This document shows positions 1 to 64,000 of a stretch of DNA of 64,000 nt, in pieces. The stretch comes from Gammaproteobacteria bacterium (lineage in GTDB: Bacteria > Pseudomonadota > Gammaproteobacteria > Steroidobacterales > Woeseiaceae), in contig JAHEFG010000005.1 in NCBI GenBank assembly GCA_024640305.1, positions 62,001 through 126,000 of the forward strand, in the 5' to 3' direction. A program made the position numbers and the translations under genes. Positions within the stretch are counted from its first letter, which is position 1. Every line of letters begins with the position of its first letter. The notes under the pieces were generated by a model that did not search any database, was not told where the DNA came from, and saw only the letters and a program-made list of their open reading frames with translations.

Positions 1-2596
1 ATTTGATGTCGAGTCGGTTGCAAGCAAGGAACGCGAAGCCAAAAGCGTGCCGTACTACGACAGGCTGGGGACAGAGCTGGGAGTTATCAGCAGCATGGGT
101 TTTCCGGGCTACTTCCTGATTGTTGCCGACTTTATCCGCTGGGCTCGTGAAAATGATGTGCCGGTCGGGCCTGGTCGAGGCTCGGGCGCGGGGTCGCTTG
201 TTGCCTGGGTGCTGGGCATCACGGACCTCGATCCGCTGCAACACGACCTGCTGTTCGAACGTTTCCTCAACCCTGAACGTGTGTCGATGCCTGACTTCGA
301 TATCGATTTCTGCATGGAAGGTCGTGACCGGGTCATTGAATACGTCGCCGAGGCTTATGGGCGGGATCGTGTTGCCCAGATTATTACGTTCGGCACCATG
401 GCCGCCAAGGCGGTAATCCGCGACACCGGGAGAGTCCTTGGCCAGCCGTATGGCTTTGTCGACCGGATCGCCAAACAAGTGCCGTTCGAGATAGGCATGA
501 CGCTCGAAAAAGCGCTCGAGCAGTCAGAAGAACTGGCGTCCATGTACCGGGACGATGAAGAGGTAAGTGCGATCATCGATCTGGCCCGCTCACTGGAAGG
601 ACTGGCACGTAACGCCGGCAAGCATGCCGGCGGAGTCGTTATCGCGCCCGATCGATTGACCGACTTCACGCCTCTCTACTGTGAAGACGGTGGCACGAGC
701 ACGATTACGCAACTGGACAAGGATGACGTGGAGGCCGTTGGGCTGGTCAAGTTTGACTTCCTTGGTCTCAAAACGCTGACAATTATTGATTGGGCGGTGA
801 AGATCGTCAGGGCAACCACCGACGAAACTGATTTCGACATTACGCGCATTCCGGATCGCGATAAGAAGACCTTCGAGTTGCTGCGCAGCACGCAAACGGC
901 GGCCGTATTCCAGCTGGAGTCCAGCGGTATGCGCGATCTCATTGGCCGTATGCGCCCGGATCAATTCGATGACCTGGTTGCCCTGGTCGCCTTGTTCCGC
1001 CCGGGTCCGCTGCAGTCCGGCATGGTCGACGACTTTATAACGCGTAAGCACTCAACCAATCAGTCGGACATTGATTACCTGCATCCCGACCTCAAGCCCG
1101 TGCTGGAAGAAACGTACGGGGTGATTCTGTACCAGGAACAGGTCATGCAGATCGCCCAGGTACTTGCCGGCTACACGCTCGGAGGCGCGGACTTGCTGCG
1201 CCGGGCGATGGGTAAGAAAAAGGCCGAGGAGATGGCCGAGCAGCGCGAGATATTCGTAACGGGCGCCACCGAACGCGGTGTCGCTGAGCGTACGGCAACG
1301 CGAATCTTCGATCTGATGGAGAAGTTCGCGGGTTACGGCTTTAACAAGTCACATTCCGCTGCGTACGCCGTACTCGCTTATCAAACCGCGTACCTCAAGG
1401 CGCACTATCCGGCGGCATTTATGGCGGCTGTGATGAGCGCGGATCTTGATAACACGGATCGACTTGTGACCCTCAAGGATGACTGTCGAAAACAGTCGCT
1501 GCATCTCGATGCACCGAGCATTAACCAATCGAGATATGCGTTCAGCGTTTCCGATGACAAGACGATTCTGTATGGCCTGGGCGCCATCAAGGGCGTTGGT
1601 CGCGCCGCAGTCGATTCTCTCATCGTGGAGCGCAAGGCAAACGGGCCGTATGTCTCGCTGGCTGAATTCTGCCGCCGGATTGATCACGACAAGATCAATC
1701 GGCGGGCCCTCGAGGCGATGATCAAAGCCGGAGCAATGAGTGATTTCGGCCAATCACGCCGCAGCCTTATGCATCAGGTTCCCGAAGCACTGCGAAGCGC
1801 CGATCAACAAGCGAAAGCCGCTGCCGCCGGGCAAAACGACATGTTTGGTATCGAGGACGCGGCAGTCGTCACAGAAACAGTAGAGCCGGTAGATCTCATG
1901 GAATGGCCCGAACGCATTTTGCTAAGCAGCGAAAAAGAAGCATTGGGGCTGTATTTGAGCGGTCACCCTTTTCACGCAATTCGTGCCGACGCCATGGCTT
2001 TTGTCGACGGTACACTGGGCGAACTGGTCGCGGAACCGGCGCCACAGACCACAAAAGGCGAACGCGACTATGCGCGAAGGGGTCGAGAGGTAAACGTCTC
2101 GGGCTTGATTGTCGATCTGCGCAAAAGAGGTAATCGCGTCAGTGTCGTGCTGGACGATGATACGGCACGCATGGAGGTTAGCCTGTTTAGTGAGGCCTTC
2201 CAGCAGTTTCAGCACCTGTTGGTCAAGGATGAGATTGTCGTAATTAGCGGGGCGCTGCGCTATGACGATTTCCTGGCCAGTTGGACGGTCAATGTCAGTA
2301 AGGTCCTGCATATCGACCGGGTTATCGAGAGTCGTGCAAAGAGCATGGTGCTGAGCCTGGCCGCAAACGGCGAGGGCGACCAACTGCTTGTCAAACTCCA
2401 CGATTTGCTTTTGCCGCATCGCAAAGGGAGCTGTGACGTGTCGGTGCAATACATTGGCGCGACGGCTAAAGCCCGGCTCAGCCTCGGGTCTGAATGGGCT
2501 GTCCGCCCGAGCCGTGAATTGCGCGATAAGCTGACTGAATTACTGGGTAGCAATAATGTTCGGATGCTGTACGCACCGGGCCGCGAAATAATGTAG
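1..2596 (+). CDS. dnaE: DNA polymerase III subunit alpha, 5' end cut by window
   Basis: This is the catalytic subunit of the replicative polymerase. The reading frame is already open at base 2 and runs to TAG at 2594-2596, giving about 864 residues. The family is about 1160 residues long, so the PHP domain and the start lie upstream of the window. The metal-binding catalytic motif PDFDIDFC lies at codons near 290-313, preceded by the [10 protein letters not shown] loop of the palm. The finger segment with [12 protein letters not shown], the helix-hairpin-helix region ([15 protein letters not shown]) and a C-terminal OB fold ([21 protein letters not shown]) follow in the expected order. The GTG at 47 is internal, not the start. 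accA follows after 11 bases, as in many gammaproteobacteria. Confidence 0.97.
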
Positions 2597-2607
2597 AGTT
2601 TGATCGT

Positions 2608-3567
2608 ATGGACCTGAAGTTCCTAGAATTTGAGCAGCCGATCGCCGAACTTGAAGCGAAGATCGAAGAGCTACGCTTTGTCGGTGACGATGCTGAGATC
2701 AACATAAATGAAGAGGTAGCTCGCCTACGTGCCAAGAGCGAGTCGCTGACCAAGAGTATTTTTGCCAAGTTGAGTGCATGGCAGATTGCGCAGGTGGCGC
2801 GGCATCCGATGCGCCCATACACGCTCGACTACCTCGAGATGATTTCGCCGGACTTTCAGGAATTGCACGGCGATCGTATGTATGCGGATGACTCCGCGAT
2901 AATCGGTGGTATTGGCCGAATTGACGGCAAAGCGGTCATGTTTATCGGGCACCAAAAGGGGCGCGATACCAAAGAACGTGTGCGTCGCAATTACGGCATG
3001 CCCAAACCGGAAGGCTACCGCAAGGCGCAGCGCCTGATGCGTATGGCCGAAAAGTTTTCACTGCCTGTCGTAACTCTGATCGATACACCGGGTGCCTATC
3101 CGGGCGTTGGTGCCGAGGAGCGTGGTCAAAGTGAGGCCATCGCCTACAGCCTGTACCTGATGTCCGGTCTCAAGACACCAATTATCAGTGTTGTGATTGG
3201 CGAGGGCGGTTCCGGAGGTGCGTTGGCAATAGGTGTCGGTGATCGCCTGCTCATGATGCAATACGGGATTTACTCGGTTATCTCGCCAGAAGGTTGTGCG
3301 TCGATCCTGTGGAAAAGCGCCGACAAGGCTGAAGACGCGGCCGAGGCAATGCGGATTACGGCCAAGGATCTGAGCGGGTTCGGTCTCGTTGACGAAGTAC
3401 TCGAAGAACCGCTGGGCGGTGCCCACCGAGACCCTGAGCAGGCGGCACAAGTACTGCGAAATGCGCTGCTGAAGAATATCGAAGAACTCGAAGCCTTATC
3501 GGTTGAGCAACTGCTTGAGAACCGACACCGACGCCTCGCCAGCTTCGGTCAATTCAAAGAGGCGTGA
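2608..3567 (+). CDS. accA: Acetyl-CoA carboxylase carboxyltransferase subunit alpha
   Basis: The product carries half of the carboxyltransferase that moves CO2 from biotin-BCCP to acetyl-CoA, the first step of fatty acid synthesis; its partner AccD is not in the window. The 319-residue length equals that of the E. coli protein. The N-terminus ([18 protein letters not shown]) is a typical AccA opening, and the crotonase-fold core carries [20 protein letters not shown] (about 158-177) and [12 protein letters not shown] (199-210). The start is the ATG 11 bases after dnaE. Its TGA overlaps the GTG of tilS, so dnaE-accA-tilS look co-transcribed. Confidence 0.98.
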
Positions 3568-4901
3568 GCTTCACCCCCGATGTCCTGCTCCGACAGCTCG
3601 AGGAGCTTTCGGCAGCCTCAACATCGCCTGCGCGATACGTGGTCGCTTTCTCTGGCGGTCTCGATTCTGCGGTTCTGCTACATGTACTGGCGAAAAGCCA
3701 ATCTGTACACCAGGTTGCCGTTATTGCTGTACATGTCGAGCATGGCTTGCACGCGGAGTCGGATGTTTGGGCTGACCATTGCAAGAAGTTCGCCGAGGGG
3801 CTCGGGCTCGAGTTTCAAGAGCTGAAGGTCGAGGTAGACCGGCAATCCGGAATGGGGCTGGAGGCCGCGGCGCGCGAAGCGCGTTATGCCGCGCTCGGGG
3901 AATTTCTCAAACCTGATGACTGGTTATTGAGCGCACACCACAAGGACGACCAGGCAGAAACCCTGCTGCTCAATTTGATGCGAGGCAGCGGACCGGCTGG
4001 TCTCGCCGGCATCTGCGCGATTCGACCATTTGCATCTGGCCAGCTGGTAAGGCCGTTGCTTGAGATATCGCGAAGCAGCCTCGAAGAATATGCTACGCAG
4101 AATGGTCTGGTCTGGCTGGATGACCCGTCGAACGCCGATCAGCAGTTCGATCGGAACTACCTGCGTCACGAGATATTGCCACGGCTTGAAACGCGTTGGC
4201 CCGATGCCGCTGGTCGTATTCGGCGCAGTGCGGCGTTGGCGCGCGAAGCGACTGATTTGCTCACTGAACTTGCTGCAGCAGATCGCGAGCAGGTGGGCGA
4301 CAGACCCGATCGTTTACGCATCAGCGAATTGCAGGGACTGTCTTCGTCACGCCAGCGCAATTTATTGCGACATGTCGTCTTCAGCCTCGGGATGCCGATG
4401 CCGGGAGCTGTCCACCTGCAACAAATTCAATCAAACCTGCTCGAGGCGCGGGAAGATGCGCAGCCCCTCGTCAGTTGGCCGGGCGTTCGTGCGCGGCGCT
4501 ATCGTGGGCACCTCTATTTGCTGCCGGATATTGTCGAGGATTCGCAGTGGCCAGAGACAACGGTGGTCATTGGCGATCATGTAGATTTACCGGGCAGGCT
4601 CGGCACATTACGATTCGTCCAGCATGCCGAAGCGGGGCTCTCGGACGAAGTCATCGGCAGAGGCCTCGAGGTGAGATATCGAACTGGTGGCGAGGAATTT
4701 AGGCCGGCAGGTCAAGGACATACACGTAAACTCAAGAAATTACTTCAAGATGAGGGTGTTGTCCCCTGGATGCGAGAACGCCTGCCATTGCTGTATTCGG
4801 GTGGGGAGCTTGTTGCGGTCGCCGACCTTTGGATTGCGGCTTCAGCAATGAGTGCTGCGGGCACTGCAATTGAATGGCGAAATAGACCCTCTATTCACTA
4901 G
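3564..4901 (+). CDS. tilS: tRNA(Ile)-lysidine synthase
   Basis: TilS converts the wobble cytidine of the CAU-anticodon isoleucine tRNA to lysidine using ATP and lysine, which changes its decoding from AUG to AUA. The 445-residue protein shows the PP-loop ATP-binding motif SGGLDS at residues 30-35, the [20 protein letters not shown] segment about 100 residues further on, and a C-terminal TilS domain ending with the [21 protein letters not shown] region. The GTG start overlaps the accA stop as GTGA, consistent with translational coupling. A 163-base gap to pyrG follows. Confidence 0.96.
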
Positions 4902-5010
4902 TCTTTCATTGTTTCATCAGGGGTGTTCTGTTAACGTTTAAAACCGTCTTATCTCCAACGACGGCGCGTATTCCCAAGGGTTGGAAAAGAGTTCTAAGCG
5001 AGTGTCTTAG

Positions 5011-8818
<3,808 letters not shown>

Positions 8819-8841
8819 GACGCTGTTTTAGGGAACAGATC

Positions 8842-9135
8842 GTGAATTCACGCTGGATGCTGGTGATTTTGGCAATAGTGGGGCTGACCTTGCAAGGCCA
8901 GCTCTGGTTCTCCGCGGAGGGCTTTGGTAAGACGCGTAATTTGCGCGAGGCCGTTGCCGAACAGCGTGACCAGAACGAGCTATTGGCTGAACGCAATCAG
9001 GCTCTCGATGCGGAGGTCGTCAACCTCAAGCAGAGCAAAGAAGCCGCGGAAGAACGCGCCCGCACCGATCTCGGCATGATTGGTCCCGAAGAGACCTTCT
9101 ACCAGGTCGTACCTGTCGCCAGCACGGCGTACTGA
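8842..9135 (+). CDS. ftsB: Cell division protein FtsB
   Basis: FtsB is a small bitopic divisome protein that forms a coiled-coil complex with FtsQ and FtsL and relays the signal that activates septal peptidoglycan synthesis. The 97-residue product has one membrane segment near residues 5-19 (WMLVILAIVGLTLQG) followed by a coiled coil (about 28-75) rich in Glu, Gln, Asn and Leu, and ends with the conserved RTDLGMIGPEETFYQVV. The GTG start is preceded by GGGAACAG. Position directly after eno is the normal one for ftsB. Confidence 0.93.
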   Translation: MNSRWMLVILAIVGLTLQGQLWFSAEGFGKTRNLREAVAEQRDQNELLAERNQALDAEVVNLKQSKEAAEERARTDLGMIGPEETFYQVVPVASTAY

Positions 9136-9143
9136 GTCACACT

Positions 9144-10082
9144 GTGCCACCCCTCCCGGATTGGGCTCGTGCGCTCGGCCCGGCGCTGTTTGCTGGTCGT
9201 ATCCGCAGTTCGCCAAGCGATTTCGTCGTCACTGAAGTGCTGAATATTGAATTCAGCGACGACGGCGAGCACGACTGGCTCTGGGTCGAGAAGGTCGGCG
9301 CCAACACTGTGTGGGTTGCCGGACAGCTGGCATCTCATGCGTCAATTCCGGTAAGAGATGTTGGTTACGCTGGCCTCAAGGATCGACATGCTGTTACGCG
9401 GCAATGGTTCAGTGTGCGGCGGCCCGGCGCGGAGGGCACGGATTGGACGACGCTGAAAGCCGATGGCGTCAGGATTCTTGATCAGAAACTGCACCGGCGA
9501 AAGCTCAAGCGCGGAGTGCACCGAGGTAACACGTTTCGAATTGCAGTCCGAGCAAATGAAATAGCGCCGCTTAGCGGAGTGATTGATGATCGTCTTGAGG
9601 CAATTCGCGCCCAAGGCGTGCCGAACTATTTCGGCGAGCAGCGTTTCGGGCGCGATGGTGGAAATATCGAACTGGGCCGAGCGGCAATCGCGGGTCGACG
9701 ATTGTCTCGATCCAAGCGCAGCATCGGCATATCGGCAATACGATCCCTGGAATTTAATGACAATCTTGATACCCGGGTTCGCGATGGCACCTGGAACCGG
9801 ATTCTTCCCGGGGATGTCGTTAACCTTGATGGCACACGCAGTGTGTTCACGGCCGATGAATTGACGCCGGAACTCGAACAACGATGTTCAGAAATGGATA
9901 TCCATCCCAGCGGTTGCTTGCCCGGCATTGACGAAATAGGTGTTGAGCCATCAAGCCGGCCGCTGAGGATGCGTGTGCAAGACCTGCAATGGGAGATCGA
10001 CGCTGATGCGTTGTGGCTGGAGTTTTCTCTTGGCCGCGGCAGCTATGCGACCGCCGTGTTGCGAGAGATTGCTCAGCTGTAG
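9144..10082 (+). CDS. truD: tRNA pseudouridine(13) synthase
   Basis: TruD isomerises uridine 13 of tRNA-Glu and other tRNAs. The 312-residue protein (E. coli 349) carries the catalytic Asp80 inside GLKDRHAVTRQ, the N-terminal RIRSSPSDFVVTEV segment and the NYFGEQRFGRDGGN motif that typifies the family. The GTG start lies 8 bases after ftsB. In many gammaproteobacteria ispD and ispF separate ftsB from truD; here they are absent and truD follows ftsB directly. A convergent Smr-domain gene ends 47 bases downstream. Confidence 0.96.
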   Translation: MPPLPDWARALGPALFAGRIRSSPSDFVVTEVLNIEFSDDGEHDWLWVEKVGANTVWVAGQLASHASIPVRDVGYAGLKDRHAVTRQWFSVRRPGAEGTDWTTLKADGVRILDQKLHRRKLKRGVHRGNTFRIAVRANEIAPLSGVIDDRLEAIRAQGVPNYFGEQRFGRDGGNIELGRAAIAGRRLSRSKRSIGISAIRSLEFNDNLDTRVRDGTWNRILPGDVVNLDGTRSVFTADELTPELEQRCSEMDIHPSGCLPGIDEIGVEPSSRPLRMRVQDLQWEIDADALWLEFSLGRGSYATAVLREIAQL

Positions 10083-10129
10083 CAGTGCAGCGAACGGCCG
10101 TGTGACAATTTGGACGATGAGGTAAGCGG

Positions 10130-10657
10130 CTACGGCTCACGTAGCAGTACGTACACAGCGCCGGTGCCGCCATCGACCTGGCGCGCCGATACGAAGGCCA
10201 GCACCGAGCTCCATTTGCGCAACCAGTGATTTACGCTGTTTTTGAGTACCGGTCCGCGGTGCCCGGAACCAAGCCCTTTACCGTGGACGATGCGGATGCA
10301 CAGGTGCCCCCGACTCGCGCAATTCTCAACAAAGTCGGCAAGCCTCGGTTTGGCCTCGGCAATAGTCATGCCGTGCAGATCGATCTCAGCCTGAACGCTG
10401 AAACTGCCTCGTGCGAGTTTGCGCATAGTGCGACGACCGACCGATGGCCGATGAAAGCGCATGCTTTCAGAATTACTGCCTTCCATCGTGTCGATGTCTG
10501 AATTCAGGCTTTCTTGCAGTGCATCGTTCTCATCGGCGCGGGAGAAGCGAGCCCGCGGTTTCGGCTTGTTCGCATTAGCTTCCACACGAAGCTCGGTGCG
10601 CAAAGGCTTGGCTCCCGATACGGCACGGCGGAACAGGCTGTCGTCATCATCGCTCAA
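10130..10657 (-). CDS. Smr-domain protein (SmrA/SmrB type)
   Basis: The 175-residue protein has a charged N-terminal half of low complexity (about 1-85) and a C-terminal Smr domain. The domain shows DLHG at 93-96, HGKG at 125-128 and the terminal [10 protein letters not shown] strand (163-172). Smr domains of this kind are nucleases; E. coli SmrB cleaves mRNA at collided ribosomes and SmrA is a DNA nicking enzyme. I cannot tell which role applies. The start is TTG at 10655-10657, read as LSDDDDS after the usual opening of such proteins. It diverges from surE across 84 bases, which should hold both promoters. Confidence 0.9.
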
Positions 10658-10741
10658 GGTTTGCTACTCAGGCTATGGCGCAAGGTAAACATTAAGTATA
10701 GTGAGCGCGTGCCAAGCAGCCAATCCCCACCTACATCACGA

Positions 10742-11488
10742 ATGAAGATTCTCGTCAGTAATGACGACGGGTATCTTGCGACCGGTATCAACGTGTTGAC
10801 AGATGCGTTGGCGGAGATCGCTGATGTCGTCGTCGTGGCGCCGGATCGAAATCGTTCTGCCGCAAGTAGCTCACTGACGCTGCATGACCCGTTGCGCGTA
10901 TCAAAAGTGGCGGACAAGCGTTACAAGGTGAACGGCACACCGTCGGATTGCGTGCATCTAGCGTTGACGGGGTTCCTTGACGAAGAGCCGGACCTGGTCG
11001 TTTCCGGTATCAACCATGGCGCAAACCTGGGCGATGATGTGATTTATTCAGGCACCGTGGCCGCTGCGATGGAGGGACGTTTTCTTGGCTTCCCGACCAT
11101 CGCGGTATCGCTTGTCGGGCACGAAATGCAGCATTTCGACACGGCGGCAAGGGTTGCGACGGAATTCGTGCAGCGCCTTGGAAGGCGGCCACTGCCGTCG
11201 GAATTCATATTCAACGTCAACGTGCCGGATCGTCCCTATGACCAGCTGACGGGTATTAAGGTCGCGCGGCTAGGTTTTCGTCACAAGTCCGAGCCTGTCG
11301 TTAAATCGTCGGATCCGCACGGCAGGACAATTTACTGGGTAGGTCCGGCCGGCAAAGGGCAGGACGCAGGCGAAGGTACGGATTTTCATGCGATTGATCA
11401 GGGCGCTGTTGCCATTACACCGCTAAAAGTGGATTTGACGCGGCACGAAGCACTGTCGCAGGTAACAGAGTGGTTGCAGGATGATTGA
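10742..11488 (+). CDS. surE: 5'/3'-nucleotidase SurE
   Basis: SurE is a metal-dependent nucleoside monophosphate phosphatase linked to stationary-phase survival. ATG 10742 is chosen inside a longer open frame because it yields the family start [16 protein letters not shown], with the metal-binding Asp pair at residues 8-9. Further signatures are [20 protein letters not shown] and [21 protein letters not shown]. The length of 248 residues matches E. coli (253). It starts the surE-pcm-yqaA-nlpD-rpoS run, overlapping pcm by 8 bases. Confidence 0.97.
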
Positions 11489-12146
11489 CCAAAGCCGCAG
11501 CGTTCAGGGCATAGGCATGACCTCGGCGCGGACACGAGACCGCCTGGTGCAACGGCTGAAAGACAATGGCATCAAATCAGAAGCCATATTGAACCAGATA
11601 CGCAACGTACCGCGACACCTGTTCGTGGACGAGGCTCTGGCAAGCCGTGCGTATGAAGATACGGCATTGCCGATCGGGCTCGGCCAGACGATTAGCCAGC
11701 CGTGGGTGGTTGCGCGTATGACGGAGGCGCTGCTGGATGGCTTCGAAGGTGAAACCGTACTCGAGATCGGTACGGGCTGCGGATACCAGACGGCGGTAAT
11801 GGCGCCGCTCGTGAAAAAGATCTACACGGTCGAACGCATTCGTGAGTTGCAACGAAAAGCGAGGCAGCGTTTGCGCGACCTTGATATCTACAATGTGGAG
11901 TTTCGGCCTGGCGATGGCTGGGAAGGTTGGCGGAAATACGGCCCGTACGACGGCATTATTGTTACCGCTGCAGCCACCGAACTGCCCGAGAAACTGCTTG
12001 AGCAACTCGCACCAGGTGGGCGAATGATAATTCCGGTTGGTCCGACCGGTTGCCAGGATCTGTTGCAGGTTACGCGCTGCAACGACCACTTCGAACAAGT
12101 ATCGCTGGGCACGGTCAGTTTTGTCCCGCTCGTGCACGGCACATGA
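11481..12146 (+). CDS. pcm: Protein-L-isoaspartate O-methyltransferase
   Basis: Pcm methylates isoaspartyl residues in damaged proteins with S-adenosylmethionine, starting their repair. The 221-residue protein contains the N-terminal cap with [18 protein letters not shown] (substrate serine region), SAM motif [14 protein letters not shown] (93-105), the VERI acidic loop and the [16 protein letters not shown] and [12 protein letters not shown] segments. A later Met (residue 13, ATG at 11517) would give a length nearer to E. coli's 208, so the first 12 residues are uncertain. The gene overlaps surE and yqaA. Confidence 0.97.
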
Positions 12147-12727
12147 AATTATTCGGGCCGTTATACGACCGGGTACTCGACTGGTCACGCCATCAACACG
12201 CGGAACGATACCTGGGCGCGCTGAGTTTCGCCGAGTCGTCGTTTTTTCCCATTCCAGTCGATGTCATGCTGGCGCCAATGTGCATTGCCAGGCGCGACAA
12301 GGCCTGGCGTTACGCGATCATAGCGACGGTTTTTTCCGTGTTGGGTGGACTGGCCGGCTACGCGATCGGTATAGGGATATTTGATCTTGTCGAGCCCTGG
12401 CTGGCTAATTCGCATTATTGGGGCGCCTATCAAACGAGCCGCGAGTGGTTTGACACTTACGGCGTCTGGGCAATTTTCGTTGCCGGGTTTTCACCTATTC
12501 CGTACAAGGTATTTACCATCGCTGCCGGCGTAGCCGCATTGAACCTGCCAGGCTTTTTCGTGGCGTCCGTTGTCGGTCGTGGCGCCCGGTTCTTTTTGGT
12601 AGCCGGCCTTGTCGTGCTGGGCGGCGACAAACTTGACACGACTCTCAGGAAGTACGTAGAAGGTCTCGGCTGGGCAGTCGTTGTCCTGACTGTTGCCATA
12701 ATCGGTTGGCTGATGGTTCGTGGCTGA
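12143..12727 (+). CDS. yqaA: YqaA-type DedA/VTT-family membrane protein
   Basis: The 194-residue integral membrane protein belongs to the VTT (SNARE-associated/DedA) superfamily. It shows the [16 protein letters not shown] segment near residues 31-46 and the [16 protein letters not shown] motif with the [10 protein letters not shown] segment; these re-entrant motifs carry the acidic, proline and arginine residues typical of the family. Some superfamily members move phospholipids or support the proton motive force; the role of the YqaA branch is not settled. ATG 12143 overlaps the pcm stop as ATGA and its TGA shares a base with the nlpD ATG. Confidence 0.88.
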
Positions 12728-13419
12728 TGCGGATCCAGCGTCGACAACGGCGTGTCCGATTCATGGCCGCCCTCGCCATCTTGTCGCTTGTCGCCGCTTG
12801 CGCTTCGCGACCTGCGTGGGAGCCTGATCAACACATTGTCAGGAGCGGCGAAACGCTGTATTCGATTGCCTGGCGCTACGACAAGAACCCGGCTGATGTC
12901 GCGCGCTGGAACCGACTCGGCAGCGGTTCCCTGATCTACCCCGGACAGGTCATATTATTGTCCCCGCCGGCAGGCGGCGTATCCCAACCTGCGCAAACGA
13001 CTCAGCGTCGCAGCACAAAGCCGTTGCCGAAAATCCCGGCGCAGGCTCCGCCGCCATGGGCCTGGCCGACGAAGGGTCGGATAAACGTCGCATTCGGCGG
13101 GAAACCGGGTACCGGAACCGGGGTGCTCATAAACGGAAGAATCGGCCAGCCCATTCAGGCTGCGGCGTCCGGGCGGGTGGTCTATGCGGGCAGTGGACTC
13201 ATCGGATACGGGCAGCTTATTATCATCAAACATAACGACACCTACCTTAGTGCCTACGGGTACAACGCGTCGTTGCTGGTCAAAGAAGGCGACAAAATCA
13301 GAAAAGGCCAGCGCATAGCGACTATGGGGGAGGGGCCGGAACGCAAGGCGCGACTGCATTTTGAAATCAGGCGCAACGGCAATCCTGTTAATCCGCAACA
13401 ATATCTGCCTGCGCGATGA
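12727..13419 (+). CDS. nlpD: NlpD-type LysM/LytM lipoprotein, amidase activator
   Basis: The 230-residue protein begins with a basic stretch and a lipobox LVAAC (Cys25), so it should be an outer-membrane lipoprotein. A LysM peptidoglycan-binding domain spans about 36-78 (HIVRSGETLYSIAWRYD), then a Pro/Gln/Thr linker, then an M23 (LytM) domain from about 118. In the M23 domain the first metal ligands are missing (GVLINGRIGQP replaces the His-x3-Asp motif), as in NlpD and EnvC, which activate amidases instead of cutting. It is shorter than E. coli NlpD (379). ATG 12727 shares a base with the yqaA stop and rpoS follows, the usual order. Confidence 0.93.
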   Translation: MRIQRRQRRVRFMAALAILSLVAACASRPAWEPDQHIVRSGETLYSIAWRYDKNPADVARWNRLGSGSLIYPGQVILLSPPAGGVSQPAQTTQRRSTKPLPKIPAQAPPPWAWPTKGRINVAFGGKPGTGTGVLINGRIGQPIQAAASGRVVYAGSGLIGYGQLIIIKHNDTYLSAYGYNASLLVKEGDKIRKGQRIATMGEGPERKARLHFEIRRNGNPVNPQQYLPAR

Positions 13420-13460
13420 CACGATTTGTCCCTGAGATCACGGGCCGACCCTTGCGAGAT

Positions 13461-13466
13461 GAGGAG
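13461..13466 (+). promoter_or_regulatory. Ribosome binding site deciding the rpoS start
   Basis: GAGGAG lies five bases before GTG 13472. An in-frame TGA at 13460-13462 sits directly ahead of it, so translation of rpoS cannot begin further upstream. This fixes the short N-terminus of the sigma factor. Confidence 0.85.
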
Positions 13467-13471
13467 TCTTT

Positions 13472-14305
13472 GTGGGCCAGTTACGGGATCCAACCGGGCA
13501 GTACCTGAGCGAAATTGGTATTTCGCCTTTGCTAAGCGCGGAAGAGGAAAAGTCCTTCTCGAGGCTGGCCTTGCGCGGCGATGAAGCGGCGCGCCAGCGC
13601 ATGATCGAAAGCAATCTACGCCTTGTCGTCAAGATCGCGCGTCGCTACATCAACCGCGGTTTACCACTGCTCGATCTCATCGAGGAAGGCAATCTCGGGC
13701 TTATTCATGCCGTCAAGAAATTCGACCCGGAGCGCGGCTTTCGATTCTCGACTTACGCGACCTGGTGGATTCGGCAGAATATTGAACGCGCCATCATGAA
13801 CCAGTCCGGCACGGTGCGTTTGCCGGTGCACATTATCAAGGACATCAATTCGTGTCTGCGGGCTGCGAGGACAATCCGTCAGCAACAAACAGGCGAACCC
13901 AAGGCAGCCGATATCGCAGCGCACCTTGATCGCGACGTCGCAGAAGTTGAGCGGCTGCTGTCCCTGCACAACCGAGTGACTATTTGCGCCGGCGATACCG
14001 AGGAAGAGGGTGGTACCGTCAGCAGGCTGAAGGCGACGCGCGATGGCGAACCATCCCGATGCGCACATAAAGACCGCGTCAACGCTCTCGTGGATCGCTG
14101 GGTTTGTGATCTGGACGATGCGCAGAGGGAGGTAGTAGAGCGGCGCTTCGGCTTGCACGGACATCATCGCTGCACACTCGAGCAGATTGGTGACGAAATA
14201 GGAGTAACACGCGAGCGAGTTCGTCAGATCCAGCTTGATGCCTTGAGAAACCTGCGGATGATGATAGAAAGCAACGGCCTTTCGGGCGATGTCATCCTCG
14301 ACTAG
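13472..14305 (+). CDS. rpoS: RNA polymerase sigma factor RpoS, short N-terminus
   Basis: RpoS is the stationary-phase and general stress sigma factor. Region 2 is near perfect: [56 protein letters not shown] (about 45-108), followed by the [10 protein letters not shown] stretch of region 3 and a region 4 helix-turn-helix [20 protein letters not shown]. It has 277 residues against 330 in E. coli; nearly all of the acidic region 1.1 preceding YLSEIG is missing, and the upstream in-frame TGA shows this is not a start-site error. The following gene is convergent and 4 bases away. The promoter is probably inside nlpD, as in E. coli, but I cannot locate it. Confidence 0.95.
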
Positions 14306-14309
14306 GCAT

Positions 14310-14675
14310 TCACAAAAACAAAACTGCAGCCACCTGGCGGTCTTCACCTACAAGCACGTTAAATGTGCGCGCGGCGGCTGTCGTATCCATTACTTCAAAG
14401 CCTATACCGCGGCGCGCCATCGCGAATACCAGTTCTCGTGGCGGGAAGACGTTTGTTTTGCCAGTACCGACGATAATGATCTCGGGTTCCGTACCGAGCA
14501 ATTCGTCGAAATCGCTTGCGTTTAGATCATGCACCGTCGTTTGCGACCATTCACCGATGATCGCGCTGGCAGTTAGTGCGATGGAATGGTCGTAGCTTTT
14601 TTCGCCGATACAGATTCTGCCATCAGAGACACTGCGGATTGTGAGCGCTGCGGATGTTTCGCGTGTGAACTTCAA
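14310..14675 (-). CDS. Mth938-like domain protein (DUF498)
   Basis: This 121-residue protein matches the Mth938-like family (DUF498/Xcc1710-like): the opening strand, SYDHSIALTASAIIGEW, EIIIVGTGKTNVFPPREL and the closing ARRGIGFEVMDTTAAARTFNVLVGEDRQVAAVLF block. Relatives include human AAMDC and NDUFAF3 (a complex I assembly factor), but bacterial functions are not known. No signal peptide or membrane segment is seen, so it should be cytoplasmic. It is convergent with rpoS and divergent from the rpfE-like gene, with 68 bases between them. Confidence 0.88.
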   Translation of the reverse strand: MKFTRETSAALTIRSVSDGRICIGEKSYDHSIALTASAIIGEWSQTTVHDLNASDFDELLGTEPEIIIVGTGKTNVFPPRELVFAMARRGIGFEVMDTTAAARTFNVLVGEDRQVAAVLFL

Positions 14676-14743
14676 TGAACGTTTCCGTTACTATCTGACA
14701 CTGAGAAGCATCATCATACAAAGCCCGCAATATTGAGCAACTC

Positions 14744-15700
14744 TTGAGTACCGCAAACGAAAATTCGGCTGCAATCATTGTTTTGCCGGCAGTCGGTGGT
14801 GGACGATTGCGGGACAGTGCTTTGCAGCGCTGGTTAGCGCGAGCCACGCTGGCTAAAAACGACGAACCGACGGAATTGCTCTGTGACGTCCTGACCAGTT
14901 TAAAGCTACGCTGTCCTGCGCAAGGGCAGGGTGCTCTGCGTATGTGGGGGCAAACCGGTGATCGGCCAACTGTGTGGATTGCTGCAGCAGACCCCGTGAA
15001 TCTTGAGCCGAGGCTGGATCGTGTTTTCCTGCATGCTCTTGGCGCTGCGCGGGCATCCGCGTCGGACTTGCGGCCGCTATTCGACCATTTGCAGAGCAAA
15101 CTCGAAGATGCGGCAGGCATCGGCTTCGCCCGCATCGGGTCCTGTGGCTATTTGCGCGCCAACGAACCGATAGCGACGGCTGCAGAGCCACCCTACGTCT
15201 TGAACCTTCAAGTTCCGACTGAATACATGCCATCGGGCGATGATGCTGCCAGCTACCGTAACCTGAGAAGCGAGATTGAAATGGCCCTCCACGATCACGA
15301 GGTCAATCGTCGCCGCGAGGAGCAAGGCGAGCTCGCGGTCAATTCGCTGTGGTTATGGGGTGGCGGCTATGCGCCCGAGCAAGAGACTGTTTCGCTACCG
15401 CCCTTGTTTGCGGATGACCCTCTGATAAAAGGGTATTGGTTTAGCAAAACCGGAGTTGTCGAATCATGGCCCGGTACAATTTCGAGCTGTATCGAATCTT
15501 CAGGAGCCGGCTTTGTTGCCGTAGCCAATGAGGACGGCAACAGCGAATTACTGGAGAACTGCCTGCATGAGGCACGCTCGGCGCTGCGCTCGGGTCGTTT
15601 GAGCCATCTGACGCTGATATTTCGAGACGGCATTCGCGCTGAGGTACGTCGCGCGCATGCGTTACGCGTATGGCGGCGATCATCGGCGGTCCTCAATTGA
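14744..15700 (+). CDS. RpfE-like phosphoglycerate-mutase-fold protein
   Basis: The 318-residue protein belongs to the family found directly upstream of recJ in Xanthomonadales and Pseudomonas-type genomes and called RpfE or phosphoglycerate mutase. Seen here: VLPAVGGG near the start, the LRCPAQGQGAL segment, and the conserved NSLWLWGGGYAPE motif at about 199-211, after the HxHxVNxxREEQGxLxVN-like run. Motifs of iPGM metal-dependent mutases (DGxG and multiple metal His/Asp) are not evident, so mutase activity is doubtful. Start TTG 14744 is the first usable start. Its stop overlaps the TTG at 15697 or the longer N-terminus of recJ. Confidence 0.72.
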   Translation: MSTANENSAAIIVLPAVGGGRLRDSALQRWLARATLAKNDEPTELLCDVLTSLKLRCPAQGQGALRMWGQTGDRPTVWIAAADPVNLEPRLDRVFLHALGAARASASDLRPLFDHLQSKLEDAAGIGFARIGSCGYLRANEPIATAAEPPYVLNLQVPTEYMPSGDDAASYRNLRSEIEMALHDHEVNRRREEQGELAVNSLWLWGGGYAPEQETVSLPPLFADDPLIKGYWFSKTGVVESWPGTISSCIESSGAGFVAVANEDGNSELLENCLHEARSALRSGRLSHLTLIFRDGIRAEVRRAHALRVWRRSSAVLN

Positions 15701-17442
15701 GCACATCTCGTTCCACTCGACCAATTGTATCGAGAAGCGCAGCAGCTGCCGGTGTCATCGAAGAGTTGACAGGCATCGATCCTTTGTTGGCGCGTCTGTA
15801 CGCGACGCGCGGTGTGACGGCGGCGAAGCAACTTGACTACGGGCTCGCCGCTCTCGCGCCAGTCGGTTCACTGGATAATATCGATGCCGCCGTGGCTTTG
15901 CTTTGTGAGAAGCGCGAGCAGCGCATTACCGTCGTTGGTGACTTTGATGTCGATGGCGCAACCAGTACGGCACTCATACTGCGCTGCCTGCGTGCGTTTG
16001 GATTTGCAGAAGTCGATTATCTCGTGCCCAACCGATTCGAGTTTGGTTATGGGCTGAGCCCGGAGATTGTTCAGGTAGCCGCCGAACAATCTCCTGCGCT
16101 TATTGTGACAGTAGACAATGGAGTCTCGAGTATCGCAGGCGTTGCCGCCGCCAAAGCTGCCGGCATTGCCGTGCTGGTTACTGATCATCACTTGCCGGCT
16201 GATGACCTGCCGGATGCTGACGTAATCGTGAATCCAAATCTCAAGGGCAGCAAATTTTCGAGCCGCAATCTTGCAGGTGTCGGCGTCGCGTTTTACCTGA
16301 TGGCGGCACTTGGTCGCGAGCTTGAGCAGCAAGGCCAGGCTGGTGCCGCGAAAGTGCCGGCGCAGTATCTCGATCTTGTAGCCCTTGGTACTGTGGCCGA
16401 CGTCGTGCCGCTTGACCACAACAACCGCATCCTGGTGCAGCAGGGCTTGAGCCGCATACGCGCGGGTAAGACCGTAGCAGGTATTCGCGCATTGCTTGAG
16501 CAATCGGGCAAGCAGCTGTCACGCACGGTAAGTACAGATCTCGGCTTCGTCGTTGGCCCTCGCATCAATGCGGCCGGTCGACTCGAAGATATGTCGGTGG
16601 GTATCGAATGCCTGCTAAGCGACGACCAGTCTGCTGCCGGGGAGCATGCAAGTGTCCTGGATCGCATCAACAAGGATCGGCGCGAGATCGAATCAACAAT
16701 GCGTGAGCAGGCGTTTGCCTACGTAAAATCGCTTGATGCACGTAAATGGCCATCCTGTGTGTGCGTTTACGAGAAATCCTGGCACCAGGGTGTGGTGGGC
16801 TTGATAGCAGCGCGTGTGAAGGAGCGCTGCCATCGTCCTGTAATTGCATTTGCGCAGGAATCGGAGGGCCACCTGAAGGGATCCGGTCGATCAGTTACCG
16901 GCGTGCACATGCGTGATCTGCTGGAGGCAGTGTCGAGCACACACCCAGGGCTGGTCAGCAAATTTGGCGGACATGCCATGGCGGCCGGACTGTCGATAGC
17001 CGAGTCCGACTATGCGATGTTCAAAAAAGCTGTTGAAAAGCAGCTGGACAGACTGTACCCGGACGCTGATTTTCGCGGCGTCATCGTCTCCGATGGCGTG
17101 CTTGATAGCGCAGCGATCGCCCGCTGGGGCGGGCTTTTGCAGACTGCGGCGGCGTTGCGGGATGCAGGTCCGTGGGGTTCGGCGTTTCCTGAGCCGCTGT
17201 GGCATGGCGATTTCAAGGTTATCGAGCAGCGGACTGTCGGCGAAAACCATCTCAAGATGCGTGTTCGCTCGGCAAGCGGTGGTGATGTGATCGATGCTAT
17301 CGCATTCAATCAGGCGGGCGCAGCCTATCGCGACGTGGTGCAGCTTGCGTATCGTCTGGACGTCAACGAGTATCGCGGAGTACAAACGCCGCAGCTGATT
17401 GTCGAGCAAATTGAAGCGTTACAGGCCGGCGCTGCGTGTTAA
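15670..17442 (+). CDS. recJ: Single-stranded-DNA-specific exonuclease RecJ
   Basis: RecJ is a 5'-3' single-strand exonuclease for RecF-pathway recombination and mismatch repair. The DHH motifs are intact: DFDVDGATST (91-100) and TDHHLPADD with DHH at 172-174. The DHHA1 region follows with GRLEDMSVGIECLL and FGGHAMAAGL. The protein has 590 residues (577 in E. coli). ATG 15670 overlaps the previous gene by 31 bases. TTG 15697, forming a TTGA overlap and giving a start MSTSRSTRP, is an equally good alternative that removes nine residues. prfB follows after 30 bases. Confidence 0.96.
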   Translation: MAAIIGGPQLSTSRSTRPIVSRSAAAAGVIEELTGIDPLLARLYATRGVTAAKQLDYGLAALAPVGSLDNIDAAVALLCEKREQRITVVGDFDVDGATSTALILRCLRAFGFAEVDYLVPNRFEFGYGLSPEIVQVAAEQSPALIVTVDNGVSSIAGVAAAKAAGIAVLVTDHHLPADDLPDADVIVNPNLKGSKFSSRNLAGVGVAFYLMAALGRELEQQGQAGAAKVPAQYLDLVALGTVADVVPLDHNNRILVQQGLSRIRAGKTVAGIRALLEQSGKQLSRTVSTDLGFVVGPRINAAGRLEDMSVGIECLLSDDQSAAGEHASVLDRINKDRREIESTMREQAFAYVKSLDARKWPSCVCVYEKSWHQGVVGLIAARVKERCHRPVIAFAQESEGHLKGSGRSVTGVHMRDLLEAVSSTHPGLVSKFGGHAMAAGLSIAESDYAMFKKAVEKQLDRLYPDADFRGVIVSDGVLDSAAIARWGGLLQTAAALRDAGPWGSAFPEPLWHGDFKVIEQRTVGENHLKMRVRSASGGDVIDAIAFNQAGAAYRDVVQLAYRLDVNEYRGVQTPQLIVEQIEALQAGAAC

Positions 17443-17472
17443 GATCGCGCCGCCTGATACCTTGAGTTCATT

Positions 17473-18568
17473 ATGGAAACGAGTCAGATCAAACAGACAA
17501 TAAGTGATCTTTCTGAACGCACTTCTGCGTTGAGGAGGTACCTTTGACTATGATGCCAAGTCAGAGCGCCTGACTGAAGTACAGCGCGAACTGGAACAAC
17601 CCGACGTGTGGAACGAGCCTGAGCGTGCCCAGGCGCTCGGGCAGGAGCGTGCGCAACTCGAGCAGGTTGTACATTTGCTCGACGACCTGACTTCGGGGCT
17701 GGGTGAAACCGAAGAGCTCTTGCAGCTTGCCGAGGAAGAAGACGACGCCGACACGGTTATCGAAGTTGAGAGCGATCTTGGCAAATTCGAAAAGCAACTC
17801 GCCGGGCTGGAGTTTCGTCGCATGTTCTCCGGTGAAATGGATACGAATAATGCGTATCTCGATATTCAGTCTGGTGCGGGTGGCACGGAAGCCCAGGACT
17901 GGGCCGAGATGATTCTGCGGATGTATTTGCGCTGGGCTGAGTCACATGGTTTCAAAGCCGAAGTTATCGAAGCATCTGCGGGCGAGGTTGCCGGTATTAA
18001 GAGCGCGACCGTTCACGTCAGCGGCGAGTACGCCTATGGCTGGCTACGTACCGAGACCGGCGTGCACCGGCTGGTGCGGAAATCGCCGTTCGATTCCGGC
18101 AATCGACGCCACACGTCGTTTGCTTCGGTGTTCATTGCACCGGAGGTCGATGACAATATCGACATAGAGATAGACCCATCCGACCTTCGCATCGATGTTT
18201 ATCGTGCCAGTGGTGCAGGTGGGCAGCACGTTAACCGAACAGAGTCAGCCGTACGTATTACACACTTGCCGACGAATATTGTCGTGCAGTGTCAGAATGA
18301 CAGGTCGCAGCACAAGAACAAAGCGCAGGCAATGAAGCAGCTCAAAGCCAAGCTTTACGAGTTGGAGTTACAAAATCGCCGCGCGGAGGCATCCGCCGTA
18401 GAAGAAGGTAAAGCCGATGTCGGCTGGGGTAGCCAGATTCGAAATTACGTGCTGGATCAGAGTCGCATCAAAGATTTGCGTACAGGCATCGAAACCGGTA
18501 ACACTCAGGCTGTCCTCGATGGTGGACTTGACGATTTTATTGAAGCCAGTCTTAAGCAGGGACTGTAA
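17473..18568 (+). CDS. prfB: Peptide chain release factor 2, with programmed +1 frameshift
   Basis: RF2 reads UGA and UAA stop codons. The gene starts at ATG 17473; 24 codons on, the in-frame TGA at 17545-17547 interrupts it after CTT, and translation continues in the +1 frame from GAC at 17546. The joined product has 364 residues (365 in E. coli). Features include the [19 protein letters not shown] helix, the anticodon-mimic tripeptide SPF within VRKSPFDSG, and the catalytic GGQ loop in [16 protein letters not shown]. The interruption is the known RF2 autoregulation and not a lesion. lysS follows after 23 bases, the normal prfB-lysS pair. Confidence 0.96.
17531..17548 (+). promoter_or_regulatory. 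prfB +1 frameshift signal
   Basis: The sequence reads AGGAGG, three bases, then CTT TGA C. This is the full canonical arrangement: an internal Shine-Dalgarno-like AGGAGG at 17533-17538, the slippery CTT at 17542-17544 and the UGA C context that is poorly terminated when RF2 is scarce. It keeps RF2 under autogenous control. Confidence 0.93.
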
Positions 18569-18591
18569 TCACAGCTAAACACGGAAGGCAC

Positions 18592-20094
18592 GTGACAGAA
18601 GAAAATACACAGGACGAAAGCAAACTCATTGCAGAACGGCGTCGTAAACTCGACGAGCTGCGTGAGGGTAGTAGTGCGTACCCGAATGATTTTCGGCGCA
18701 ACGCTACGGCCGATGAATTGCACAAGACTTTCCATGGGCACGATGATGAGACGCTGCGCGAGGAGAATATCGAGGTAGCGGTTGTCGGGCGAATGATGGT
18801 CAAGCGCGTCATGGGTAAAGCGAGCTTCATCAAGTTGCAGGACCGCTCCGGTCAAATTCAAATACGTCTGGAACGTGACCGCCTGCCCGAAGGCGACTAT
18901 CAAACGTTCAAAAAATGGGATGTCGGCGATATTGTCTCCGCAAAAGGCGCGTTGTTCAGAACCAAGACCGGTGAGTTGACGGTTATGGCAGATGAAGTGC
19001 GGCTAATAACCAAATCGCTGCGTCCGTTACCAGAGAAGTTTCATGGCCTTGCTGACCAGGAGACACGTTACCGGCAACGCTACGTTGATTTGATAATGAA
19101 CGAAGGCAGCGCCAGAGTATTTCGTATACGGTCCGCTGTCGTTGCCTATATTCGAGCCTTCCTCGATGCGCAGGATTATCTCGAGGTCGAAACTCCTATG
19201 ATGCAGACCACGCCGGGTGGCGCCATCGCACGACCGTTTACGACGCACCACAACGCGCTCGACATGTCCCTATTTCTGCGCATTGCACCGGAACTTAACC
19301 TGAAGCGACTTGTGGTTGGCGGGTTCGAACGTGTCTATGAGATCAACCGCAACTTTCGCAACGAAGGCGTTTCAACGCAGCACAATCCCGAGTTCACAAT
19401 GCTTGAGCTGTATCGTGCGTACGCAGACTACGAGGACCTTATGGACATGGTCGAAGCATTGCTGCACGGCATGGCTGACTCCATTCTCGGTTCAAACATA
19501 GTCAGTTATCAGGGCGAGGAATTCGATTTCGGCAGCACCTATGCACGCATGACGGTGGAAGAGGTTATCCGGCACTTTAACCCCGATATCGACGCGAGCA
19601 GGCTCCGTGATCGCGAATACCTGGCTGGCGTTTGCGAGCAGCTCGGGGTTCCTGTTAAAGACAGCTACGGTGCCGGCAAACTACAGATCGAAATATTTGA
19701 AAAGACGGGCGAGAGTAAACTGCGCCAGCCAACATTCGTCACGCAGTACCCAACCGAAGTTTCACCATTGTCGCGCTGTAATGATGACGACCCGTTCCTG
19801 ACTGATCGGTTCGAGTTTTTTATAGCAGGACGCGAAATCGCGAATGGGTTTTCCGAACTCAATGACCCCGAAGAGCAAGCGGAACGGTTCCGGGCGCAAG
19901 TAGCGAATCGCGATGCAGGTGATGACGAGGCAATGGGTTTCGATCACGACTACATCCGGGCGCTGGAGTACGGTATGCCGCCGACAGCAGGTATTGGTGT
20001 CGGTATCGACCGCCTGGTAATGCTGTTGACGGACTCACCGTCTATCCGCGACGTTCTGCTATTCCCGCACATGCGACCCGAAGTGTTCGACTAG
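18592..20094 (+). CDS. lysS: Lysyl-tRNA synthetase, class II
   Basis: LysRS charges tRNA-Lys. The 500-residue protein (E. coli 505) has an N-terminal OB-fold anticodon domain ([21 protein letters not shown]) and a class II core with motif 1 around [16 protein letters not shown], motif 2 ([15 protein letters not shown] followed by [11 protein letters not shown]) and motif 3 ([21 protein letters not shown]). The start is GTG 18592, 23 bases after prfB. The stop is followed at once by a small dyad repeat. Confidence 0.97.
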
Positions 20095-20096
20095 TA

Positions 20097-20110
20097 GCGG
20101 CTTTAGCCGC
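20097..20110. repeat. Short palindromic repeat GCGGCTTTAGCCGC
   Basis: A perfect 6-base dyad GCGGCT/AGCCGC with a TT loop sits three bases after the lysS stop. It closely resembles the GCGGCTT-AGCCGC element scattered through intergenic regions of Xanthomonadales genomes. No T-run follows, so it is not a classical terminator. Only one copy is seen in this window, so its repeat nature is inferred from resemblance. Confidence 0.5.
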
Positions 20111-20140
20111 AACGTCACGCGGCCGTCTAGCCTGGCACCA

Positions 20141-20189
20141 TTTTTTTCCGGAATGGCTCGCTTCGCTGCGCTTTATTTCCGGAAAAAAA
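20141..20189. repeat. 13-bp perfect inverted repeat in the lysS / DUF2165 gap
   Basis: The arms are 20141-20153 (seven T then CCGGAA) and 20177-20189 (its exact complement), with a 23-base spacer containing GCTCGCTTCGCTGCGC. On the plus strand the T-run opens the hairpin and the A-run closes it, the reverse of an intrinsic terminator. The rest of the gap to 20361 holds a similar CGAGCGAAG stretch at about 20250-20258 but no supported gene; a 64-codon frame from 20279 overlaps the DUF2165 gene and looks spurious. Confidence 0.7.
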
Positions 20190-20361
20190 GATCCCACGCT
20201 CCCGGCCCTCCGACCAACATCGCAGGGCATGCGAACGGGATGTTTCTTCGAGCGAAGTAAAGCGGACCGCAGGGAGCCATGAGTGAGAAGAGCATCGCGG
20301 GCGCATGCCGCATAACCGAACTCCGGCTAGACGGCCGTGTGCTGTTCCAGATCGCGGGCGC

Positions 20362-20847
20362 CTACTCGTCCTTCTGGCTTACCAGTAGCCAGATTAACGC
20401 TAGCTGTGTCGAGTACCAGAATGAACCCTGTAGCGCATTGTTACCGGCTTCTGTCTGCCATATCTGGAAATAGGGGCCGGCTATTGCCGAAAAAAGCCCG
20501 AACCAGACCAGGATACCGACACCGCAACCGGCAATCGCATATGTCTTGGCGCCGTTAAACGCTTCAGCGCTCGCTTTTCGGGCCACGAACAGGTCGAAGG
20601 CTCCCTTGGCCGCCAGCAGTCCTGCGGCAATTTCCAGCGCGATGATGATCCACAGCATTACCCAGTGCATTGCCGGTGCGCTAACGGCAGGCCCAAAGTG
20701 CGAGGCATATTTCTCATGGCCTTCCATGCTGGTCGTATACGAAACGAACCAATGGGCTGCCTCGAGATTCACGACGTTTTGCAGCGCGTATGAAAGGCAG
20801 AATACTGAGACGGCTGCGATCAGCGCGATCTTAATGTAACGGACCAT
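20362..20847 (-). CDS. DUF2165 family small membrane protein
   Basis: The 161-residue protein has four predicted membrane segments (about 5-23, 60-80, 105-127 and 140-156) with the conserved GHEKYASHFGP loop and WVMLWIIIALEIAAGLL helix, which fit the DUF2165 family of predicted small integral membrane proteins. The family has no assigned function. It lies 15 bases downstream of ygfZ on the same strand and may share its transcript. The start is the ATG at 20845-20847. Confidence 0.82.
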   Translation of the reverse strand: MVRYIKIALIAAVSVFCLSYALQNVVNLEAAHWFVSYTTSMEGHEKYASHFGPAVSAPAMHWVMLWIIIALEIAAGLLAAKGAFDLFVARKASAEAFNGAKTYAIAGCGVGILVWFGLFSAIAGPYFQIWQTEAGNNALQGSFWYSTQLALIWLLVSQKDE

Positions 20848-20862
20848 GAAATTTCCCTTGAG

Positions 20863-21525
20863 TTATTTTTGTTCGTATGGGAGCGCTAAGTGTAGCAGCG
20901 CGGCACCACTAACTGTTAGCCCGCTGTCAGCCTTGTCGACGGGAACCACTGCCAACAGGTCATTGCCGATGGCATTCAGCACCTCGCCCACGTCACGCTC
21001 GCCGTCGGATACCTTGTCGCCAGGCGAGACCGGTTTGCTGCTTTCGAATCTCAGGCAACGGCGCTTACTCGCACCGCGGTAGTGCGTGCGCGCGACTATT
21101 TCCTGGCCGGTGTAGCAGCCTTTCTCAAAATCAATAGCCCCGATCAGGTCAAGGTTCAGCATATGTGGTGTGAATTTCTCGGATTGTGCTTGCCAGATTT
21201 CTGCTACACCGGCGCGCAACTTCTCGGCCAGGTGACCCTCGTCGGCGCTGGCCTGCAACTCGAAATCGACTTTGGAGCGAAACCGGAACATCGTCAGACG
21301 TTTTAATACTTCGTCGGCCAGCTCGGCAGGCAGGCGCAGCGAGAAGCCCTCGGCGGTGGCCGTAACGTCGAACAGGCAAATGACGCGTCCTTTCGGGTTG
21401 CACCAACCGGCCCGTTGGCTCTCGCCGATATCCAGTTTCTGTATATCAATAGTCAGCTGACCTTGCAGGAACTCGAGCGAGTCTGCGCCGTTTACCACTA
21501 GTTTGGAGTAGGGGGTGTCTGTCAT
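20863..21525 (-). CDS. ygfZ: Folate-binding protein YgfZ (iron-sulfur cluster repair factor)
   Basis: YgfZ is a GcvT-fold tetrahydrofolate-binding protein that supports the assembly or repair of Fe-S enzymes. The hallmark KGCYTGQE lies at residues 135-142 with Cys137. The 220-residue product is short compared with E. coli (326); the N-terminal HGRISVLFLQGQ-type segment is present (GADSLEFLQGQLTIDIQ), while the C-terminal barrel is reduced. ATG 21525 is chosen over the longer open frame because it opens the family's first strand. It diverges from the SDHAF4-like gene with only nine bases between the two ATGs, next to the Fe-S-bearing succinate dehydrogenase. Confidence 0.9.
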   Translation of the reverse strand: MTDTPYSKLVVNGADSLEFLQGQLTIDIQKLDIGESQRAGWCNPKGRVICLFDVTATAEGFSLRLPAELADEVLKRLTMFRFRSKVDFELQASADEGHLAEKLRAGVAEIWQAQSEKFTPHMLNLDLIGAIDFEKGCYTGQEIVARTHYRGASKRRCLRFESSKPVSPGDKVSDGERDVGEVLNAIGNDLLAVVPVDKADSGLTVSGAALLHLALPYEQK

Positions 21526-21534
21526 ACTTCTGCC

Positions 21535-21720
21535 ATGCCTGCCAAGGATACAGATAATAATACCGAAACGGAGATTAACAGGGCCGAAAAGCCCTGCGTT
21601 GACTCGACCGCCGAGGCAACAGAGGAAAAGCCGCAACCGAAGGAGATAGGCGGTCGCGGCGGCCTCGATCCCACGCGCTATGGAGACTGGGAAAAGGCCG
21701 GACGCTGCATCGATTTTTGA
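21535..21720 (+). CDS. SDHAF4-like succinate dehydrogenase assembly factor (DUF1674)
   Basis: The 61-residue protein is disordered and acidic for about 34 residues and then ends with the DUF1674 signature: PKEIGGRGGLDP followed by TRYGDWEKAGRCIDF. In mitochondria this family (SDHAF4, Sdh8) holds the free FAD-bearing flavoprotein SdhA and passes it to SdhB. Its place 34 bases ahead of sdhC supports the same job here. The start is the only ATG in the frame. No Shine-Dalgarno is obvious in front of it. Confidence 0.88.
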   Translation: MPAKDTDNNTETEINRAEKPCVDSTAEATEEKPQPKEIGGRGGLDPTRYGDWEKAGRCIDF

Positions 21721-21754
21721 TTAGAATTACGCAACAACAACAAGAAGTTATCCA

Positions 21755-22132
21755 ATGAGCAAATCAGACAGGCCGCTGTCGCCACATCTCTCAATATACC
21801 GTTGGCCAATTACCATGACCCTCTCGATATTGCACCGGGCGACAGGTGTAGCGATGTCATTGGGGTTTGTAGTGCTGGTTGCCTGGTTATTTGATGTCGC
21901 TTCCGGCGAGGAGAGCTACGCGATTTTCGTTGAGGCGATGGGATCGACAATTGGTGGACTGCTGCTCATTGGCTGGAGCTTCGCATTCTTTTTTCACTTG
22001 TCGAACGGTGTGCGCCATCTGTTCTGGGATACGGGACGTGGGTTTGAGAAGCAGCAGGCGAATGCCTCAGCATGGTTTGTGATTGTTGCTGCAACTATTC
22101 TCACCGCCGGCTTCTGGGGGTTGCTGCCATGA
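21755..22132 (+). CDS. sdhC: Succinate dehydrogenase cytochrome b556 subunit
   Basis: SdhC is one of the two membrane anchors of complex II that bind heme b and ubiquinone. The 125-residue product shows RPLSPHLSIYRWPITMTLSI, the quinone-site region with LSILHRATGVAMS, three membrane helices, and HLSNGVRHLFWDTGRG, which carries the heme-ligand His region. ATG 21755 follows AAGAAG. The stop overlaps sdhD as ATGA. Confidence 0.97.
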   Translation: MSKSDRPLSPHLSIYRWPITMTLSILHRATGVAMSLGFVVLVAWLFDVASGEESYAIFVEAMGSTIGGLLLIGWSFAFFFHLSNGVRHLFWDTGRGFEKQQANASAWFVIVAATILTAGFWGLLP

Positions 22133-22509
22133 ATTTACGGTCACCGCTGGGTCAGATATTGGGTCTCGGCACTGCCAAAGATGGCACCTCGCATTGGTGG
22201 GGGCAGCGCGTCTCTGCGATTGCGCTACTGCTCCTGGGACTCTGGTTTGTAGTGTCGCTGACGACTATGAGCGACTTCGGTTATGCAGCAGTCGTTGCAT
22301 TTATCGCGCGCCCCATTGACAGCATCTTACTCGTGCTGCTGACAGTCACCATAGCCTATCACTCCTACCTCGGTATACAGGTTGTGATCGAGGACTATGT
22401 GCATGCTCCCGGCATCAAAGTATTTGCACTTATTCTCTCTCGCTTTGCACATGTTCTTCTTGTGACAGCGGCCGTTTTCGCAATTCTGAAGATCGGATTG
22501 AGCACATGA
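22129..22509 (+). CDS. sdhD: Succinate dehydrogenase hydrophobic membrane anchor
   Basis: The 126-residue second anchor of complex II has three membrane helices and the conserved [16 protein letters not shown] segment in helix II, with His in the heme or quinone region, after the N-terminal [20 protein letters not shown] signature. ATG 22129 overlaps the sdhC stop; the longer open frame upstream is inside sdhC. The form is that of the mitochondrial/alphaproteobacterial type and not of E. coli SdhD (115 residues). It overlaps sdhA as ATGA. Confidence 0.95.
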
Positions 22510-24290
22510 GCGACTACGATTTTATTGATCACAGCTATGACATAGTCGTCATCGGCGCTGGCGGCGCCGGACTGCGCGCGACCTTTGGTTTGGCGCAGGC
22601 GGGGTTCAACACAGCATGTGTCACCAAAGTATTTCCAACGCGCAGCCATACGGTCGCCGCGCAGGGCGGTATTAGCGCCGCGCTGGGCAACATGGGCGAA
22701 GATGACTGGCGCTGGCACATGTACGACACCGTCAAGGGCTCGGACTGGCTCGGTGACCAGGACGCGATAGAGTACATGTGCAAAGAGGCGCCCGACGCCG
22801 TCATTGAACTCGAACATTACGGCGTTCCGTTTTCGAGAACCGAGGACGGCAAGATCTATCAGCGCCCATTCGGCGGCATGACGACGCGGTTTGGTGAAGG
22901 CACGGCGCAGCGAACCTGCGCGGCAGCCGACCGCACCGGTCATGCCATGCTGCATACCTTGTATCAGCAGTCACTTAAACACGATGCCGAGTTCTTCATT
23001 GAGTACTTCGCAGTCGACCTGATCATGGAAGACGGAGTCTGTCGCGGCGTTGTTGCGATCGAGCTGTCTACCGGGCGCATTCATCGCTTCCGTTCGCATC
23101 AGGTCATTCTCGCCACCGGCGGCTATGGACGAGCCTACTTCTCGTGCACATCGGCGCATACCTGCACGGGCGACGGCAGCGCCATGGTGCTGCGCGCCGG
23201 TTTGCCGGTGCAGGACATGGAATTCGTTCAGTTCCACCCCACGGGTATTTATGGCGCGGGCTGTCTGATCACCGAAGGCTCGCGGGGCGAGGGCGGCTAC
23301 CTCACAAATTCCGATGGTGAGCGATTTATGGAACGTTATGCGCCGAACGCGAAGGATTTGGCGTCACGCGATGTCGTAAGCCGGTCAATGACGATTGAAA
23401 TTCGTGAAGGACGCGGGGTCGGCCCTGAACAGGACCACATACACCTGCATCTGGAGCACCTCGGGCCTGATGTCATTGAAGAACGCCTGCCGGGCATTGC
23501 CGAATCTGCCCGCATTTTCAGCGGAGTCGATGTCACCAAGGAACCGATCCCGGTGTTGCCGACCGTCCACTACAACATGGGCGGCATTCCGGCCAACTTC
23601 AACGGCCAGGTCATTACCAGCAAGGACGGTGACCCCGAACACGTTGTACCCGGGCTAATGGCGGTTGGTGAAGCGGCTTGTGTGTCCGTACACGGCGCGA
23701 ACCGGCTGGGTTCGAACTCTCTACTGGATCTTGTCGTTTTCGGTCGTGCGGCAGCGCATTTCTGCGCCGAGACGATGACGCCCGGCGCGCGTCACAAGCA
23801 GTTCGCTGCGGATGCGGGCAAGGATAGTCTCGAGCGTATAGACAGGCTCCGCAATGCCGACGGCGCGCGTCCCACGTCGGAAATCCGGCTCGAGATGCAA
23901 AAAATCATGCAGGGTCACGCTGCCGTTTTCCGTACGGGCGAGTCACTGGCTGAAGGCGTCGATCTCCTGCTAAAGACATTCTCTACCCTGGGCGACGTCA
24001 AGGTTTCCGATCGTTCCTTGGTGTGGAATACCGACCTGGTTGAGACGATGGAACTTGAAAACCTGATGCTCAATGCGTCGGCGACAATTCAGTCTGCAGC
24101 AAACCGGCTGGAAAGCCGCGGTGCGCATGCGCGCGAGGACTACGCCGACCGTGATGATGAAAACTGGATGAAACATACGCTTGCCTGGGTCGACAACAAA
24201 GGCAAGGTGACATTCGATTACCGCCCGGTTCACAAAGAGACGCTGACGGACGAGGTTGAATATGTTGCACCGAAAGCGCGTGTTTACTAG
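22506..24290 (+). CDS. sdhA: Succinate dehydrogenase flavoprotein subunit
   Basis: SdhA oxidises succinate to fumarate on covalently bound FAD. The 594-residue protein has the Rossmann motif [12 protein letters not shown] (14-25), the FAD-attachment region [12 protein letters not shown] with His48, [21 protein letters not shown] at the active site and the capping domain with [19 protein letters not shown] at the end. It is located in the standard order C-D-A-B and is served by two assembly-factor genes at both ends of the operon (21535 and 25130). A 60-base gap precedes sdhB. Confidence 0.98.
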
Positions 24291-24350
24291 GAGTTTCGGT
24301 AACAGTGATTCCAATCCGTCAACAACCTGAGTGCACAAGAGGAACCCGAC

Positions 24351-25133
24351 TTGGCTGAGTTCAGATTGCCACCAAATTCCAGGATCAGGAAGGGCAAGCA
24401 TTTCAAAGCGGCTGACGGATCCGGCGAAGTGCGCCGATTTGCCGTGTATCGCTACGATCCCGACAAGGGCGAGAATCCGCGCATCGACACTTATGAAATC
24501 GAGATTGGCAGCTGTGGCCCGATGGTTCTCGATGCTTTGATCAAGATCAAAAATGAGATAGATCCGACGCTGACATTTCGCCGCTCCTGCCGCGAAGGCA
24601 TCTGTGGTTCCTGCGCGATGAATATTGACGGCGGCAATACGCTTGCCTGTACCTTGTCGATTGATGACGTCAAAGGTGACGTGAGGATCTACCCGCTGCC
24701 GCATATGCCGGTTGTCAAAGACCTGGTGCCCGACCTCACCAATTTCTATGCGCAATACGCGTCAATAAAGCCCTGGTTGCAGTCGCGTACACCGCCACCG
24801 CCTGATCAGGAAAGACTGCAGAGCAAAGCAGATCAGGAGCTAATCAATGAACCGGCAGCGTGTATTCTGTGCGCGTGCTGCTCGACAAGTTGCCCGAGTT
24901 ACTGGTGGAACAGCGATCGCTACCTGGGTCCCGCGGCACTGCTCGCATCGTATCGCTGGCTGGTCGATAGTCGTGACGACGCCACTGGCGAGCGGCTGGA
25001 TGAGCTTGAGGATCCATTCCGCTTGTACCGGTGCCATACGATCATGAATTGCACCCAGACCTGCCCTAAGGGGCTGAATCCGGCAAAGGCCATTGCCGAG
25101 ACCAAGAAAATGCTGGCCGAGCGGCGCTATTGA
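24351..25133 (+). CDS. sdhB: Succinate dehydrogenase iron-sulfur subunit
   Basis: SdhB passes electrons through [2Fe-2S], [4Fe-4S] and [3Fe-4S] clusters. All ligand groups are present: [37 protein letters not shown] and [17 protein letters not shown]. The 260-residue length and the [18 protein letters not shown] opening are like the alphaproteobacterial, mitochondrial and xanthomonad form, longer than E. coli (238). The TTG start at 24351 is preceded by AAGAGGAA; an in-frame stop at 24306 limits any extension. The stop overlaps sdhE as TTGA. Confidence 0.97.
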
Positions 25134-25354
25134 GCGAGCTCAGATGGCAGTGCAGGCGTGGCATGCGCGAACTCGATGAGTTATTGCTGGGCTACCTTGC
25201 GCAGCGTTACGAACTCGCTCCCGACGACGAAAAAGCGGCATTTCGCGCACTTTTGAAGCTGCCTGACCCGCAACTCGTGGGGTACTTGTTACAGAAGGAA
25301 ATTCCCGCGCCGCGGTTCAGGATGATCATTGACGACATACTCAAGCGAACTTGA
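25130..25354 (+). CDS. sdhE: FAD assembly factor SdhE
   Basis: SdhE (YgfY, CptB) helps insert FAD covalently into SdhA. The 74-residue protein carries the RRGMRELD motif (9-16), which corresponds to the conserved RGxxE surface used for flavinylation, followed by [31 protein letters not shown] helices. TTG 25130 overlaps the sdhB stop, so it is the last assembly member of the sdh operon. cptA follows directly. Confidence 0.94.
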
Positions 25355-25355
25355 C

Positions 25356-25763
25356 GTGGACACTCGCATGCGGCGGCTCGTGCTGATATGCGGTTGGCTG
25401 GCCCTGGTGGCCGGTGCGGGCGTTTGTCTGTCGATGCCGCTGCCCTGGGAGTGGCGATTGGCCGCCAGCAGTCTCTGGGTGCTCGTCAGCGAGCGCGAGT
25501 TGCGCGCTATAGCCAATGGATATAAGCGTTACAAGGGCATTCGACTCGACGCAAATGGCGATGCGGCACTCCTGACGTGCGGCGGTGAATGGTGGCCGGC
25601 CACGCTGCTGGCCGGGAGCCTGGTGTTGCCCCCATTGGCGTGGCTGCGGTTCAAAGACAGGGACGGTCGCCAGCAGGTCGAGTTGATAGCCCGCAAATGC
25701 TCTGAAAATAAGGCGTGGCGGCGCTTGCAGGTCATCTGGCGGCACTTGGGAGCAGGTGGCTGA
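25356..25763 (+). CDS. cptA: CptA/YgfX-type membrane protein
   Basis: The protein of about 135 residues has two N-terminal membrane segments (LVLICGWLALVAGAGVCLSM and WRLAASSLWVLVS) and the C-terminal AWRRLQVIWRH block, as in YgfX/CptA. In E. coli YgfX has been described as a toxin neutralised by CptB (SdhE) and as an inhibitor of cytoskeletal proteins, although the SdhE role in flavinylation makes the antitoxin label doubtful. GTG 25356 is the likely start; a TTG at 25329 inside sdhE and an ATG at 25368 are alternatives. Confidence 0.8.
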   Translation: MDTRMRRLVLICGWLALVAGAGVCLSMPLPWEWRLAASSLWVLVSERELRAIANGYKRYKGIRLDANGDAALLTCGGEWWPATLLAGSLVLPPLAWLRFKDRDGRQQVELIARKCSENKAWRRLQVIWRHLGAGG

Positions 25764-25828
25764 AGCTGCTACCATGCCCCAGCCGAGAATCCCGTCACAT
25801 ATAACGCATGAATAGTACCGAATTGAGA

Positions 25829-25855
25829 GAACTTTCAAACGCCCGGTGGGTCTAT
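25829..25855 (+). promoter_or_regulatory. Sigma-E type promoter upstream of rpoE
   Basis: GAACTT at 25829-25834, a 15-base spacer, and GTCTAT at 25850-25855 match the sigma-E consensus GAACTT-N15/16-GTCTAA except for the last base. It lies about 47 bases before the rpoE ATG at 25902. This is the place and strand expected for autoregulation of the rpoE operon. No start site has been mapped, so the call rests on the motif and on location. Confidence 0.82.
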
Positions 25856-25901
25856 CCCGGTGTCGAGCGGTTGTGTCTCGAATTCGGGCGGATGTAACCG
25901 C

Positions 25902-26477
25902 ATGTCGAACGAATCGACCGACAAGGAACTGGTCAAACGGGTTCAGAAAGGCGAAAAAGGAGCGTTTGATCTTTTGGTGCTCAAGTATGAGCACAAAATT
26001 GTCAATCTGGTGATGCGGTATGTGCGTGACCCGGAACAGGCATTGGATATTACTCAGGAGGCCTTTATTAAGGCCTACCGGGCGTTGCCGAGGTTTCGTG
26101 GCGACAGCGCCTTTTACACATGGCTATACCGGATCGCTGTGAATACCGCCAAGAATTATCTTGCGTCACAGCGCCGGCGGCCAATGGACATTGAGCTCGA
26201 CCTGCAGGATCCGGAACAATATGGTCTGCATGCCAAGCTCAAGGAGTCAGATACACCGGAAGGACTGGCATTAAGTCAGGAATTGCAGGATACGCTCGAA
26301 AGTGCCATAGCGGCGTTGCCGGATGATTTGCGACAAGCGATTATCTTGCGCGAGCTCGACGGCATGAGTTATGAGGAGATCGCACAGACAATGGAGTGTC
26401 CCGTTGGGACCGTGCGGTCAAGGATTTTCAGGGCTCGAGATGCTATTGGCAAAAAAGTCGGAACCCTGGTGAAGTAA
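25902..26477 (+). CDS. rpoE: RNA polymerase sigma factor RpoE (AlgU)
   Basis: RpoE directs transcription of envelope stress genes. The 191-residue protein equals the length of E. coli RpoE, with region 2 (DITQEAFIKAYRALPRFRGDSAFYTWLYRIAVNTAKNYL) and region 4 (ELDGMSYEEIAQTMECPVGTVRSRIFRAR) nearly identical to it. ATG 25902 is chosen inside a frame open from 25860 because it gives MSNESTDKELVKRVQKG. It heads rpoE-rseA-rseB-rseC and is preceded by its own sigma-E type promoter. Confidence 0.98.
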   Translation: MSNESTDKELVKRVQKGEKGAFDLLVLKYEHKIVNLVMRYVRDPEQALDITQEAFIKAYRALPRFRGDSAFYTWLYRIAVNTAKNYLASQRRRPMDIELDLQDPEQYGLHAKLKESDTPEGLALSQELQDTLESAIAALPDDLRQAIILRELDGMSYEEIAQTMECPVGTVRSRIFRARDAIGKKVGTLVK

Positions 26478-26491
26478 ACAGGCAGGAACCT

Positions 26492-27118
26492 ATGAATGAT
26501 TCAATAAAAACTCAAATTTCGGCATTCATCGACGGTGAACTACCGGAGAACGAAGCAGAATTGCTGCTGCGCAGGATGAGCCAGGATCGCCAGCTCAGGC
26601 AACAGGCGGCGGAATACCTGCAGATGGGTCGGGTTATTCGTGGTGAGCGAACCGTGCCCGGAATGGAAAATCTTCGCCAACGCATTAGCGATGAGCTTGA
26701 TGACAAGTCCGAACAACTGGAATTCGATGTGATTGACTCCGGCGCGCCACGATACACGCGGCCGCTGGCCGGGTTTGCCATCGCCGCGACCGTCGCGCTG
26801 GCAGCCATATTCGGGCTACAGCAGATCGCCGGTTTGACGGATATCAACGGCGTGCCCGGAAGTGATTCCGCCGCGGTCGCGGAGTCGACGGATCGCGGCG
26901 CCTACACCGTACCTGACCAGGTAGACGATCAGCTGCGCGAATACTATATGCGTCACAATGCGAGTTCCTCGTACTACGGTGCCGATAGCATTAATGCGCG
27001 TCTTGTCACCTTGCAGCTTCGCGATGGTGTGATCGTCGAAAGTGAAACTGAAATTTCGCCGCCAGACGAGGAAGTAGAGACAGTGGACGAAGAGTCCACC
27101 GCGACAGCGCCCGAATAA
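26492..27118 (+). CDS. rseA: Anti-sigma-E factor RseA (MucA)
   Basis: RseA holds RpoE at the inner membrane until it is cut by DegS and RseP. The 208-residue protein has the cytoplasmic sigma-binding domain at the N-terminus (ISAFIDGELPENEAELLLRRM), one membrane segment at about 90-110 (LAGFAIAATVALAAIFGLQ) and a periplasmic tail of about 95 residues, acidic at its end. ATG 26492 lies 14 bases after rpoE. The C-terminus ends in ATAPE, not the VYF-like tail that activates DegS in other proteins; RseA itself does not need it. Confidence 0.93.
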   Translation: MNDSIKTQISAFIDGELPENEAELLLRRMSQDRQLRQQAAEYLQMGRVIRGERTVPGMENLRQRISDELDDKSEQLEFDVIDSGAPRYTRPLAGFAIAATVALAAIFGLQQIAGLTDINGVPGSDSAAVAESTDRGAYTVPDQVDDQLREYYMRHNASSSYYGADSINARLVTLQLRDGVIVESETEISPPDEEVETVDEESTATAPE

Positions 27119-27120
27119 GC

Positions 27121-28095
27121 ATGTCGATGCGCCGCCGGCAACTGATTTTCACGACCTGTGCGGCGCTTGGCGCTTTTCTCGCAAGTGAATTGAGTGCGGT
27201 TGCAGATGAGCCTGGCCCGCACGATTGGCTGAATCGAATGGTCGGTGCTGTGCAAACCACCGACTATGAAGGAACAGTTATTCGGTTGCAGAACGGCGTG
27301 GTCGACGCATTAAAGGTCGTACACGTGGTATCCGACGGCGTTGTACGCGAAAAAGTCATCGTGCAGGAAGGCAACGGCCTCGAGATCATCCGCAACGGCA
27401 ATGAGGTGAAGTGCATACTGCCCGACAAAAAGTCCGTGTTGATCGAAGAATGGAATGATCAAAGCACCCTGTTTTCGACGCTGCCGACGAACGACATACG
27501 TTTCGGCAGCGAATACGATGTTTCCATCGTTCGCGAAGAACGCGTCGCTGGTCGAAAAGCTATATTACTCGCGATACGGCCACACGATTCTTTCCGCTTT
27601 GGTCACCGCATCTGGCTGGATCGTGAGACCGGGTTCCCACTTAAGACCACACTGGTCGGCGCGCAAGGGGAAGCCATCGAACAGGTGAAATTTGCTGACA
27701 TCAGCATTGGTCAAAAAATTCACCCGAGCGCGCTGGCGCCGTCTATCGATATTGAGAGCTTCAGCTGGTTTAGCAGTCGCAAGCGGGCCATTAGTCAGAC
27801 TGTAGAAACGGAATGGAGCAGCGATTCGATTCCACCGGGCTTTCGCGTTGTATCGATGAGCGAAGAAGAAGTGCCGGGGCAGCAGGAACCGCTCGTGCAT
27901 ATCATGTACAGCGACGGCCTGGCTAATGTATCCGTCTTCATCGAACCGCTGAAGAGTAAGGATCCGGCGCGTAGTTCGCGGGTCGGGTCATCCAACTCAT
28001 TCAGTGTCCAACATGGTGATTACCAGGTAACAGCCGTAGGTGAAGTGCCGGCTGCCACGGTGCAGAATATCGCGACGTCCATGCGTCGCAAATAA
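27121..28095 (+). CDS. rseB: Sigma-E regulator RseB (MucB)
   Basis: RseB is the periplasmic guard that binds RseA and shields it from cleavage until lipopolysaccharide intermediates displace it. The 324-residue product has a signal peptide (basic MSMRRR, hydrophobic core, cut near SAVA-DEPG at about 29), the LolA-like N-terminal domain (YEGTVIRLQNGVVDALKVVHVV) and the MucB C-terminal domain (PPGFRVVSMSEEEV to SMRRK). ATG lies two bases after rseA. Confidence 0.95.
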   Translation: MSMRRRQLIFTTCAALGAFLASELSAVADEPGPHDWLNRMVGAVQTTDYEGTVIRLQNGVVDALKVVHVVSDGVVREKVIVQEGNGLEIIRNGNEVKCILPDKKSVLIEEWNDQSTLFSTLPTNDIRFGSEYDVSIVREERVAGRKAILLAIRPHDSFRFGHRIWLDRETGFPLKTTLVGAQGEAIEQVKFADISIGQKIHPSALAPSIDIESFSWFSSRKRAISQTVETEWSSDSIPPGFRVVSMSEEEVPGQQEPLVHIMYSDGLANVSVFIEPLKSKDPARSSRVGSSNSFSVQHGDYQVTAVGEVPAATVQNIATSMRRK

Positions 28096-28102
28096 CTCGT
28101 CG

Positions 28103-28570
28103 ATGGAAAATCCCTCAGGAAGAATAGTGTCGCTCGTTGACAGCGCCGATGGTGTGCGCGCTGTTGTAGAGGTCAGTGTTGCGGCATCCTGCCCACGATG
28201 CGCCTCAGGCAAAGGTTGTGGTGCTGGTATCTTCACGGCCAGCACCAGTGCGGCGCAGCCCGTTGAAGCGTCTGTGCGCAAGGGCCTGGATGTTAGCGAA
28301 GGTGACGTCGTCGAAATATCCCTGGCGCCCGATAATCTTCTGCAAGCCGCCATTATCGTTTATGGCTTGCCCATGCTGGGTGCTATTGTTGGTGCGGGGC
28401 TGGCGTATGCTTTTTCGATGCACGATTCTGCAGCGGCGGGGGCAGCTCTGGCCGGGCTGGCCGCAGGCCTTATGGTCAGTCGCTGGCGCGTCAGGCAAAC
28501 TTCCTGCTTGCGCAAATTCGTGCCTGTTGTGGAACGACGAGTAGCCAATTCAGGAGCTGGCCTGGAGTGA
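28103..28570 (+). CDS. rseC: Positive regulator RseC (MucC)
   Basis: The 155-residue inner-membrane protein has an N-terminal Cys cluster (Cys30, Cys33, Cys39 in SCPRCASGKGCG), two membrane helices (AAIIVYGLPMLGAIVGAGLAYAF and an Ala-rich AAGAALAGLAAGLMVS) and a short C-terminal tail. This fits RseC, which modestly raises sigma-E activity and is related to Rnf-linked RsxC partners. ATG 28103 is chosen within a longer frame because it gives the first conserved strand. The stop overlaps the next gene as GTGA. Confidence 0.92.
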   Translation: MENPSGRIVSLVDSADGVRAVVEVSVAASCPRCASGKGCGAGIFTASTSAAQPVEASVRKGLDVSEGDVVEISLAPDNLLQAAIIVYGLPMLGAIVGAGLAYAFSMHDSAAAGAALAGLAAGLMVSRWRVRQTSCLRKFVPVVERRVANSGAGLE

Positions 28571-28809
28571 AATCGATAGTCATATACAGCCGCAAGGATT
28601 GCCATCTGTGCGGTGTCATGATTGAGGAATTGCGACCCCTGATACAAGGCCGGCTGGGTCTCGTTGTGCACGATGTGGACAGCCGCGACGACTGGCGAGA
28701 GAAGTACCATACCCGGGTTCCGGTGATGGAATATGACGGGGAGTTCATCTGTCAGTATCATCTCGATCGCGAAGCGCTCGCAAGGATCCTGAGTAAACAC
28801 CCAATATGA
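28567..28809 (+). CDS. Glutaredoxin-like protein (DUF836)
   Basis: The 80-residue protein has the thioredoxin-fold active site SRKDCHLC with Cys12 and Cys15, a following helix ([10 protein letters not shown]), and the cis-proline loop [11 protein letters not shown]. It matches the glutaredoxin-like DUF836 family. It is placed tightly between rseC and lepA (GTGA and ATGA overlaps). The context suggests a thiol role tied to the envelope stress operon, perhaps linked to the RseC cysteines; that link is only inference. Confidence 0.87.
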
Positions 28810-30596
28810 AGAACATCCGTAATTTTTCGATCATCGCGCACATTGATCATGGCAAGTCGACGCTTGCCGATCGGTTCATTCAGCACTGTGGTGGTCTTGC
28901 CGAGCGTGAGATGTCAGAGCAGGTGCTCGATTCGATGGATCTCGAGCGTGAACGTGGCATTACGATCAAGGCGCAGTGTGTGTCACTGAGGTACGAGGCG
29001 AACGACGGCCAGATATATGAGTTGAATTTCATCGACACGCCGGGGCACGTCGATTTCTCTTACGAAGTGTCGCGATCCCTGGCCGCATGCGAGGGTGCAC
29101 TACTGGTTGTTGATGCTGCGCAAGGCGTCGAAGCACAGAGTGTTGCCAACTGCACTACCGCAATAGATCAGGGTCTCGAAGTGCTGCCGGTACTTAACAA
29201 GATCGATCTTCCGGCTGCCGAGCCGGATCGCGTCAAGGCTGAAATTGAGGACATTATTGGCATCGATGCGTCGGATGCTGTCGAAGTCAGCGCAAAGACC
29301 GGCGCCGGTGTTCCCGAACTGCTGGAGTCGCTGGTCAAAATGATCCCGGCGCCTGTGGGTGAACCCGACGATCCGCTTCAGGCCCTTATTATCGATTCCT
29401 GGTTTGACAACTACGTTGGCGTCGTGTCCCTCGTGCGTGTCATGAATGGCAGCTTGCCAAAACGCAGCAAAATAACGGTCATGTCCACCGGTGATTCGTT
29501 CACAGCTGATCGCGTAGGTTGCTTTACACCAAAAATGCAGGACAGGGATTCGCTGGAGACCGGTCAGGTCGGTTTTGTCATTGCGGGGATTAAAGACATT
29601 TATGGCGCACCTGTCGGCGACACGCTGACGTTGACACGCCATCCATGCGCATCACCGTTACCCGGGTTCAAGCAAGTCCAACCACGCGTATTTGCCGGTT
29701 TGTTCCCGATCGTTTCGGACGACTATGAGAGCTTCCGGGAAGCGCTGCAGAAGCTACGCCTCAATGACGCGGCGTTGCACTTTGAACCCGAGACATCTGC
29801 TGCACTTGGGTTCGGATTTCGTTGCGGATTCCTCGGTATGCTGCACATGGAGATCGTGCAGGAAAGGCTCGAGCGTGAGTATAACCTCGAGCTGATTACG
29901 ACGGCACCGACGGTCGTCTACGAAATCGTCGACAATGCCGGCAACCTGTTTCATGTGGACAACCCGTCCAAGCTGCCACCTGCTGGCGAAATCGCGGAAC
30001 TTCGTGAGCCGATAATTACGGCCAATATTCTCGTTCCCGAGACTCATGTCGGTTCGGTCATCAAATTGTGCATCGAAAAGCGCGGCGTGCAAAAACATAT
30101 ACGCTATCTCGGTAGCCAGGTATCGATTGCGTACGAAATGCCGCTTGCCGAAGTCGTCATGGACTTTTTTGACCGACTCAAGTCTGTGAGCCGTGGGTAC
30201 GCTTCGTTCGACTATCATTTCGAGCGATTCGAAGCGGCGCAGCTCGTGCGACTGGATGTGCTTATAAACAAGGAACGCGTCGACGCATTATCGGTCATCG
30301 TGCATCGTGATAGTGCACAATCGCGTGGCCGTGATCTCGTTGATCGGATGCGCAAGTTGATTCCGCGACAGATGTTCGACGTTGCAATCCAGGCTGCTAT
30401 TGGCAGCCAGATCATTGCCCGCAGTTCGGTCAAAGCGCTGCGCAAGAATGTTACAGCTAAATGCTATGGTGGTGATATTTCGAGAAAGCGCAAACTTCTC
30501 GAAAAGCAAAAGGCCGGCAAGCGGCGAATGAAACAGGTAGGATCCGTTCAAATTCCGCAGGAGGCGTTTCTCGCCGTCCTGCGTGTCGAAAAGTGA
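28806..30596 (+). CDS. lepA: Elongation factor 4 (LepA)
   Basis: LepA is a ribosome-associated GTPase thought to assist 30S biogenesis and initiation under stress. The 596-residue protein (E. coli 599) has the P-loop AHIDHGKST (11-19), the switch region [22 protein letters not shown], domain II, the EF-G-like domains and the unique C-terminal domain with [25 protein letters not shown]. The ATG overlaps the previous stop. lepB follows after 10 bases, the classical pair. Confidence 0.98.
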
Positions 30597-30606
30597 GTAG
30601 ATTGTT

Positions 30607-31362
30607 TTGAGTATAAATTTAGCATTGATATTGACTGTTCTGACGCTATTCACTGGTGTTGTAATTGCGGTTGAAAAGTTTCTGATGCGCGGTGACAAGG
30701 GCGAGAACCCGGGTTCTGTTTTCAGGCAGACTATGGTTGAGTATTCGCGTTCCTTTTTCCCGGTATTGTTGTTCGTTCTTATCATTCGGTCGTTCGTATT
30801 TGAGCCGTTTCGAATTCCGTCGGGATCGATGATGCCGACTCTGCTGGATGGCGATTTCATCTTCGTCCAGAAATATGCTTACGGGTTACGTCTTCCGGTT
30901 ACTGAAACCAAGATTATTGAAACGGGCGAGCCCGCGCGCGGCGACGTTGTTGTGTTTCGACTTCCGTCCGATCCGAGTATTAACTACATCAAGCGCGTCG
31001 TCGGCTTACCGGGTGATGAGATCACATATGAACGTCATCGCCTGGTCATCAATGGCGAGCCGGTCCAATTGACGAGAGATGACGAGGCGAACAATCTTGA
31101 GCCACGTTTCAGGGAAGTACTTGGTGAACGTGAACACGACATTCTCATCAGCAATCCATCTTTCTCAGTGCGTGACGGAGTCTATCGTGTGCCCGAGGGA
31201 CATTATTTCATGATGGGCGACAACCGCGATAACAGCAAAGACAGCCGCTTTATCGGCCCTATTCCGGAGGCCAACCTGGTAGGCGAGGCGGTGCGAATCT
31301 GGATGCATTTGGATGGCTTGCAGTGGCCGCGTTGGGACAGGGTTGGTACCAAGATCCAATAA
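30607..31362 (+). CDS. lepB: Signal peptidase I
   Basis: LepB removes Sec and Tat signal peptides in the periplasm. The 251-residue protein has two N-terminal membrane segments (about 3-22 and 50-65), the nucleophile Ser74 in IPSGSMMPTL, the general base Lys129 in YIKRVVGLPGDE and the box E motif GDNRDNSKDSR. It is shorter than E. coli LepB (324), as in many gammaproteobacteria. The TTG start at 30607 is preceded by a weak Shine-Dalgarno. Confidence 0.96.
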   Translation: MSINLALILTVLTLFTGVVIAVEKFLMRGDKGENPGSVFRQTMVEYSRSFFPVLLFVLIIRSFVFEPFRIPSGSMMPTLLDGDFIFVQKYAYGLRLPVTETKIIETGEPARGDVVVFRLPSDPSINYIKRVVGLPGDEITYERHRLVINGEPVQLTRDDEANNLEPRFREVLGEREHDILISNPSFSVRDGVYRVPEGHYFMMGDNRDNSKDSRFIGPIPEANLVGEAVRIWMHLDGLQWPRWDRVGTKIQ

Positions 31363-31430
31363 TGTGGTGCAAGTCACTGAATCGAACGGTAAAATTACGC
31401 TAAATTGGCTCTGATTATTAACTGAGAGCG

Positions 31431-31446
31431 GCGCCAGGCTTGGCGC
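31431..31446. other. Small hairpin ahead of the DUF4845 gene
   Basis: GCGCCA and TGGCGC form a perfect 6-base stem with a GGCT loop, ending 14 bases before ATG 31461. There is no T-run. In the transcript the hairpin would stand just ahead of the ribosome binding region, so it might limit initiation or end the lepB transcript weakly. Confidence 0.4.
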
Positions 31447-31460
31447 ACAGGGAACAGAGT

Positions 31461-31856
31461 ATGTACGGCACAAAGCGAAGAATTTACGGTATGGCGCGCC
31501 AGCAGGCGGGTATGACGACGCTCGGCTTCATCATTCTTACCGTGTTTATCAGTTTATTCGCGTTCGCTGCAATTCGTCTGACACCGGTTTATCTGAATTA
31601 TTTGAAGGTTGTCGGCGTCATTGATGGTGTGTTCGAAGAATTTGATGGCCAGAAGGCAACGGGGCAGGTTGTTCGTAGTTCTATTTCCCGGCGCTTCGAC
31701 GTCGATAGCGTTGGCGTCATAACTTATCGAGACGTTGCAGTTACACCGGTTGACGGAGGCTTGGAGGTAAAGGCCGAGTATGACGACACCGCACCGTTCA
31801 TCTATAACGTTTCATTTACTGTGCATTTCAACAAGACCGTGCTCATACGCCGCTAG
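31461..31856 (+). CDS. DUF4845 domain-containing protein
   Basis: The 131-residue protein has a short basic N-terminus (MYGTKRRIYGMARQQAG), one membrane helix at about 19-40 (TLGFIILTVFISLFAFAAI) and an outward soluble domain with YLNYLKVVGVIDGVFEEFDGQ and a VDGGLEVKAEYDDTAPFIYNVSF strand set. It matches DUF4845, a family typically found between lepB and rnc in gammaproteobacteria and resembling a pilin-like N-terminus. No function is known. A TTG at 31440 would add seven residues; the ATG was preferred. Confidence 0.87.
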   Translation: MYGTKRRIYGMARQQAGMTTLGFIILTVFISLFAFAAIRLTPVYLNYLKVVGVIDGVFEEFDGQKATGQVVRSSISRRFDVDSVGVITYRDVAVTPVDGGLEVKAEYDDTAPFIYNVSFTVHFNKTVLIRR

Positions 31857-31909
31857 AGCCTTACGGCCATCGCGACGGTCAGAGCGCGAACCAACATAAA
31901 CGAGCGATA

Positions 31910-32599
31910 GTGGCAAAAAAGGCCGAGACCTGGCTTAACAAAGCGCTGGATTATCAATTCAACGATGCTGGCTTGCTTGAGCAAGCCCTTACGCACCGTA
32001 GCGCTCGTGGAGAGAGCAACGAGAGACTCGAGTTTCTCGGCGACGCGGTGCTCGATTTCGTCATATCCGAAGTTATTTTCCTCGCATTTCCTGCGGCGCC
32101 TGAAGGTGATCTGAGCCGCCTGCGCGCATCACTCGTCAAGGATACTTCGCTGGCAGCCCTCGCAGCCGACATTGGTCTTGGGGAGCACCTGATTCTCGGT
32201 AGCGGCGAGCGCAAGACAGGCGGTCATCGTCGAGAGTCAATTCTCGCCGATGCGTTGGAGGCGATTTTTGGTGCCGTCTATCTCGATGCCGGTTTTGATG
32301 CGGCGGCAAAGGTTATAGAAAAAACATTTGGTGACAGGCTAGAGGTTTTTCCGAGTATCGAGTCTCTGCGCGACCCAAAAACCCGCTTGCAGGAATGGTT
32401 GCAGGCACGGCAAATGGACTTGCCCGATTACGAATTGACAGAGGTCACGGGCAAGGCGCACAGGCAGACTTTCGAGGTGAGCTGCAGCGTTTCGGGAGTT
32501 TCAAGTCCAACTCGTGGCGTTAGCACGACACGGCGAAATGCGGAACAGGAATCGGCGCAAGAAATGTTGTTCAAACTAACAGAAGATAGCGACTCATGA
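31910..32599 (+). CDS. rnc: Ribonuclease III
   Basis: RNase III cuts double-stranded RNA, including the 30S rRNA precursor. The 229-residue protein carries the signature NERLEFLGDAVLDF with Glu41 and Asp45, the second metal site ADALEAIFGAVYLDAG with Asp114 and Glu117, and a C-terminal double-stranded RNA binding domain (DPKTRLQEWLQARQM to ESAQEMLFKL). The start is GTG 31910. It overlaps era by ATGA, the universal rnc-era pair. Confidence 0.98.
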   Translation: MAKKAETWLNKALDYQFNDAGLLEQALTHRSARGESNERLEFLGDAVLDFVISEVIFLAFPAAPEGDLSRLRASLVKDTSLAALAADIGLGEHLILGSGERKTGGHRRESILADALEAIFGAVYLDAGFDAAAKVIEKTFGDRLEVFPSIESLRDPKTRLQEWLQARQMDLPDYELTEVTGKAHRQTFEVSCSVSGVSSPTRGVSTTRRNAEQESAQEMLFKLTEDSDS

Positions 32600-33489
32600 C
32601 CTCTATGCGCTGCGGGTTTGTTGCGGTTGTCGGCCGACCCAACGTTGGCAAATCGACGCTGGTTAACGCGCTGATGGGTGCGAAGATAAGTATCGTTACA
32701 GCCAAACCACAAACAACACGGCATCGGATATTGGCCGTGCATACGGCTGGTGATGCGCAAATTATCTTCGTCGACACGCCGGGGCTGCATCGCAAAGCCG
32801 GCAAAGCGATGAACCGAATGATGAATCGTACGGCGGCAAACGCTTTGGCCGATGCGGATCTTGTATTATTTGTTTGCGAAGCGAACCGCTGGACCGACGA
32901 AGACGCCGATGTCTTGCAGCGATTGAAGTCGACATCTGCGCCGGTCATCGCCGTGCTCAACAAGATCGATCTTGTGCATCCAAGGGAAAAACTTCTGGAG
33001 GTTATCTCGGCGACTGCTGAGCGTTATCCATTCGAGGATATTTTGCCGATTTCTGCCCGCAAGAATGACAACCTGGATACTTTGCTGGCACTGATACCGT
33101 CGTTTCTGCCGGAGTCACCGCAGCTGTTCCCAACGGAAATGAAAACGGATCGCAGTCCCGAGTTCCAGGCATCCGAAATTATCCGCGAGAAACTAACGTT
33201 GTCTCTGCATCAGGAACTCCCTTACGGACTCACGGTACAGATCGAGCGCTACGATGCCGATGAGGACAGGACTACTATCCATGCTGTTATCTGGGTGGAA
33301 CGGGATAGCCAGAAAGGCATTGTGGTCGGCAAGGGCGGCAGCGTTCTCAAGCGTATTGGCCGGGAAGCGCGGCTCGAGTTGAAAGAGCTGCTTGGCAGAT
33401 CCGTGCATCTCGAACTCTGGGTGAAAGTGAAAGACAACTGGGCAGATAACGAGAAGGATCTCATGAGCCTTGGGTTCGAGTCGCCGTAG
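32596..33489 (+). CDS. era: GTPase Era
   Basis: Era binds GTP and the 3' end of 16S rRNA and helps 30S maturation. The 297-residue protein shows the P-loop GRPNVGKST (13-21), DTPGLHRK, NKIDLVHPR and the C-terminal KH domain with VGKGGSVLKRIGREARLELKEL. Length equals the family norm (301). It overlaps rnc and is followed by recO after 18 bases. Confidence 0.98.
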   Translation: MTSMRCGFVAVVGRPNVGKSTLVNALMGAKISIVTAKPQTTRHRILAVHTAGDAQIIFVDTPGLHRKAGKAMNRMMNRTAANALADADLVLFVCEANRWTDEDADVLQRLKSTSAPVIAVLNKIDLVHPREKLLEVISATAERYPFEDILPISARKNDNLDTLLALIPSFLPESPQLFPTEMKTDRSPEFQASEIIREKLTLSLHQELPYGLTVQIERYDADEDRTTIHAVIWVERDSQKGIVVGKGGSVLKRIGREARLELKELLGRSVHLELWVKVKDNWADNEKDLMSLGFESP

Positions 33490-33507
33490 TAACGCGCTGC
33501 AACCACG

Positions 33508-34236
33508 ATGACGACACCGCGACGCGTTCAACAGCAACCCGCATATATTCTTCACCACCGTCCGTTCCGGGACTCCAGCCAGATACTCGACGTCTTGAGC
33601 CGTGATCACGGCAAGCTCTCGCTGGTAGCGCGTGGCAGCCGTGGCGCAAAGTCGCGCCTGCGCGGCATACTACGGCCGTTCATGCCGCTTTCCATGTCGT
33701 GGTTCCTGAAGTCCGATCTGGGGACGTTAACGGGCGCCGAAATTCGCGGGGCACCACTTAGCCTGACTGGCGATACGCTGCTCTCGGGCTACTACGTTAA
33801 CGAATTGCTGCTGCACTTCCTGCACCGACATGATCCGCAGCCAGACATTTTCGACCTCTATGCGCAGACTATCCGCTCGCTGGCCGCTGCTCAAAGCATC
33901 GCATCGTGCCTGCGGCGATTCGAGATGGAGCTGTTCAGGCAGATTGGCTATGCGCTTAATCTCGACCATGAATCTGCTTCACAACAGCCGCTTGAAGCGC
34001 GCCAAAACTACGAGTACCGGGTTGAGCAGGGGCCCGTTGCCGTTGGCAAGGCCGAGGGCTCACTCGTATTCAGCGGAGAGACGCTCGCGGCGATAGGCGC
34101 GCAGGAATTTGACGATGCCGATACCTTGCGCGCTGCCAATCGACTGCTGCGAGAGGTCGTCTCATTTCACCTCGGTGGCAAGGAGCTAAAGAGCCGCAAG
34201 GTGCTTCTCGAAATACACCGCAACAAGAAATCCTGA
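33508..34236 (+). CDS. recO: DNA repair protein RecO
   Basis: RecO anneals strands and helps load RecA in the RecFOR pathway. The 242-residue protein has the N-terminal OB fold ([39 protein letters not shown] region), the [20 protein letters not shown] helix and a C-terminal [14 protein letters not shown] segment. The zinc-binding cysteines of some RecO proteins are absent, as usual in gammaproteobacteria. It lies in the rnc-era-recO-pdxJ order. Confidence 0.95.
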
Positions 34237-34279
34237 GAGACCTGCTACCGATCCGCAGTTCAGGATAGAATACGCTCCC

Positions 34280-35017
34280 ATGTTATCCACACCCATAGCC
34301 CTCGGCGTCAACATCGACCATGTTGCGACGCTTCGCCAGGTTCGGGGCACGCCGTATCCGCGGCCTGCCGAGGCGGCTATCATGGCCGAACACGCAGGCG
34401 CGGACAGTATTACCGTGCACTTGCGTGAGGATCGGCGCCATATTCAGGATGCGGATCTTGCGGCCATCTCTGACGTTATTCGGACACACATGAATCTCGA
34501 ACTGGCAGTGACCGACGAGATGATTGGCATTGCGACCGCGCTCAAACCGTCCGATTGTTGCCTGGTTCCCGAAAAGCGCCAGGAACTCACGACCGAAGGC
34601 GGGCTTGACGTCCTCGGCCAGCAAGACAAAGTGCGTGATGCCTGCGCACGGCTGGCCGATGCAGGAATTCGCGTATCGCTGTTTATCGACCCGGATCCGG
34701 CGCAACTCGATGCGGCCGTGGCTGTCGGCGCTCCGGCGGTCGAATTGCACACCGGCCAATACGCAGACGCGGAGGGTGAACAGCAGGCTAGCGAACTGCA
34801 ACGCGTCGCGAGGGCGGCCGAATATGGCGATAAACTGGGTTTGAGGGTAAATGCAGGTCATGGCTTGCACTACGGCAACGTCGCGGCAATTGCCGCGATT
34901 GAACAGATCGTTGAGCTCAACATTGGCCACGCAATAGTCGCGCGGGCGATATTTGACGGATTGGCCTTCGCGGTTAGCGACATGAAGCGCCGTATGACCG
35001 AAGCGCGAGACGGCTGA
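34280..35017 (+). CDS. pdxJ: Pyridoxine 5'-phosphate synthase
   Basis: PdxJ condenses 1-deoxyxylulose 5-phosphate with 3-amino-2-oxopropyl phosphate into pyridoxine 5'-phosphate. The 245-residue TIM barrel shows [20 protein letters not shown] (His and substrate loop), [40 protein letters not shown] and AGHGLHYGN, all expected. A 43-base gap separates it from recO. The product supplies PLP, the cofactor of the tryptophanase at the right end of the window. Confidence 0.98.
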
Positions 35018-35038
35018 CCACCCCGGTCGGAAATTAAA

Positions 35039-35809
35039 ATGCACTGTTTCTCATTTGATATAGAGACCGTCCCGGATGTCGAATTCGGACGTCGCATGTG
35101 GAACCTGGAAGGCGTATCCGACGAAGATGTAGCCTCGGCGATGAGTTTTAAACAGCTGCAGAAAACCGGCAGTGATTTCTTGCCTCTGCATCAGCATCGC
35201 GTCGTTGCGATATCCGTGGCGCTGCGCACCGGCGACAGTTTCCGTGTCTGGAGCCTGGGTGATGAGGATGCCGACGAAGCAGAACTCGTGCGACGCTTCT
35301 ATGACGGCATCGATCGGTACACACCAGACCTTGTTTCCTGGAATGGCAGTGGCTTTGATCTGCCCGTTTTGCATTACCGGGCACTGCGTCATGGAGTGCA
35401 AGCGGCGCGCTACTGGGAGATCGGCGAACATGATCGAGACTTCAAGTGGAACAACTACCAGAGCCGATTTCACTGGCGCCACGTCGATTTGATGGACGTG
35501 CTCGCGGGTTATCAAATGCGTGGCAGAGCCAGCCTCGACCAGACCGCCGTATTACTCGGTTTCCCGGGCAAACTGGGTATGAGCGGCGCTAAAGTCTGGG
35601 ACAAGTATGTTGAGGGTGGTATCAGAGAGATTCGTGACTATTGCGAGACTGATGTCCTGAACACCTGGCTCGTGTTTCTGCGTTTTGAATTCATGCGCGG
35701 CAATCTTGATGCAGCCGACCTCAAACGTGAGTTCAGCATCGTTCGCGAAACGCTGGGTGAAATGGACCAGCCGCATCTCAACGAATTTCTCGCAGCCTGG
35801 CCTGAATAA
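35039..35809 (+). CDS. Predicted 3'-5' exonuclease, PolB-like (DNA_pol_B_exo2)
   Basis: The 256-residue protein belongs to the DnaQ-like exonuclease family related to the proofreading domain of family B polymerases. Motif I is FSFDIETVPD with Asp7 and Glu9, motif II is LVSWNGSGFDLPVL, and motif III is IRDYCETDVLNTWLVFL with the YCETD aspartate. No polymerase domain is attached. Its substrate and role are unknown. It lies between pdxJ and rlmD and its TAA shares a base with the rlmD ATG. Confidence 0.87.
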   Translation: MHCFSFDIETVPDVEFGRRMWNLEGVSDEDVASAMSFKQLQKTGSDFLPLHQHRVVAISVALRTGDSFRVWSLGDEDADEAELVRRFYDGIDRYTPDLVSWNGSGFDLPVLHYRALRHGVQAARYWEIGEHDRDFKWNNYQSRFHWRHVDLMDVLAGYQMRGRASLDQTAVLLGFPGKLGMSGAKVWDKYVEGGIREIRDYCETDVLNTWLVFLRFEFMRGNLDAADLKREFSIVRETLGEMDQPHLNEFLAAWPE

Positions 35810-37125
35810 TGGCTCGACGTCGCCGCGAACCAGAGACCGCCATGATTGAATCGGTCACACACGATGGTCGTGGCATTGCTGCGATAGAAGGCAAGAAGGT
35901 CTTTGTTGCCGGGGCCCTGGCAGGTGAGGAGGTGCGCTTCGTACGACGTAAATCGCGGCGCAAATTTGATGAGGCAGAACTGCTTGAGATCCTGCAGGCT
36001 TCGCCGGATCGCATAGACGCTCGCTGCGAGGCATTTGGGCGCTGCGGGGGATGCTCCCTGCAGCACGTGAGCGATGAGCAGCAGCGCCAGATCAAGTCCC
36101 AGACCCTCAAGGATAATCTGCAGCGAATCGGCAAACTGGAAGCGCAGGCATGGTTGGAACCAATTGTGGGCCCAACCTGGAAGTATCGGCGCCGCGCAAG
36201 ACTGGCAGTCAAGGACGTGCCCGCCAAGGGCCGTGTCCTGGTCGGGTTTCGAGAACGTCATGCGCCGTATATCACGGACATGCATCGCTGCGAAGTCCTG
36301 GCAGCTCCTGTCGATGACATGATTGACCCTCTCAGCGAAATGATCGGGAGTTTGTCGATTAAAGCGCGGCTGCCGCAGATCGAAGTTGCTGTTGCAGAAA
36401 ACGCCGTGGCAATGGTATTTCGCGTCCTTGATCCACCGTCGGATGAGGACAAAGCGGTGCTTGGTAAATTCGGCGCCCACCACAACGTCCGCATTTACCT
36501 GCAGCCCGGGGGGCTGGACTCAGTCAGCTTGTTGTACCCCGAGAGTGACGTCGAGGCGCTGGCGTATACGTTGCCGGAGTTCGATATACGGATCGAGTTC
36601 GATGCGATCGGCTTCGTCCAGGTCAATGCCGAGATCAATCAACTCATGGTGAGCCGAGCAATTGAGTTACTTGATCCGCAAACTGACGATCGCATATTGG
36701 ACCTGTATTGCGGTATCGGTAATTTCTCGCTGCCGCTGGCAAAGCGATCCGGAAAGGTACTCGGGGTCGAAGGTGAGGCATTGCTGGTGCGAGCAGCCGT
36801 CGAGAACGCGAAACTGAATAACGTTGGTAATGCGACGTTCAGACAAGCTGATCTCAATGCAATCGACGGCAGCGAGGGCTGGCTCAGGGAAGGCTGGGAT
36901 CGAATTTTGCTGGATCCCGCGCGCAGCGGTGCGGCAGAGATCGTCAAACATATGGATGTCATAGGGGCGGCTCGAATCGTGTACGTGTCCTGCCACCCCG
37001 GGACGCTGGCGCGAGATGCGGGGACGCTGGTGAATGAGCATGGCTATACTTGCAAAGCGGCCGGCATCATCGATATGTTTCCACACACGGCTCATGTGGA
37101 GTCGATCGCGGTATTCAATAAGTAA
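35809..37125 (+). CDS. rlmD: 23S rRNA (uracil(1939)-C5)-methyltransferase
   Basis: RlmD methylates U1939 of 23S rRNA with SAM. The 438-residue protein has an N-terminal TRAM domain (IESVTHDGRGIAAIEGKKVFV), a [4Fe-4S] cluster site with Cys73, Cys79 and Cys82 in CEAFGRCGGCSLQH plus a later Cys in MHRCEVL, the SAM motif ILDLYCGIGNFSLPLA, the LLDPARSGA motif and the catalytic Cys in YVSCHPGTLARD. Length fits E. coli (433). Confidence 0.97.
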   Translation: MARRRREPETAMIESVTHDGRGIAAIEGKKVFVAGALAGEEVRFVRRKSRRKFDEAELLEILQASPDRIDARCEAFGRCGGCSLQHVSDEQQRQIKSQTLKDNLQRIGKLEAQAWLEPIVGPTWKYRRRARLAVKDVPAKGRVLVGFRERHAPYITDMHRCEVLAAPVDDMIDPLSEMIGSLSIKARLPQIEVAVAENAVAMVFRVLDPPSDEDKAVLGKFGAHHNVRIYLQPGGLDSVSLLYPESDVEALAYTLPEFDIRIEFDAIGFVQVNAEINQLMVSRAIELLDPQTDDRILDLYCGIGNFSLPLAKRSGKVLGVEGEALLVRAAVENAKLNNVGNATFRQADLNAIDGSEGWLREGWDRILLDPARSGAAEIVKHMDVIGAARIVYVSCHPGTLARDAGTLVNEHGYTCKAAGIIDMFPHTAHVESIAVFNK

Positions 37126-37134
37126 TTAAATTTC

Positions 37135-37150
37135 AGTTATATACGTAACT
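37135..37150. promoter_or_regulatory. AT-rich dyad upstream of nagZ
   Basis: AGTTA-N6-TAACT forms a perfect 5-base dyad in the 41-base gap between rlmD and nagZ, and AGTTATAT recurs just before the nagZ ATG. With TAGAAT nearby as a possible -10 element, the gap looks like a promoter or operator. This is a weak call from composition and symmetry only. Confidence 0.3.
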
Positions 37151-37166
37151 TTTGTAGAATAGTTAT

Positions 37167-38213
37167 ATGACGCTCGGACCAGTGATGCTGGACATAGAGG
37201 GTGTTTCATTAACACCAGCCGACCGGGACCTGATCAGGGAACCGGCTGTCGGTGGTGTCATACTGTTTGCGCGAAACTACGAGTCTCCGCAACAAATAAC
37301 CGACCTGGTCGCAAAGATTCGTGCGCTCAAAAGCCCGCCTGTTCTCATCGCCGTAGATCACGAGGGCGGCCGCGTGCAGCGTTTTCGGGAGGGATTTAGT
37401 CGCATTCCGGCAATGCGGCATATCGGTCACGAGTACGATGACAACCCGGAAGCAGCGCTTCCGCTGGCGCGTCAGGCAGGCTGGTTGATCGCATCTGAAT
37501 TGCGGGCGGCGGGCATTGATCTGTGTTTTGCACCGTGCGTCGACCTTGACTGGGGTGTTAGTGAGATCATTGGCGATCGCGCATTTCACAGCAAGCCAGA
37601 AGTAGTCGGCGAGCTTGCTGCAGCATTTTCACGAGGGCTGCGCAGCGCCGGAATGGCTGCTGTCGCAAAACATTTTCCCGGACATGGCGCCGTCGTCGCG
37701 GATTCTCACCTGAAGCTGCCGGTCGATCGTCGTGATTATGGCCTGTTGCTCGATGACATGCGGCCTTATGAGAAGCTGATCAACAATGGGCTTGTTGCCG
37801 GCGTTATGCTCGCGCATATAGTTTACCGGGAACTGGACAGCATGCCTGCCGGGTTTTCACGCTACTGGATAGAGGATCAGTTGCGTTCGCGGCTGGGCTT
37901 TGGGGGGGCGGTGTTTTGCGATGATCTGACGATGAAGGCGACGGAGACATACGGATCCATGCGTACCCGCGCGCAGCTGGCTCTGGATGCCGGCTGCGAC
38001 ATGGTGCTGGTGTGCAATGACCGCCGTGCGGCGGAGCAGGCCGTCATGTCGCTCAACGAATATTCGAACCCGTTGTCGCAGGTGCGTCTCGCGCGCCTGC
38101 ATGGAACAGGGCATGCGCAACGCGAATCTCTGCGCGCCAGTCATATCTGGCAGGAGGCCGTCGATAGTTTTTCGCGCTGGGATCAGCGGCCGCAATTTAA
38201 GCTGGATGCTTGA
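37167..38213 (+). CDS. nagZ: Beta-N-acetylhexosaminidase NagZ
   Basis: NagZ is a cytoplasmic family 3 glycosidase that removes GlcNAc from 1,6-anhydro-muropeptides during peptidoglycan recycling. The 348-residue TIM barrel has MLDIEGVSLTPADRDLI, IAVDHEGGRVQRFREGF and the catalytic KHFPGHGAVVADSH loop, in which the final Asp-x-His pair forms the family's acid/base dyad. The next gene starts directly after its TGA. nagZ near csiV and mfd is a conserved arrangement in pseudomonads. Confidence 0.97.
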   Translation: MTLGPVMLDIEGVSLTPADRDLIREPAVGGVILFARNYESPQQITDLVAKIRALKSPPVLIAVDHEGGRVQRFREGFSRIPAMRHIGHEYDDNPEAALPLARQAGWLIASELRAAGIDLCFAPCVDLDWGVSEIIGDRAFHSKPEVVGELAAAFSRGLRSAGMAAVAKHFPGHGAVVADSHLKLPVDRRDYGLLLDDMRPYEKLINNGLVAGVMLAHIVYRELDSMPAGFSRYWIEDQLRSRLGFGGAVFCDDLTMKATETYGSMRTRAQLALDAGCDMVLVCNDRRAAEQAVMSLNEYSNPLSQVRLARLHGTGHAQRESLRASHIWQEAVDSFSRWDQRPQFKLDA

Positions 38214-39104
38214 ATGCCATCGATAAACCGCAAGATTCTGGAACAAGTTATCAAGGCGTCGGCCGAACCGCTTGTCATCGTTCGAGTTGATCACCCGGAC
38301 TGGCCTGTAGCAATGAGCAATAAGGCTTTTGAGTCCATTGGCGGCGAGGACACTCGCAACAAACCATTTGCTGATGTCATAGAACAACTGGTTGGCAGGG
38401 AACTGGCACTGGAAATCTCCGAAACCGTGAGAGCGCGGCAGGAAACCAGTTTCCCGGTTGAGGCAGGCGGGCGTGAATACCTGCTCGCACTGAGGCCGCT
38501 GCCCCTGTCTGGCGAGGAGGATGTGCGTTTCTATGTTGCTTTTTGGCGTGGCGGATCGGGGGCCGGGGCAGTTGCCGGGAGCGATATGCATCACGCCTTG
38601 CTCAACGCCAAGCGCCGTATTCGGGACTTGTCTCGCGACGATCCAGTCACCGGATTGCTTAATGGCAGGGCATTTCGCGAGGTTCTGGAGCATGACTGGG
38701 CAGTTGCGGCGCGCGAAAAAGGCAGTCTCGGCCTGGTTCTGTTTACGCTAGATGATTTCGATGCCTATATCGACGTATTTGGGCGGCATGCGGCAGATTC
38801 CTGTCTGCGCAGGGTAGGCCGGGCGATACGCCGTTGTCTGCGACGCGCAAGCGATGTGGTTGGTCGTCTCGACGGATCTGAGCTAATCGTCCTGTCACAC
38901 GCGGCGAACGAGGAAGGTGTGCGTGAATTCGCGTCAAGGATATCAGCGGCGGTGCGTGAGCTTGGCCTGCATCACCCCAGGTCGACGGTCTCGAAGTTCG
39001 TTACCGTTTCGTTTCGCGTGTCCGTCGCAACGGCAACGAAGAACTCAGCATCGGCCGAGTCGTTTATCAATGAGTTATTGTCCGGGGTCGTTGATCAACA
39101 GTAG
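38214..39104 (+). CDS. PAS-like plus degenerate GGDEF domain protein
   Basis: The 296-residue protein has a PAS-like N-terminal half (about 5-110, AEPLVIVRVDHPDWPVAMSNKAFESIGG) and a GGDEF-fold second half starting at DDPVTGLLNGRAF. The signature loop reads DGSEL (220-224) instead of GGDEF, and the substrate region reads DDFDAYIDVFG instead of the usual D-x-FKxxND-xxG. The metal-binding Asp of the motif and the guanine-contacting Asn are therefore changed, so diguanylate cyclase activity is unlikely. No membrane segment is seen. Its 3' end overlaps the convergent csiV by 30 bases. It may be a c-di-GMP or GTP sensor or a scaffold. Confidence 0.8.
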   Translation: MPSINRKILEQVIKASAEPLVIVRVDHPDWPVAMSNKAFESIGGEDTRNKPFADVIEQLVGRELALEISETVRARQETSFPVEAGGREYLLALRPLPLSGEEDVRFYVAFWRGGSGAGAVAGSDMHHALLNAKRRIRDLSRDDPVTGLLNGRAFREVLEHDWAVAAREKGSLGLVLFTLDDFDAYIDVFGRHAADSCLRRVGRAIRRCLRRASDVVGRLDGSELIVLSHAANEEGVREFASRISAAVRELGLHHPRSTVSKFVTVSFRVSVATATKNSASAESFINELLSGVVDQQ

Positions 39105-39911
39105 TTCTTCCGGTTCTTCCTCTTCCGCTCGGGTTACCTTCGCCACGACGCCAAACTTCGGATGGTCGAAGTAGCGCACTTCGCCGTTCCTGAAAATGCG
39201 ATCTTCCTGGATTCGATAGTGAACCGGCAAGACGGCATTTTCGATATCCGCCTCAAATTGACGCCGCGAATCACCGAAAGCTGTCTCCGCTTCATCGTAT
39301 ATGACCGCATCATCGTATATGACCGCATCATCGAATTGCCCTGGCTCAGCGAGACTCAGGTCGACTATCAGGTGCAGGTAGCGGTTGAGATACAGCGTGA
39401 AGCTTCCGTCCAGGCCGTCGGGAACATCGCCAAATTCCCATAATTCGATCGCCTGTGTCTCTTCCTCGAGGTAAGTAGCTTGCGTCCAGCCGACGTGCAA
39501 AATCGTCTCGTAAACATCGAGCCGCTCGAACCGTTCCACAATATCGTTCAACGTGAATTCTTCTTCGCTGAGGATTACAGGCCGGCGATCCTGCTCGTCA
39601 GGATCCTCATCTTCCAGAGCGGCCTCTTCCAGAACTTCCTCTTCCAGCGTTACCTCTTCCGGGATCGCTGTTTCCTGACTAATCAGGTCAGATTCAATTG
39701 GCCCTTCAAGATCAGGCGACAGTATGTCGTCGAAAACCGGCTCGTCCGGCGGAAATACTTCTGTACCTACCGAGACGTTCTCTGCGTACGAGAAGACGAT
39801 AAGCTCCACCGTGTAACGGCGAATCTCTTCTTCTTCCAGCATTGGCTCGTCCTGTGCGATGGCTACAGGAGCGGCCATCGACAAGCACAGGATTGTGGCA
39901 AGTATTTTCAT
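39075..39911 (-). CDS. csiV: CsiV-type periplasmic protein
   Basis: The 278-residue product has a signal peptide (MKILATILCLSMAAPVAIA-Q, about 1-19), the family opening RRYTVELIVFSYAE, and the closing RIFRNGEVRYFDHPKFGVVAKVTR block of CsiV, a peptidoglycan-associated protein that was found as a partner of LpoA needed when cells face D-amino acids in Vibrio. The middle part (about 55-115) is unusually acidic, and a DAVIYD unit is duplicated at 39292-39327. ATG 39911 is chosen to begin with the signal peptide. It lies just downstream of mfd (27 bases), the normal pair. Confidence 0.85.
   Translation of the reverse strand: MKILATILCLSMAAPVAIAQDEPMLEEEEIRRYTVELIVFSYAENVSVGTEVFPPDEPVFDDILSPDLEGPIESDLISQETAIPEEVTLEEEVLEEAALEDEDPDEQDRRPVILSEEEFTLNDIVERFERLDVYETILHVGWTQATYLEEETQAIELWEFGDVPDGLDGSFTLYLNRYLHLIVDLSLAEPGQFDDAVIYDDAVIYDEAETAFGDSRRQFEADIENAVLPVHYRIQEDRIFRNGEVRYFDHPKFGVVAKVTRAEEEEPEELLLINDPGQ
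39292..39333. repeat. 18-bp tandem repeat inside csiV
   Basis: The unit TCATCGTATATGACCGCA occurs twice exactly (39292-39309, 39310-39327) and is followed by a six-base partial third copy. It encodes a repeated DAVIYD hexapeptide and keeps the frame. Being in frame, copy-number change would lengthen or shorten the protein without breaking it. Confidence 0.9.
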
Positions 39912-39937
39912 AAATTCGCTTTTTGCGTAGTGCATTT

Positions 39938-42900
39938 TCAACCCGTCATCGCGTTTGTTTCTTTGACCGCCAGCCTGCCCAGCAGTTTCTCTATGACGTG
40001 GAAACGCCTTTCGATGTCGCTCAGGTCCTGGCGGAATTGCAGGCGGTGCGAACCCTTCAATTTGTATGTACGGCTGTCATTTTGCACTAATTGCACCAAC
40101 GCGACAGGGTCAATGTTGCTTTGTGAGCCAAATACGATATAGCCACCGCCATCCGCGGCATCTATCTTCTCAATGCCAAGTGCCGCCGCCGTTTGCCGGA
40201 TTGCGGCAATTCGCATGAAATTCCTCGTGGCCTCAGGCAAGAGTCCAAACCGATCGATCATCTCAACCTGCAGTTCGCGCAAATCCGTGGCTGTTTCAGC
40301 TGATGAAACTCGCTTGTAGAGGATAAGACGCAAGTGGACGTCCGGAACATAATCTTCCGGCAGCAGAGCGGGTACATGAAGGTTGATGTCGGCACCTGTC
40401 TGGAGTGGGGTGTCCAGATCCGGCTCCTTGCCGGACCGCAGTGATGCGACGGCTCGGCCCAACAGTTCCGTATACAGCGAAAATCCGATCTCCTGTATCT
40501 GGCCGCTCTGTGTATCTCCCAGCAGTTCGCCTGCGCCGCGAATCTCGAGGTCGTGGGTAGCGAGTGTAAAGCCGGAGCCAAGATCTTCGAGTGAATCAAT
40601 AGCCTCCAGGCGTTTCACGGCATCGGGAGTCATGACAGCTTTGGGTGGCGCGAGCATGTAGGCATACGCACGATGATGCGAACGGCCGACACGGCCTCGC
40701 AATTGATGCAGTTGGGCAAGACCGAATCGATCGGCACGATTGATGATAATTGTATTTGCCGTTGGTACGTCGATGCCGCTCTCGACGATAGTGGTACACA
40801 ACAAAATATTGAATCGCCTGTGCGAGAAGTCGAGCATCACTTGCTCCAGCTCGCGTTCGGGCATCTGGCCGTGACCAACGCGGATGCTCGCTTCGGGAAC
40901 AAGTTTCGTGAGCTGCTCTGCAACTCTGCCGATGTCTTCTACCCGGTTGTGGATGAAGTACACCTGCCCACCACGTTTGATCTCACGAAGGCAGGCTTCG
41001 CGTATCAGGACATCATTCCATTCGGTAACAAAGGTTTTGACAGCGAGTCTTTCGGAAGGGGGCGTCGTTATCAGTGACATTTCACGCAGCCCGCCAAGTG
41101 CCATGTTGAGCGTTCGCGGTATAGGTGTTGCGGTCAAGGTCAGGATATCGACCTCGCTTCGCAGCGACTTGATAGCTTCCTTGTGGCGCACGCCAAAGCG
41201 ATGTTCTTCATCGATAATTACAAGACCAATGTTCTTTATGTCCTTGGTGTGCTGCAACAAGCGATGTGTTCCAATCACCACATCAACGGTGCCGGATCGC
41301 AGGCCCTCAACAATCGCACGGACTTCCTTTGCCGACTGGAAGCGCGAAAGGACTTCAACGCGCACTGGCCAGTCCGCAAAACGGTCGTCAAAGGTCTGGC
41401 CGTGTTGTTGCGCAAGCAAGGTCGTCGGCACGAGGATTGCGACCTGCTTGCCGCCGTGGACGGCGGCGAATGTTGCCCGCAGGGCCACTTCGGTCTTGCC
41501 GAAGCCAACGTCGCCGCAGACAACACGATCCATCGGCTTGCTTGACTCCAAATCCTCAAGAACTTCCTCAATGGTTCGCGCCTGATCCTCCGTTGCGTCA
41601 AACGGGAAGCCGCTTTCGAAGGCCCGGTACTCGCGTTCCGGCCAGTGAAAGCTGTGTCCCCGGCGTGCTGCGCGTCGCGCATAAACATCAAGCAGTTCGG
41701 CCGCAACGTCACGGATCTTCTTGATCGCACGTTTGCGTGCTTTCGACCATTGGTCACTACCCAGCCGGTGTAACGGCGCATTTTCTGCCGAGGCCCCGGT
41801 GTAGCGGGAGATCAGTTCGAGCGCATGGACGGGCACGTACAGCTTGTCGCCGTCGGCGTATTCAAGTTCCAGAAATTCGGCCGTGATACCGCCGGTCTGT
41901 AGCGTCGTCAGCCCGAGGTAGCGGCCGACGCCATACTCCGCATGTACCACGGGTGAGCCGGCCTCGAGGTCATTGAGCTGCCGGATGATGGTCTCCGGAT
42001 CTCGCTCAACGCGGCGCCGTCTTGCTCGCTGTTGCGCGCGTTCGCCGAAAAGCTGCTGTTCGCTGATGATGGCAATGTTCGCAGCGGGTAGCAGCACGCC
42101 ATTTTCCAGCGGTGCTATCGCAACGGCGATGCGATGACTGCTGGATGCAAAGGAGGCCCAGTTATCCATCCGCGCCATGTCGAGCCCACGGCCAGACAGC
42201 ATTTCGTGAATTTGCTCGCGTCGGCCTGCTGAGTCGCTGGTGAATAAGACGCGTCCTTCAAAGCTTTGCAGAAAGTTGATCAGGGCACCCGCGGCGTCCT
42301 CGTAGCGCCCTTCGATCTTCAGTGCAGGCGGCAGGCGCGTTGCCAGGTTGCTATTGCCCTGACTCTCTACCAGGGATTGCGCGGAATAATCGACCAGTGA
42401 TGCCGCCCGAATCTGGTCAATGACTGATTCGGGTCGGCTGAACGTCTCATCGGATGACAGAATCGGGCGTTCGGGGTCGAGGCGGCAGAGTTGATAGCGC
42501 TCCTCAATCTCAGCCCACGCCTGCTCGAGAATGGACTCTACCGCTTGCGGCGCGAATACGGCGCAGTCGTCTGGCAGGTAGTCGAGCAACGTGGCTGTCG
42601 AAGCAAAGAAAAGCGGCAGGTAATACTCGATGCCGCCATGTGCGATTCCATCGGATACCTCACGGTACACGCGTGACTTGCTCGGCTGGCCTTCAAATCG
42701 CTCCCGATATCGTTCGCGAAAGTCGCGAACAGCATCAGCATCGAGCGGAATCTCGCGGGCCGGGAGGATATCTACAGCGTCAACCACATCAGCCGAGATC
42801 TGGTTCTCGGGAGAGAAGTAGCGCAATGACTCAATGTCATCGCCGAAGAAATCGATGCGGATTGGTCGCGATGATCCCATCGGGAATACATCGATAAGGG

Positions 42901-43417
42901 AACCGCGTACTGCGAACTCCCCGTGTTCCGATACTTGCGGCACGCGCAAATAGCCCGTTGCCGCCAGCGAATCGATAAACGGCTCACGTGGCAGGGCTTG
43001 CCCCGTTTTCATTGAGAGGGAGCGTGCGGCAACGTAATCGACAGGCGGCAAACGCTGCAGCAGCGACGGCGCGGATGCGATGACGATTCCGGCCCGATCC
43101 TTGCGCAGTGCCGCCAGGACGGACAAGCGCTCGGAGATGATGTCCTGGTGCGGCGAGAAGCTATCCCAGGGCAGTGTTTCCCATTCGACGAAGTGCTGTA
43201 CTTTGATATCGGCGCCGACGAAAAAGCGGATCTCTGCCTCGAGTTGGTCTGCCTGGCGCGGATCTTCCGCAAGCACCAGTAACGGCACATCGATTTTCCT
43301 GGCTAGTTCAGCCGCTGCGAGTGATGTGCTTGCTCCAATCAGGCGCCCCAGTCCATGCCGCTGGCCGGGCTTCGGCAATTGCAGCTTCGCTGGTATTAGC
43401 AGGGGTTCGTGGGGCAC
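39938..43417 (-). CDS. mfd: Transcription-repair coupling factor
   Basis: Mfd removes RNA polymerase stalled at lesions and recruits UvrA. The 1159-residue protein (E. coli 1148) contains the UvrB-like N-terminal module (LRVPQVSEHGEFAVRGSLIDVFP), the RNA polymerase interaction domain (GSPVVHAEYGVGRYLGL), and the RecG-like translocase with Walker A GDVGFGKTEVAL, the DEEH box IIDEEHRFGVRHKE, TATPIPRTLNMAL and LHQLRGRVGRS. The C-terminal TRCF domain is complete. The GTG start at 43417 was chosen as the first start; 96 bases separate it from the terminator of the gene upstream. Confidence 0.98.
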   Translation of the reverse strand: MPHEPLLIPAKLQLPKPGQRHGLGRLIGASTSLAAAELARKIDVPLLVLAEDPRQADQLEAEIRFFVGADIKVQHFVEWETLPWDSFSPHQDIISERLSVLAALRKDRAGIVIASAPSLLQRLPPVDYVAARSLSMKTGQALPREPFIDSLAATGYLRVPQVSEHGEFAVRGSLIDVFPMGSSRPIRIDFFGDDIESLRYFSPENQISADVVDAVDILPAREIPLDADAVRDFRERYRERFEGQPSKSRVYREVSDGIAHGGIEYYLPLFFASTATLLDYLPDDCAVFAPQAVESILEQAWAEIEERYQLCRLDPERPILSSDETFSRPESVIDQIRAASLVDYSAQSLVESQGNSNLATRLPPALKIEGRYEDAAGALINFLQSFEGRVLFTSDSAGRREQIHEMLSGRGLDMARMDNWASFASSSHRIAVAIAPLENGVLLPAANIAIISEQQLFGERAQQRARRRRVERDPETIIRQLNDLEAGSPVVHAEYGVGRYLGLTTLQTGGITAEFLELEYADGDKLYVPVHALELISRYTGASAENAPLHRLGSDQWSKARKRAIKKIRDVAAELLDVYARRAARRGHSFHWPEREYRAFESGFPFDATEDQARTIEEVLEDLESSKPMDRVVCGDVGFGKTEVALRATFAAVHGGKQVAILVPTTLLAQQHGQTFDDRFADWPVRVEVLSRFQSAKEVRAIVEGLRSGTVDVVIGTHRLLQHTKDIKNIGLVIIDEEHRFGVRHKEAIKSLRSEVDILTLTATPIPRTLNMALGGLREMSLITTPPSERLAVKTFVTEWNDVLIREACLREIKRGGQVYFIHNRVEDIGRVAEQLTKLVPEASIRVGHGQMPERELEQVMLDFSHRRFNILLCTTIVESGIDVPTANTIIINRADRFGLAQLHQLRGRVGRSHHRAYAYMLAPPKAVMTPDAVKRLEAIDSLEDLGSGFTLATHDLEIRGAGELLGDTQSGQIQEIGFSLYTELLGRAVASLRSGKEPDLDTPLQTGADINLHVPALLPEDYVPDVHLRLILYKRVSSAETATDLRELQVEMIDRFGLLPEATRNFMRIAAIRQTAAALGIEKIDAADGGGYIVFGSQSNIDPVALVQLVQNDSRTYKLKGSHRLQFRQDLSDIERRFHVIEKLLGRLAVKETNAMTG

Positions 43418-43512
43418 AGTCAGGGTCGTTCGGAACTCGGCCCGCGATTATCACATAGGTGACCCCGTATAGGTGATCGCGCTCGGGTGATCACGCCCAC
43501 CGGTTGCCGCCA

Positions 43513-43548
43513 CAAAAAAACGCCCGGGCAGCGACCTGACCGGGCGTT
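43513..43548 (-). terminator. Rho-independent terminator of the small secreted protein gene
   Basis: On the minus strand AACGCCCGG and CCGGGCGTT form a 9-base stem with a 12-base loop, directly followed by seven T. It begins 22 bases after the stop of the gene at 43570 and ends before mfd starts, so it separates these two units. This is the clearest intrinsic terminator in the window. Confidence 0.92.
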
Positions 43549-43569
43549 GTTTGAATTTGACTGGTTGTT

Positions 43570-43845
43570 TTAGCGCTTAACGACGGCGTGAATTACACGG
43601 TCATATTCGAAGAAGACGACAAATTCCTTGTACTCCCAGCGCGATATCGGCGGATCGCCAACGGCAGCCTGCTTCGCGGTGGGTACGCCGAATTTCGATT
43701 CAACACTGGCTGTGGTTTCGCCACGGCTTGGCCGTGATGAACTTGCACTTGGCTCCGTTCCGTCCATCTGCAGCGTATCGGCGGCACTGAGGCCGACGGT
43801 GCCAAATAAGAGGGCAAGAACAGTTAATATTCGCAGCTTGGTCAT
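43570..43845 (-). CDS. Small exported protein, SmpA/OmlA-like repeat unit (hypothetical)
   Basis: The 91-residue product has a signal peptide (MTKLRILTVLALLFGTVGLSAAD, cut near 20), a Ser/Arg-rich stretch, and then a folded segment: ASVESKFGVPTAKQAAVGDPPISRW followed by EYKEFVVFFEYDRVIHAVVKR. The FG-P...W-Y....FE....V pattern recalls the SmpA/OmlA (BamE) fold, but it is only half as long and lacks a lipobox. ATG 43845 follows GGAG by seven bases; a GTG three bases earlier is possible. A strong terminator follows the gene. The function is unknown. Confidence 0.75.
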   Translation of the reverse strand: MTKLRILTVLALLFGTVGLSAADTLQMDGTEPSASSSRPSRGETTASVESKFGVPTAKQAAVGDPPISRWEYKEFVVFFEYDRVIHAVVKR

Positions 43846-43936
43846 CACAAGTCTCCATCGATTGGCTTCGACTATATCACTCCAAGTGTTGCCAAAAAAC
43901 CATTGATCCCAAAGGTTTTTATTCTTTTCGGGAATT

Positions 43937-43952
43937 TGTGAGTCGGATCACA
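43937..43952. promoter_or_regulatory. CRP/Vfr-type operator
   Basis: TGTGA-N6-TCACA is a perfect match to the core consensus of CRP-family binding sites, with A/T flanks on both sides as in the E. coli consensus. It lies between the divergent small secreted protein gene and lolC. TTTAAT at 43965-43970 and 43998-44003 are possible -10 elements for lolC; the dyad centre would be about 33 or 65 bases before the corresponding start sites. No regulator gene is present in the window. Confidence 0.65.
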
Positions 43953-44011
43953 TTTTGGGCCGTGTTTAATGGCCGCAAAGGACATGGTCGAATGTGGTTT
44001 AATGCGTGGCG

Positions 44012-45256
44012 ATGATCAGCTCAGTCGAATTATTTGTCGGACTTCGTTACCTTCGGGCGAAGCGCCGTACACGATTTGTGTCCTTTATCACGCTTATTTC
44101 ACTCCTTGGCATCGCGCTGGGCGTGGCTGCGTTGATCGTCATCCTGTCTGTCATGAATGGTTTTGAAGGCGAGTTGCGGTCGCGCCTGCTCAGCATGTCA
44201 GCGCATGGTTACGTTACCGGTGCCAGGCAAGTCACGGAAGACTGGCGGAGCCTTGTTGACGACGTTGTTGCGGAACCCGGCATCGAGGCCGCTGCACCGT
44301 TCGTTGAGATGGAAGGCATGATTCAGTCGGGTCGCGCTCTCGAGGCAGTGCTCGTGCACGGTGTTGACCCTGAGCTCGAGCAGCGGCTCTCGGGTGCACT
44401 CATAAACATGCTGGAGGGAAACCTTGACGTACTCCAGCCGGGCGAACGCAGCATTATTCTGGGGCGCCTGTTGGCGCTCGATCTCGGTGTTCGTATTGGC
44501 GATGGTGTCGTCTTGTTGATACCGAGGCCGGTCGGCGACGGGACACTTGAGCCCACGCTTGAGCGCTTTGTGTTGCGTGGTGTATTCGAGGCCGGGTTTC
44601 AGGATCACGACGGTTTGCTGGCACTGGTCAATGCGCGAGAGGCAGCCACCATCATGGGCTTCGGGGACGAAATGTCGGCTGTGCGCTTTCGAGCGCAGGA
44701 CGTCATGCAGGCACCATTACTTGCACGAAGGATAGCTGAGCGCCTCGGAGGGGATATCGTCAGCAGCGACTGGACGGTCGAGAATGCCAGTTACTTTCGC
44801 GCCATCCGGATAGAGAAAATGATGATGTCGTTGATCCTTTCGCTGATCATCGGTGTCGCAGCATTCAATATCGTTGCCAGCCTCGTCATGGTCGTTACTG
44901 ACAAGACCAACGATATCGCCGTATTGCGTACGCTGGGGATGAAATCGACCGGGGTCGTGCGCGTATTCTTCGTGCAAGGCGCTGTTATTGGTTGGGTTGG
45001 TGTGTTCATCGGCGTTTTGCTCGGAGTCGTCCTGGCTCTCAACGTGCCGGTCATTGTTCCATTTCTTGAGCAGGTACTCGGTTTCCAGATCATGCCTGGC
45101 GATGTCTACTATGTGACGCGTATTCCGTCGGAACTGGAGGCGGCAGATGTTGCGACCATATCGATTGCGGCATTCGTGCTGACATCTCTGGCAACGTTAT
45201 ATCCAGCGCGTCGTGCCGCGCTGGTTAATCCCGCCGTTGCGTTGCGTTACGAGTGA
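44012..45256 (+). CDS. lolC: Lipoprotein-releasing ABC transporter permease LolC
   Basis: LolC, with LolE and LolD, releases mature lipoproteins from the inner membrane to LolA. The 414-residue protein has an N-terminal membrane helix after ELFVGLRYLRAKRRTRFVSFITLISLLGIALGV, a periplasmic domain of about 200 residues, and three C-terminal helices with MVVTDKTNDIAVLRTLGMKS, the MacB/FtsX cytoplasmic coupling loop. ATG 44012 gives the family start MISSVELF; GTG 44006 is possible. The lolC-lolE-lolD genes are tightly packed. Confidence 0.94.
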   Translation: MISSVELFVGLRYLRAKRRTRFVSFITLISLLGIALGVAALIVILSVMNGFEGELRSRLLSMSAHGYVTGARQVTEDWRSLVDDVVAEPGIEAAAPFVEMEGMIQSGRALEAVLVHGVDPELEQRLSGALINMLEGNLDVLQPGERSIILGRLLALDLGVRIGDGVVLLIPRPVGDGTLEPTLERFVLRGVFEAGFQDHDGLLALVNAREAATIMGFGDEMSAVRFRAQDVMQAPLLARRIAERLGGDIVSSDWTVENASYFRAIRIEKMMMSLILSLIIGVAAFNIVASLVMVVTDKTNDIAVLRTLGMKSTGVVRVFFVQGAVIGWVGVFIGVLLGVVLALNVPVIVPFLEQVLGFQIMPGDVYYVTRIPSELEAADVATISIAAFVLTSLATLYPARRAALVNPAVALRYE

Positions 45257-45260
45257 CACG

Positions 45261-46508
45261 ATGATTCAGAGATTCGAATATTGGGTCGGCGGTCGTTATG
45301 TGCGCTCGCGTAGCAGTAACGGTTTTGTTTCGCTCATTTCTGCCATTTCGATGCTGGGAATCGCAATTGCAGTGACAGTCCTGATTCTCGTGTTGTCGGT
45401 CGTCAACGGCTTCGAGCGCGAGCTAAAAGACAGGCTGCTGGCGATGACGGCGCATGCCAGCATTGAAAGTACCGACGGAAAAATGGCGGACTGGGAAGCG
45501 CTGGCCAAGGTAGCTGGCAACAATCCGCGCGTCAGTGCGACAGCACCATTTATAGAGGGGCAGGGTTTGCTCGTTTTTGGTGAGCAGCTCAGTGGCGTCG
45601 AGTTACGCGGCATAGACCCTGTGGCTGAAAATGCCGTATCTGGCGTCGGCGGTACTTTGTTGGAGGGCGAACTCACGACCCTGGAACCGGGTTCATTTAA
45701 TATTGTTCTCGGAGTCGAGCTCGCAAAGGCGCTGCAAGTCGGTGTCGGTGAAAAAGTAACAGCGACGTTGGCGGAAGGCATAGTAACGCCAGCGGGCGTT
45801 GTGCCGCGTACCAAGCGGTTTGTTGTCAGCGGAATTTATCGCGTCGGCATGTACGAGTTTGATCGTCGACTGGCATTTATTAATCTCGCCGATGCACAAA
45901 GACTGTATCGCAAGAAAGACGTTGTAACGGGCGTGCGGCTTGCGGTGACAGAGATCTATGCAGCCCCGGAAATCGTTCGTGAAGTTGCGCTCGCGAACGG
46001 CGCAGTTGTCCTGGTGAGTGACTGGACGCGCCGTCATGTAAATTTCTTTCGCTCGATTCAGATTACGAAGTCGATATTGTTCGTTATCCTGATGCTGGTC
46101 GTCGCGGTCGCTGCATTTAATATTGTGTCGACGCTCGTCATGGTGGTTAAGGACAAGCAACCGGATATTGCCATCATGCGTACGATCGGCGCCCGGCCAA
46201 TGAGCATTCTAAAAATATTCGTTACACAAGGCAGTGTCATAGGTATTGTCGGAACTCTTGCGGGCGTGTTTCTTGGTGTCTTGCTTGCCACCAACCTGGA
46301 GAACATTGTGGGCAGCTTCGAATCAGTGTTTGGCATCAAGTTTCTTGCCGCCGAGGTGTATTTCATCAGTGATCTGCCAGCGGAGCTGCGCATTTCGGAT
46401 GTGCTGCGTATAGCGGCTATCGCCCTGGCGCTGGCATTGGTGTCGACCGTTTATCCGGCATGGGTTGCGGCGCGAACAGCTCCGGCTGAGGCTTTACGTT
46501 ATGACTGA
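45261..46508 (+). CDS. lolE: Lipoprotein-releasing ABC transporter permease LolE
   Basis: This second 415-residue permease is a paralogue of the previous gene, with [43 protein letters not shown] and the loop [20 protein letters not shown]. Two separate permeases mean the transporter is LolCDE and not the single-permease LolDF form found in some genomes. Which of the two is LolC and which LolE is assigned by order and could be swapped. ATG 45261 is four bases after the lolC stop. Confidence 0.92.
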
Positions 46509-47187
46509 GCAGAAGCAAACCGTACTCGAGTGCCGCAGTGTCGTGCGACGCTTTCGCGAGGGTGGTTCCGTGCTCGAAGTACTGAGTGGCGTCGACCTCA
46601 AAATCGAGCCGGCGGAACGCGTCGCTATTGTCGGTGCGTCAGGGTCGGGAAAGACGACGCTGCTGCAGATTATGGGTGGCCTCGATGATCCTGACGAAGG
46701 GCAGGTGTTTATCGACGGGCAGCTAATGCACGGCAGTAGCGAGGTCTCCAAAGGTGACCTCAGAAATCGCTATATCGGTTTCGTCTACCAGTTTCATCAC
46801 TTGTTACCGGAATTTACCGCGCAGGAAAACGTCGCGATGCCGTTGCTGATTCGCCGTGAGGCGAAAGCAGACGCACTCAGGCAGGCGGGGGACCTGCTTG
46901 CCCGCGTTGGATTGGGTGGGCGCCTGACGCATAAGCCAGGCGAATTGTCCGGTGGAGAAAGGCAGCGAGCTGCTGTGGCTCGCGCGCTGATTACGCGGCC
47001 GCAGCTCGTATTAGCGGATGAGCCGACCGGCAATCTCGATGCCGGCAATGGGGAGCAGGTGCTCAAACTCATGCTGGAGCTTAACGAGGAGTTGCAAACC
47101 AGCCTCGTAATTGTGACGCACGATCAGTCAATCGCCGCACGCATGGATCGTATTCTGGTGTTGGAAGACGGCAAACTTCGTAGCTAG
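46501..47187 (+). CDS. lolD: Lipoprotein-releasing ABC transporter ATPase LolD
   Basis: LolD powers the LolCDE transporter. The 228-residue ATPase has Walker [19 protein letters not shown], the LolD-type [18 protein letters not shown], signature [15 protein letters not shown], Walker [13 protein letters not shown] and the H-loop VTHD. ATG 46501 overlaps the lolE stop by eight bases. Its own stop overlaps the convergent DUF2062 gene by four bases. Confidence 0.97.
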
Positions 47188-47699
47188 GGTCGGTCTTTTC
47201 GTTTGCGGCTCTTGTAATTCGCCAGCGATTTCCTCCACAGGGCGTCCAGGCTGATGAAGCCCACCAGTGCGGCGGCCGCTCCGACGAGCACGCTGCCGAG
47301 CAACATCGGCTCCCAAATCGATATGAACGTATGTGTTACCCAGTCGATTGAGAGCTCAAACTCAGGCGGCCCGGAATCGATTGACAGCAAGCTTGCACCA
47401 AGTTGGTATTCGAAATAGAAAAGCGGGCCGACCGTAAGCGGATTGACGACAAACGTTGTTACCGACGCGACCGGGATATTGATTCGCAGTGCGAGCGCCA
47501 CCAGCGCGGCGGAAATGAAATGCCCCGGGAACGGCAGGCAAGCGATAAACAAACCCACGGCAAATGCGGGTACGACCGTTTTGCGTCGATTACCCCACAG
47601 GCGGTGGTCGTGCAGCATGTGCCGAAATGGCGTCATAAACCATCGTTCGCTCAGTTCGTGGCGTTTGAACGCGAACTTCCTAAAAAACCGCCTTGGCAT
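47184..47699 (-). CDS. DUF2062 domain-containing membrane protein
   Basis: The 171-residue protein shows the DUF2062 pattern: a basic N-terminus ([11 protein letters not shown]), [55 protein letters not shown], and a final membrane pair. Three to four membrane segments are likely. The family has no known activity, though it is often fused to or placed near glycosyltransferase genes. It lies on the opposite strand between lolD and comEC and does not interrupt them functionally. Confidence 0.85.
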
Positions 47700-47755
47700 G
47701 GGCTACTGGTTCCGCTTCGATACAGGTTGAGGATCTAAAGCCTGAGAGACTGTCG

Positions 47756-50035
47756 ATGACCCGAGCCTGCCTGAATTTGTTGGCAGGCGTTTACGCGCTG
47801 CAGCTTAGCAGCTTTGCGCAAGGTTTCGAGCTGATCGAACTCATTTTCGTTGTATTCCTGGCGACAACGTTTGCTGGCCGTGCCGGCGACTTTCTCTGCT
47901 TTTTCGCCGGCGTGTTGCTTTTCGGGTTGGCCGCCAACGGGATAGTGAATTCGCGCCTGGATCCGCAATATGCAGGCGATAGCATCGTCACTGTCGTGCG
48001 CATAGCCGATTTTCCGACAACGAGTGAGTCTGGCGTCAGTTTCGTGGCGGTGCCGCTGGACTCTGCACGTGTGCCATCGCGTATCCGCCTGAGCTGGTTT
48101 CAGCCTCCGGTCGAGTTGCGCCTTGGCGATATCTGGCAACTGGAACTCAGACTGCGTCGTCCTCGTGGCAGCTCAAACCCTGGCGTGTTCGATTATGAGG
48201 CCTGGTTATTTCGCGAACACGTCGGCGCGACCGGTTACGTAGTCAGCGGCCATCGAAACCACCTGTTACGGTCGGCTGACCTCGACATCGTCGATCGCGT
48301 GCGGCAGCGGTTTGTCGACCGCGTCTCTTCGCTGCACCCCGCATCGGCCGGCGTATTGGCTGCCATTTCAGTGGGCGCACGCCACCTCATCAGCGCGCAA
48401 CAATGGGATCGATATGCCCGAACCGGCACCAGCCACCTCATGGCGATCTCAGGATTGCACATTGGGCTGGCTGCAGGCGGCGGCTATGTTCTTGCCAGTT
48501 TGCTTGGCGGGCTACTTGTTCGAGGCGGCAATCATCATAATCGGGCAGTAGTGGTTGCTCTGCTTGTCGCTGTGTCATATGCGTTCGTTTCAGGCCTGGC
48601 GATACCCGCCCTCAGGGCGAGCCTGATGATAGCGTTCATGGCAATTGTGGTTCTGCACCGGCGGCAGGTAAAGCCATTTACGGTTGTCGCCGCGGCATGC
48701 ATTGTCGTAGCGGTATCCTCACCGATCGCGTCGATGGCGCCGGGCTTCATGCTTTCCTTCGCCGCGGTGATCGTGCTCATTTGGTTAGCGCATCGTCTCG
48801 GTAACCGGGTGCAGAGAACGCCCGTGGCTCGACTGCTCTCCTGGGTCGAGCAGCTGAGTATCGTTCAGGGTGTGTTGTTACTGGGACTGCTGCCTCTGAC
48901 GGTCCTGATCTTCGATCGCATCGCGTTTGTTGCACCGGCGGTCAATCTCATTGTGGTACCAGTATTCAGCTTGGTGACCGTGCCGTTCACGCTCGCCGGA
49001 TTGCTGTTTGACGGCCGTGCTCGGGCGCTCGGCGACGCGGCGCTACACGTCGCCGCGATTAGCCAGGAGCTTCTCGAAAAGCTGATCGTTATGGCGGCAG
49101 AGCTCCCGGGGGCCGACCACAGGATATCGGCAATCACGGGGGGCGCCTGGTTGTTGCTTTTTCTGCCAGTCTTGTGGGTTGTCCTGCCTCCTGGCTGGCC
49201 CGTTCGCCGTGTCGCATTGGTCGCCGTCATCGCGCTCGTGCTGCACAGGCCGGCGCCGCCGGATTATGGGTGCGTGGCAGTCGATGTACTCGATATCGGG
49301 CAGGGACTGGCTGTGGTGCTGCAGACGCATGCAAACACAGTCGTATTCGACACTGGCCCGGCATTCAGGGGAGGTGGCAATGCTGCAGAAAACGTGATTC
49401 TGCCGTACCTGGCGAGCAAGGGGATCAGTCGTATCGACACACTCATCGTTTCGCATTCGGATTTGGATCATTCAGGCGGTGTCGCGACAATGTTGAAGCA
49501 CGTCAATGTTGCGGAGCTGTTGGTTGGAGAATGGCTGCGTGGGCAGGAGAGGGAGCAGTCTTTCTGCAATGCGGGCGACGCGTGGGAGTATGACGACATC
49601 CATTTCTCTTTCATCTACCCACCCAAAGGCGGGCTGCGTGACGGTAACGACGCGTCCTGCGTCTTGCGCGTTGCAGCGGGTGATCATCAGCTGCTGATCA
49701 CTGGCGATATCGAGCGGCCGGCTGAGCAGCAACTCGTGCGTGACGGCTTGCTCAATGAGGTTGCTGCCGTTGTTATTCCTCACCACGGCAGTCGAACGTC
49801 ATCATCAGCGCCTTTCGTCAGCGCATTGGCGCCGGATTTGGCCATTGCGTCGGCCGGTTTCGGCAATCGCTGGGGTTTCCCGAAAGACGATATCGTGGCA
49901 CGTTGGGTCGCTGCCGGCGCCCGAGTTTTGGAGACATCGGCCTCCGGAGCCATCGGTATTCGCCTCTGCGAGCACTCGGGCATGGAGGAAGTGACCGAAT
50001 ACAGGCATGAGCGTCGTCGAATCTGGCATGAATAA
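47756..50035 (+). CDS. comEC: DNA internalization protein ComEC/Rec2
   Basis: ComEC is the inner-membrane channel that brings transforming DNA into the cytoplasm. The 759-residue protein has the N-terminal DUF4131 membrane/OB region, the ComEC multi-helix domain with GTSHLMAISGLHIGLAAGGG and LRASLMIAFMAI, and a C-terminal metallo-beta-lactamase domain with VSHSDLDHSGG, ITGDIE and IPHHGSRTSSS. ATG 47756 is preferred over an earlier start at 47693 that overlaps the divergent gene. The complete gene hints at natural competence. Confidence 0.94.
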   Translation: MTRACLNLLAGVYALQLSSFAQGFELIELIFVVFLATTFAGRAGDFLCFFAGVLLFGLAANGIVNSRLDPQYAGDSIVTVVRIADFPTTSESGVSFVAVPLDSARVPSRIRLSWFQPPVELRLGDIWQLELRLRRPRGSSNPGVFDYEAWLFREHVGATGYVVSGHRNHLLRSADLDIVDRVRQRFVDRVSSLHPASAGVLAAISVGARHLISAQQWDRYARTGTSHLMAISGLHIGLAAGGGYVLASLLGGLLVRGGNHHNRAVVVALLVAVSYAFVSGLAIPALRASLMIAFMAIVVLHRRQVKPFTVVAAACIVVAVSSPIASMAPGFMLSFAAVIVLIWLAHRLGNRVQRTPVARLLSWVEQLSIVQGVLLLGLLPLTVLIFDRIAFVAPAVNLIVVPVFSLVTVPFTLAGLLFDGRARALGDAALHVAAISQELLEKLIVMAAELPGADHRISAITGGAWLLLFLPVLWVVLPPGWPVRRVALVAVIALVLHRPAPPDYGCVAVDVLDIGQGLAVVLQTHANTVVFDTGPAFRGGGNAAENVILPYLASKGISRIDTLIVSHSDLDHSGGVATMLKHVNVAELLVGEWLRGQEREQSFCNAGDAWEYDDIHFSFIYPPKGGLRDGNDASCVLRVAAGDHQLLITGDIERPAEQQLVRDGLLNEVAAVVIPHHGSRTSSSAPFVSALAPDLAIASAGFGNRWGFPKDDIVARWVAAGARVLETSASGAIGIRLCEHSGMEEVTEYRHERRRIWHE

Positions 50036-50070
50036 ACGGTATATTCCATTTTTCCTCTGAGTCAGCTTGT

Positions 50071-50691
50071 ATGGTTGAGATAGTTAAATCTGGCGGCTGG
50101 TTAATGGCCCCCATCATCCTCTGCGCGATCATCGCAATGGGGATCATTCTCGAGAGATTCTGGACGCTGCAGCAGAAGCGCGTTATTCCGGAAGATCTGA
50201 CGAGCAAAGTATGGGGCTGGGTCAAAAAAGACCAGCTCGATCAAAAGCAAATCCAGAGCCTGCACCAGGGTTCCGCGCTGGGGCAGATCCTGGCCGCCGG
50301 ACTCATTAACCGTGACCGCAAACGTGCCGTTATGAAAGACAGCATCGAGGATACGGGGCGCCATGTTGTGCACGAACTCGAACGCTATCTGGAGACGCTC
50401 GGGACGATTGCGGCGGTGTCGCCGTTGCTGGGTCTTCTCGGTACCGTTATCGGCATGGTCAAGGTATTTGCTGCGATCACAACTCACGGTGTTGGTAACC
50501 CGACCGTTCTTGCCGGTGGTATCGCGGAGGCGCTGATTACGACAGCAGCGGGCCTGACCGTGGCCATTCCAGCCATGGTTGGCTATCGTTATTATCGGAA
50601 CAGGGTCGACACTTTGGTTGTCGACATGGAGAAAGAGGCGATCAAGCTCGTCGAAGCACTCCACCGCCGTCAGGAAAAGGGTAAGGGATGA
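50071..50691 (+). CDS. exbB: ExbB/TolQ-type proton channel protein
   Basis: The 206-residue protein has three membrane segments (about 10-28, 110-135 and 150-178), with the ExbB-like TIAAVSPLLGLLGTVIGMVKVF and AGGIAEALITTAAGLTVAIPAMVGY helices that line the proton path. It works with the ExbD homologue encoded next, overlapping by GTGA/ATGA. In gammaproteobacteria this pair commonly lies upstream of msbA-lpxK; tonB is not present here, so which energised partner it serves is open. Confidence 0.93.
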   Translation: MVEIVKSGGWLMAPIILCAIIAMGIILERFWTLQQKRVIPEDLTSKVWGWVKKDQLDQKQIQSLHQGSALGQILAAGLINRDRKRAVMKDSIEDTGRHVVHELERYLETLGTIAAVSPLLGLLGTVIGMVKVFAAITTHGVGNPTVLAGGIAEALITTAAGLTVAIPAMVGYRYYRNRVDTLVVDMEKEAIKLVEALHRRQEKGKG

Positions 50692-51113
50692 AACTCAACC
50701 TGCGGCCTCGGACACAACCCGAGGTTAATATGACCTCGTTGATTGACGTTGTTCTCCTGCTGTTGATTTTCTTCATGGTGTCGACGAGCTTCGTCAAGCA
50801 GTCGCAAATTTCAATTAGCCTGCCAGAGGCAGAAAGCGCTTCCATCGTCGAAGAAGTGCCTGAACAGATCGATATCATGATCACTGAGACGGGCGTTTAT
50901 CTAATTAACGGGCGTGAGCTCATCAATAGCCGCCCCGAGACGATCCGCAATGCCCTGCAAAAAGTGTCGGGCGGCAGCAATTCGATGCCATTGACGATCA
51001 GTGCTGATGCCAACGCAAGGCACCAGGACGTGGTCACGGCGATGGACGTGGCTGGTCGACTTGGATTCGTGCAAATCAGTATCGCAACAGTGAACGATAC
51101 GGAGTCCGAGTGA
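50688..51113 (+). CDS. exbD: ExbD/TolR-type biopolymer transport protein
   Basis: The 141-residue protein has one membrane helix (about 17-37, TSLIDVVLLLLIFFMVSTSF) with the functionally essential Asp in SLIDVVLLL, and a periplasmic domain with DIMITETGVYLINGRE and ISADANARHQDVVTAMDVAGRLG. It pairs with the ExbB homologue. ATG 50688 overlaps its stop. msbA follows after 25 bases. Confidence 0.93.
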   Translation: MKLNLRPRTQPEVNMTSLIDVVLLLLIFFMVSTSFVKQSQISISLPEAESASIVEEVPEQIDIMITETGVYLINGRELINSRPETIRNALQKVSGGSNSMPLTISADANARHQDVVTAMDVAGRLGFVQISIATVNDTESE

Positions 51114-51138
51114 ATTCTGCTCGGGTCAGTAGATTACG

Positions 51139-52890
51139 GTGAGCAAAAAATTCGATCCCAGGGTGCGCATCGTTTATGGGCGTCTGTGGCGCTACGTCGT
51201 ACCGCACAAGTTAGTTGCAGTGATCGCTGTTATAGCGATGGCCGCTACCGCGTTCATCGAAGCCGGACTCGTCTATCTGCTTGAACCCCTGATGGATGAA
51301 GCGCTTGTGGCCCAAAACCTCGAGACAGTGCGTTGGATACCGATGGCCTTTGTTGCTATTTTTGCGCTTCGCGGTCTCTCGGGTTTTGCCACTGAATCGT
51401 CGCTCGGCTATATCGGACGAAGTGTTATTAGCTCGCTGCGCCGCGACGTATTCCGCAAGTTCCTGACTTTGCCGACACGCTTCTTCGAGGAGCGAAGCAC
51501 TGGGCCACTGCTTTCGCGGATGACCTACAACGTTGAAATGGTGGCCGAGTCCGTAACCAGTGTAGTTACCATCGCGGTGCGTGACATTCTGACATTGATT
51601 GCGGCGATCGGAGTCATGCTGCTGCAGAGCCCGAAGCTGGCGGGGTTCGTGGCCATCGTATTTCCCGTTGTCGCAGTCATGGTGCGCGTTCTGGGCATCG
51701 CTTTTCGGCGCTATAGCGGTCGAATTCAGGATTCGATTGGTGAAGTTACGCAGGTCACCGAGGAAGCCGTGGTCGGAAATCGTATCGTCAAGATATTTGG
51801 TGGCTACGAATATGAAAAAAATCGCCTGGAGGAAGTAGACGACCGCAACAAGAGACAAAACCTCAAACTCATTCGCACGCGCTCGATGGGCGTCGGTATT
51901 ACGCAGACTATTTTTGGTTTTGGAGTCGCAGGTGTTATTTACATGGCTGGCCGGGAATCGGTCGCCGGTAACCTCAGCCCCGGCCAGTTTATTTCGTTCT
52001 TCAGCGCGATGATGCTGATGTTGCAGCCCGTGAGACGTATTACAAACGTCAATGCGACGTTGCAGCGCGGCGTCGCGGCAGCAGGCAGCTTGTTCGATGT
52101 CATCGATGAACCGGATGAAGTCGACAGCGGTACCAAGACTGTTGACCGCGTGAAGGGATCTGTTGAGTTTCGCAATGTGTGTTTTTCCTACAACGAAGAA
52201 ACCGGTGCAGTTCTCGACGATATTTCCCTCACGGTAGAGCCCGGAGAGTCGCTGGCTATTGTCGGTCATTCAGGTGGTGGCAAATCTACGCTCGTCAGCT
52301 TGTTACCGCGTTTCTATGACGTCGACAGCGGAGAAATTCTGCTCGACGGTATGCCGATTCGTGACTACACACTAAGCAGCCTGAGAAGCAATATTAGCCT
52401 TGTTAGCCAGGACGTGGTGCTGTTCAACGACTCGATTCTAAATAACCTGGCGTACGGCGAGCTGAAAAAATATTCGCATGATGAATTGCTGCAGGCAGCC
52501 GAGGCAGCCCACGTACTCACGTTTGCGAAAGGGCTACCCGACGGTCTGGACACGATGGTGGGGGATCGGGGTGTACTGCTGTCGGGAGGGCAGCGGCAGC
52601 GTATTGCAATAGGGCGAGCCTTGCTCAAGAACGCACCAGTATTAATTCTCGATGAAGCAACATCGTCTCTCGACACGAAGTCGGAGCGTCGGATTCAGCT
52701 GGCGTTGAACGAACTCATGAAGAACCGAACGACACTTGTCATTGCGCATCGATTATCGACTGTCGAACGTGCGGACCGCATTATCGTTCTGGACAAAGGG
52801 CAGGTCGTTGAGTCCGGAAACCACAAGGACTTGCTTGATCGTGACGGGCAATACGCAGCACTGTATCGTATGCAGTTCAGTGAGGAGTGA
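51139..52890 (+). CDS. msbA: Lipid A export permease/ATP-binding protein MsbA
   Basis: MsbA flips lipid A core across the inner membrane. The 583-residue half-transporter (E. coli 582) has six membrane helices followed by an ATPase domain with Walker A IVGHSGGGKSTLVSLLPRFYD, Q-loop SLVSQDVVLFNDSI, signature LLSGGQRQRIAIGRALL, Walker B VLILDEATSSLD and the H-loop VIAHRLSTVERAD. The start is GTG 51139 and the stop overlaps lpxK as GTGA. Confidence 0.97.
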   Translation: MSKKFDPRVRIVYGRLWRYVVPHKLVAVIAVIAMAATAFIEAGLVYLLEPLMDEALVAQNLETVRWIPMAFVAIFALRGLSGFATESSLGYIGRSVISSLRRDVFRKFLTLPTRFFEERSTGPLLSRMTYNVEMVAESVTSVVTIAVRDILTLIAAIGVMLLQSPKLAGFVAIVFPVVAVMVRVLGIAFRRYSGRIQDSIGEVTQVTEEAVVGNRIVKIFGGYEYEKNRLEEVDDRNKRQNLKLIRTRSMGVGITQTIFGFGVAGVIYMAGRESVAGNLSPGQFISFFSAMMLMLQPVRRITNVNATLQRGVAAAGSLFDVIDEPDEVDSGTKTVDRVKGSVEFRNVCFSYNEETGAVLDDISLTVEPGESLAIVGHSGGGKSTLVSLLPRFYDVDSGEILLDGMPIRDYTLSSLRSNISLVSQDVVLFNDSILNNLAYGELKKYSHDELLQAAEAAHVLTFAKGLPDGLDTMVGDRGVLLSGGQRQRIAIGRALLKNAPVLILDEATSSLDTKSERRIQLALNELMKNRTTLVIAHRLSTVERADRIIVLDKGQVVESGNHKDLLDRDGQYAALYRMQFSEE

Positions 52891-53924
52891 CGGCTAGCGG
52901 TATGTATAGATGGCTTCATCGCATGTGGTACGAGGGCGCGCCATCCTATCGCCTTTTGATCCCTTTGAGCGGTGTCTACTGGTTGCTTATTACACTGCGC
53001 CGTTTCCTGTATCAGGTCGGGCTTTTTGGCAGGAAGAAAGCAGTCGTGCCGGTGATTGTCGTAGGCAACATCACCACCGGAGGAACGGGCAAGACCCCTG
53101 TCACAATCTGGCTGGTCAACTCACTAAGCGCGCTAGGCTTCACACCCGGAATCGTGAGTCGCGGCTATGGCGGAAGTCGTTCTTCGACGTCGATGCGTGT
53201 TGACGCGGCCAGCGATCCTGCGGTTGTCGGCGACGAGCCGGTGTTGCTCGCACGACGAACCCAGTGCCCGGTGGTCGTCGACGCCAACCGTGCGAGGGCG
53301 GCACAAATGCTGGCGGACGACGGCGTGGACGTCATCGTTGCCGACGATGGCCTACAGCACTATCGTCTCGAACGAACTTATGAGATTTGCGTTATCGACG
53401 GTTCCCGCGGTCTTGGTAATCGTCTGCTGCTGCCCGCGGGCCCGCTTCGGGAGACGATTGATCGCCTGGAAGAGGTAGATCAGGTCCTGGTGAACGGCCA
53501 GAGACAAGACGAGGGTCCGGATATTACTGCAGGCGAACAGAATGCTATTGAGTTCAACCTGGTTGCAAATGAGGTCGAGCGTCTCAACGGCTCGCTGACC
53601 AGGCCAATCAAGCGATTTTCCGGTACAACTGTGCACGGTGTCGCCGCGATCGGTAATCCGGCGCGGTTCTTCGACATGCTTCGCACGCACGGAATCCAGG
53701 TAATTGAGCACGCTTTTAAAGATCACGCGGCGATCAGTCAGCGTGACGTCAAGTTCGGCGACGACTTCGATGTCCTGATGACCGAAAAAGATGCCGTCAA
53801 GCTTGGTCATGTAGGCTCTGATAAATACTGGGTTGTGCCGGTGGACATGCAGATCGATGCCGTGGCGGCAGGGCCATGGCTGCAACAAATTAAATCGCGC
53901 CTACGTAGCGAAATGGAATCCTGA
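52887..53924 (+). CDS. lpxK: Tetraacyldisaccharide 4'-kinase
   Basis: LpxK phosphorylates the 4' position of the lipid A disaccharide precursor. The 345-residue protein has an N-terminal membrane anchor (YRLLIPLSGVYWLLITLRRF), the unusual P-loop VGNITTGGTGKTP at about 61-73, the SRGYGG motif and VIVADDGLQHYRLERTYEICVID with the DDG-x-QH catalytic and metal-binding residues. GTG 52887 overlaps the msbA stop; ATG 52902 is an alternative. kdsB starts one base inside its stop. Confidence 0.96.
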   Translation: MTASGMYRWLHRMWYEGAPSYRLLIPLSGVYWLLITLRRFLYQVGLFGRKKAVVPVIVVGNITTGGTGKTPVTIWLVNSLSALGFTPGIVSRGYGGSRSSTSMRVDAASDPAVVGDEPVLLARRTQCPVVVDANRARAAQMLADDGVDVIVADDGLQHYRLERTYEICVIDGSRGLGNRLLLPAGPLRETIDRLEEVDQVLVNGQRQDEGPDITAGEQNAIEFNLVANEVERLNGSLTRPIKRFSGTTVHGVAAIGNPARFFDMLRTHGIQVIEHAFKDHAAISQRDVKFGDDFDVLMTEKDAVKLGHVGSDKYWVVPVDMQIDAVAAGPWLQQIKSRLRSEMES

Positions 53925-54670
53925 TGACTGGTTTTGTTGTTGTAATACCATCCAGGTACGCTTCCACCCGCCTGCCGGGTAAGCCGCTGCGTGATATCAA
54001 TGGCAAGACGATGTTGCAGCATGTCTATGAGCGCGGTATGGAAAGCGCCGCCACTGACGTTGTCATTGCGACCGACGACGATCGAATCGCTCTTGCAGCG
54101 GAAGAGTTTGGCGCGCGAGTTTGCATGACGAGCGACCAGCATCGGTCGGGGTCTGAGCGTATTGCTGAGGTTTGCGACGTCATGGACTGGGCAGACAATC
54201 GCATTGTCGTTAATCTCCAGGGTGATGAGCCAACGATGCCGGCTGCTTTGATCAACCAGTGCGCAGCGTTGCTGCAGGACTCGTCAGCGGACATCGCGAC
54301 CCTGGCGTCGCCGCTTCGGGCACTGGAAGATTTGCATAATCCGAATGTTGTCAAAGTCATTGTCGATGATAGTGGCAAGGCAATTTACTTCAGCCGGGCG
54401 GCAATTCCTTTTGCGCGCTCGAAAGATCAGGAAACCGTTGCGCGCGATGTCGCGTTGCATCACCACGGTATCTACGCTTACCGCTGTGGCGTTTTACGCC
54501 AACTTGTTGCGACCGAGCCTTCAAAGCTCGAGGTTGTGGAGCAACTTGAACAACTGCGCGCATTGACCCTTGGTATGTCGATTCGAGTCGGAATCCCAGC
54601 CGAGCGGCCCGGCGCAGGCGTTGATACCGAGGAAGACCTGGCGACTGCGGCTGCGGAGCTAAGGGAATAG
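53924..54670 (+). CDS. kdsB: 3-deoxy-manno-octulosonate cytidylyltransferase
   Basis: KdsB activates Kdo with CTP to CMP-Kdo for transfer to lipid A. The 248-residue protein matches E. coli in length and shows VVIPSRYASTRLPGKPLRDI, VVIATDDDRI, CMTSDQHRSGSERIAEV, VNLQGDEPTMP and HHHGIYAYR. The substrate CTP depends on pyrG and Kdo on kdsA, both in the first operon of the window. It ends the msbA-lpxK-kdsB group five bases before the next gene. Confidence 0.98.
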   Translation: MTGFVVVIPSRYASTRLPGKPLRDINGKTMLQHVYERGMESAATDVVIATDDDRIALAAEEFGARVCMTSDQHRSGSERIAEVCDVMDWADNRIVVNLQGDEPTMPAALINQCAALLQDSSADIATLASPLRALEDLHNPNVVKVIVDDSGKAIYFSRAAIPFARSKDQETVARDVALHHHGIYAYRCGVLRQLVATEPSKLEVVEQLEQLRALTLGMSIRVGIPAERPGAGVDTEEDLATAAAELRE

Positions 54671-54675
54671 CAACG

Positions 54676-55860
54676 GTGAATTGGTACGCATGCGAACGCC
54701 CAAGCCCTGGCGGCCGCCGTTTGATGGTGCAGTGGATGGCGTTTCTGCTGGTGGTTGTATCGCTGGGAAACACTACGGGCGCGAATGCGGCAGATGCTCA
54801 CCCATTGTTTCAGAGCGATGAGGTACTGAAGGCTGTGCTGACAGCGCCGATTGCTCAAGCTTACGATCAGCGGCACCAGGAAGTTCGCATCTACATTCCG
54901 GGTCAGTGGACATACGTCGATGATGATGGCCAGGCGAAGCGACTTGAAGTCTCGATCCGCACGCGTGGAAATTTTCGCCGGGAGTATTGTTCGTTACCGC
55001 CGCTGCAGCTCAACTTCAAGAAGTCGCAGGTAAAGAAGACTCTGTTCGCGGGCCAGGACAAGTTGAAGCTCGTGGCGCCGTGCAAGGGTGGCGTGCGGTT
55101 TCGTCAATACGTCATTCTCGAGTACCTGGCGTATCGCACGCTCGAAATTCTAACGGACTACAGTTTCAAAACTCGGCTATTGCGCCTCACTTACGTCGAC
55201 AGCGAAGAGAAGCTGGAGCCCTGGACTGACATCGTTTTTGTTATTGAGGATGATTCCGATGTCGCGAAGCGTTTGGGTCTCGAAAGACTCAAGATACCCA
55301 AAATTGAGTTCGATGAACTCGATCGTGAAAAAACAGCGCTTGCCGAATTGTTTCAGTTTCTTGTCGCGAACAATGACTACTCGGTGCTCAGGGCAGCAGA
55401 AGGTGAAGATTGCTGCCATAACGTAGAGGTCATGGTGGACGGGGATCCTGACGGACCGCGAATCCCCATCCCGTTTGATTTCGATATGTCAGGGCTGGTC
55501 AATGCTAGTTATGCGGCGCCACCTTCGCACTTGCCGATTCGAGATGTCAGGTTCCCGTACTACACGGGGCTTTGCCAACCGCCTGGCGTTTTGGACGATG
55601 CAATTGCTCACGCGAACTCGAAACGTGAAGAAATTATGGCGCTCTTCAGCAATTCGAAACAGTTGGATCCCAAGGTGAAATCCAAGGCGTTAATGATGGT
55701 CGAAAACTTCTTCAACGTCATAAATACGCCAAAACGAAGAAAGCGGGAACTCGACGATCATTGCCGAGGCCAGAAGCTGCTGGAGGAAATGCTGAACCCG
55801 GCTAAAGATTCGACATCGGTCCATTCGGATCAGTACGAGCCTGTTTCTCCAGCGCCTTAG
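54676..55860 (+). CDS. Exported CotH-kinase-like protein (unrecognised family)
   Basis: The 394-residue protein has a signal peptide after a long N-terminal tail (GTG 54676; ATG 54724 would begin MVQWMAFLLVVVSLGN, cut near Ala39). Its layout follows that of spore-coat CotH kinases: an R-x-RGN segment (SIRTRGNFRREYC, 94-106), a Lys-bearing KLKLVAPCKGG strand (129-139), the FRQYVILEYLAYRTLEILTDYSF helix, a conserved VFVIED strand (187-192), an LVANNDYS loop (229-236), CCHN (247-250) and IPFDFDMSG (265-273), which resembles the metal-binding PWDxD of CotH. The match is by pattern only. It follows kdsB by five bases and overlaps the convergent DUF4956 gene. Confidence 0.62.
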   Translation: MNWYACERPSPGGRRLMVQWMAFLLVVVSLGNTTGANAADAHPLFQSDEVLKAVLTAPIAQAYDQRHQEVRIYIPGQWTYVDDDGQAKRLEVSIRTRGNFRREYCSLPPLQLNFKKSQVKKTLFAGQDKLKLVAPCKGGVRFRQYVILEYLAYRTLEILTDYSFKTRLLRLTYVDSEEKLEPWTDIVFVIEDDSDVAKRLGLERLKIPKIEFDELDREKTALAELFQFLVANNDYSVLRAAEGEDCCHNVEVMVDGDPDGPRIPIPFDFDMSGLVNASYAAPPSHLPIRDVRFPYYTGLCQPPGVLDDAIAHANSKREEIMALFSNSKQLDPKVKSKALMMVENFFNVINTPKRRKRELDDHCRGQKLLEEMLNPAKDSTSVHSDQYEPVSPAP

Positions 55861-56590
55861 CTGCTTTTGCCCGTTTGCGCCGAATTTCTCTTTGCACGAC
55901 ATGTTGCGATTCAAGCCCATCGCCAAAAGCGCAAACGGCAACTGCCGCGTAATTGAAGAACACCGTCAGTACAACGGCTATTTCCAGTGACTTGATTCCG
56001 GCAGCGATACCGACACCGACTGCGGATAGAATAAACAAAGTGTCGAAAGTGTCGCTGAGGGCTCTGCGGAATCGCACGCCTGCGACAATACCGGCAAGGC
56101 TGAAGGCCAGCGCGAGGCTGTGCTGCACCACGGTGACAATTCCAGCGACGACCGCAGGCAAGACCAGCGCCGTCGTGTCGATAGAGTGGTCGTAGACACT
56201 GTCGGTATGTATTGACTTGTAAACCCACGAAACGGGCAACATTAATACCAGCGTCGCTGCCATCGCATAGAACAGCGACAGCGCTCCCCTAAGCCATGCA
56301 GGTCCTCTCGCCAGCCGCGCTTTCGAGGAATCGGTGACGATCTGCTCGATCTCCTCGTCGTCTGCACTGAGAAACGCCTCCTCGAGGTCGTACGAGTAAG
56401 TGCTGCCGTAGCTGGCTATATCGCCAACTCCGCCAAGCGGCAGAGTATCAACGATATTCGGGAAAGCCATGACAAGGATTGCGACCAGCCCTGCCAACGT
56501 CGCATAGTAGATCGTTAGTTTTACCAGCACCCGACGCAAGATCTTGCGATGGGATGCGAGTTGACTGGCCCAGCGTGTATTTTCATCCAT
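55802..56590 (-). CDS. DUF4956 family membrane protein
   Basis: The 262-residue protein has an N-terminal membrane helix (VKLTIYYATLAGLVAILVM), a periplasmic or cytoplasmic loop of about 60 residues, a second helix (LSLFYAMAATLVLMLPVSWV) and the DUF4956 core: ALVLPAVVAGIVTVVQHSLA, then FSLAGIVAGVRFRRALSD and the ILSAVGVGIAAGIKSLEIAV helices, and a basic C-terminal tail. In other phyla this family occurs with CotH kinases and VTC-type polyphosphate polymerase domains. Here its 3' end overlaps that of the CotH-like gene by 59 bases. No VTC gene is in the window. Confidence 0.8.
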   Translation of the reverse strand: MDENTRWASQLASHRKILRRVLVKLTIYYATLAGLVAILVMAFPNIVDTLPLGGVGDIASYGSTYSYDLEEAFLSADDEEIEQIVTDSSKARLARGPAWLRGALSLFYAMAATLVLMLPVSWVYKSIHTDSVYDHSIDTTALVLPAVVAGIVTVVQHSLALAFSLAGIVAGVRFRRALSDTFDTLFILSAVGVGIAAGIKSLEIAVVLTVFFNYAAVAVCAFGDGLESQHVVQREIRRKRAKAAKALEKQARTDPNGPMSNL

Positions 56591-56745
56591 CGCGCAACCT
56601 TAGTGACAATTTCGGGTTATGGCAATGCGTAAAATGCACTTGCAGGTCCGCCAAATAGGCGCGAAGTAAGCAATGTTTCAGCCTGATCGCGTCGTGGTAA
56701 GCTGGCCTGCGATGACACTTTCCACAATGCGGGCTCTTTAGATTC

Positions 56746-57699
56746 ATGATTCTCGTTGCTGGCTCAGCCAATCTCGACTTCGTTATTCAAGTGCAGCACA
56801 TCCCGGCTCCCGGGGAGACTGTACTTGGACGGGATCTCGCTTTCTTCCCGGGTGGCAAGGGCGCCAACCAGGCGATCGCCTGCGCTCGTGCCGGGGGTGC
56901 GACAACTGAAATGTTGCTTGCATTGGGTGACGACTGGTTTGCCGATCCTATCGAAGATTCACTGTCGGAGGCCGGTGTCTGGATGCACCGCGTGATTATG
57001 CCAAAGAGCAGAACCGGAGCTGCTTTCATCTCCGTGTCCGATGATGGGGAAAACGCGATTACCGTCGCGCCAGGTGCGAATAGCGGGTTATCCGCCGATG
57101 ACCTTCCAGAGCTCGGTGGATTCAGCCATTTGTTGTTGCAACTTGAAACTCCGCTCGATGTTGTTACGGAATATGCGCGTGTCGCTCACGAGCAGGGCAT
57201 CAAAGTTGTCTTGAATGCGGCGCCCGCGCAGAGCCTGCCCGCAGAACTTCTGGCAGTCATCGATATATTGATTGTCAATGAAGGCGAACTGGCTCTCGTC
57301 GCTGACCACGATGGTAATGTGGCCAGCTGTCTTGGTCGGGTTGAAATTCCGTGTGTGGTCACAACACTTGGCAGCCGCGGCTGCTGCGCGAGGAACGGAG
57401 ACGAGATAATTGTACAGCCGGGATTCGAGGTGCAGGCTGTCGACACGACGGCGGCGGGCGATACGTTTTGCGGCGTTCTCGTGGCCGCACTCCATCAGAA
57501 GCAATCCCTTGAAACCGCTTTGCATAGAGCCAATGCAGCGGGAGCTCTTGCGTGTACCAGGCTTGGGGCGCAAACCAGTATCCCCAGTTGCGGGGAAGTT
57601 GATTTGCTTCTAAAAGATACCGCTGCAGAGGACAGCAGCCGGCGCGAGGCTCTCAGCAAATACTGTGGATTTCAGGCGCAAGACAGATCTGGAGATTAA
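56746..57699 (+). CDS. rbsK: Ribokinase-family sugar kinase
   Basis: The 317-residue PfkB-family kinase shows the first signature PGGKGANQAIACARAGG (about 36-51), SRTGAAFISVSDDGENAI, an N-terminal domain with the ribose-type NLDFVIQVQHIPAPGETVLG and the second signature VDTTAAGDTFCGVLVAAL containing the catalytic Asp. This fits ribokinase, which phosphorylates ribose at O5; other pentoses or nucleosides are possible. No ribose transporter or regulator accompanies it. It stands alone, with 155 bases upstream to the divergent DUF4956 gene; nothing regulatory is evident there. Confidence 0.85.
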   Translation: MILVAGSANLDFVIQVQHIPAPGETVLGRDLAFFPGGKGANQAIACARAGGATTEMLLALGDDWFADPIEDSLSEAGVWMHRVIMPKSRTGAAFISVSDDGENAITVAPGANSGLSADDLPELGGFSHLLLQLETPLDVVTEYARVAHEQGIKVVLNAAPAQSLPAELLAVIDILIVNEGELALVADHDGNVASCLGRVEIPCVVTTLGSRGCCARNGDEIIVQPGFEVQAVDTTAAGDTFCGVLVAALHQKQSLETALHRANAAGALACTRLGAQTSIPSCGEVDLLLKDTAAEDSSRREALSKYCGFQAQDRSGD

Positions 57700-57708
57700 C
57701 GTCGATTG

Positions 57709-58368
57709 CTAAGCGGAATTGGTGCTATCCAATTGTTCTTCCGGAGCAGCTTGTAAGAAGCCCTCGAGATTGTTACAGGTATCCGTGATGGCGACGAGAC
57801 GCGGATAATCATCGAGCTGCACTTTGAAGCGGCGCGCATTGTAAACCTGCGGTATCAGGCACGTGTCTGCGAATGACACTGATTCGCCGAATACGAATTG
57901 TCCGGCATCCGCATATTCAGTCGCGACAGTTTCCGCGGCCTTAAAGCCTTCGTGAATCCAGTGCGCGTACCAGGTGTTGAATTGTTCGTCGGATACGCCC
58001 AGTTCGCCTTTCAGATATTGCATGACGCGCAGATTATTGAGCGGGTGAATGTCGCAACATATCGAATTGCAGAAAGAACGAACCGCAGCGCGCTGCTGTG
58101 CATCAACCGGAAGCAGAGGCGGTTTCGGATAGGCTTCCTCAAGGTACTCGAGGATCGCGAGTGACTGGCCTGTACTGAAATTGCCATCTTCGAGAAACGG
58201 TACGAGCATCTGCGGATTGCGTGCGCGGTAATCAGCCTCGCGATGTTCAGCGACACCAGGGAGCAAAGACACTGGCACGATCTCGTGATCGAGACCCTTG
58301 AGATTGAGCGCGATACGGACGCGGTACGCCGCGGAAGAACGCCAGTAACTATAGAGCTTTATCGTCAC
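57709..58368 (-). CDS. maiA: Maleylacetoacetate isomerase
   Basis: MaiA isomerises maleylacetoacetate to fumarylacetoacetate with glutathione, the penultimate step of tyrosine breakdown. The 219-residue zeta-class glutathione transferase has the N-terminal signature LYSYWRSSAAYRVRIALNLKG (SS-x4-RVRIAL), LEYLEEAYPKPPLLP, and the C-terminal FVFGESVSFADTCLIPQVYNARRF block. The start is GTG at 58366-58368. It is the last gene of the hpd-VOC-fah-maiA operon and lies nine bases from the fah stop. Confidence 0.95.
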   Translation of the reverse strand: MTIKLYSYWRSSAAYRVRIALNLKGLDHEIVPVSLLPGVAEHREADYRARNPQMLVPFLEDGNFSTGQSLAILEYLEEAYPKPPLLPVDAQQRAAVRSFCNSICCDIHPLNNLRVMQYLKGELGVSDEQFNTWYAHWIHEGFKAAETVATEYADAGQFVFGESVSFADTCLIPQVYNARRFKVQLDDYPRLVAITDTCNNLEGFLQAAPEEQLDSTNSA

Positions 58369-58377
58369 CCGGGCATT

Positions 58378-59385
58378 CTATCCGCTATAGCGCACAACTG
58401 TCTGATCGATTGCGCCAAAAACTGATTCGCCGTCGGCGTTGCGCATCTCAATGCGAATGCGATCACCGAACTTCATGAACGATGTGGCCGGACTGCCATC
58501 CTGAATTGTTTCTATCGTGCGCTGCTCAGCTATGCACGAGTAACCGACGCCGCCTTCGCTGACGGGTTTTCCGGGGCCGCCATCAAGTTTGTTCGAGACA
58601 GTGCCGGAGCCGATGATCGTGCCAGCACCCAGCGGGCGTGATTTTGCGGCGTGCGCAACGAGTTGGCTGAAATCGAAGGTCATGTCGATACCAGCCTCTG
58701 GCTTACCGAATAATTCGTCATTGAGCGTCGACAACAACGGCAGGTGCACTTTATTGTCGGCCCATGCAGCGCCGAGCTCATCGGGCGTGACGGCGATTGG
58801 CGAAAACGCGCTGGACGGTTTGGACTGGAAGAAGCCGAAACCCTTGCCCAACTCGCCCGGGATTAGTCCGCGCAGTGACACGTCGTTGACGATCATGATC
58901 AGGCGGATGTGCTGGCCGGCGTCTGCTGCACTGACGCCCATAGGCACATCGTCGGTAATCACGGCCACTTCGGCCTCGAAGTCGATACCCCAGGCTTCGT
59001 CCGCCATCGGGATATCGTCTCGCGGTGCGAGGAATGAGTCGGAGCCGCCCTGGTACATGAGTGGGTCGGTCCAAAAGCTGTCCGGCATCTCGGCGCCACG
59101 TGCCTTGCGGACAAGTTCAACGTGGTTTACATACGCCGAACCATCGGCCCACTGATAGGCACGCGGTAACGGCGATTCACAGGCATTCTGGTCGAAAGTT
59201 TCGCCGCTGTTTCCGGCTTCGAGCTGTGCTGCAATTGCCTCGAGCTGTGGGCGGTTTTGCGACCAGTCATCGAGCGCCGCCTGCAGAGTGGGTGCCACGC
59301 TGGCAGCCGATGCGTATCGGCTCAGGTCGCGCGATACGACGACGAGTTGGCCATCACGGCCGTTCTTGAGTGTTGCGAGTTTCAC
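58378..59385 (-). CDS. fahA: Fumarylacetoacetate hydrolase family protein
   Basis: The 335-residue protein is of the short bacterial FAH type that splits fumarylacetoacetate into fumarate and acetoacetate. Seen: WADGSAYVNHVELVRKARG, the metal and substrate region WGIDFEAEVAVITDDVP with the conserved Glu pair, the MIVNDVSLRGLIPGELGKGFGFFQSKP segment and GAGTIIGSGTVSN. Position between maiA and hpd makes the final hydrolase of tyrosine breakdown the likely role; related FAH-fold hydrolases act on other diketo acids. Confidence 0.93.
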   Translation of the reverse strand: MKLATLKNGRDGQLVVVSRDLSRYASAASVAPTLQAALDDWSQNRPQLEAIAAQLEAGNSGETFDQNACESPLPRAYQWADGSAYVNHVELVRKARGAEMPDSFWTDPLMYQGGSDSFLAPRDDIPMADEAWGIDFEAEVAVITDDVPMGVSAADAGQHIRLIMIVNDVSLRGLIPGELGKGFGFFQSKPSSAFSPIAVTPDELGAAWADNKVHLPLLSTLNDELFGKPEAGIDMTFDFSQLVAHAAKSRPLGAGTIIGSGTVSNKLDGGPGKPVSEGGVGYSCIAEQRTIETIQDGSPATSFMKFGDRIRIEMRNADGESVFGAIDQTVVRYSG

Positions 59386-59391
59386 TATTTA

Positions 59392-59928
59392 CTACCCCCG
59401 GAATTCGAGCTCATGCAGCCAGGCCGCGTGGCGTGGAGCCTTCTTCGTGCGGCTCCATTCCTCAAGCATATCGGGTGCGACACGTTTGAGCTCGTCAATT
59501 TGTTCTTGTGTTTGCGTGTTGGCAACGAGCTCGAGTCGGTGGCCGTTCGGGTCAAAAAAGTAGATTGACTGAAAAATGCCGTGATTGGTTGGTCCGATTA
59601 CGTCGAGTCCCTCGGCTTCGATATGCTCTTTCGCTGCGAGCAACGCGTCGTAATCCTCAAGTTCGAATGCCAGGTGCTGTACCCACTCCGGTGTGTTGTG
59701 ATCGCGATCCATCTGGGGTCGCGTCGGTAATTCGAAGAATGCGAGCACATTGCCCATGCCGGCATCGAGAAACACATGCATGTATGGGTCAGGTTCCTTT
59801 GTCGACGGAACCTGGTCTTCAGCGAAAGCGAGCATGAATTCCATATTCAGCACGCGTTCGTAGAACTCCACGGTTTCCTTAGCGTCGTTACAACGATAAG
59901 CCACATGGTGAATTCTTTTGAGTTTCAT
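59392..59928 (-). CDS. VOC-family metalloprotein in the tyrosine operon
   Basis: The 178-residue protein has two beta-alpha-beta-beta-beta modules of the vicinal oxygen chelate fold. Possible metal ligands are in all four expected strands: His8 or His9 in IHHVAYRC, Glu in VLAFFELPT, His in [10 protein letters not shown] and Glu in GHRLELVAN. The last 35 residues ([19 protein letters not shown]) are an extra tail. It overlaps hpd by four bases, so it is part of the tyrosine operon. Substrate is unknown; glyoxalase-like isomerase or extradiol dioxygenase activity are both possible. Confidence 0.82.
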
Positions 59929-61013
59929 TGTGCCTCCTTCTGCTCGCCGACGATTCCACGGGCTATTTGATCGCGTTCAATGGACTCGAACAGTGCCTTG
60001 AAATTTCCTTCGCCAAATCCGTCATCTTTCTTGCGCTGGATGAACTCAAAGAATACCGGGCCGAGCATAGTGTCCGAAAAAATCTGTAACAACAGGCGCG
60101 GGTCGCCATCTTCAGTTGAACCATCCAGCAAAATACCGCGTGACTGTAACTCGTCAACCGGTTCGCCGTGATTCGGAAGCCTGTCTTCGAGCATGTCGTA
60201 GTAGGTGTCCGGCGGAGGGGTCATGAATGTCAGGCCACGCTCTTTGAGCCGATCCCAGCACGTGAACAGGTCGTCGCAACTCAGGGCAATGTGCTGGATG
60301 CCTTCACCGTTGAATGCCATCAGGAATTCTTCGATCTGTCCTGTGCCTTGCGATGCTTCCTCATTCAGAGGGATGCGAATCCGATTATCCGGCGCGGCCA
60401 TCGCTTTGGAGAACAGACCGGTGTATTCGCCCTTGATATCGAAATAGCGATACTCACGAAAGTTGAATAGCTTTTCATAGAAGTTCGCCCAGTAGCCCAT
60501 GCGGCCGCGGTAGACATTGTGCGTAAGGTGATCGATTTCCTTGAAGCCGCAGCCCTCAGGGTGCCGGTCGACACCATCGAAGAATTCGAAGTCGATGTCA
60601 TAAAAGGTATTGCCCTTGGTGTAGCGGTCGATCAGGTACAGTGGCGCGCCGCCGATGCCCCGGATGGCCGGCAAGCGCAATTCCATCGGACCGGTTGGAA
60701 TATCGATCGGTTGTGCGCCAAGTTGCAGAGCCCGGTTGTAGGCGAAATGCGCATCTTTGACACGGAATGCCATGCCGCATGCAGAGGGGCCATGTTCCTG
60801 CGCAAAATAGGCCGCGAGGCTATTCGGCTCGGCGTTTAAAATGAAGTTGATGTCGCCCTGGCGATACAGCGTCACGTTCTTCGAGCGATGGCGTGCAACG
60901 GCGTCGAAGCCGAGCAGGTGAAAGACTGATTCGAGGACGCCGGGTTCGGGCGAGGCGAACTCGACGAACTCAAATCCGTCCAGACCCATTGGGTTGTCGA
61001 TTTGCTCAGACAT
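59925..61013 (-). CDS. hpd: 4-hydroxyphenylpyruvate dioxygenase
   Basis: HPPD converts 4-hydroxyphenylpyruvate to homogentisate. The 362-residue protein (Pseudomonas about 357) has two VOC modules; the iron ligands are the His in [13 protein letters not shown], the His in [10 protein letters not shown] and the Glu in [11 protein letters not shown]. The product-release helix [18 protein letters not shown] is also present. ATG 61013 is chosen inside a longer frame because it gives [20 protein letters not shown]. It heads the leftward operon and faces the Lrp-type regulator across 134 bases. Confidence 0.97.
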
Positions 61014-61101
61014 GTAATGCTCCCGCGTAACAAAACTTTTCGACAGTATGCGCATTTTCTACCGATTTTGTGTTCATAAATGATCTATTTAGCACATATT
61101 C

Positions 61102-61117
61102 TGCAACATAAATTGCA
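61102..61117. promoter_or_regulatory. Dyad between hpd and its divergent Lrp/AsnC regulator
   Basis: TGCAA-N6-TTGCA forms a perfect 5-base dyad roughly midway between the two start codons. Lrp/AsnC regulators commonly bind short dyads of about 15 bases in such divergent regions, so this is a candidate operator. The call rests on symmetry and place. Confidence 0.45.
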
Positions 61118-61147
61118 AAGATTTGAAGATATTGACAGTATGGGGTC

Positions 61148-61612
61148 ATGCAACTATCAAGAGCCGATCATCTGTTACTCGACGCCTTACAAAGTGACGC
61201 GACGCGCAGTCAGAGTGAGCTTGCCGAAATCGCCGGCATGTCACGGAGTTCTGTCTGGCGACGAATCCGGGACTTCGAAGAAAGCGGGCTCATAACCGCC
61301 CAGGTCGCGCTGCTGAACCCCCAGCAGGCCGGGTTTCAGATCCAGGTGTTGTTATCAGTCGCGATGACCGAGCATACGGACGAGAACAGGCAGGATTTCG
61401 AACGTCATGTTGCATTGCTGCCCGAAGTCACAGAGTGTTTTTCAGTGTCGGGTGAACGGGACTACGTACTGCATGTAGTCGTTCGTGACATGGACGCCTA
61501 CAACCAGTTTCTTAACGCACAAGTACTCAAGCACCCGGCCGTGCGTTCCGCCAGTTCCACGTTCGTCTTACGCCGTGTCAAATACACGACAATGATGCCG
61601 CTGAAGCCTTAG
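61148..61612 (+). CDS. Lrp/AsnC family transcriptional regulator
   Basis: The 154-residue protein has an N-terminal helix-turn-helix (LLLDALQSDATRSQSELAEIAGMSRSSVWRRIRDFEESGLI, about 9-49) and a C-terminal ligand-binding RAM domain (VTECFSVSGERDYVLHVVVRDMDAYNQFL). These regulators sense amino acids. Its placement divergent to hpd suggests control of tyrosine catabolism by tyrosine or a related amino acid. It converges on dapA with 18 bases between the stops. Confidence 0.9.
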   Translation: MQLSRADHLLLDALQSDATRSQSELAEIAGMSRSSVWRRIRDFEESGLITAQVALLNPQQAGFQIQVLLSVAMTEHTDENRQDFERHVALLPEVTECFSVSGERDYVLHVVVRDMDAYNQFLNAQVLKHPAVRSASSTFVLRRVKYTTMMPLKP

Positions 61613-61630
61613 TCTCGTTTCAACTGCACG

Positions 61631-62503
61631 TCATATCAGATCGAGGCCCGACATCGCATCACGTATTGCCGATTTCGAGTGGCTTGAAAGTGGCACGATT
61701 GGTAATCGACAAGACTCATCACAGAGTTGCAGCAATGATGCAGCATATTTGACGCCGGCAGGGCTGGGCTCCGCAAACAACGCCATGTGCAGCGGCATGA
61801 GTCGTTCCTGAATTGCCGCTGCCGCAGCGTAATCGCCATTGCTGCAGGCAGCCTGCATGTCAGAGCATAGCGCCGGTGCGATATTGCCGGTCACCGAGAT
61901 GCAGCCGTTGCCGCCCGCGGCGTTGTAGGACACGGCAGTGCCGTCGTCACCCGAAAGGAAGGAAAACTCTTTCTTGATCAGCAATTTCTCGCGGACAGGA
62001 CGCGTAAGATCGCTGGTAGCATCCTTTACGCCATGCACTCGGGGCAGTGCTGCAATGCGTGCCATCGTTTCCGGGAGGATATCCACAATTGCCCGAGGCG
62101 GAATGTTGTAAACGAAAATCGGAATCCTGCTTGCTTCATGCACTGCCTCGAAATGTCTGAATAATCCTTCTTGTGAGGGTCGATTGTAGTAACCGGCCAC
62201 ATGCAAGCTTGCATCGGCGCCAAAATCCTGCGCGGCGTCGTTATAGAAGATCGCCTCGCGCGTGTTGTTGGAGCCGGCCCCCGCAAGAATCGGCAACTTC
62301 CCGGCAGCTTCTTCCGCCACGATCTCGATCACACGACAATGCTCTTTCTCTGTCAGCGTTGCCGATTCTCCGGTCGTTCCAACAGGCACGAGACCGTCCG
62401 TACCCTGCTCAATGTGCCACTGCACCATCTTGCGCAAGGCGTCCTCATCGAGTTGGTCATTTCGAAACGGCGTCACCAGCGCTACCAGTGATCCCTTAAT
62501 CAT
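61631..62503 (-). CDS. dapA: 4-hydroxy-tetrahydrodipicolinate synthase
   Basis: DapA joins pyruvate with aspartate semialdehyde, committing to lysine and meso-diaminopimelate. The 290-residue aldolase-family protein shows GTTGESATLTEKEH, ILAGAGSNNT, AGYYNRPSQEGLFRHFEAV, YNIPPR with the catalytic Tyr, the Schiff-base Lys in VHGVKDATSDL and LSGDDGTAVSYNAAGGNG. It reads close to E. coli DapA (292), but here a His-Val-Ala replaces the usual first strand context, and pathway paralogues of this fold exist. ATG 62503 is chosen over seven upstream codons. It is not near other lysine genes. Confidence 0.93.
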   Translation of the reverse strand: MIKGSLVALVTPFRNDQLDEDALRKMVQWHIEQGTDGLVPVGTTGESATLTEKEHCRVIEIVAEEAAGKLPILAGAGSNNTREAIFYNDAAQDFGADASLHVAGYYNRPSQEGLFRHFEAVHEASRIPIFVYNIPPRAIVDILPETMARIAALPRVHGVKDATSDLTRPVREKLLIKKEFSFLSGDDGTAVSYNAAGGNGCISVTGNIAPALCSDMQAACSNGDYAAAAAIQERLMPLHMALFAEPSPAGVKYAASLLQLCDESCRLPIVPLSSHSKSAIRDAMSGLDLI

Positions 62504-62728
62504 TGTGTGCTCCTGTTGATGCAAATCTCACCAACGGCTGAAAATTTCAAACCGGATGATACGTGTAAACACCTATCCATAGGGTATTTCATTGCGTCAC
62601 ACGGAGCTCTAATATTTGTTGGTTACCCAATCAGGCGTTGAGCGCGGTCCGTTCTAAGACAGGCAACCGCAGCGCTTTTGCCCTGATTTGCTGTTCAACA
62701 TGTCGGGGCAAGCAATCGGAGCCTCCGC

Positions 62729-64000
62729 ATGAAGACTATAATCGAACCATTCCGGATCAAAACCGTCGAGCCTATCCGGCTAACCACGTTCGCAGAGCGA
62801 CAGGCGCTTTTGCAGGCGTCGCACTTCAACACGTTTCTACTGCATTCGGACGATGTCATTATCGATTTGCTGACCGATTCCGGTACCGCGGCGATGAGCG
62901 CGGCGCAATGGTCTGTGCTTATGCGCGGCGATGAGAGCTACGCCGGATCGCCGTCGTATCACCGCTTCAAATCAGCCGTGAAGAATCTGATGCCCTTCAA
63001 ACACATTCTGCCGACGCATCAGGGCAGGGCTGCCGAGAGTATCTTGTTCTCGCTGATAGGCGGCGAGGGGAAAGCAATTCCTTCAAATACGCATTTTGAT
63101 ACGACCAGGAGCAACATCGAGGCTTCCGGCGCCCAGGCACATGATCTTGTCATCGATGAGGGCCTGGATCCGGGGCTTGTACACCCGTTCAAGGGCAATA
63201 TGGACATTGCAAAGCTGGATGCATTCTTGCAGGCAAATGAGGGACATGTGCCTTGTGTGATGACAACGATTACAAACAATGCCGGGGGCGGCCAACCGGT
63301 TAGCATGGACAACATCCGGCGCACTGCGGAATTGGCTCACAAGTACGGCATACCATTTTTCATCGACAGCTGCCGCTTTGCGGAGAACGCATACTTCATC
63401 AAGAAGCGAGAACCGGGTTTCGCGGATACGACAGTCAGTGACATCGTGCGCAGGATATTCTCTTACGCGGATGGCATGACGATGAGCGCCAAGAAAGACG
63501 CATTCGCAAACATCGGCGGCTGGTTGGCGCTCAATGATGACGCACTTGCTGAGAGAGCGCGCACCCGGCTCATACAAATCGAGGGGTTTCCGACCTACGG
63601 TGGACTGGCCGGGCGCGATCTCGAAGCCATAGCCCAAGGTCTCAGCGAGATTATCGACGAGGACTACCTGGCCTATCGATTGAGAACCAGCGAATACATC
63701 GTTGAGCAGCTCGTCGCGTTGGGTATCCCGGTCGTCTTGCCGGCGGGTGGGCACGCAGTATTTGTTGATGCGCGTGGCTGGCTGCCACACATTCCACCGC
63801 TTGAGTATCCCGGACAAGCCGTGGTTGCGGGATTGTACGAAGTTGGCGGCATCAGGGCGTGCGAGATTGGCACGGTAATGTTCGGTCGCAAGACTGACGG
63901 TAGTGAAGCGCCGGCCAAGATGGACCTGGTTCGCCTTGCGATGCCGCGACGTGTGTACACGCAGTCTCACGCCGATTATGTCGTGGAGGTGTTTGCTGAA
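62729..64000 (+). CDS. tnaA: Tryptophanase, 3' end cut by window
   Basis: Tryptophanase splits tryptophan into indole, pyruvate and ammonia using PLP. The frame opens with MKTIIEPFRIKTVEPIRL and runs uninterrupted to the window end (424 codons; family about 465). Conserved segments are FIDSCRFAENAYFI, the PLP lysine in TMSAKKDAFANIGG, and RLAMPRRVYTQSH. Two positions distinguish it from tyrosine phenol-lyase: HFDTTR has Asp where lyases have Thr, and RACEIG has Ile where lyases have Arg. The gap 62504-62728 to the divergent dapA contains no supported gene; no tnaC leader peptide was recognised. Confidence 0.9.
   Translation, partial: MKTIIEPFRIKTVEPIRLTTFAERQALLQASHFNTFLLHSDDVIIDLLTDSGTAAMSAAQWSVLMRGDESYAGSPSYHRFKSAVKNLMPFKHILPTHQGRAAESILFSLIGGEGKAIPSNTHFDTTRSNIEASGAQAHDLVIDEGLDPGLVHPFKGNMDIAKLDAFLQANEGHVPCVMTTITNNAGGGQPVSMDNIRRTAELAHKYGIPFFIDSCRFAENAYFIKKREPGFADTTVSDIVRRIFSYADGMTMSAKKDAFANIGGWLALNDDALAERARTRLIQIEGFPTYGGLAGRDLEAIAQGLSEIIDEDYLAYRLRTSEYIVEQLVALGIPVVLPAGGHAVFVDARGWLPHIPPLEYPGQAVVAGLYEVGGIRACEIGTVMFGRKTDGSEAPAKMDLVRLAMPRRVYTQSHADYVVEVFAE

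Follow-up and report, generated by a model that had tools for sequence, protein, structure and literature searches.

The window analysed here, meaning the whole 64,000-nucleotide stretch of DNA from a marine gammaproteobacterium, contains two adjacent genes that probably form a two-gene module, in which a periplasmic CotH-type protein kinase works with a DUF4956 partner in the inner membrane. This module is a variant of the known CotH/VTC/DUF4956 association, and its VTC-less pairing is apparently undescribed. In Firmicutes and Actinobacteria, genes for CotH, polyphosphate polymerase, and DUF4956 are grouped beside Pel polysaccharide operons (PMC7112168). The literature searched, which included few subscription journals, contained no description of the diverged CotH-like family, of its VTC-less pairing with DUF4956, or of the phosphatase that accompanies some of its members.

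Gene limits and selection at the locus

The CotH-like exported kinase-fold protein is encoded on the forward strand (54676..55860) and the DUF4956 membrane protein (262 aa) on the reverse strand (55802..56590). The two ORFs lie tail to tail with 59 bp in common at their 3′ ends (55802..55860), which agrees with an earlier sequence-only reading of this DNA, all of whose named motifs are also present. The CotH-like ORF starts 5 bp past kdsB, one of the msbA, lpxK, and kdsB neighbours (51139..54670, forward strand), which were named in that reading and from their sequences. ORF maps were drawn mechanically, without a gene caller, and neighbour families were named by Pfam or by eye.

A sister locus (L008), whose CotH-like protein is 89-91% identical to that of the window, allowed selection to be estimated. 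The CotH-like gene gave dN 0.040 and dS 0.58 (dN/dS ~0.07), the DUF4956 gene dN 0.046 and dS 0.58 (dN/dS ~0.08), and kdsB similar values (dN 0.042, dS 0.58). Because these ratios are low and equal to that of kdsB, both ORFs are under purifying selection and are not chance reading frames. The 394-residue protein first noted corresponds to an ORF that does open at GTG 54676; on sequence grounds, ATG 54724 is the likelier start, giving 378 aa, because about the first 12 codons after the GTG are poorly conserved in the sister locus, where conservation starts at 'GRRLM'. The length of the overlap stems from a single TAG/TCG difference, as the TCG of the window is a TAG in L008, whose overlap is 17 bp. 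The 59-bp overlap thus appears to be recent in origin, and a sequencing error at the TCG base of the window is possible. Further along the window (57709-61612), naming by eye suggests tyrosine-degradation genes, with ORFs resembling maleylacetoacetate isomerase, fumarylacetoacetase, glyoxalase, and HPPD and, on the opposite strand, an ORF for an Lrp/AsnC-type regulator.

Fold and catalytic residues of the CotH-like protein

At the level of single-sequence searches, the protein stands outside the recognized family: it scored 14.2 bits against Pfam CotH (PF08757), below the cut-off of 23.8, had no NCBIfam match, and retrieved no CotH when solved structures were searched by sequence with the protein and its profile. 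Pfam CotH matches were obtained for 2 of 17 family members, and one relative (L014, 38-39% identical) exceeded the cut-off with 27.9 bits. An AlphaFold (AF2) model based on 17 members of the family, taken from the window and from other genomes, reached a pLDDT of 86.8 and a pTM of 0.83. Its best structural match in VIA-align was Bacillus cereus CotH (5jd9; Z 20.6, 3.2 Å over 268 residues), followed by 5jda (Z 20.3, 3.2 Å over 268-269 residues). The next family was represented by Helicobacter pylori CtkA at Z 12.9, all others lying at or below this value; FAM20C, PI4KII (~12), HipA/HipT, and CtkA fell within Z 11-13. The CotH match appeared only in this VIA-align second look, whereas Foldseek of the model against the PDB listed nothing at or below E 0.001; Foldseek against viral models returned proteins named CotH among its top matches.

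Profile-profile comparison adds a link to CotH that is suggestive only. With trimmed domains, it gave a probability of 59% and a pairwise E of 9e-5, and in a full-length profile alignment the HN and PFDFD motifs of the window protein land on the HN and PWDYD of CotH. The untrimmed comparison with full-length proteobacterial CotH proteins yielded nothing, because the CotH alignment carried long unrelated regions. The CotH kinase fold proposed from motif order alone is borne out by structure prediction, which gives a fold of the protein kinase type; judged on the model, the protein is CotH-like by fold and residues, yet outside the Pfam family as drawn.

The residues expected of a CotH-type active site are strongly conserved. 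R97, G98, E149, E191, H248, N249, D268, and D270 occur in 75/75 family members and K131 in 74/75. The RGNFR motif (54964..54978, forward strand, as for the sites that follow) contains R97, G98, and R101, which are conserved in 75/75. PFDFD at 266-270 (55471..55485) is the counterpart of CotH PWDYD, with D268 as the metal Asp (D251 in Bacillus subtilis), and H248-N249 (55417..55422) is the counterpart of CotH HN, at the position of PKA N171. D234 (55375..55377; Asp in 67/75, Glu in 8/75) is the counterpart of the catalytic Asp of CotH (B. subtilis D228); it was assigned by motif alignment to 5JD9 because the profile alignment set a gap at that site. The 5JD9 sequence reads NFDGFVHNY...PWDYD. 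Inactivation of B. subtilis CotH is known for changes at D228 and D251 (PMC7821199), which are spaced as are the NFD Asp and the first of the two Asp residues in PWDYD. CotH is also described in a review as keeping counterparts of PKA D166, N171, and D184 (PMC12189002). The Asp pair 268/270 singled out for mutation in the sequence-only reading was therefore rightly chosen but incomplete, since by alignment to 5JD9 D234 and N249 also appear to belong to the site.

The eight copies with Glu at 234 all belong to a single clade of nine members that lacks DUF4956 neighbours; among them is the CotH-like copy on contig C28 of the genome carrying the window (L090:6947-8056; the others are L095, L128, L130, L133, L136, L138, and L139). 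From their sequences, these Glu-for-Asp copies may be pseudokinases or altered enzymes.

For export, a probable Sec signal peptide was read from the sequence at residues 17-38 (54724..54789, forward strand), as a hydrophobic stretch followed by ANA|AD, and the model predicts a helix at residues 14-31. Cys105 and Cys136 are invariant in 75/75 members, a feature that would suit a secreted protein.

The DUF4956 protein and its co-occurrence with the CotH-like family

The assignment of the second ORF to DUF4956 holds, on a borderline score for the window protein itself: searched alone, it scored 30.0 bits against PF16316 (cut-off 30.6), and in the genome search the same gene gave 30.5-30.8 bits and was counted over the cut-off. 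PF16316 was matched by 10/10 relatives, the best at 9.4e-12. A conserved core, SLALAFSLAGIVAGVRFR, occupies residues 158-175 (56066..56119, reverse strand). The structural model (pLDDT 67, pTM 0.57, no PDB match) is of too low confidence for a statement on the fold. No function for DUF4956 was found in the literature searched, where a gene-cluster study is among the few papers that mention it.

Co-occurrence was surveyed in 60 genomes of the genus and order. CotH-like genes were present in 36, DUF4956 genes in 36, and both in 35 (Fisher p 2.4e-14, uncorrected for phylogeny); the exceptions were G042, with a CotH-like gene only, and G054, with DUF4956 beside a VTC gene. These relatives include metagenome-assembled genomes, and many are incomplete. 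DUF4956 hits lay less than 4 kb from a CotH-like hit in 52 of 55 cases, and 48 of these 52 pairs were convergent, the other 4 being encoded on one strand, so that the convergent layout, initially regarded as unusual for partners, is the usual arrangement. The CotH-like family has five copies in the genome carrying the window (2.8 Mb, 78% complete), and DUF4956 has two, each of which adjoins a CotH-like gene convergently. A separate even draw of 299 genomes of the phylum contained the CotH-like family only in this genome and in G266, both with a convergent DUF4956 gene, which in G266 lies within about 100 bp; the two families are thus adjacent in related genomes and in the broad phylum sample alike. 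Of the two outcomes that the sequence-only reading said would refute it, a fold unrelated to protein kinases and a lack of co-occurrence in related genomes, neither was obtained. The pair also recurs in Alphaproteobacteria. For 44 pairs, the distance matrices of the two families are correlated (r 0.84; 0/2000 permutations as high), a co-variation to which shared descent alone contributes. Conversely, 41/93 CotH-like hits have no DUF4956 alongside, and adjacency is not obligatory for every CotH-like paralogue.

Several individual loci depart from this pattern. Two genes (clusters c61 and c59) lie on either side of a CotH-like copy in the genome of the window (L089:8293-10183) and likewise of a DUF4956 gene standing alone in G019 (L103:4414-6955), loci that look as if the two families had swapped places. 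G027 has an extra DUF4956 gene (L084:1643-2254) whose nearest CotH-like gene is 7.7 kb away; the same contig carries a same-strand DUF4956/CotH-like pair beside an outer-membrane beta-barrel gene.

Module types, gene neighbourhoods, and the partner phosphatase

The type found in the window, module A, forms one clade (support 98/92) with both genes adjacent. It lies beside msbA-lpxK-kdsB in the genome of the window and in G013, beside a peroxiredoxin-like gene set in some other genomes, and beside zinc-transporter-like genes in others. The pair is therefore kept while its neighbours change, and the lipopolysaccharide neighbours are lineage-specific. Module B (contig C40 of the same genome) has the order phosphatase, CotH-like, alpha/beta hydrolase-like, DUF4956, and PfkB-type kinase genes. 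In the alphaproteobacterial loci L017-L019, the phosphatase and CotH-like ORFs are on the same strand with a 4-bp overlap, together with DUF4956 and a phytase-like/SdiA-regulated protein or a relative of it.

These arrangements bear on the view that the two genes are unlinked neighbours held together by vertical inheritance. Convergent genes with overlapping 3′ ends form no operon, and module A is a single clade, as that view would expect; against it, the pair recurs in several orientations, three module types, and varied gene contexts, extends to other families and to Alphaproteobacteria, and DUF4956 is absent from those of the 60 relatives that have neither a CotH-like gene nor VTC. Mere neighbourhood is accordingly a very improbable explanation.

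An exported PPP-type phosphatase is encoded in many paralogous CotH-like loci, though not next to the pair in the window. Its GDxHG-type, GDxxDRG, and GNHE motifs are conserved, it has a Metallophos match, and its closest solved protein is the Shewanella protein-tyrosine phosphatase 2z72 (E 7e-33). In L101, module A's sister, the phosphatase gene separates the CotH-like gene from the DUF4956 gene, so module A may have lost it. An extra C-terminal domain occurs in gammaproteobacterial phosphatases (L088:4149-5963 and its relatives L135, L013, L024, and L101) and is missing from the alphaproteobacterial ones. Our impression is that this domain resembles a degenerate FAM20-like kinase, on account of an FDxLxxN-xR stretch and the short hydrophobic motif after it; a Pfam search of the domain gave no match backing this idea.

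The same observations allow the kinase fold to be read as serving another transfer in envelope assembly, such as phosphorylation of a lipid, sugar, polysaccharide, or metabolite, or nucleotidyl transfer. The substrate, lipid-linked or a polymer, would then be presented by DUF4956, and the phosphatase would act on that same non-protein substrate. Lipid kinases are among the relatives of the CotH fold (PI4KII, as above), the Gram-positive gene clusters lie with Pel operons (PMC7112168), the phytase-like/SdiA-regulated propeller adjoins some loci, and the window genes come after lipopolysaccharide genes. However, the protein kinase CotH is the closest fold by far, the phosphatase is nearest a protein-tyrosine phosphatase, and the lipopolysaccharide context is not conserved; we regard such a transfer as rather unlikely. 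The placement after msbA-lpxK-kdsB described in the sequence-only reading is real in the window, but the lipopolysaccharide connection hinted at there found no support, as most other loci of the pair have different neighbours. A lipopolysaccharide function was dropped as the leading idea because the neighbours of the pair vary.

Absence of VTC and the question of polyphosphate

The earlier description of the module as lacking VTC extends well beyond the window: none of the 35 genomes that carry both genes has a VTC, the 78% complete genome of the window included. The only VTC among the 60 genomes is that of G054, next to DUF4956 and without a CotH-like gene. In the 299-genome draw, G096 and G160 combine a genuine CotH with neighbouring VTC-type and DUF4956 genes.

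A polyphosphate system minus VTC may nevertheless be envisaged, with DUF4956 as a conduit for, or sensor of, polyphosphate and the CotH-like protein drawing on Ppk-made polyphosphate as donor or substrate. The canonical clusters in other Proteobacteria (G096, G160) and the VTC-DUF4956 pair of G054 are consistent with this, as is the restriction of DUF4956, among the 60 relatives, to genomes with a CotH-like gene or VTC. The absence of VTC from 35/35 relatives with the pair, and of any pointer to polyphosphate in the neighbourhoods examined, argues against it, and we consider it distinctly improbable.

A further locus (L180:3018-5579) carries DUF4956 and an apparent VTC, no CotH, and downstream a phytase-like propeller (cluster c38) of the same family as that beside alphaproteobacterial CotH-like genes.

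Proposed mechanism and significance

In the preferred reading, that of a periplasmic kinase with an inner-membrane partner, the CotH-like protein would be exported through its Sec signal peptide. Judging by the model and by conservation, it would adopt the CotH kinase fold and retain the catalytic Asp, both metal Asp residues, and the Asn of HN, and would probably phosphorylate Ser, Thr, or Tyr residues of envelope proteins. Co-occurrence, adjacency, and co-divergence suggest DUF4956 to be its dedicated partner in the inner membrane, where it might, most likely, anchor the kinase or supply something it needs, for example a phosphoryl donor. In the paralogous system on C40, where the genes and motifs are present, the exported PPP-type phosphatase would reverse the reaction.

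The periplasm is thought to be without ATP, which poses a phosphoryl donor problem for an exported kinase. A more ambitious and speculative proposal, which we hold to be unlikely as a whole, is a Gram-negative periplasmic protein-phosphorylation system composed of an exported CotH-type kinase, a PPP-type phosphatase, and DUF4956 carrying or presenting the donor where there is no ATP. How a phosphoryl donor is supplied to kinases exported to the periplasm is a general question that bears on this module. A VTC-less kinase-DUF4956 module, in some cases with a phosphatase, takes VTC polyphosphate synthesis out of the picture and allows the role of DUF4956 to be tested in a simple setting of two or three genes.

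Comparison with known systems

FAM20C, PI4KII, HipA/HipT, and CtkA belong to the same broad atypical kinase superfamily as the window protein, but their structural match is far below that of CotH and their cellular setting differs from its own. With the CotH kinases (PF08757; 5JD9, 5JDA), the window protein shares the fold, the RG motif, the catalytic Asp, HN, and the P-aromatic-D-aromatic-D motif, at 13% identity; unlike them, it has a signal peptide, the invariant Cys105/Cys136, and about ten extra residues between the catalytic Asp and HN relative to 5JD9. Its setting is the Gram-negative envelope rather than the spore coat, and its partners also differ, being DUF4956 and, in paralogous loci, the phosphatase. 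That phosphatase has its closest solved relative in the cold-active protein-tyrosine phosphatase of Shewanella (2z72, 1v73), from which the gammaproteobacterial form is distinguished by its extra C-terminal domain of ~200 residues without a Pfam match. In the CotH-VTC-DUF4956 clusters of Firmicutes, Actinobacteria, and some Proteobacteria (L176-L178), a CotH-fold gene lies beside DUF4956, as in the window. The window-type module differs from these clusters in lacking VTC, in a CotH-like protein too diverged for Pfam, and in its usually convergent layout, whereas the paralogous loci add to the association genes for a protein phosphatase and for an alpha/beta hydrolase-like protein.
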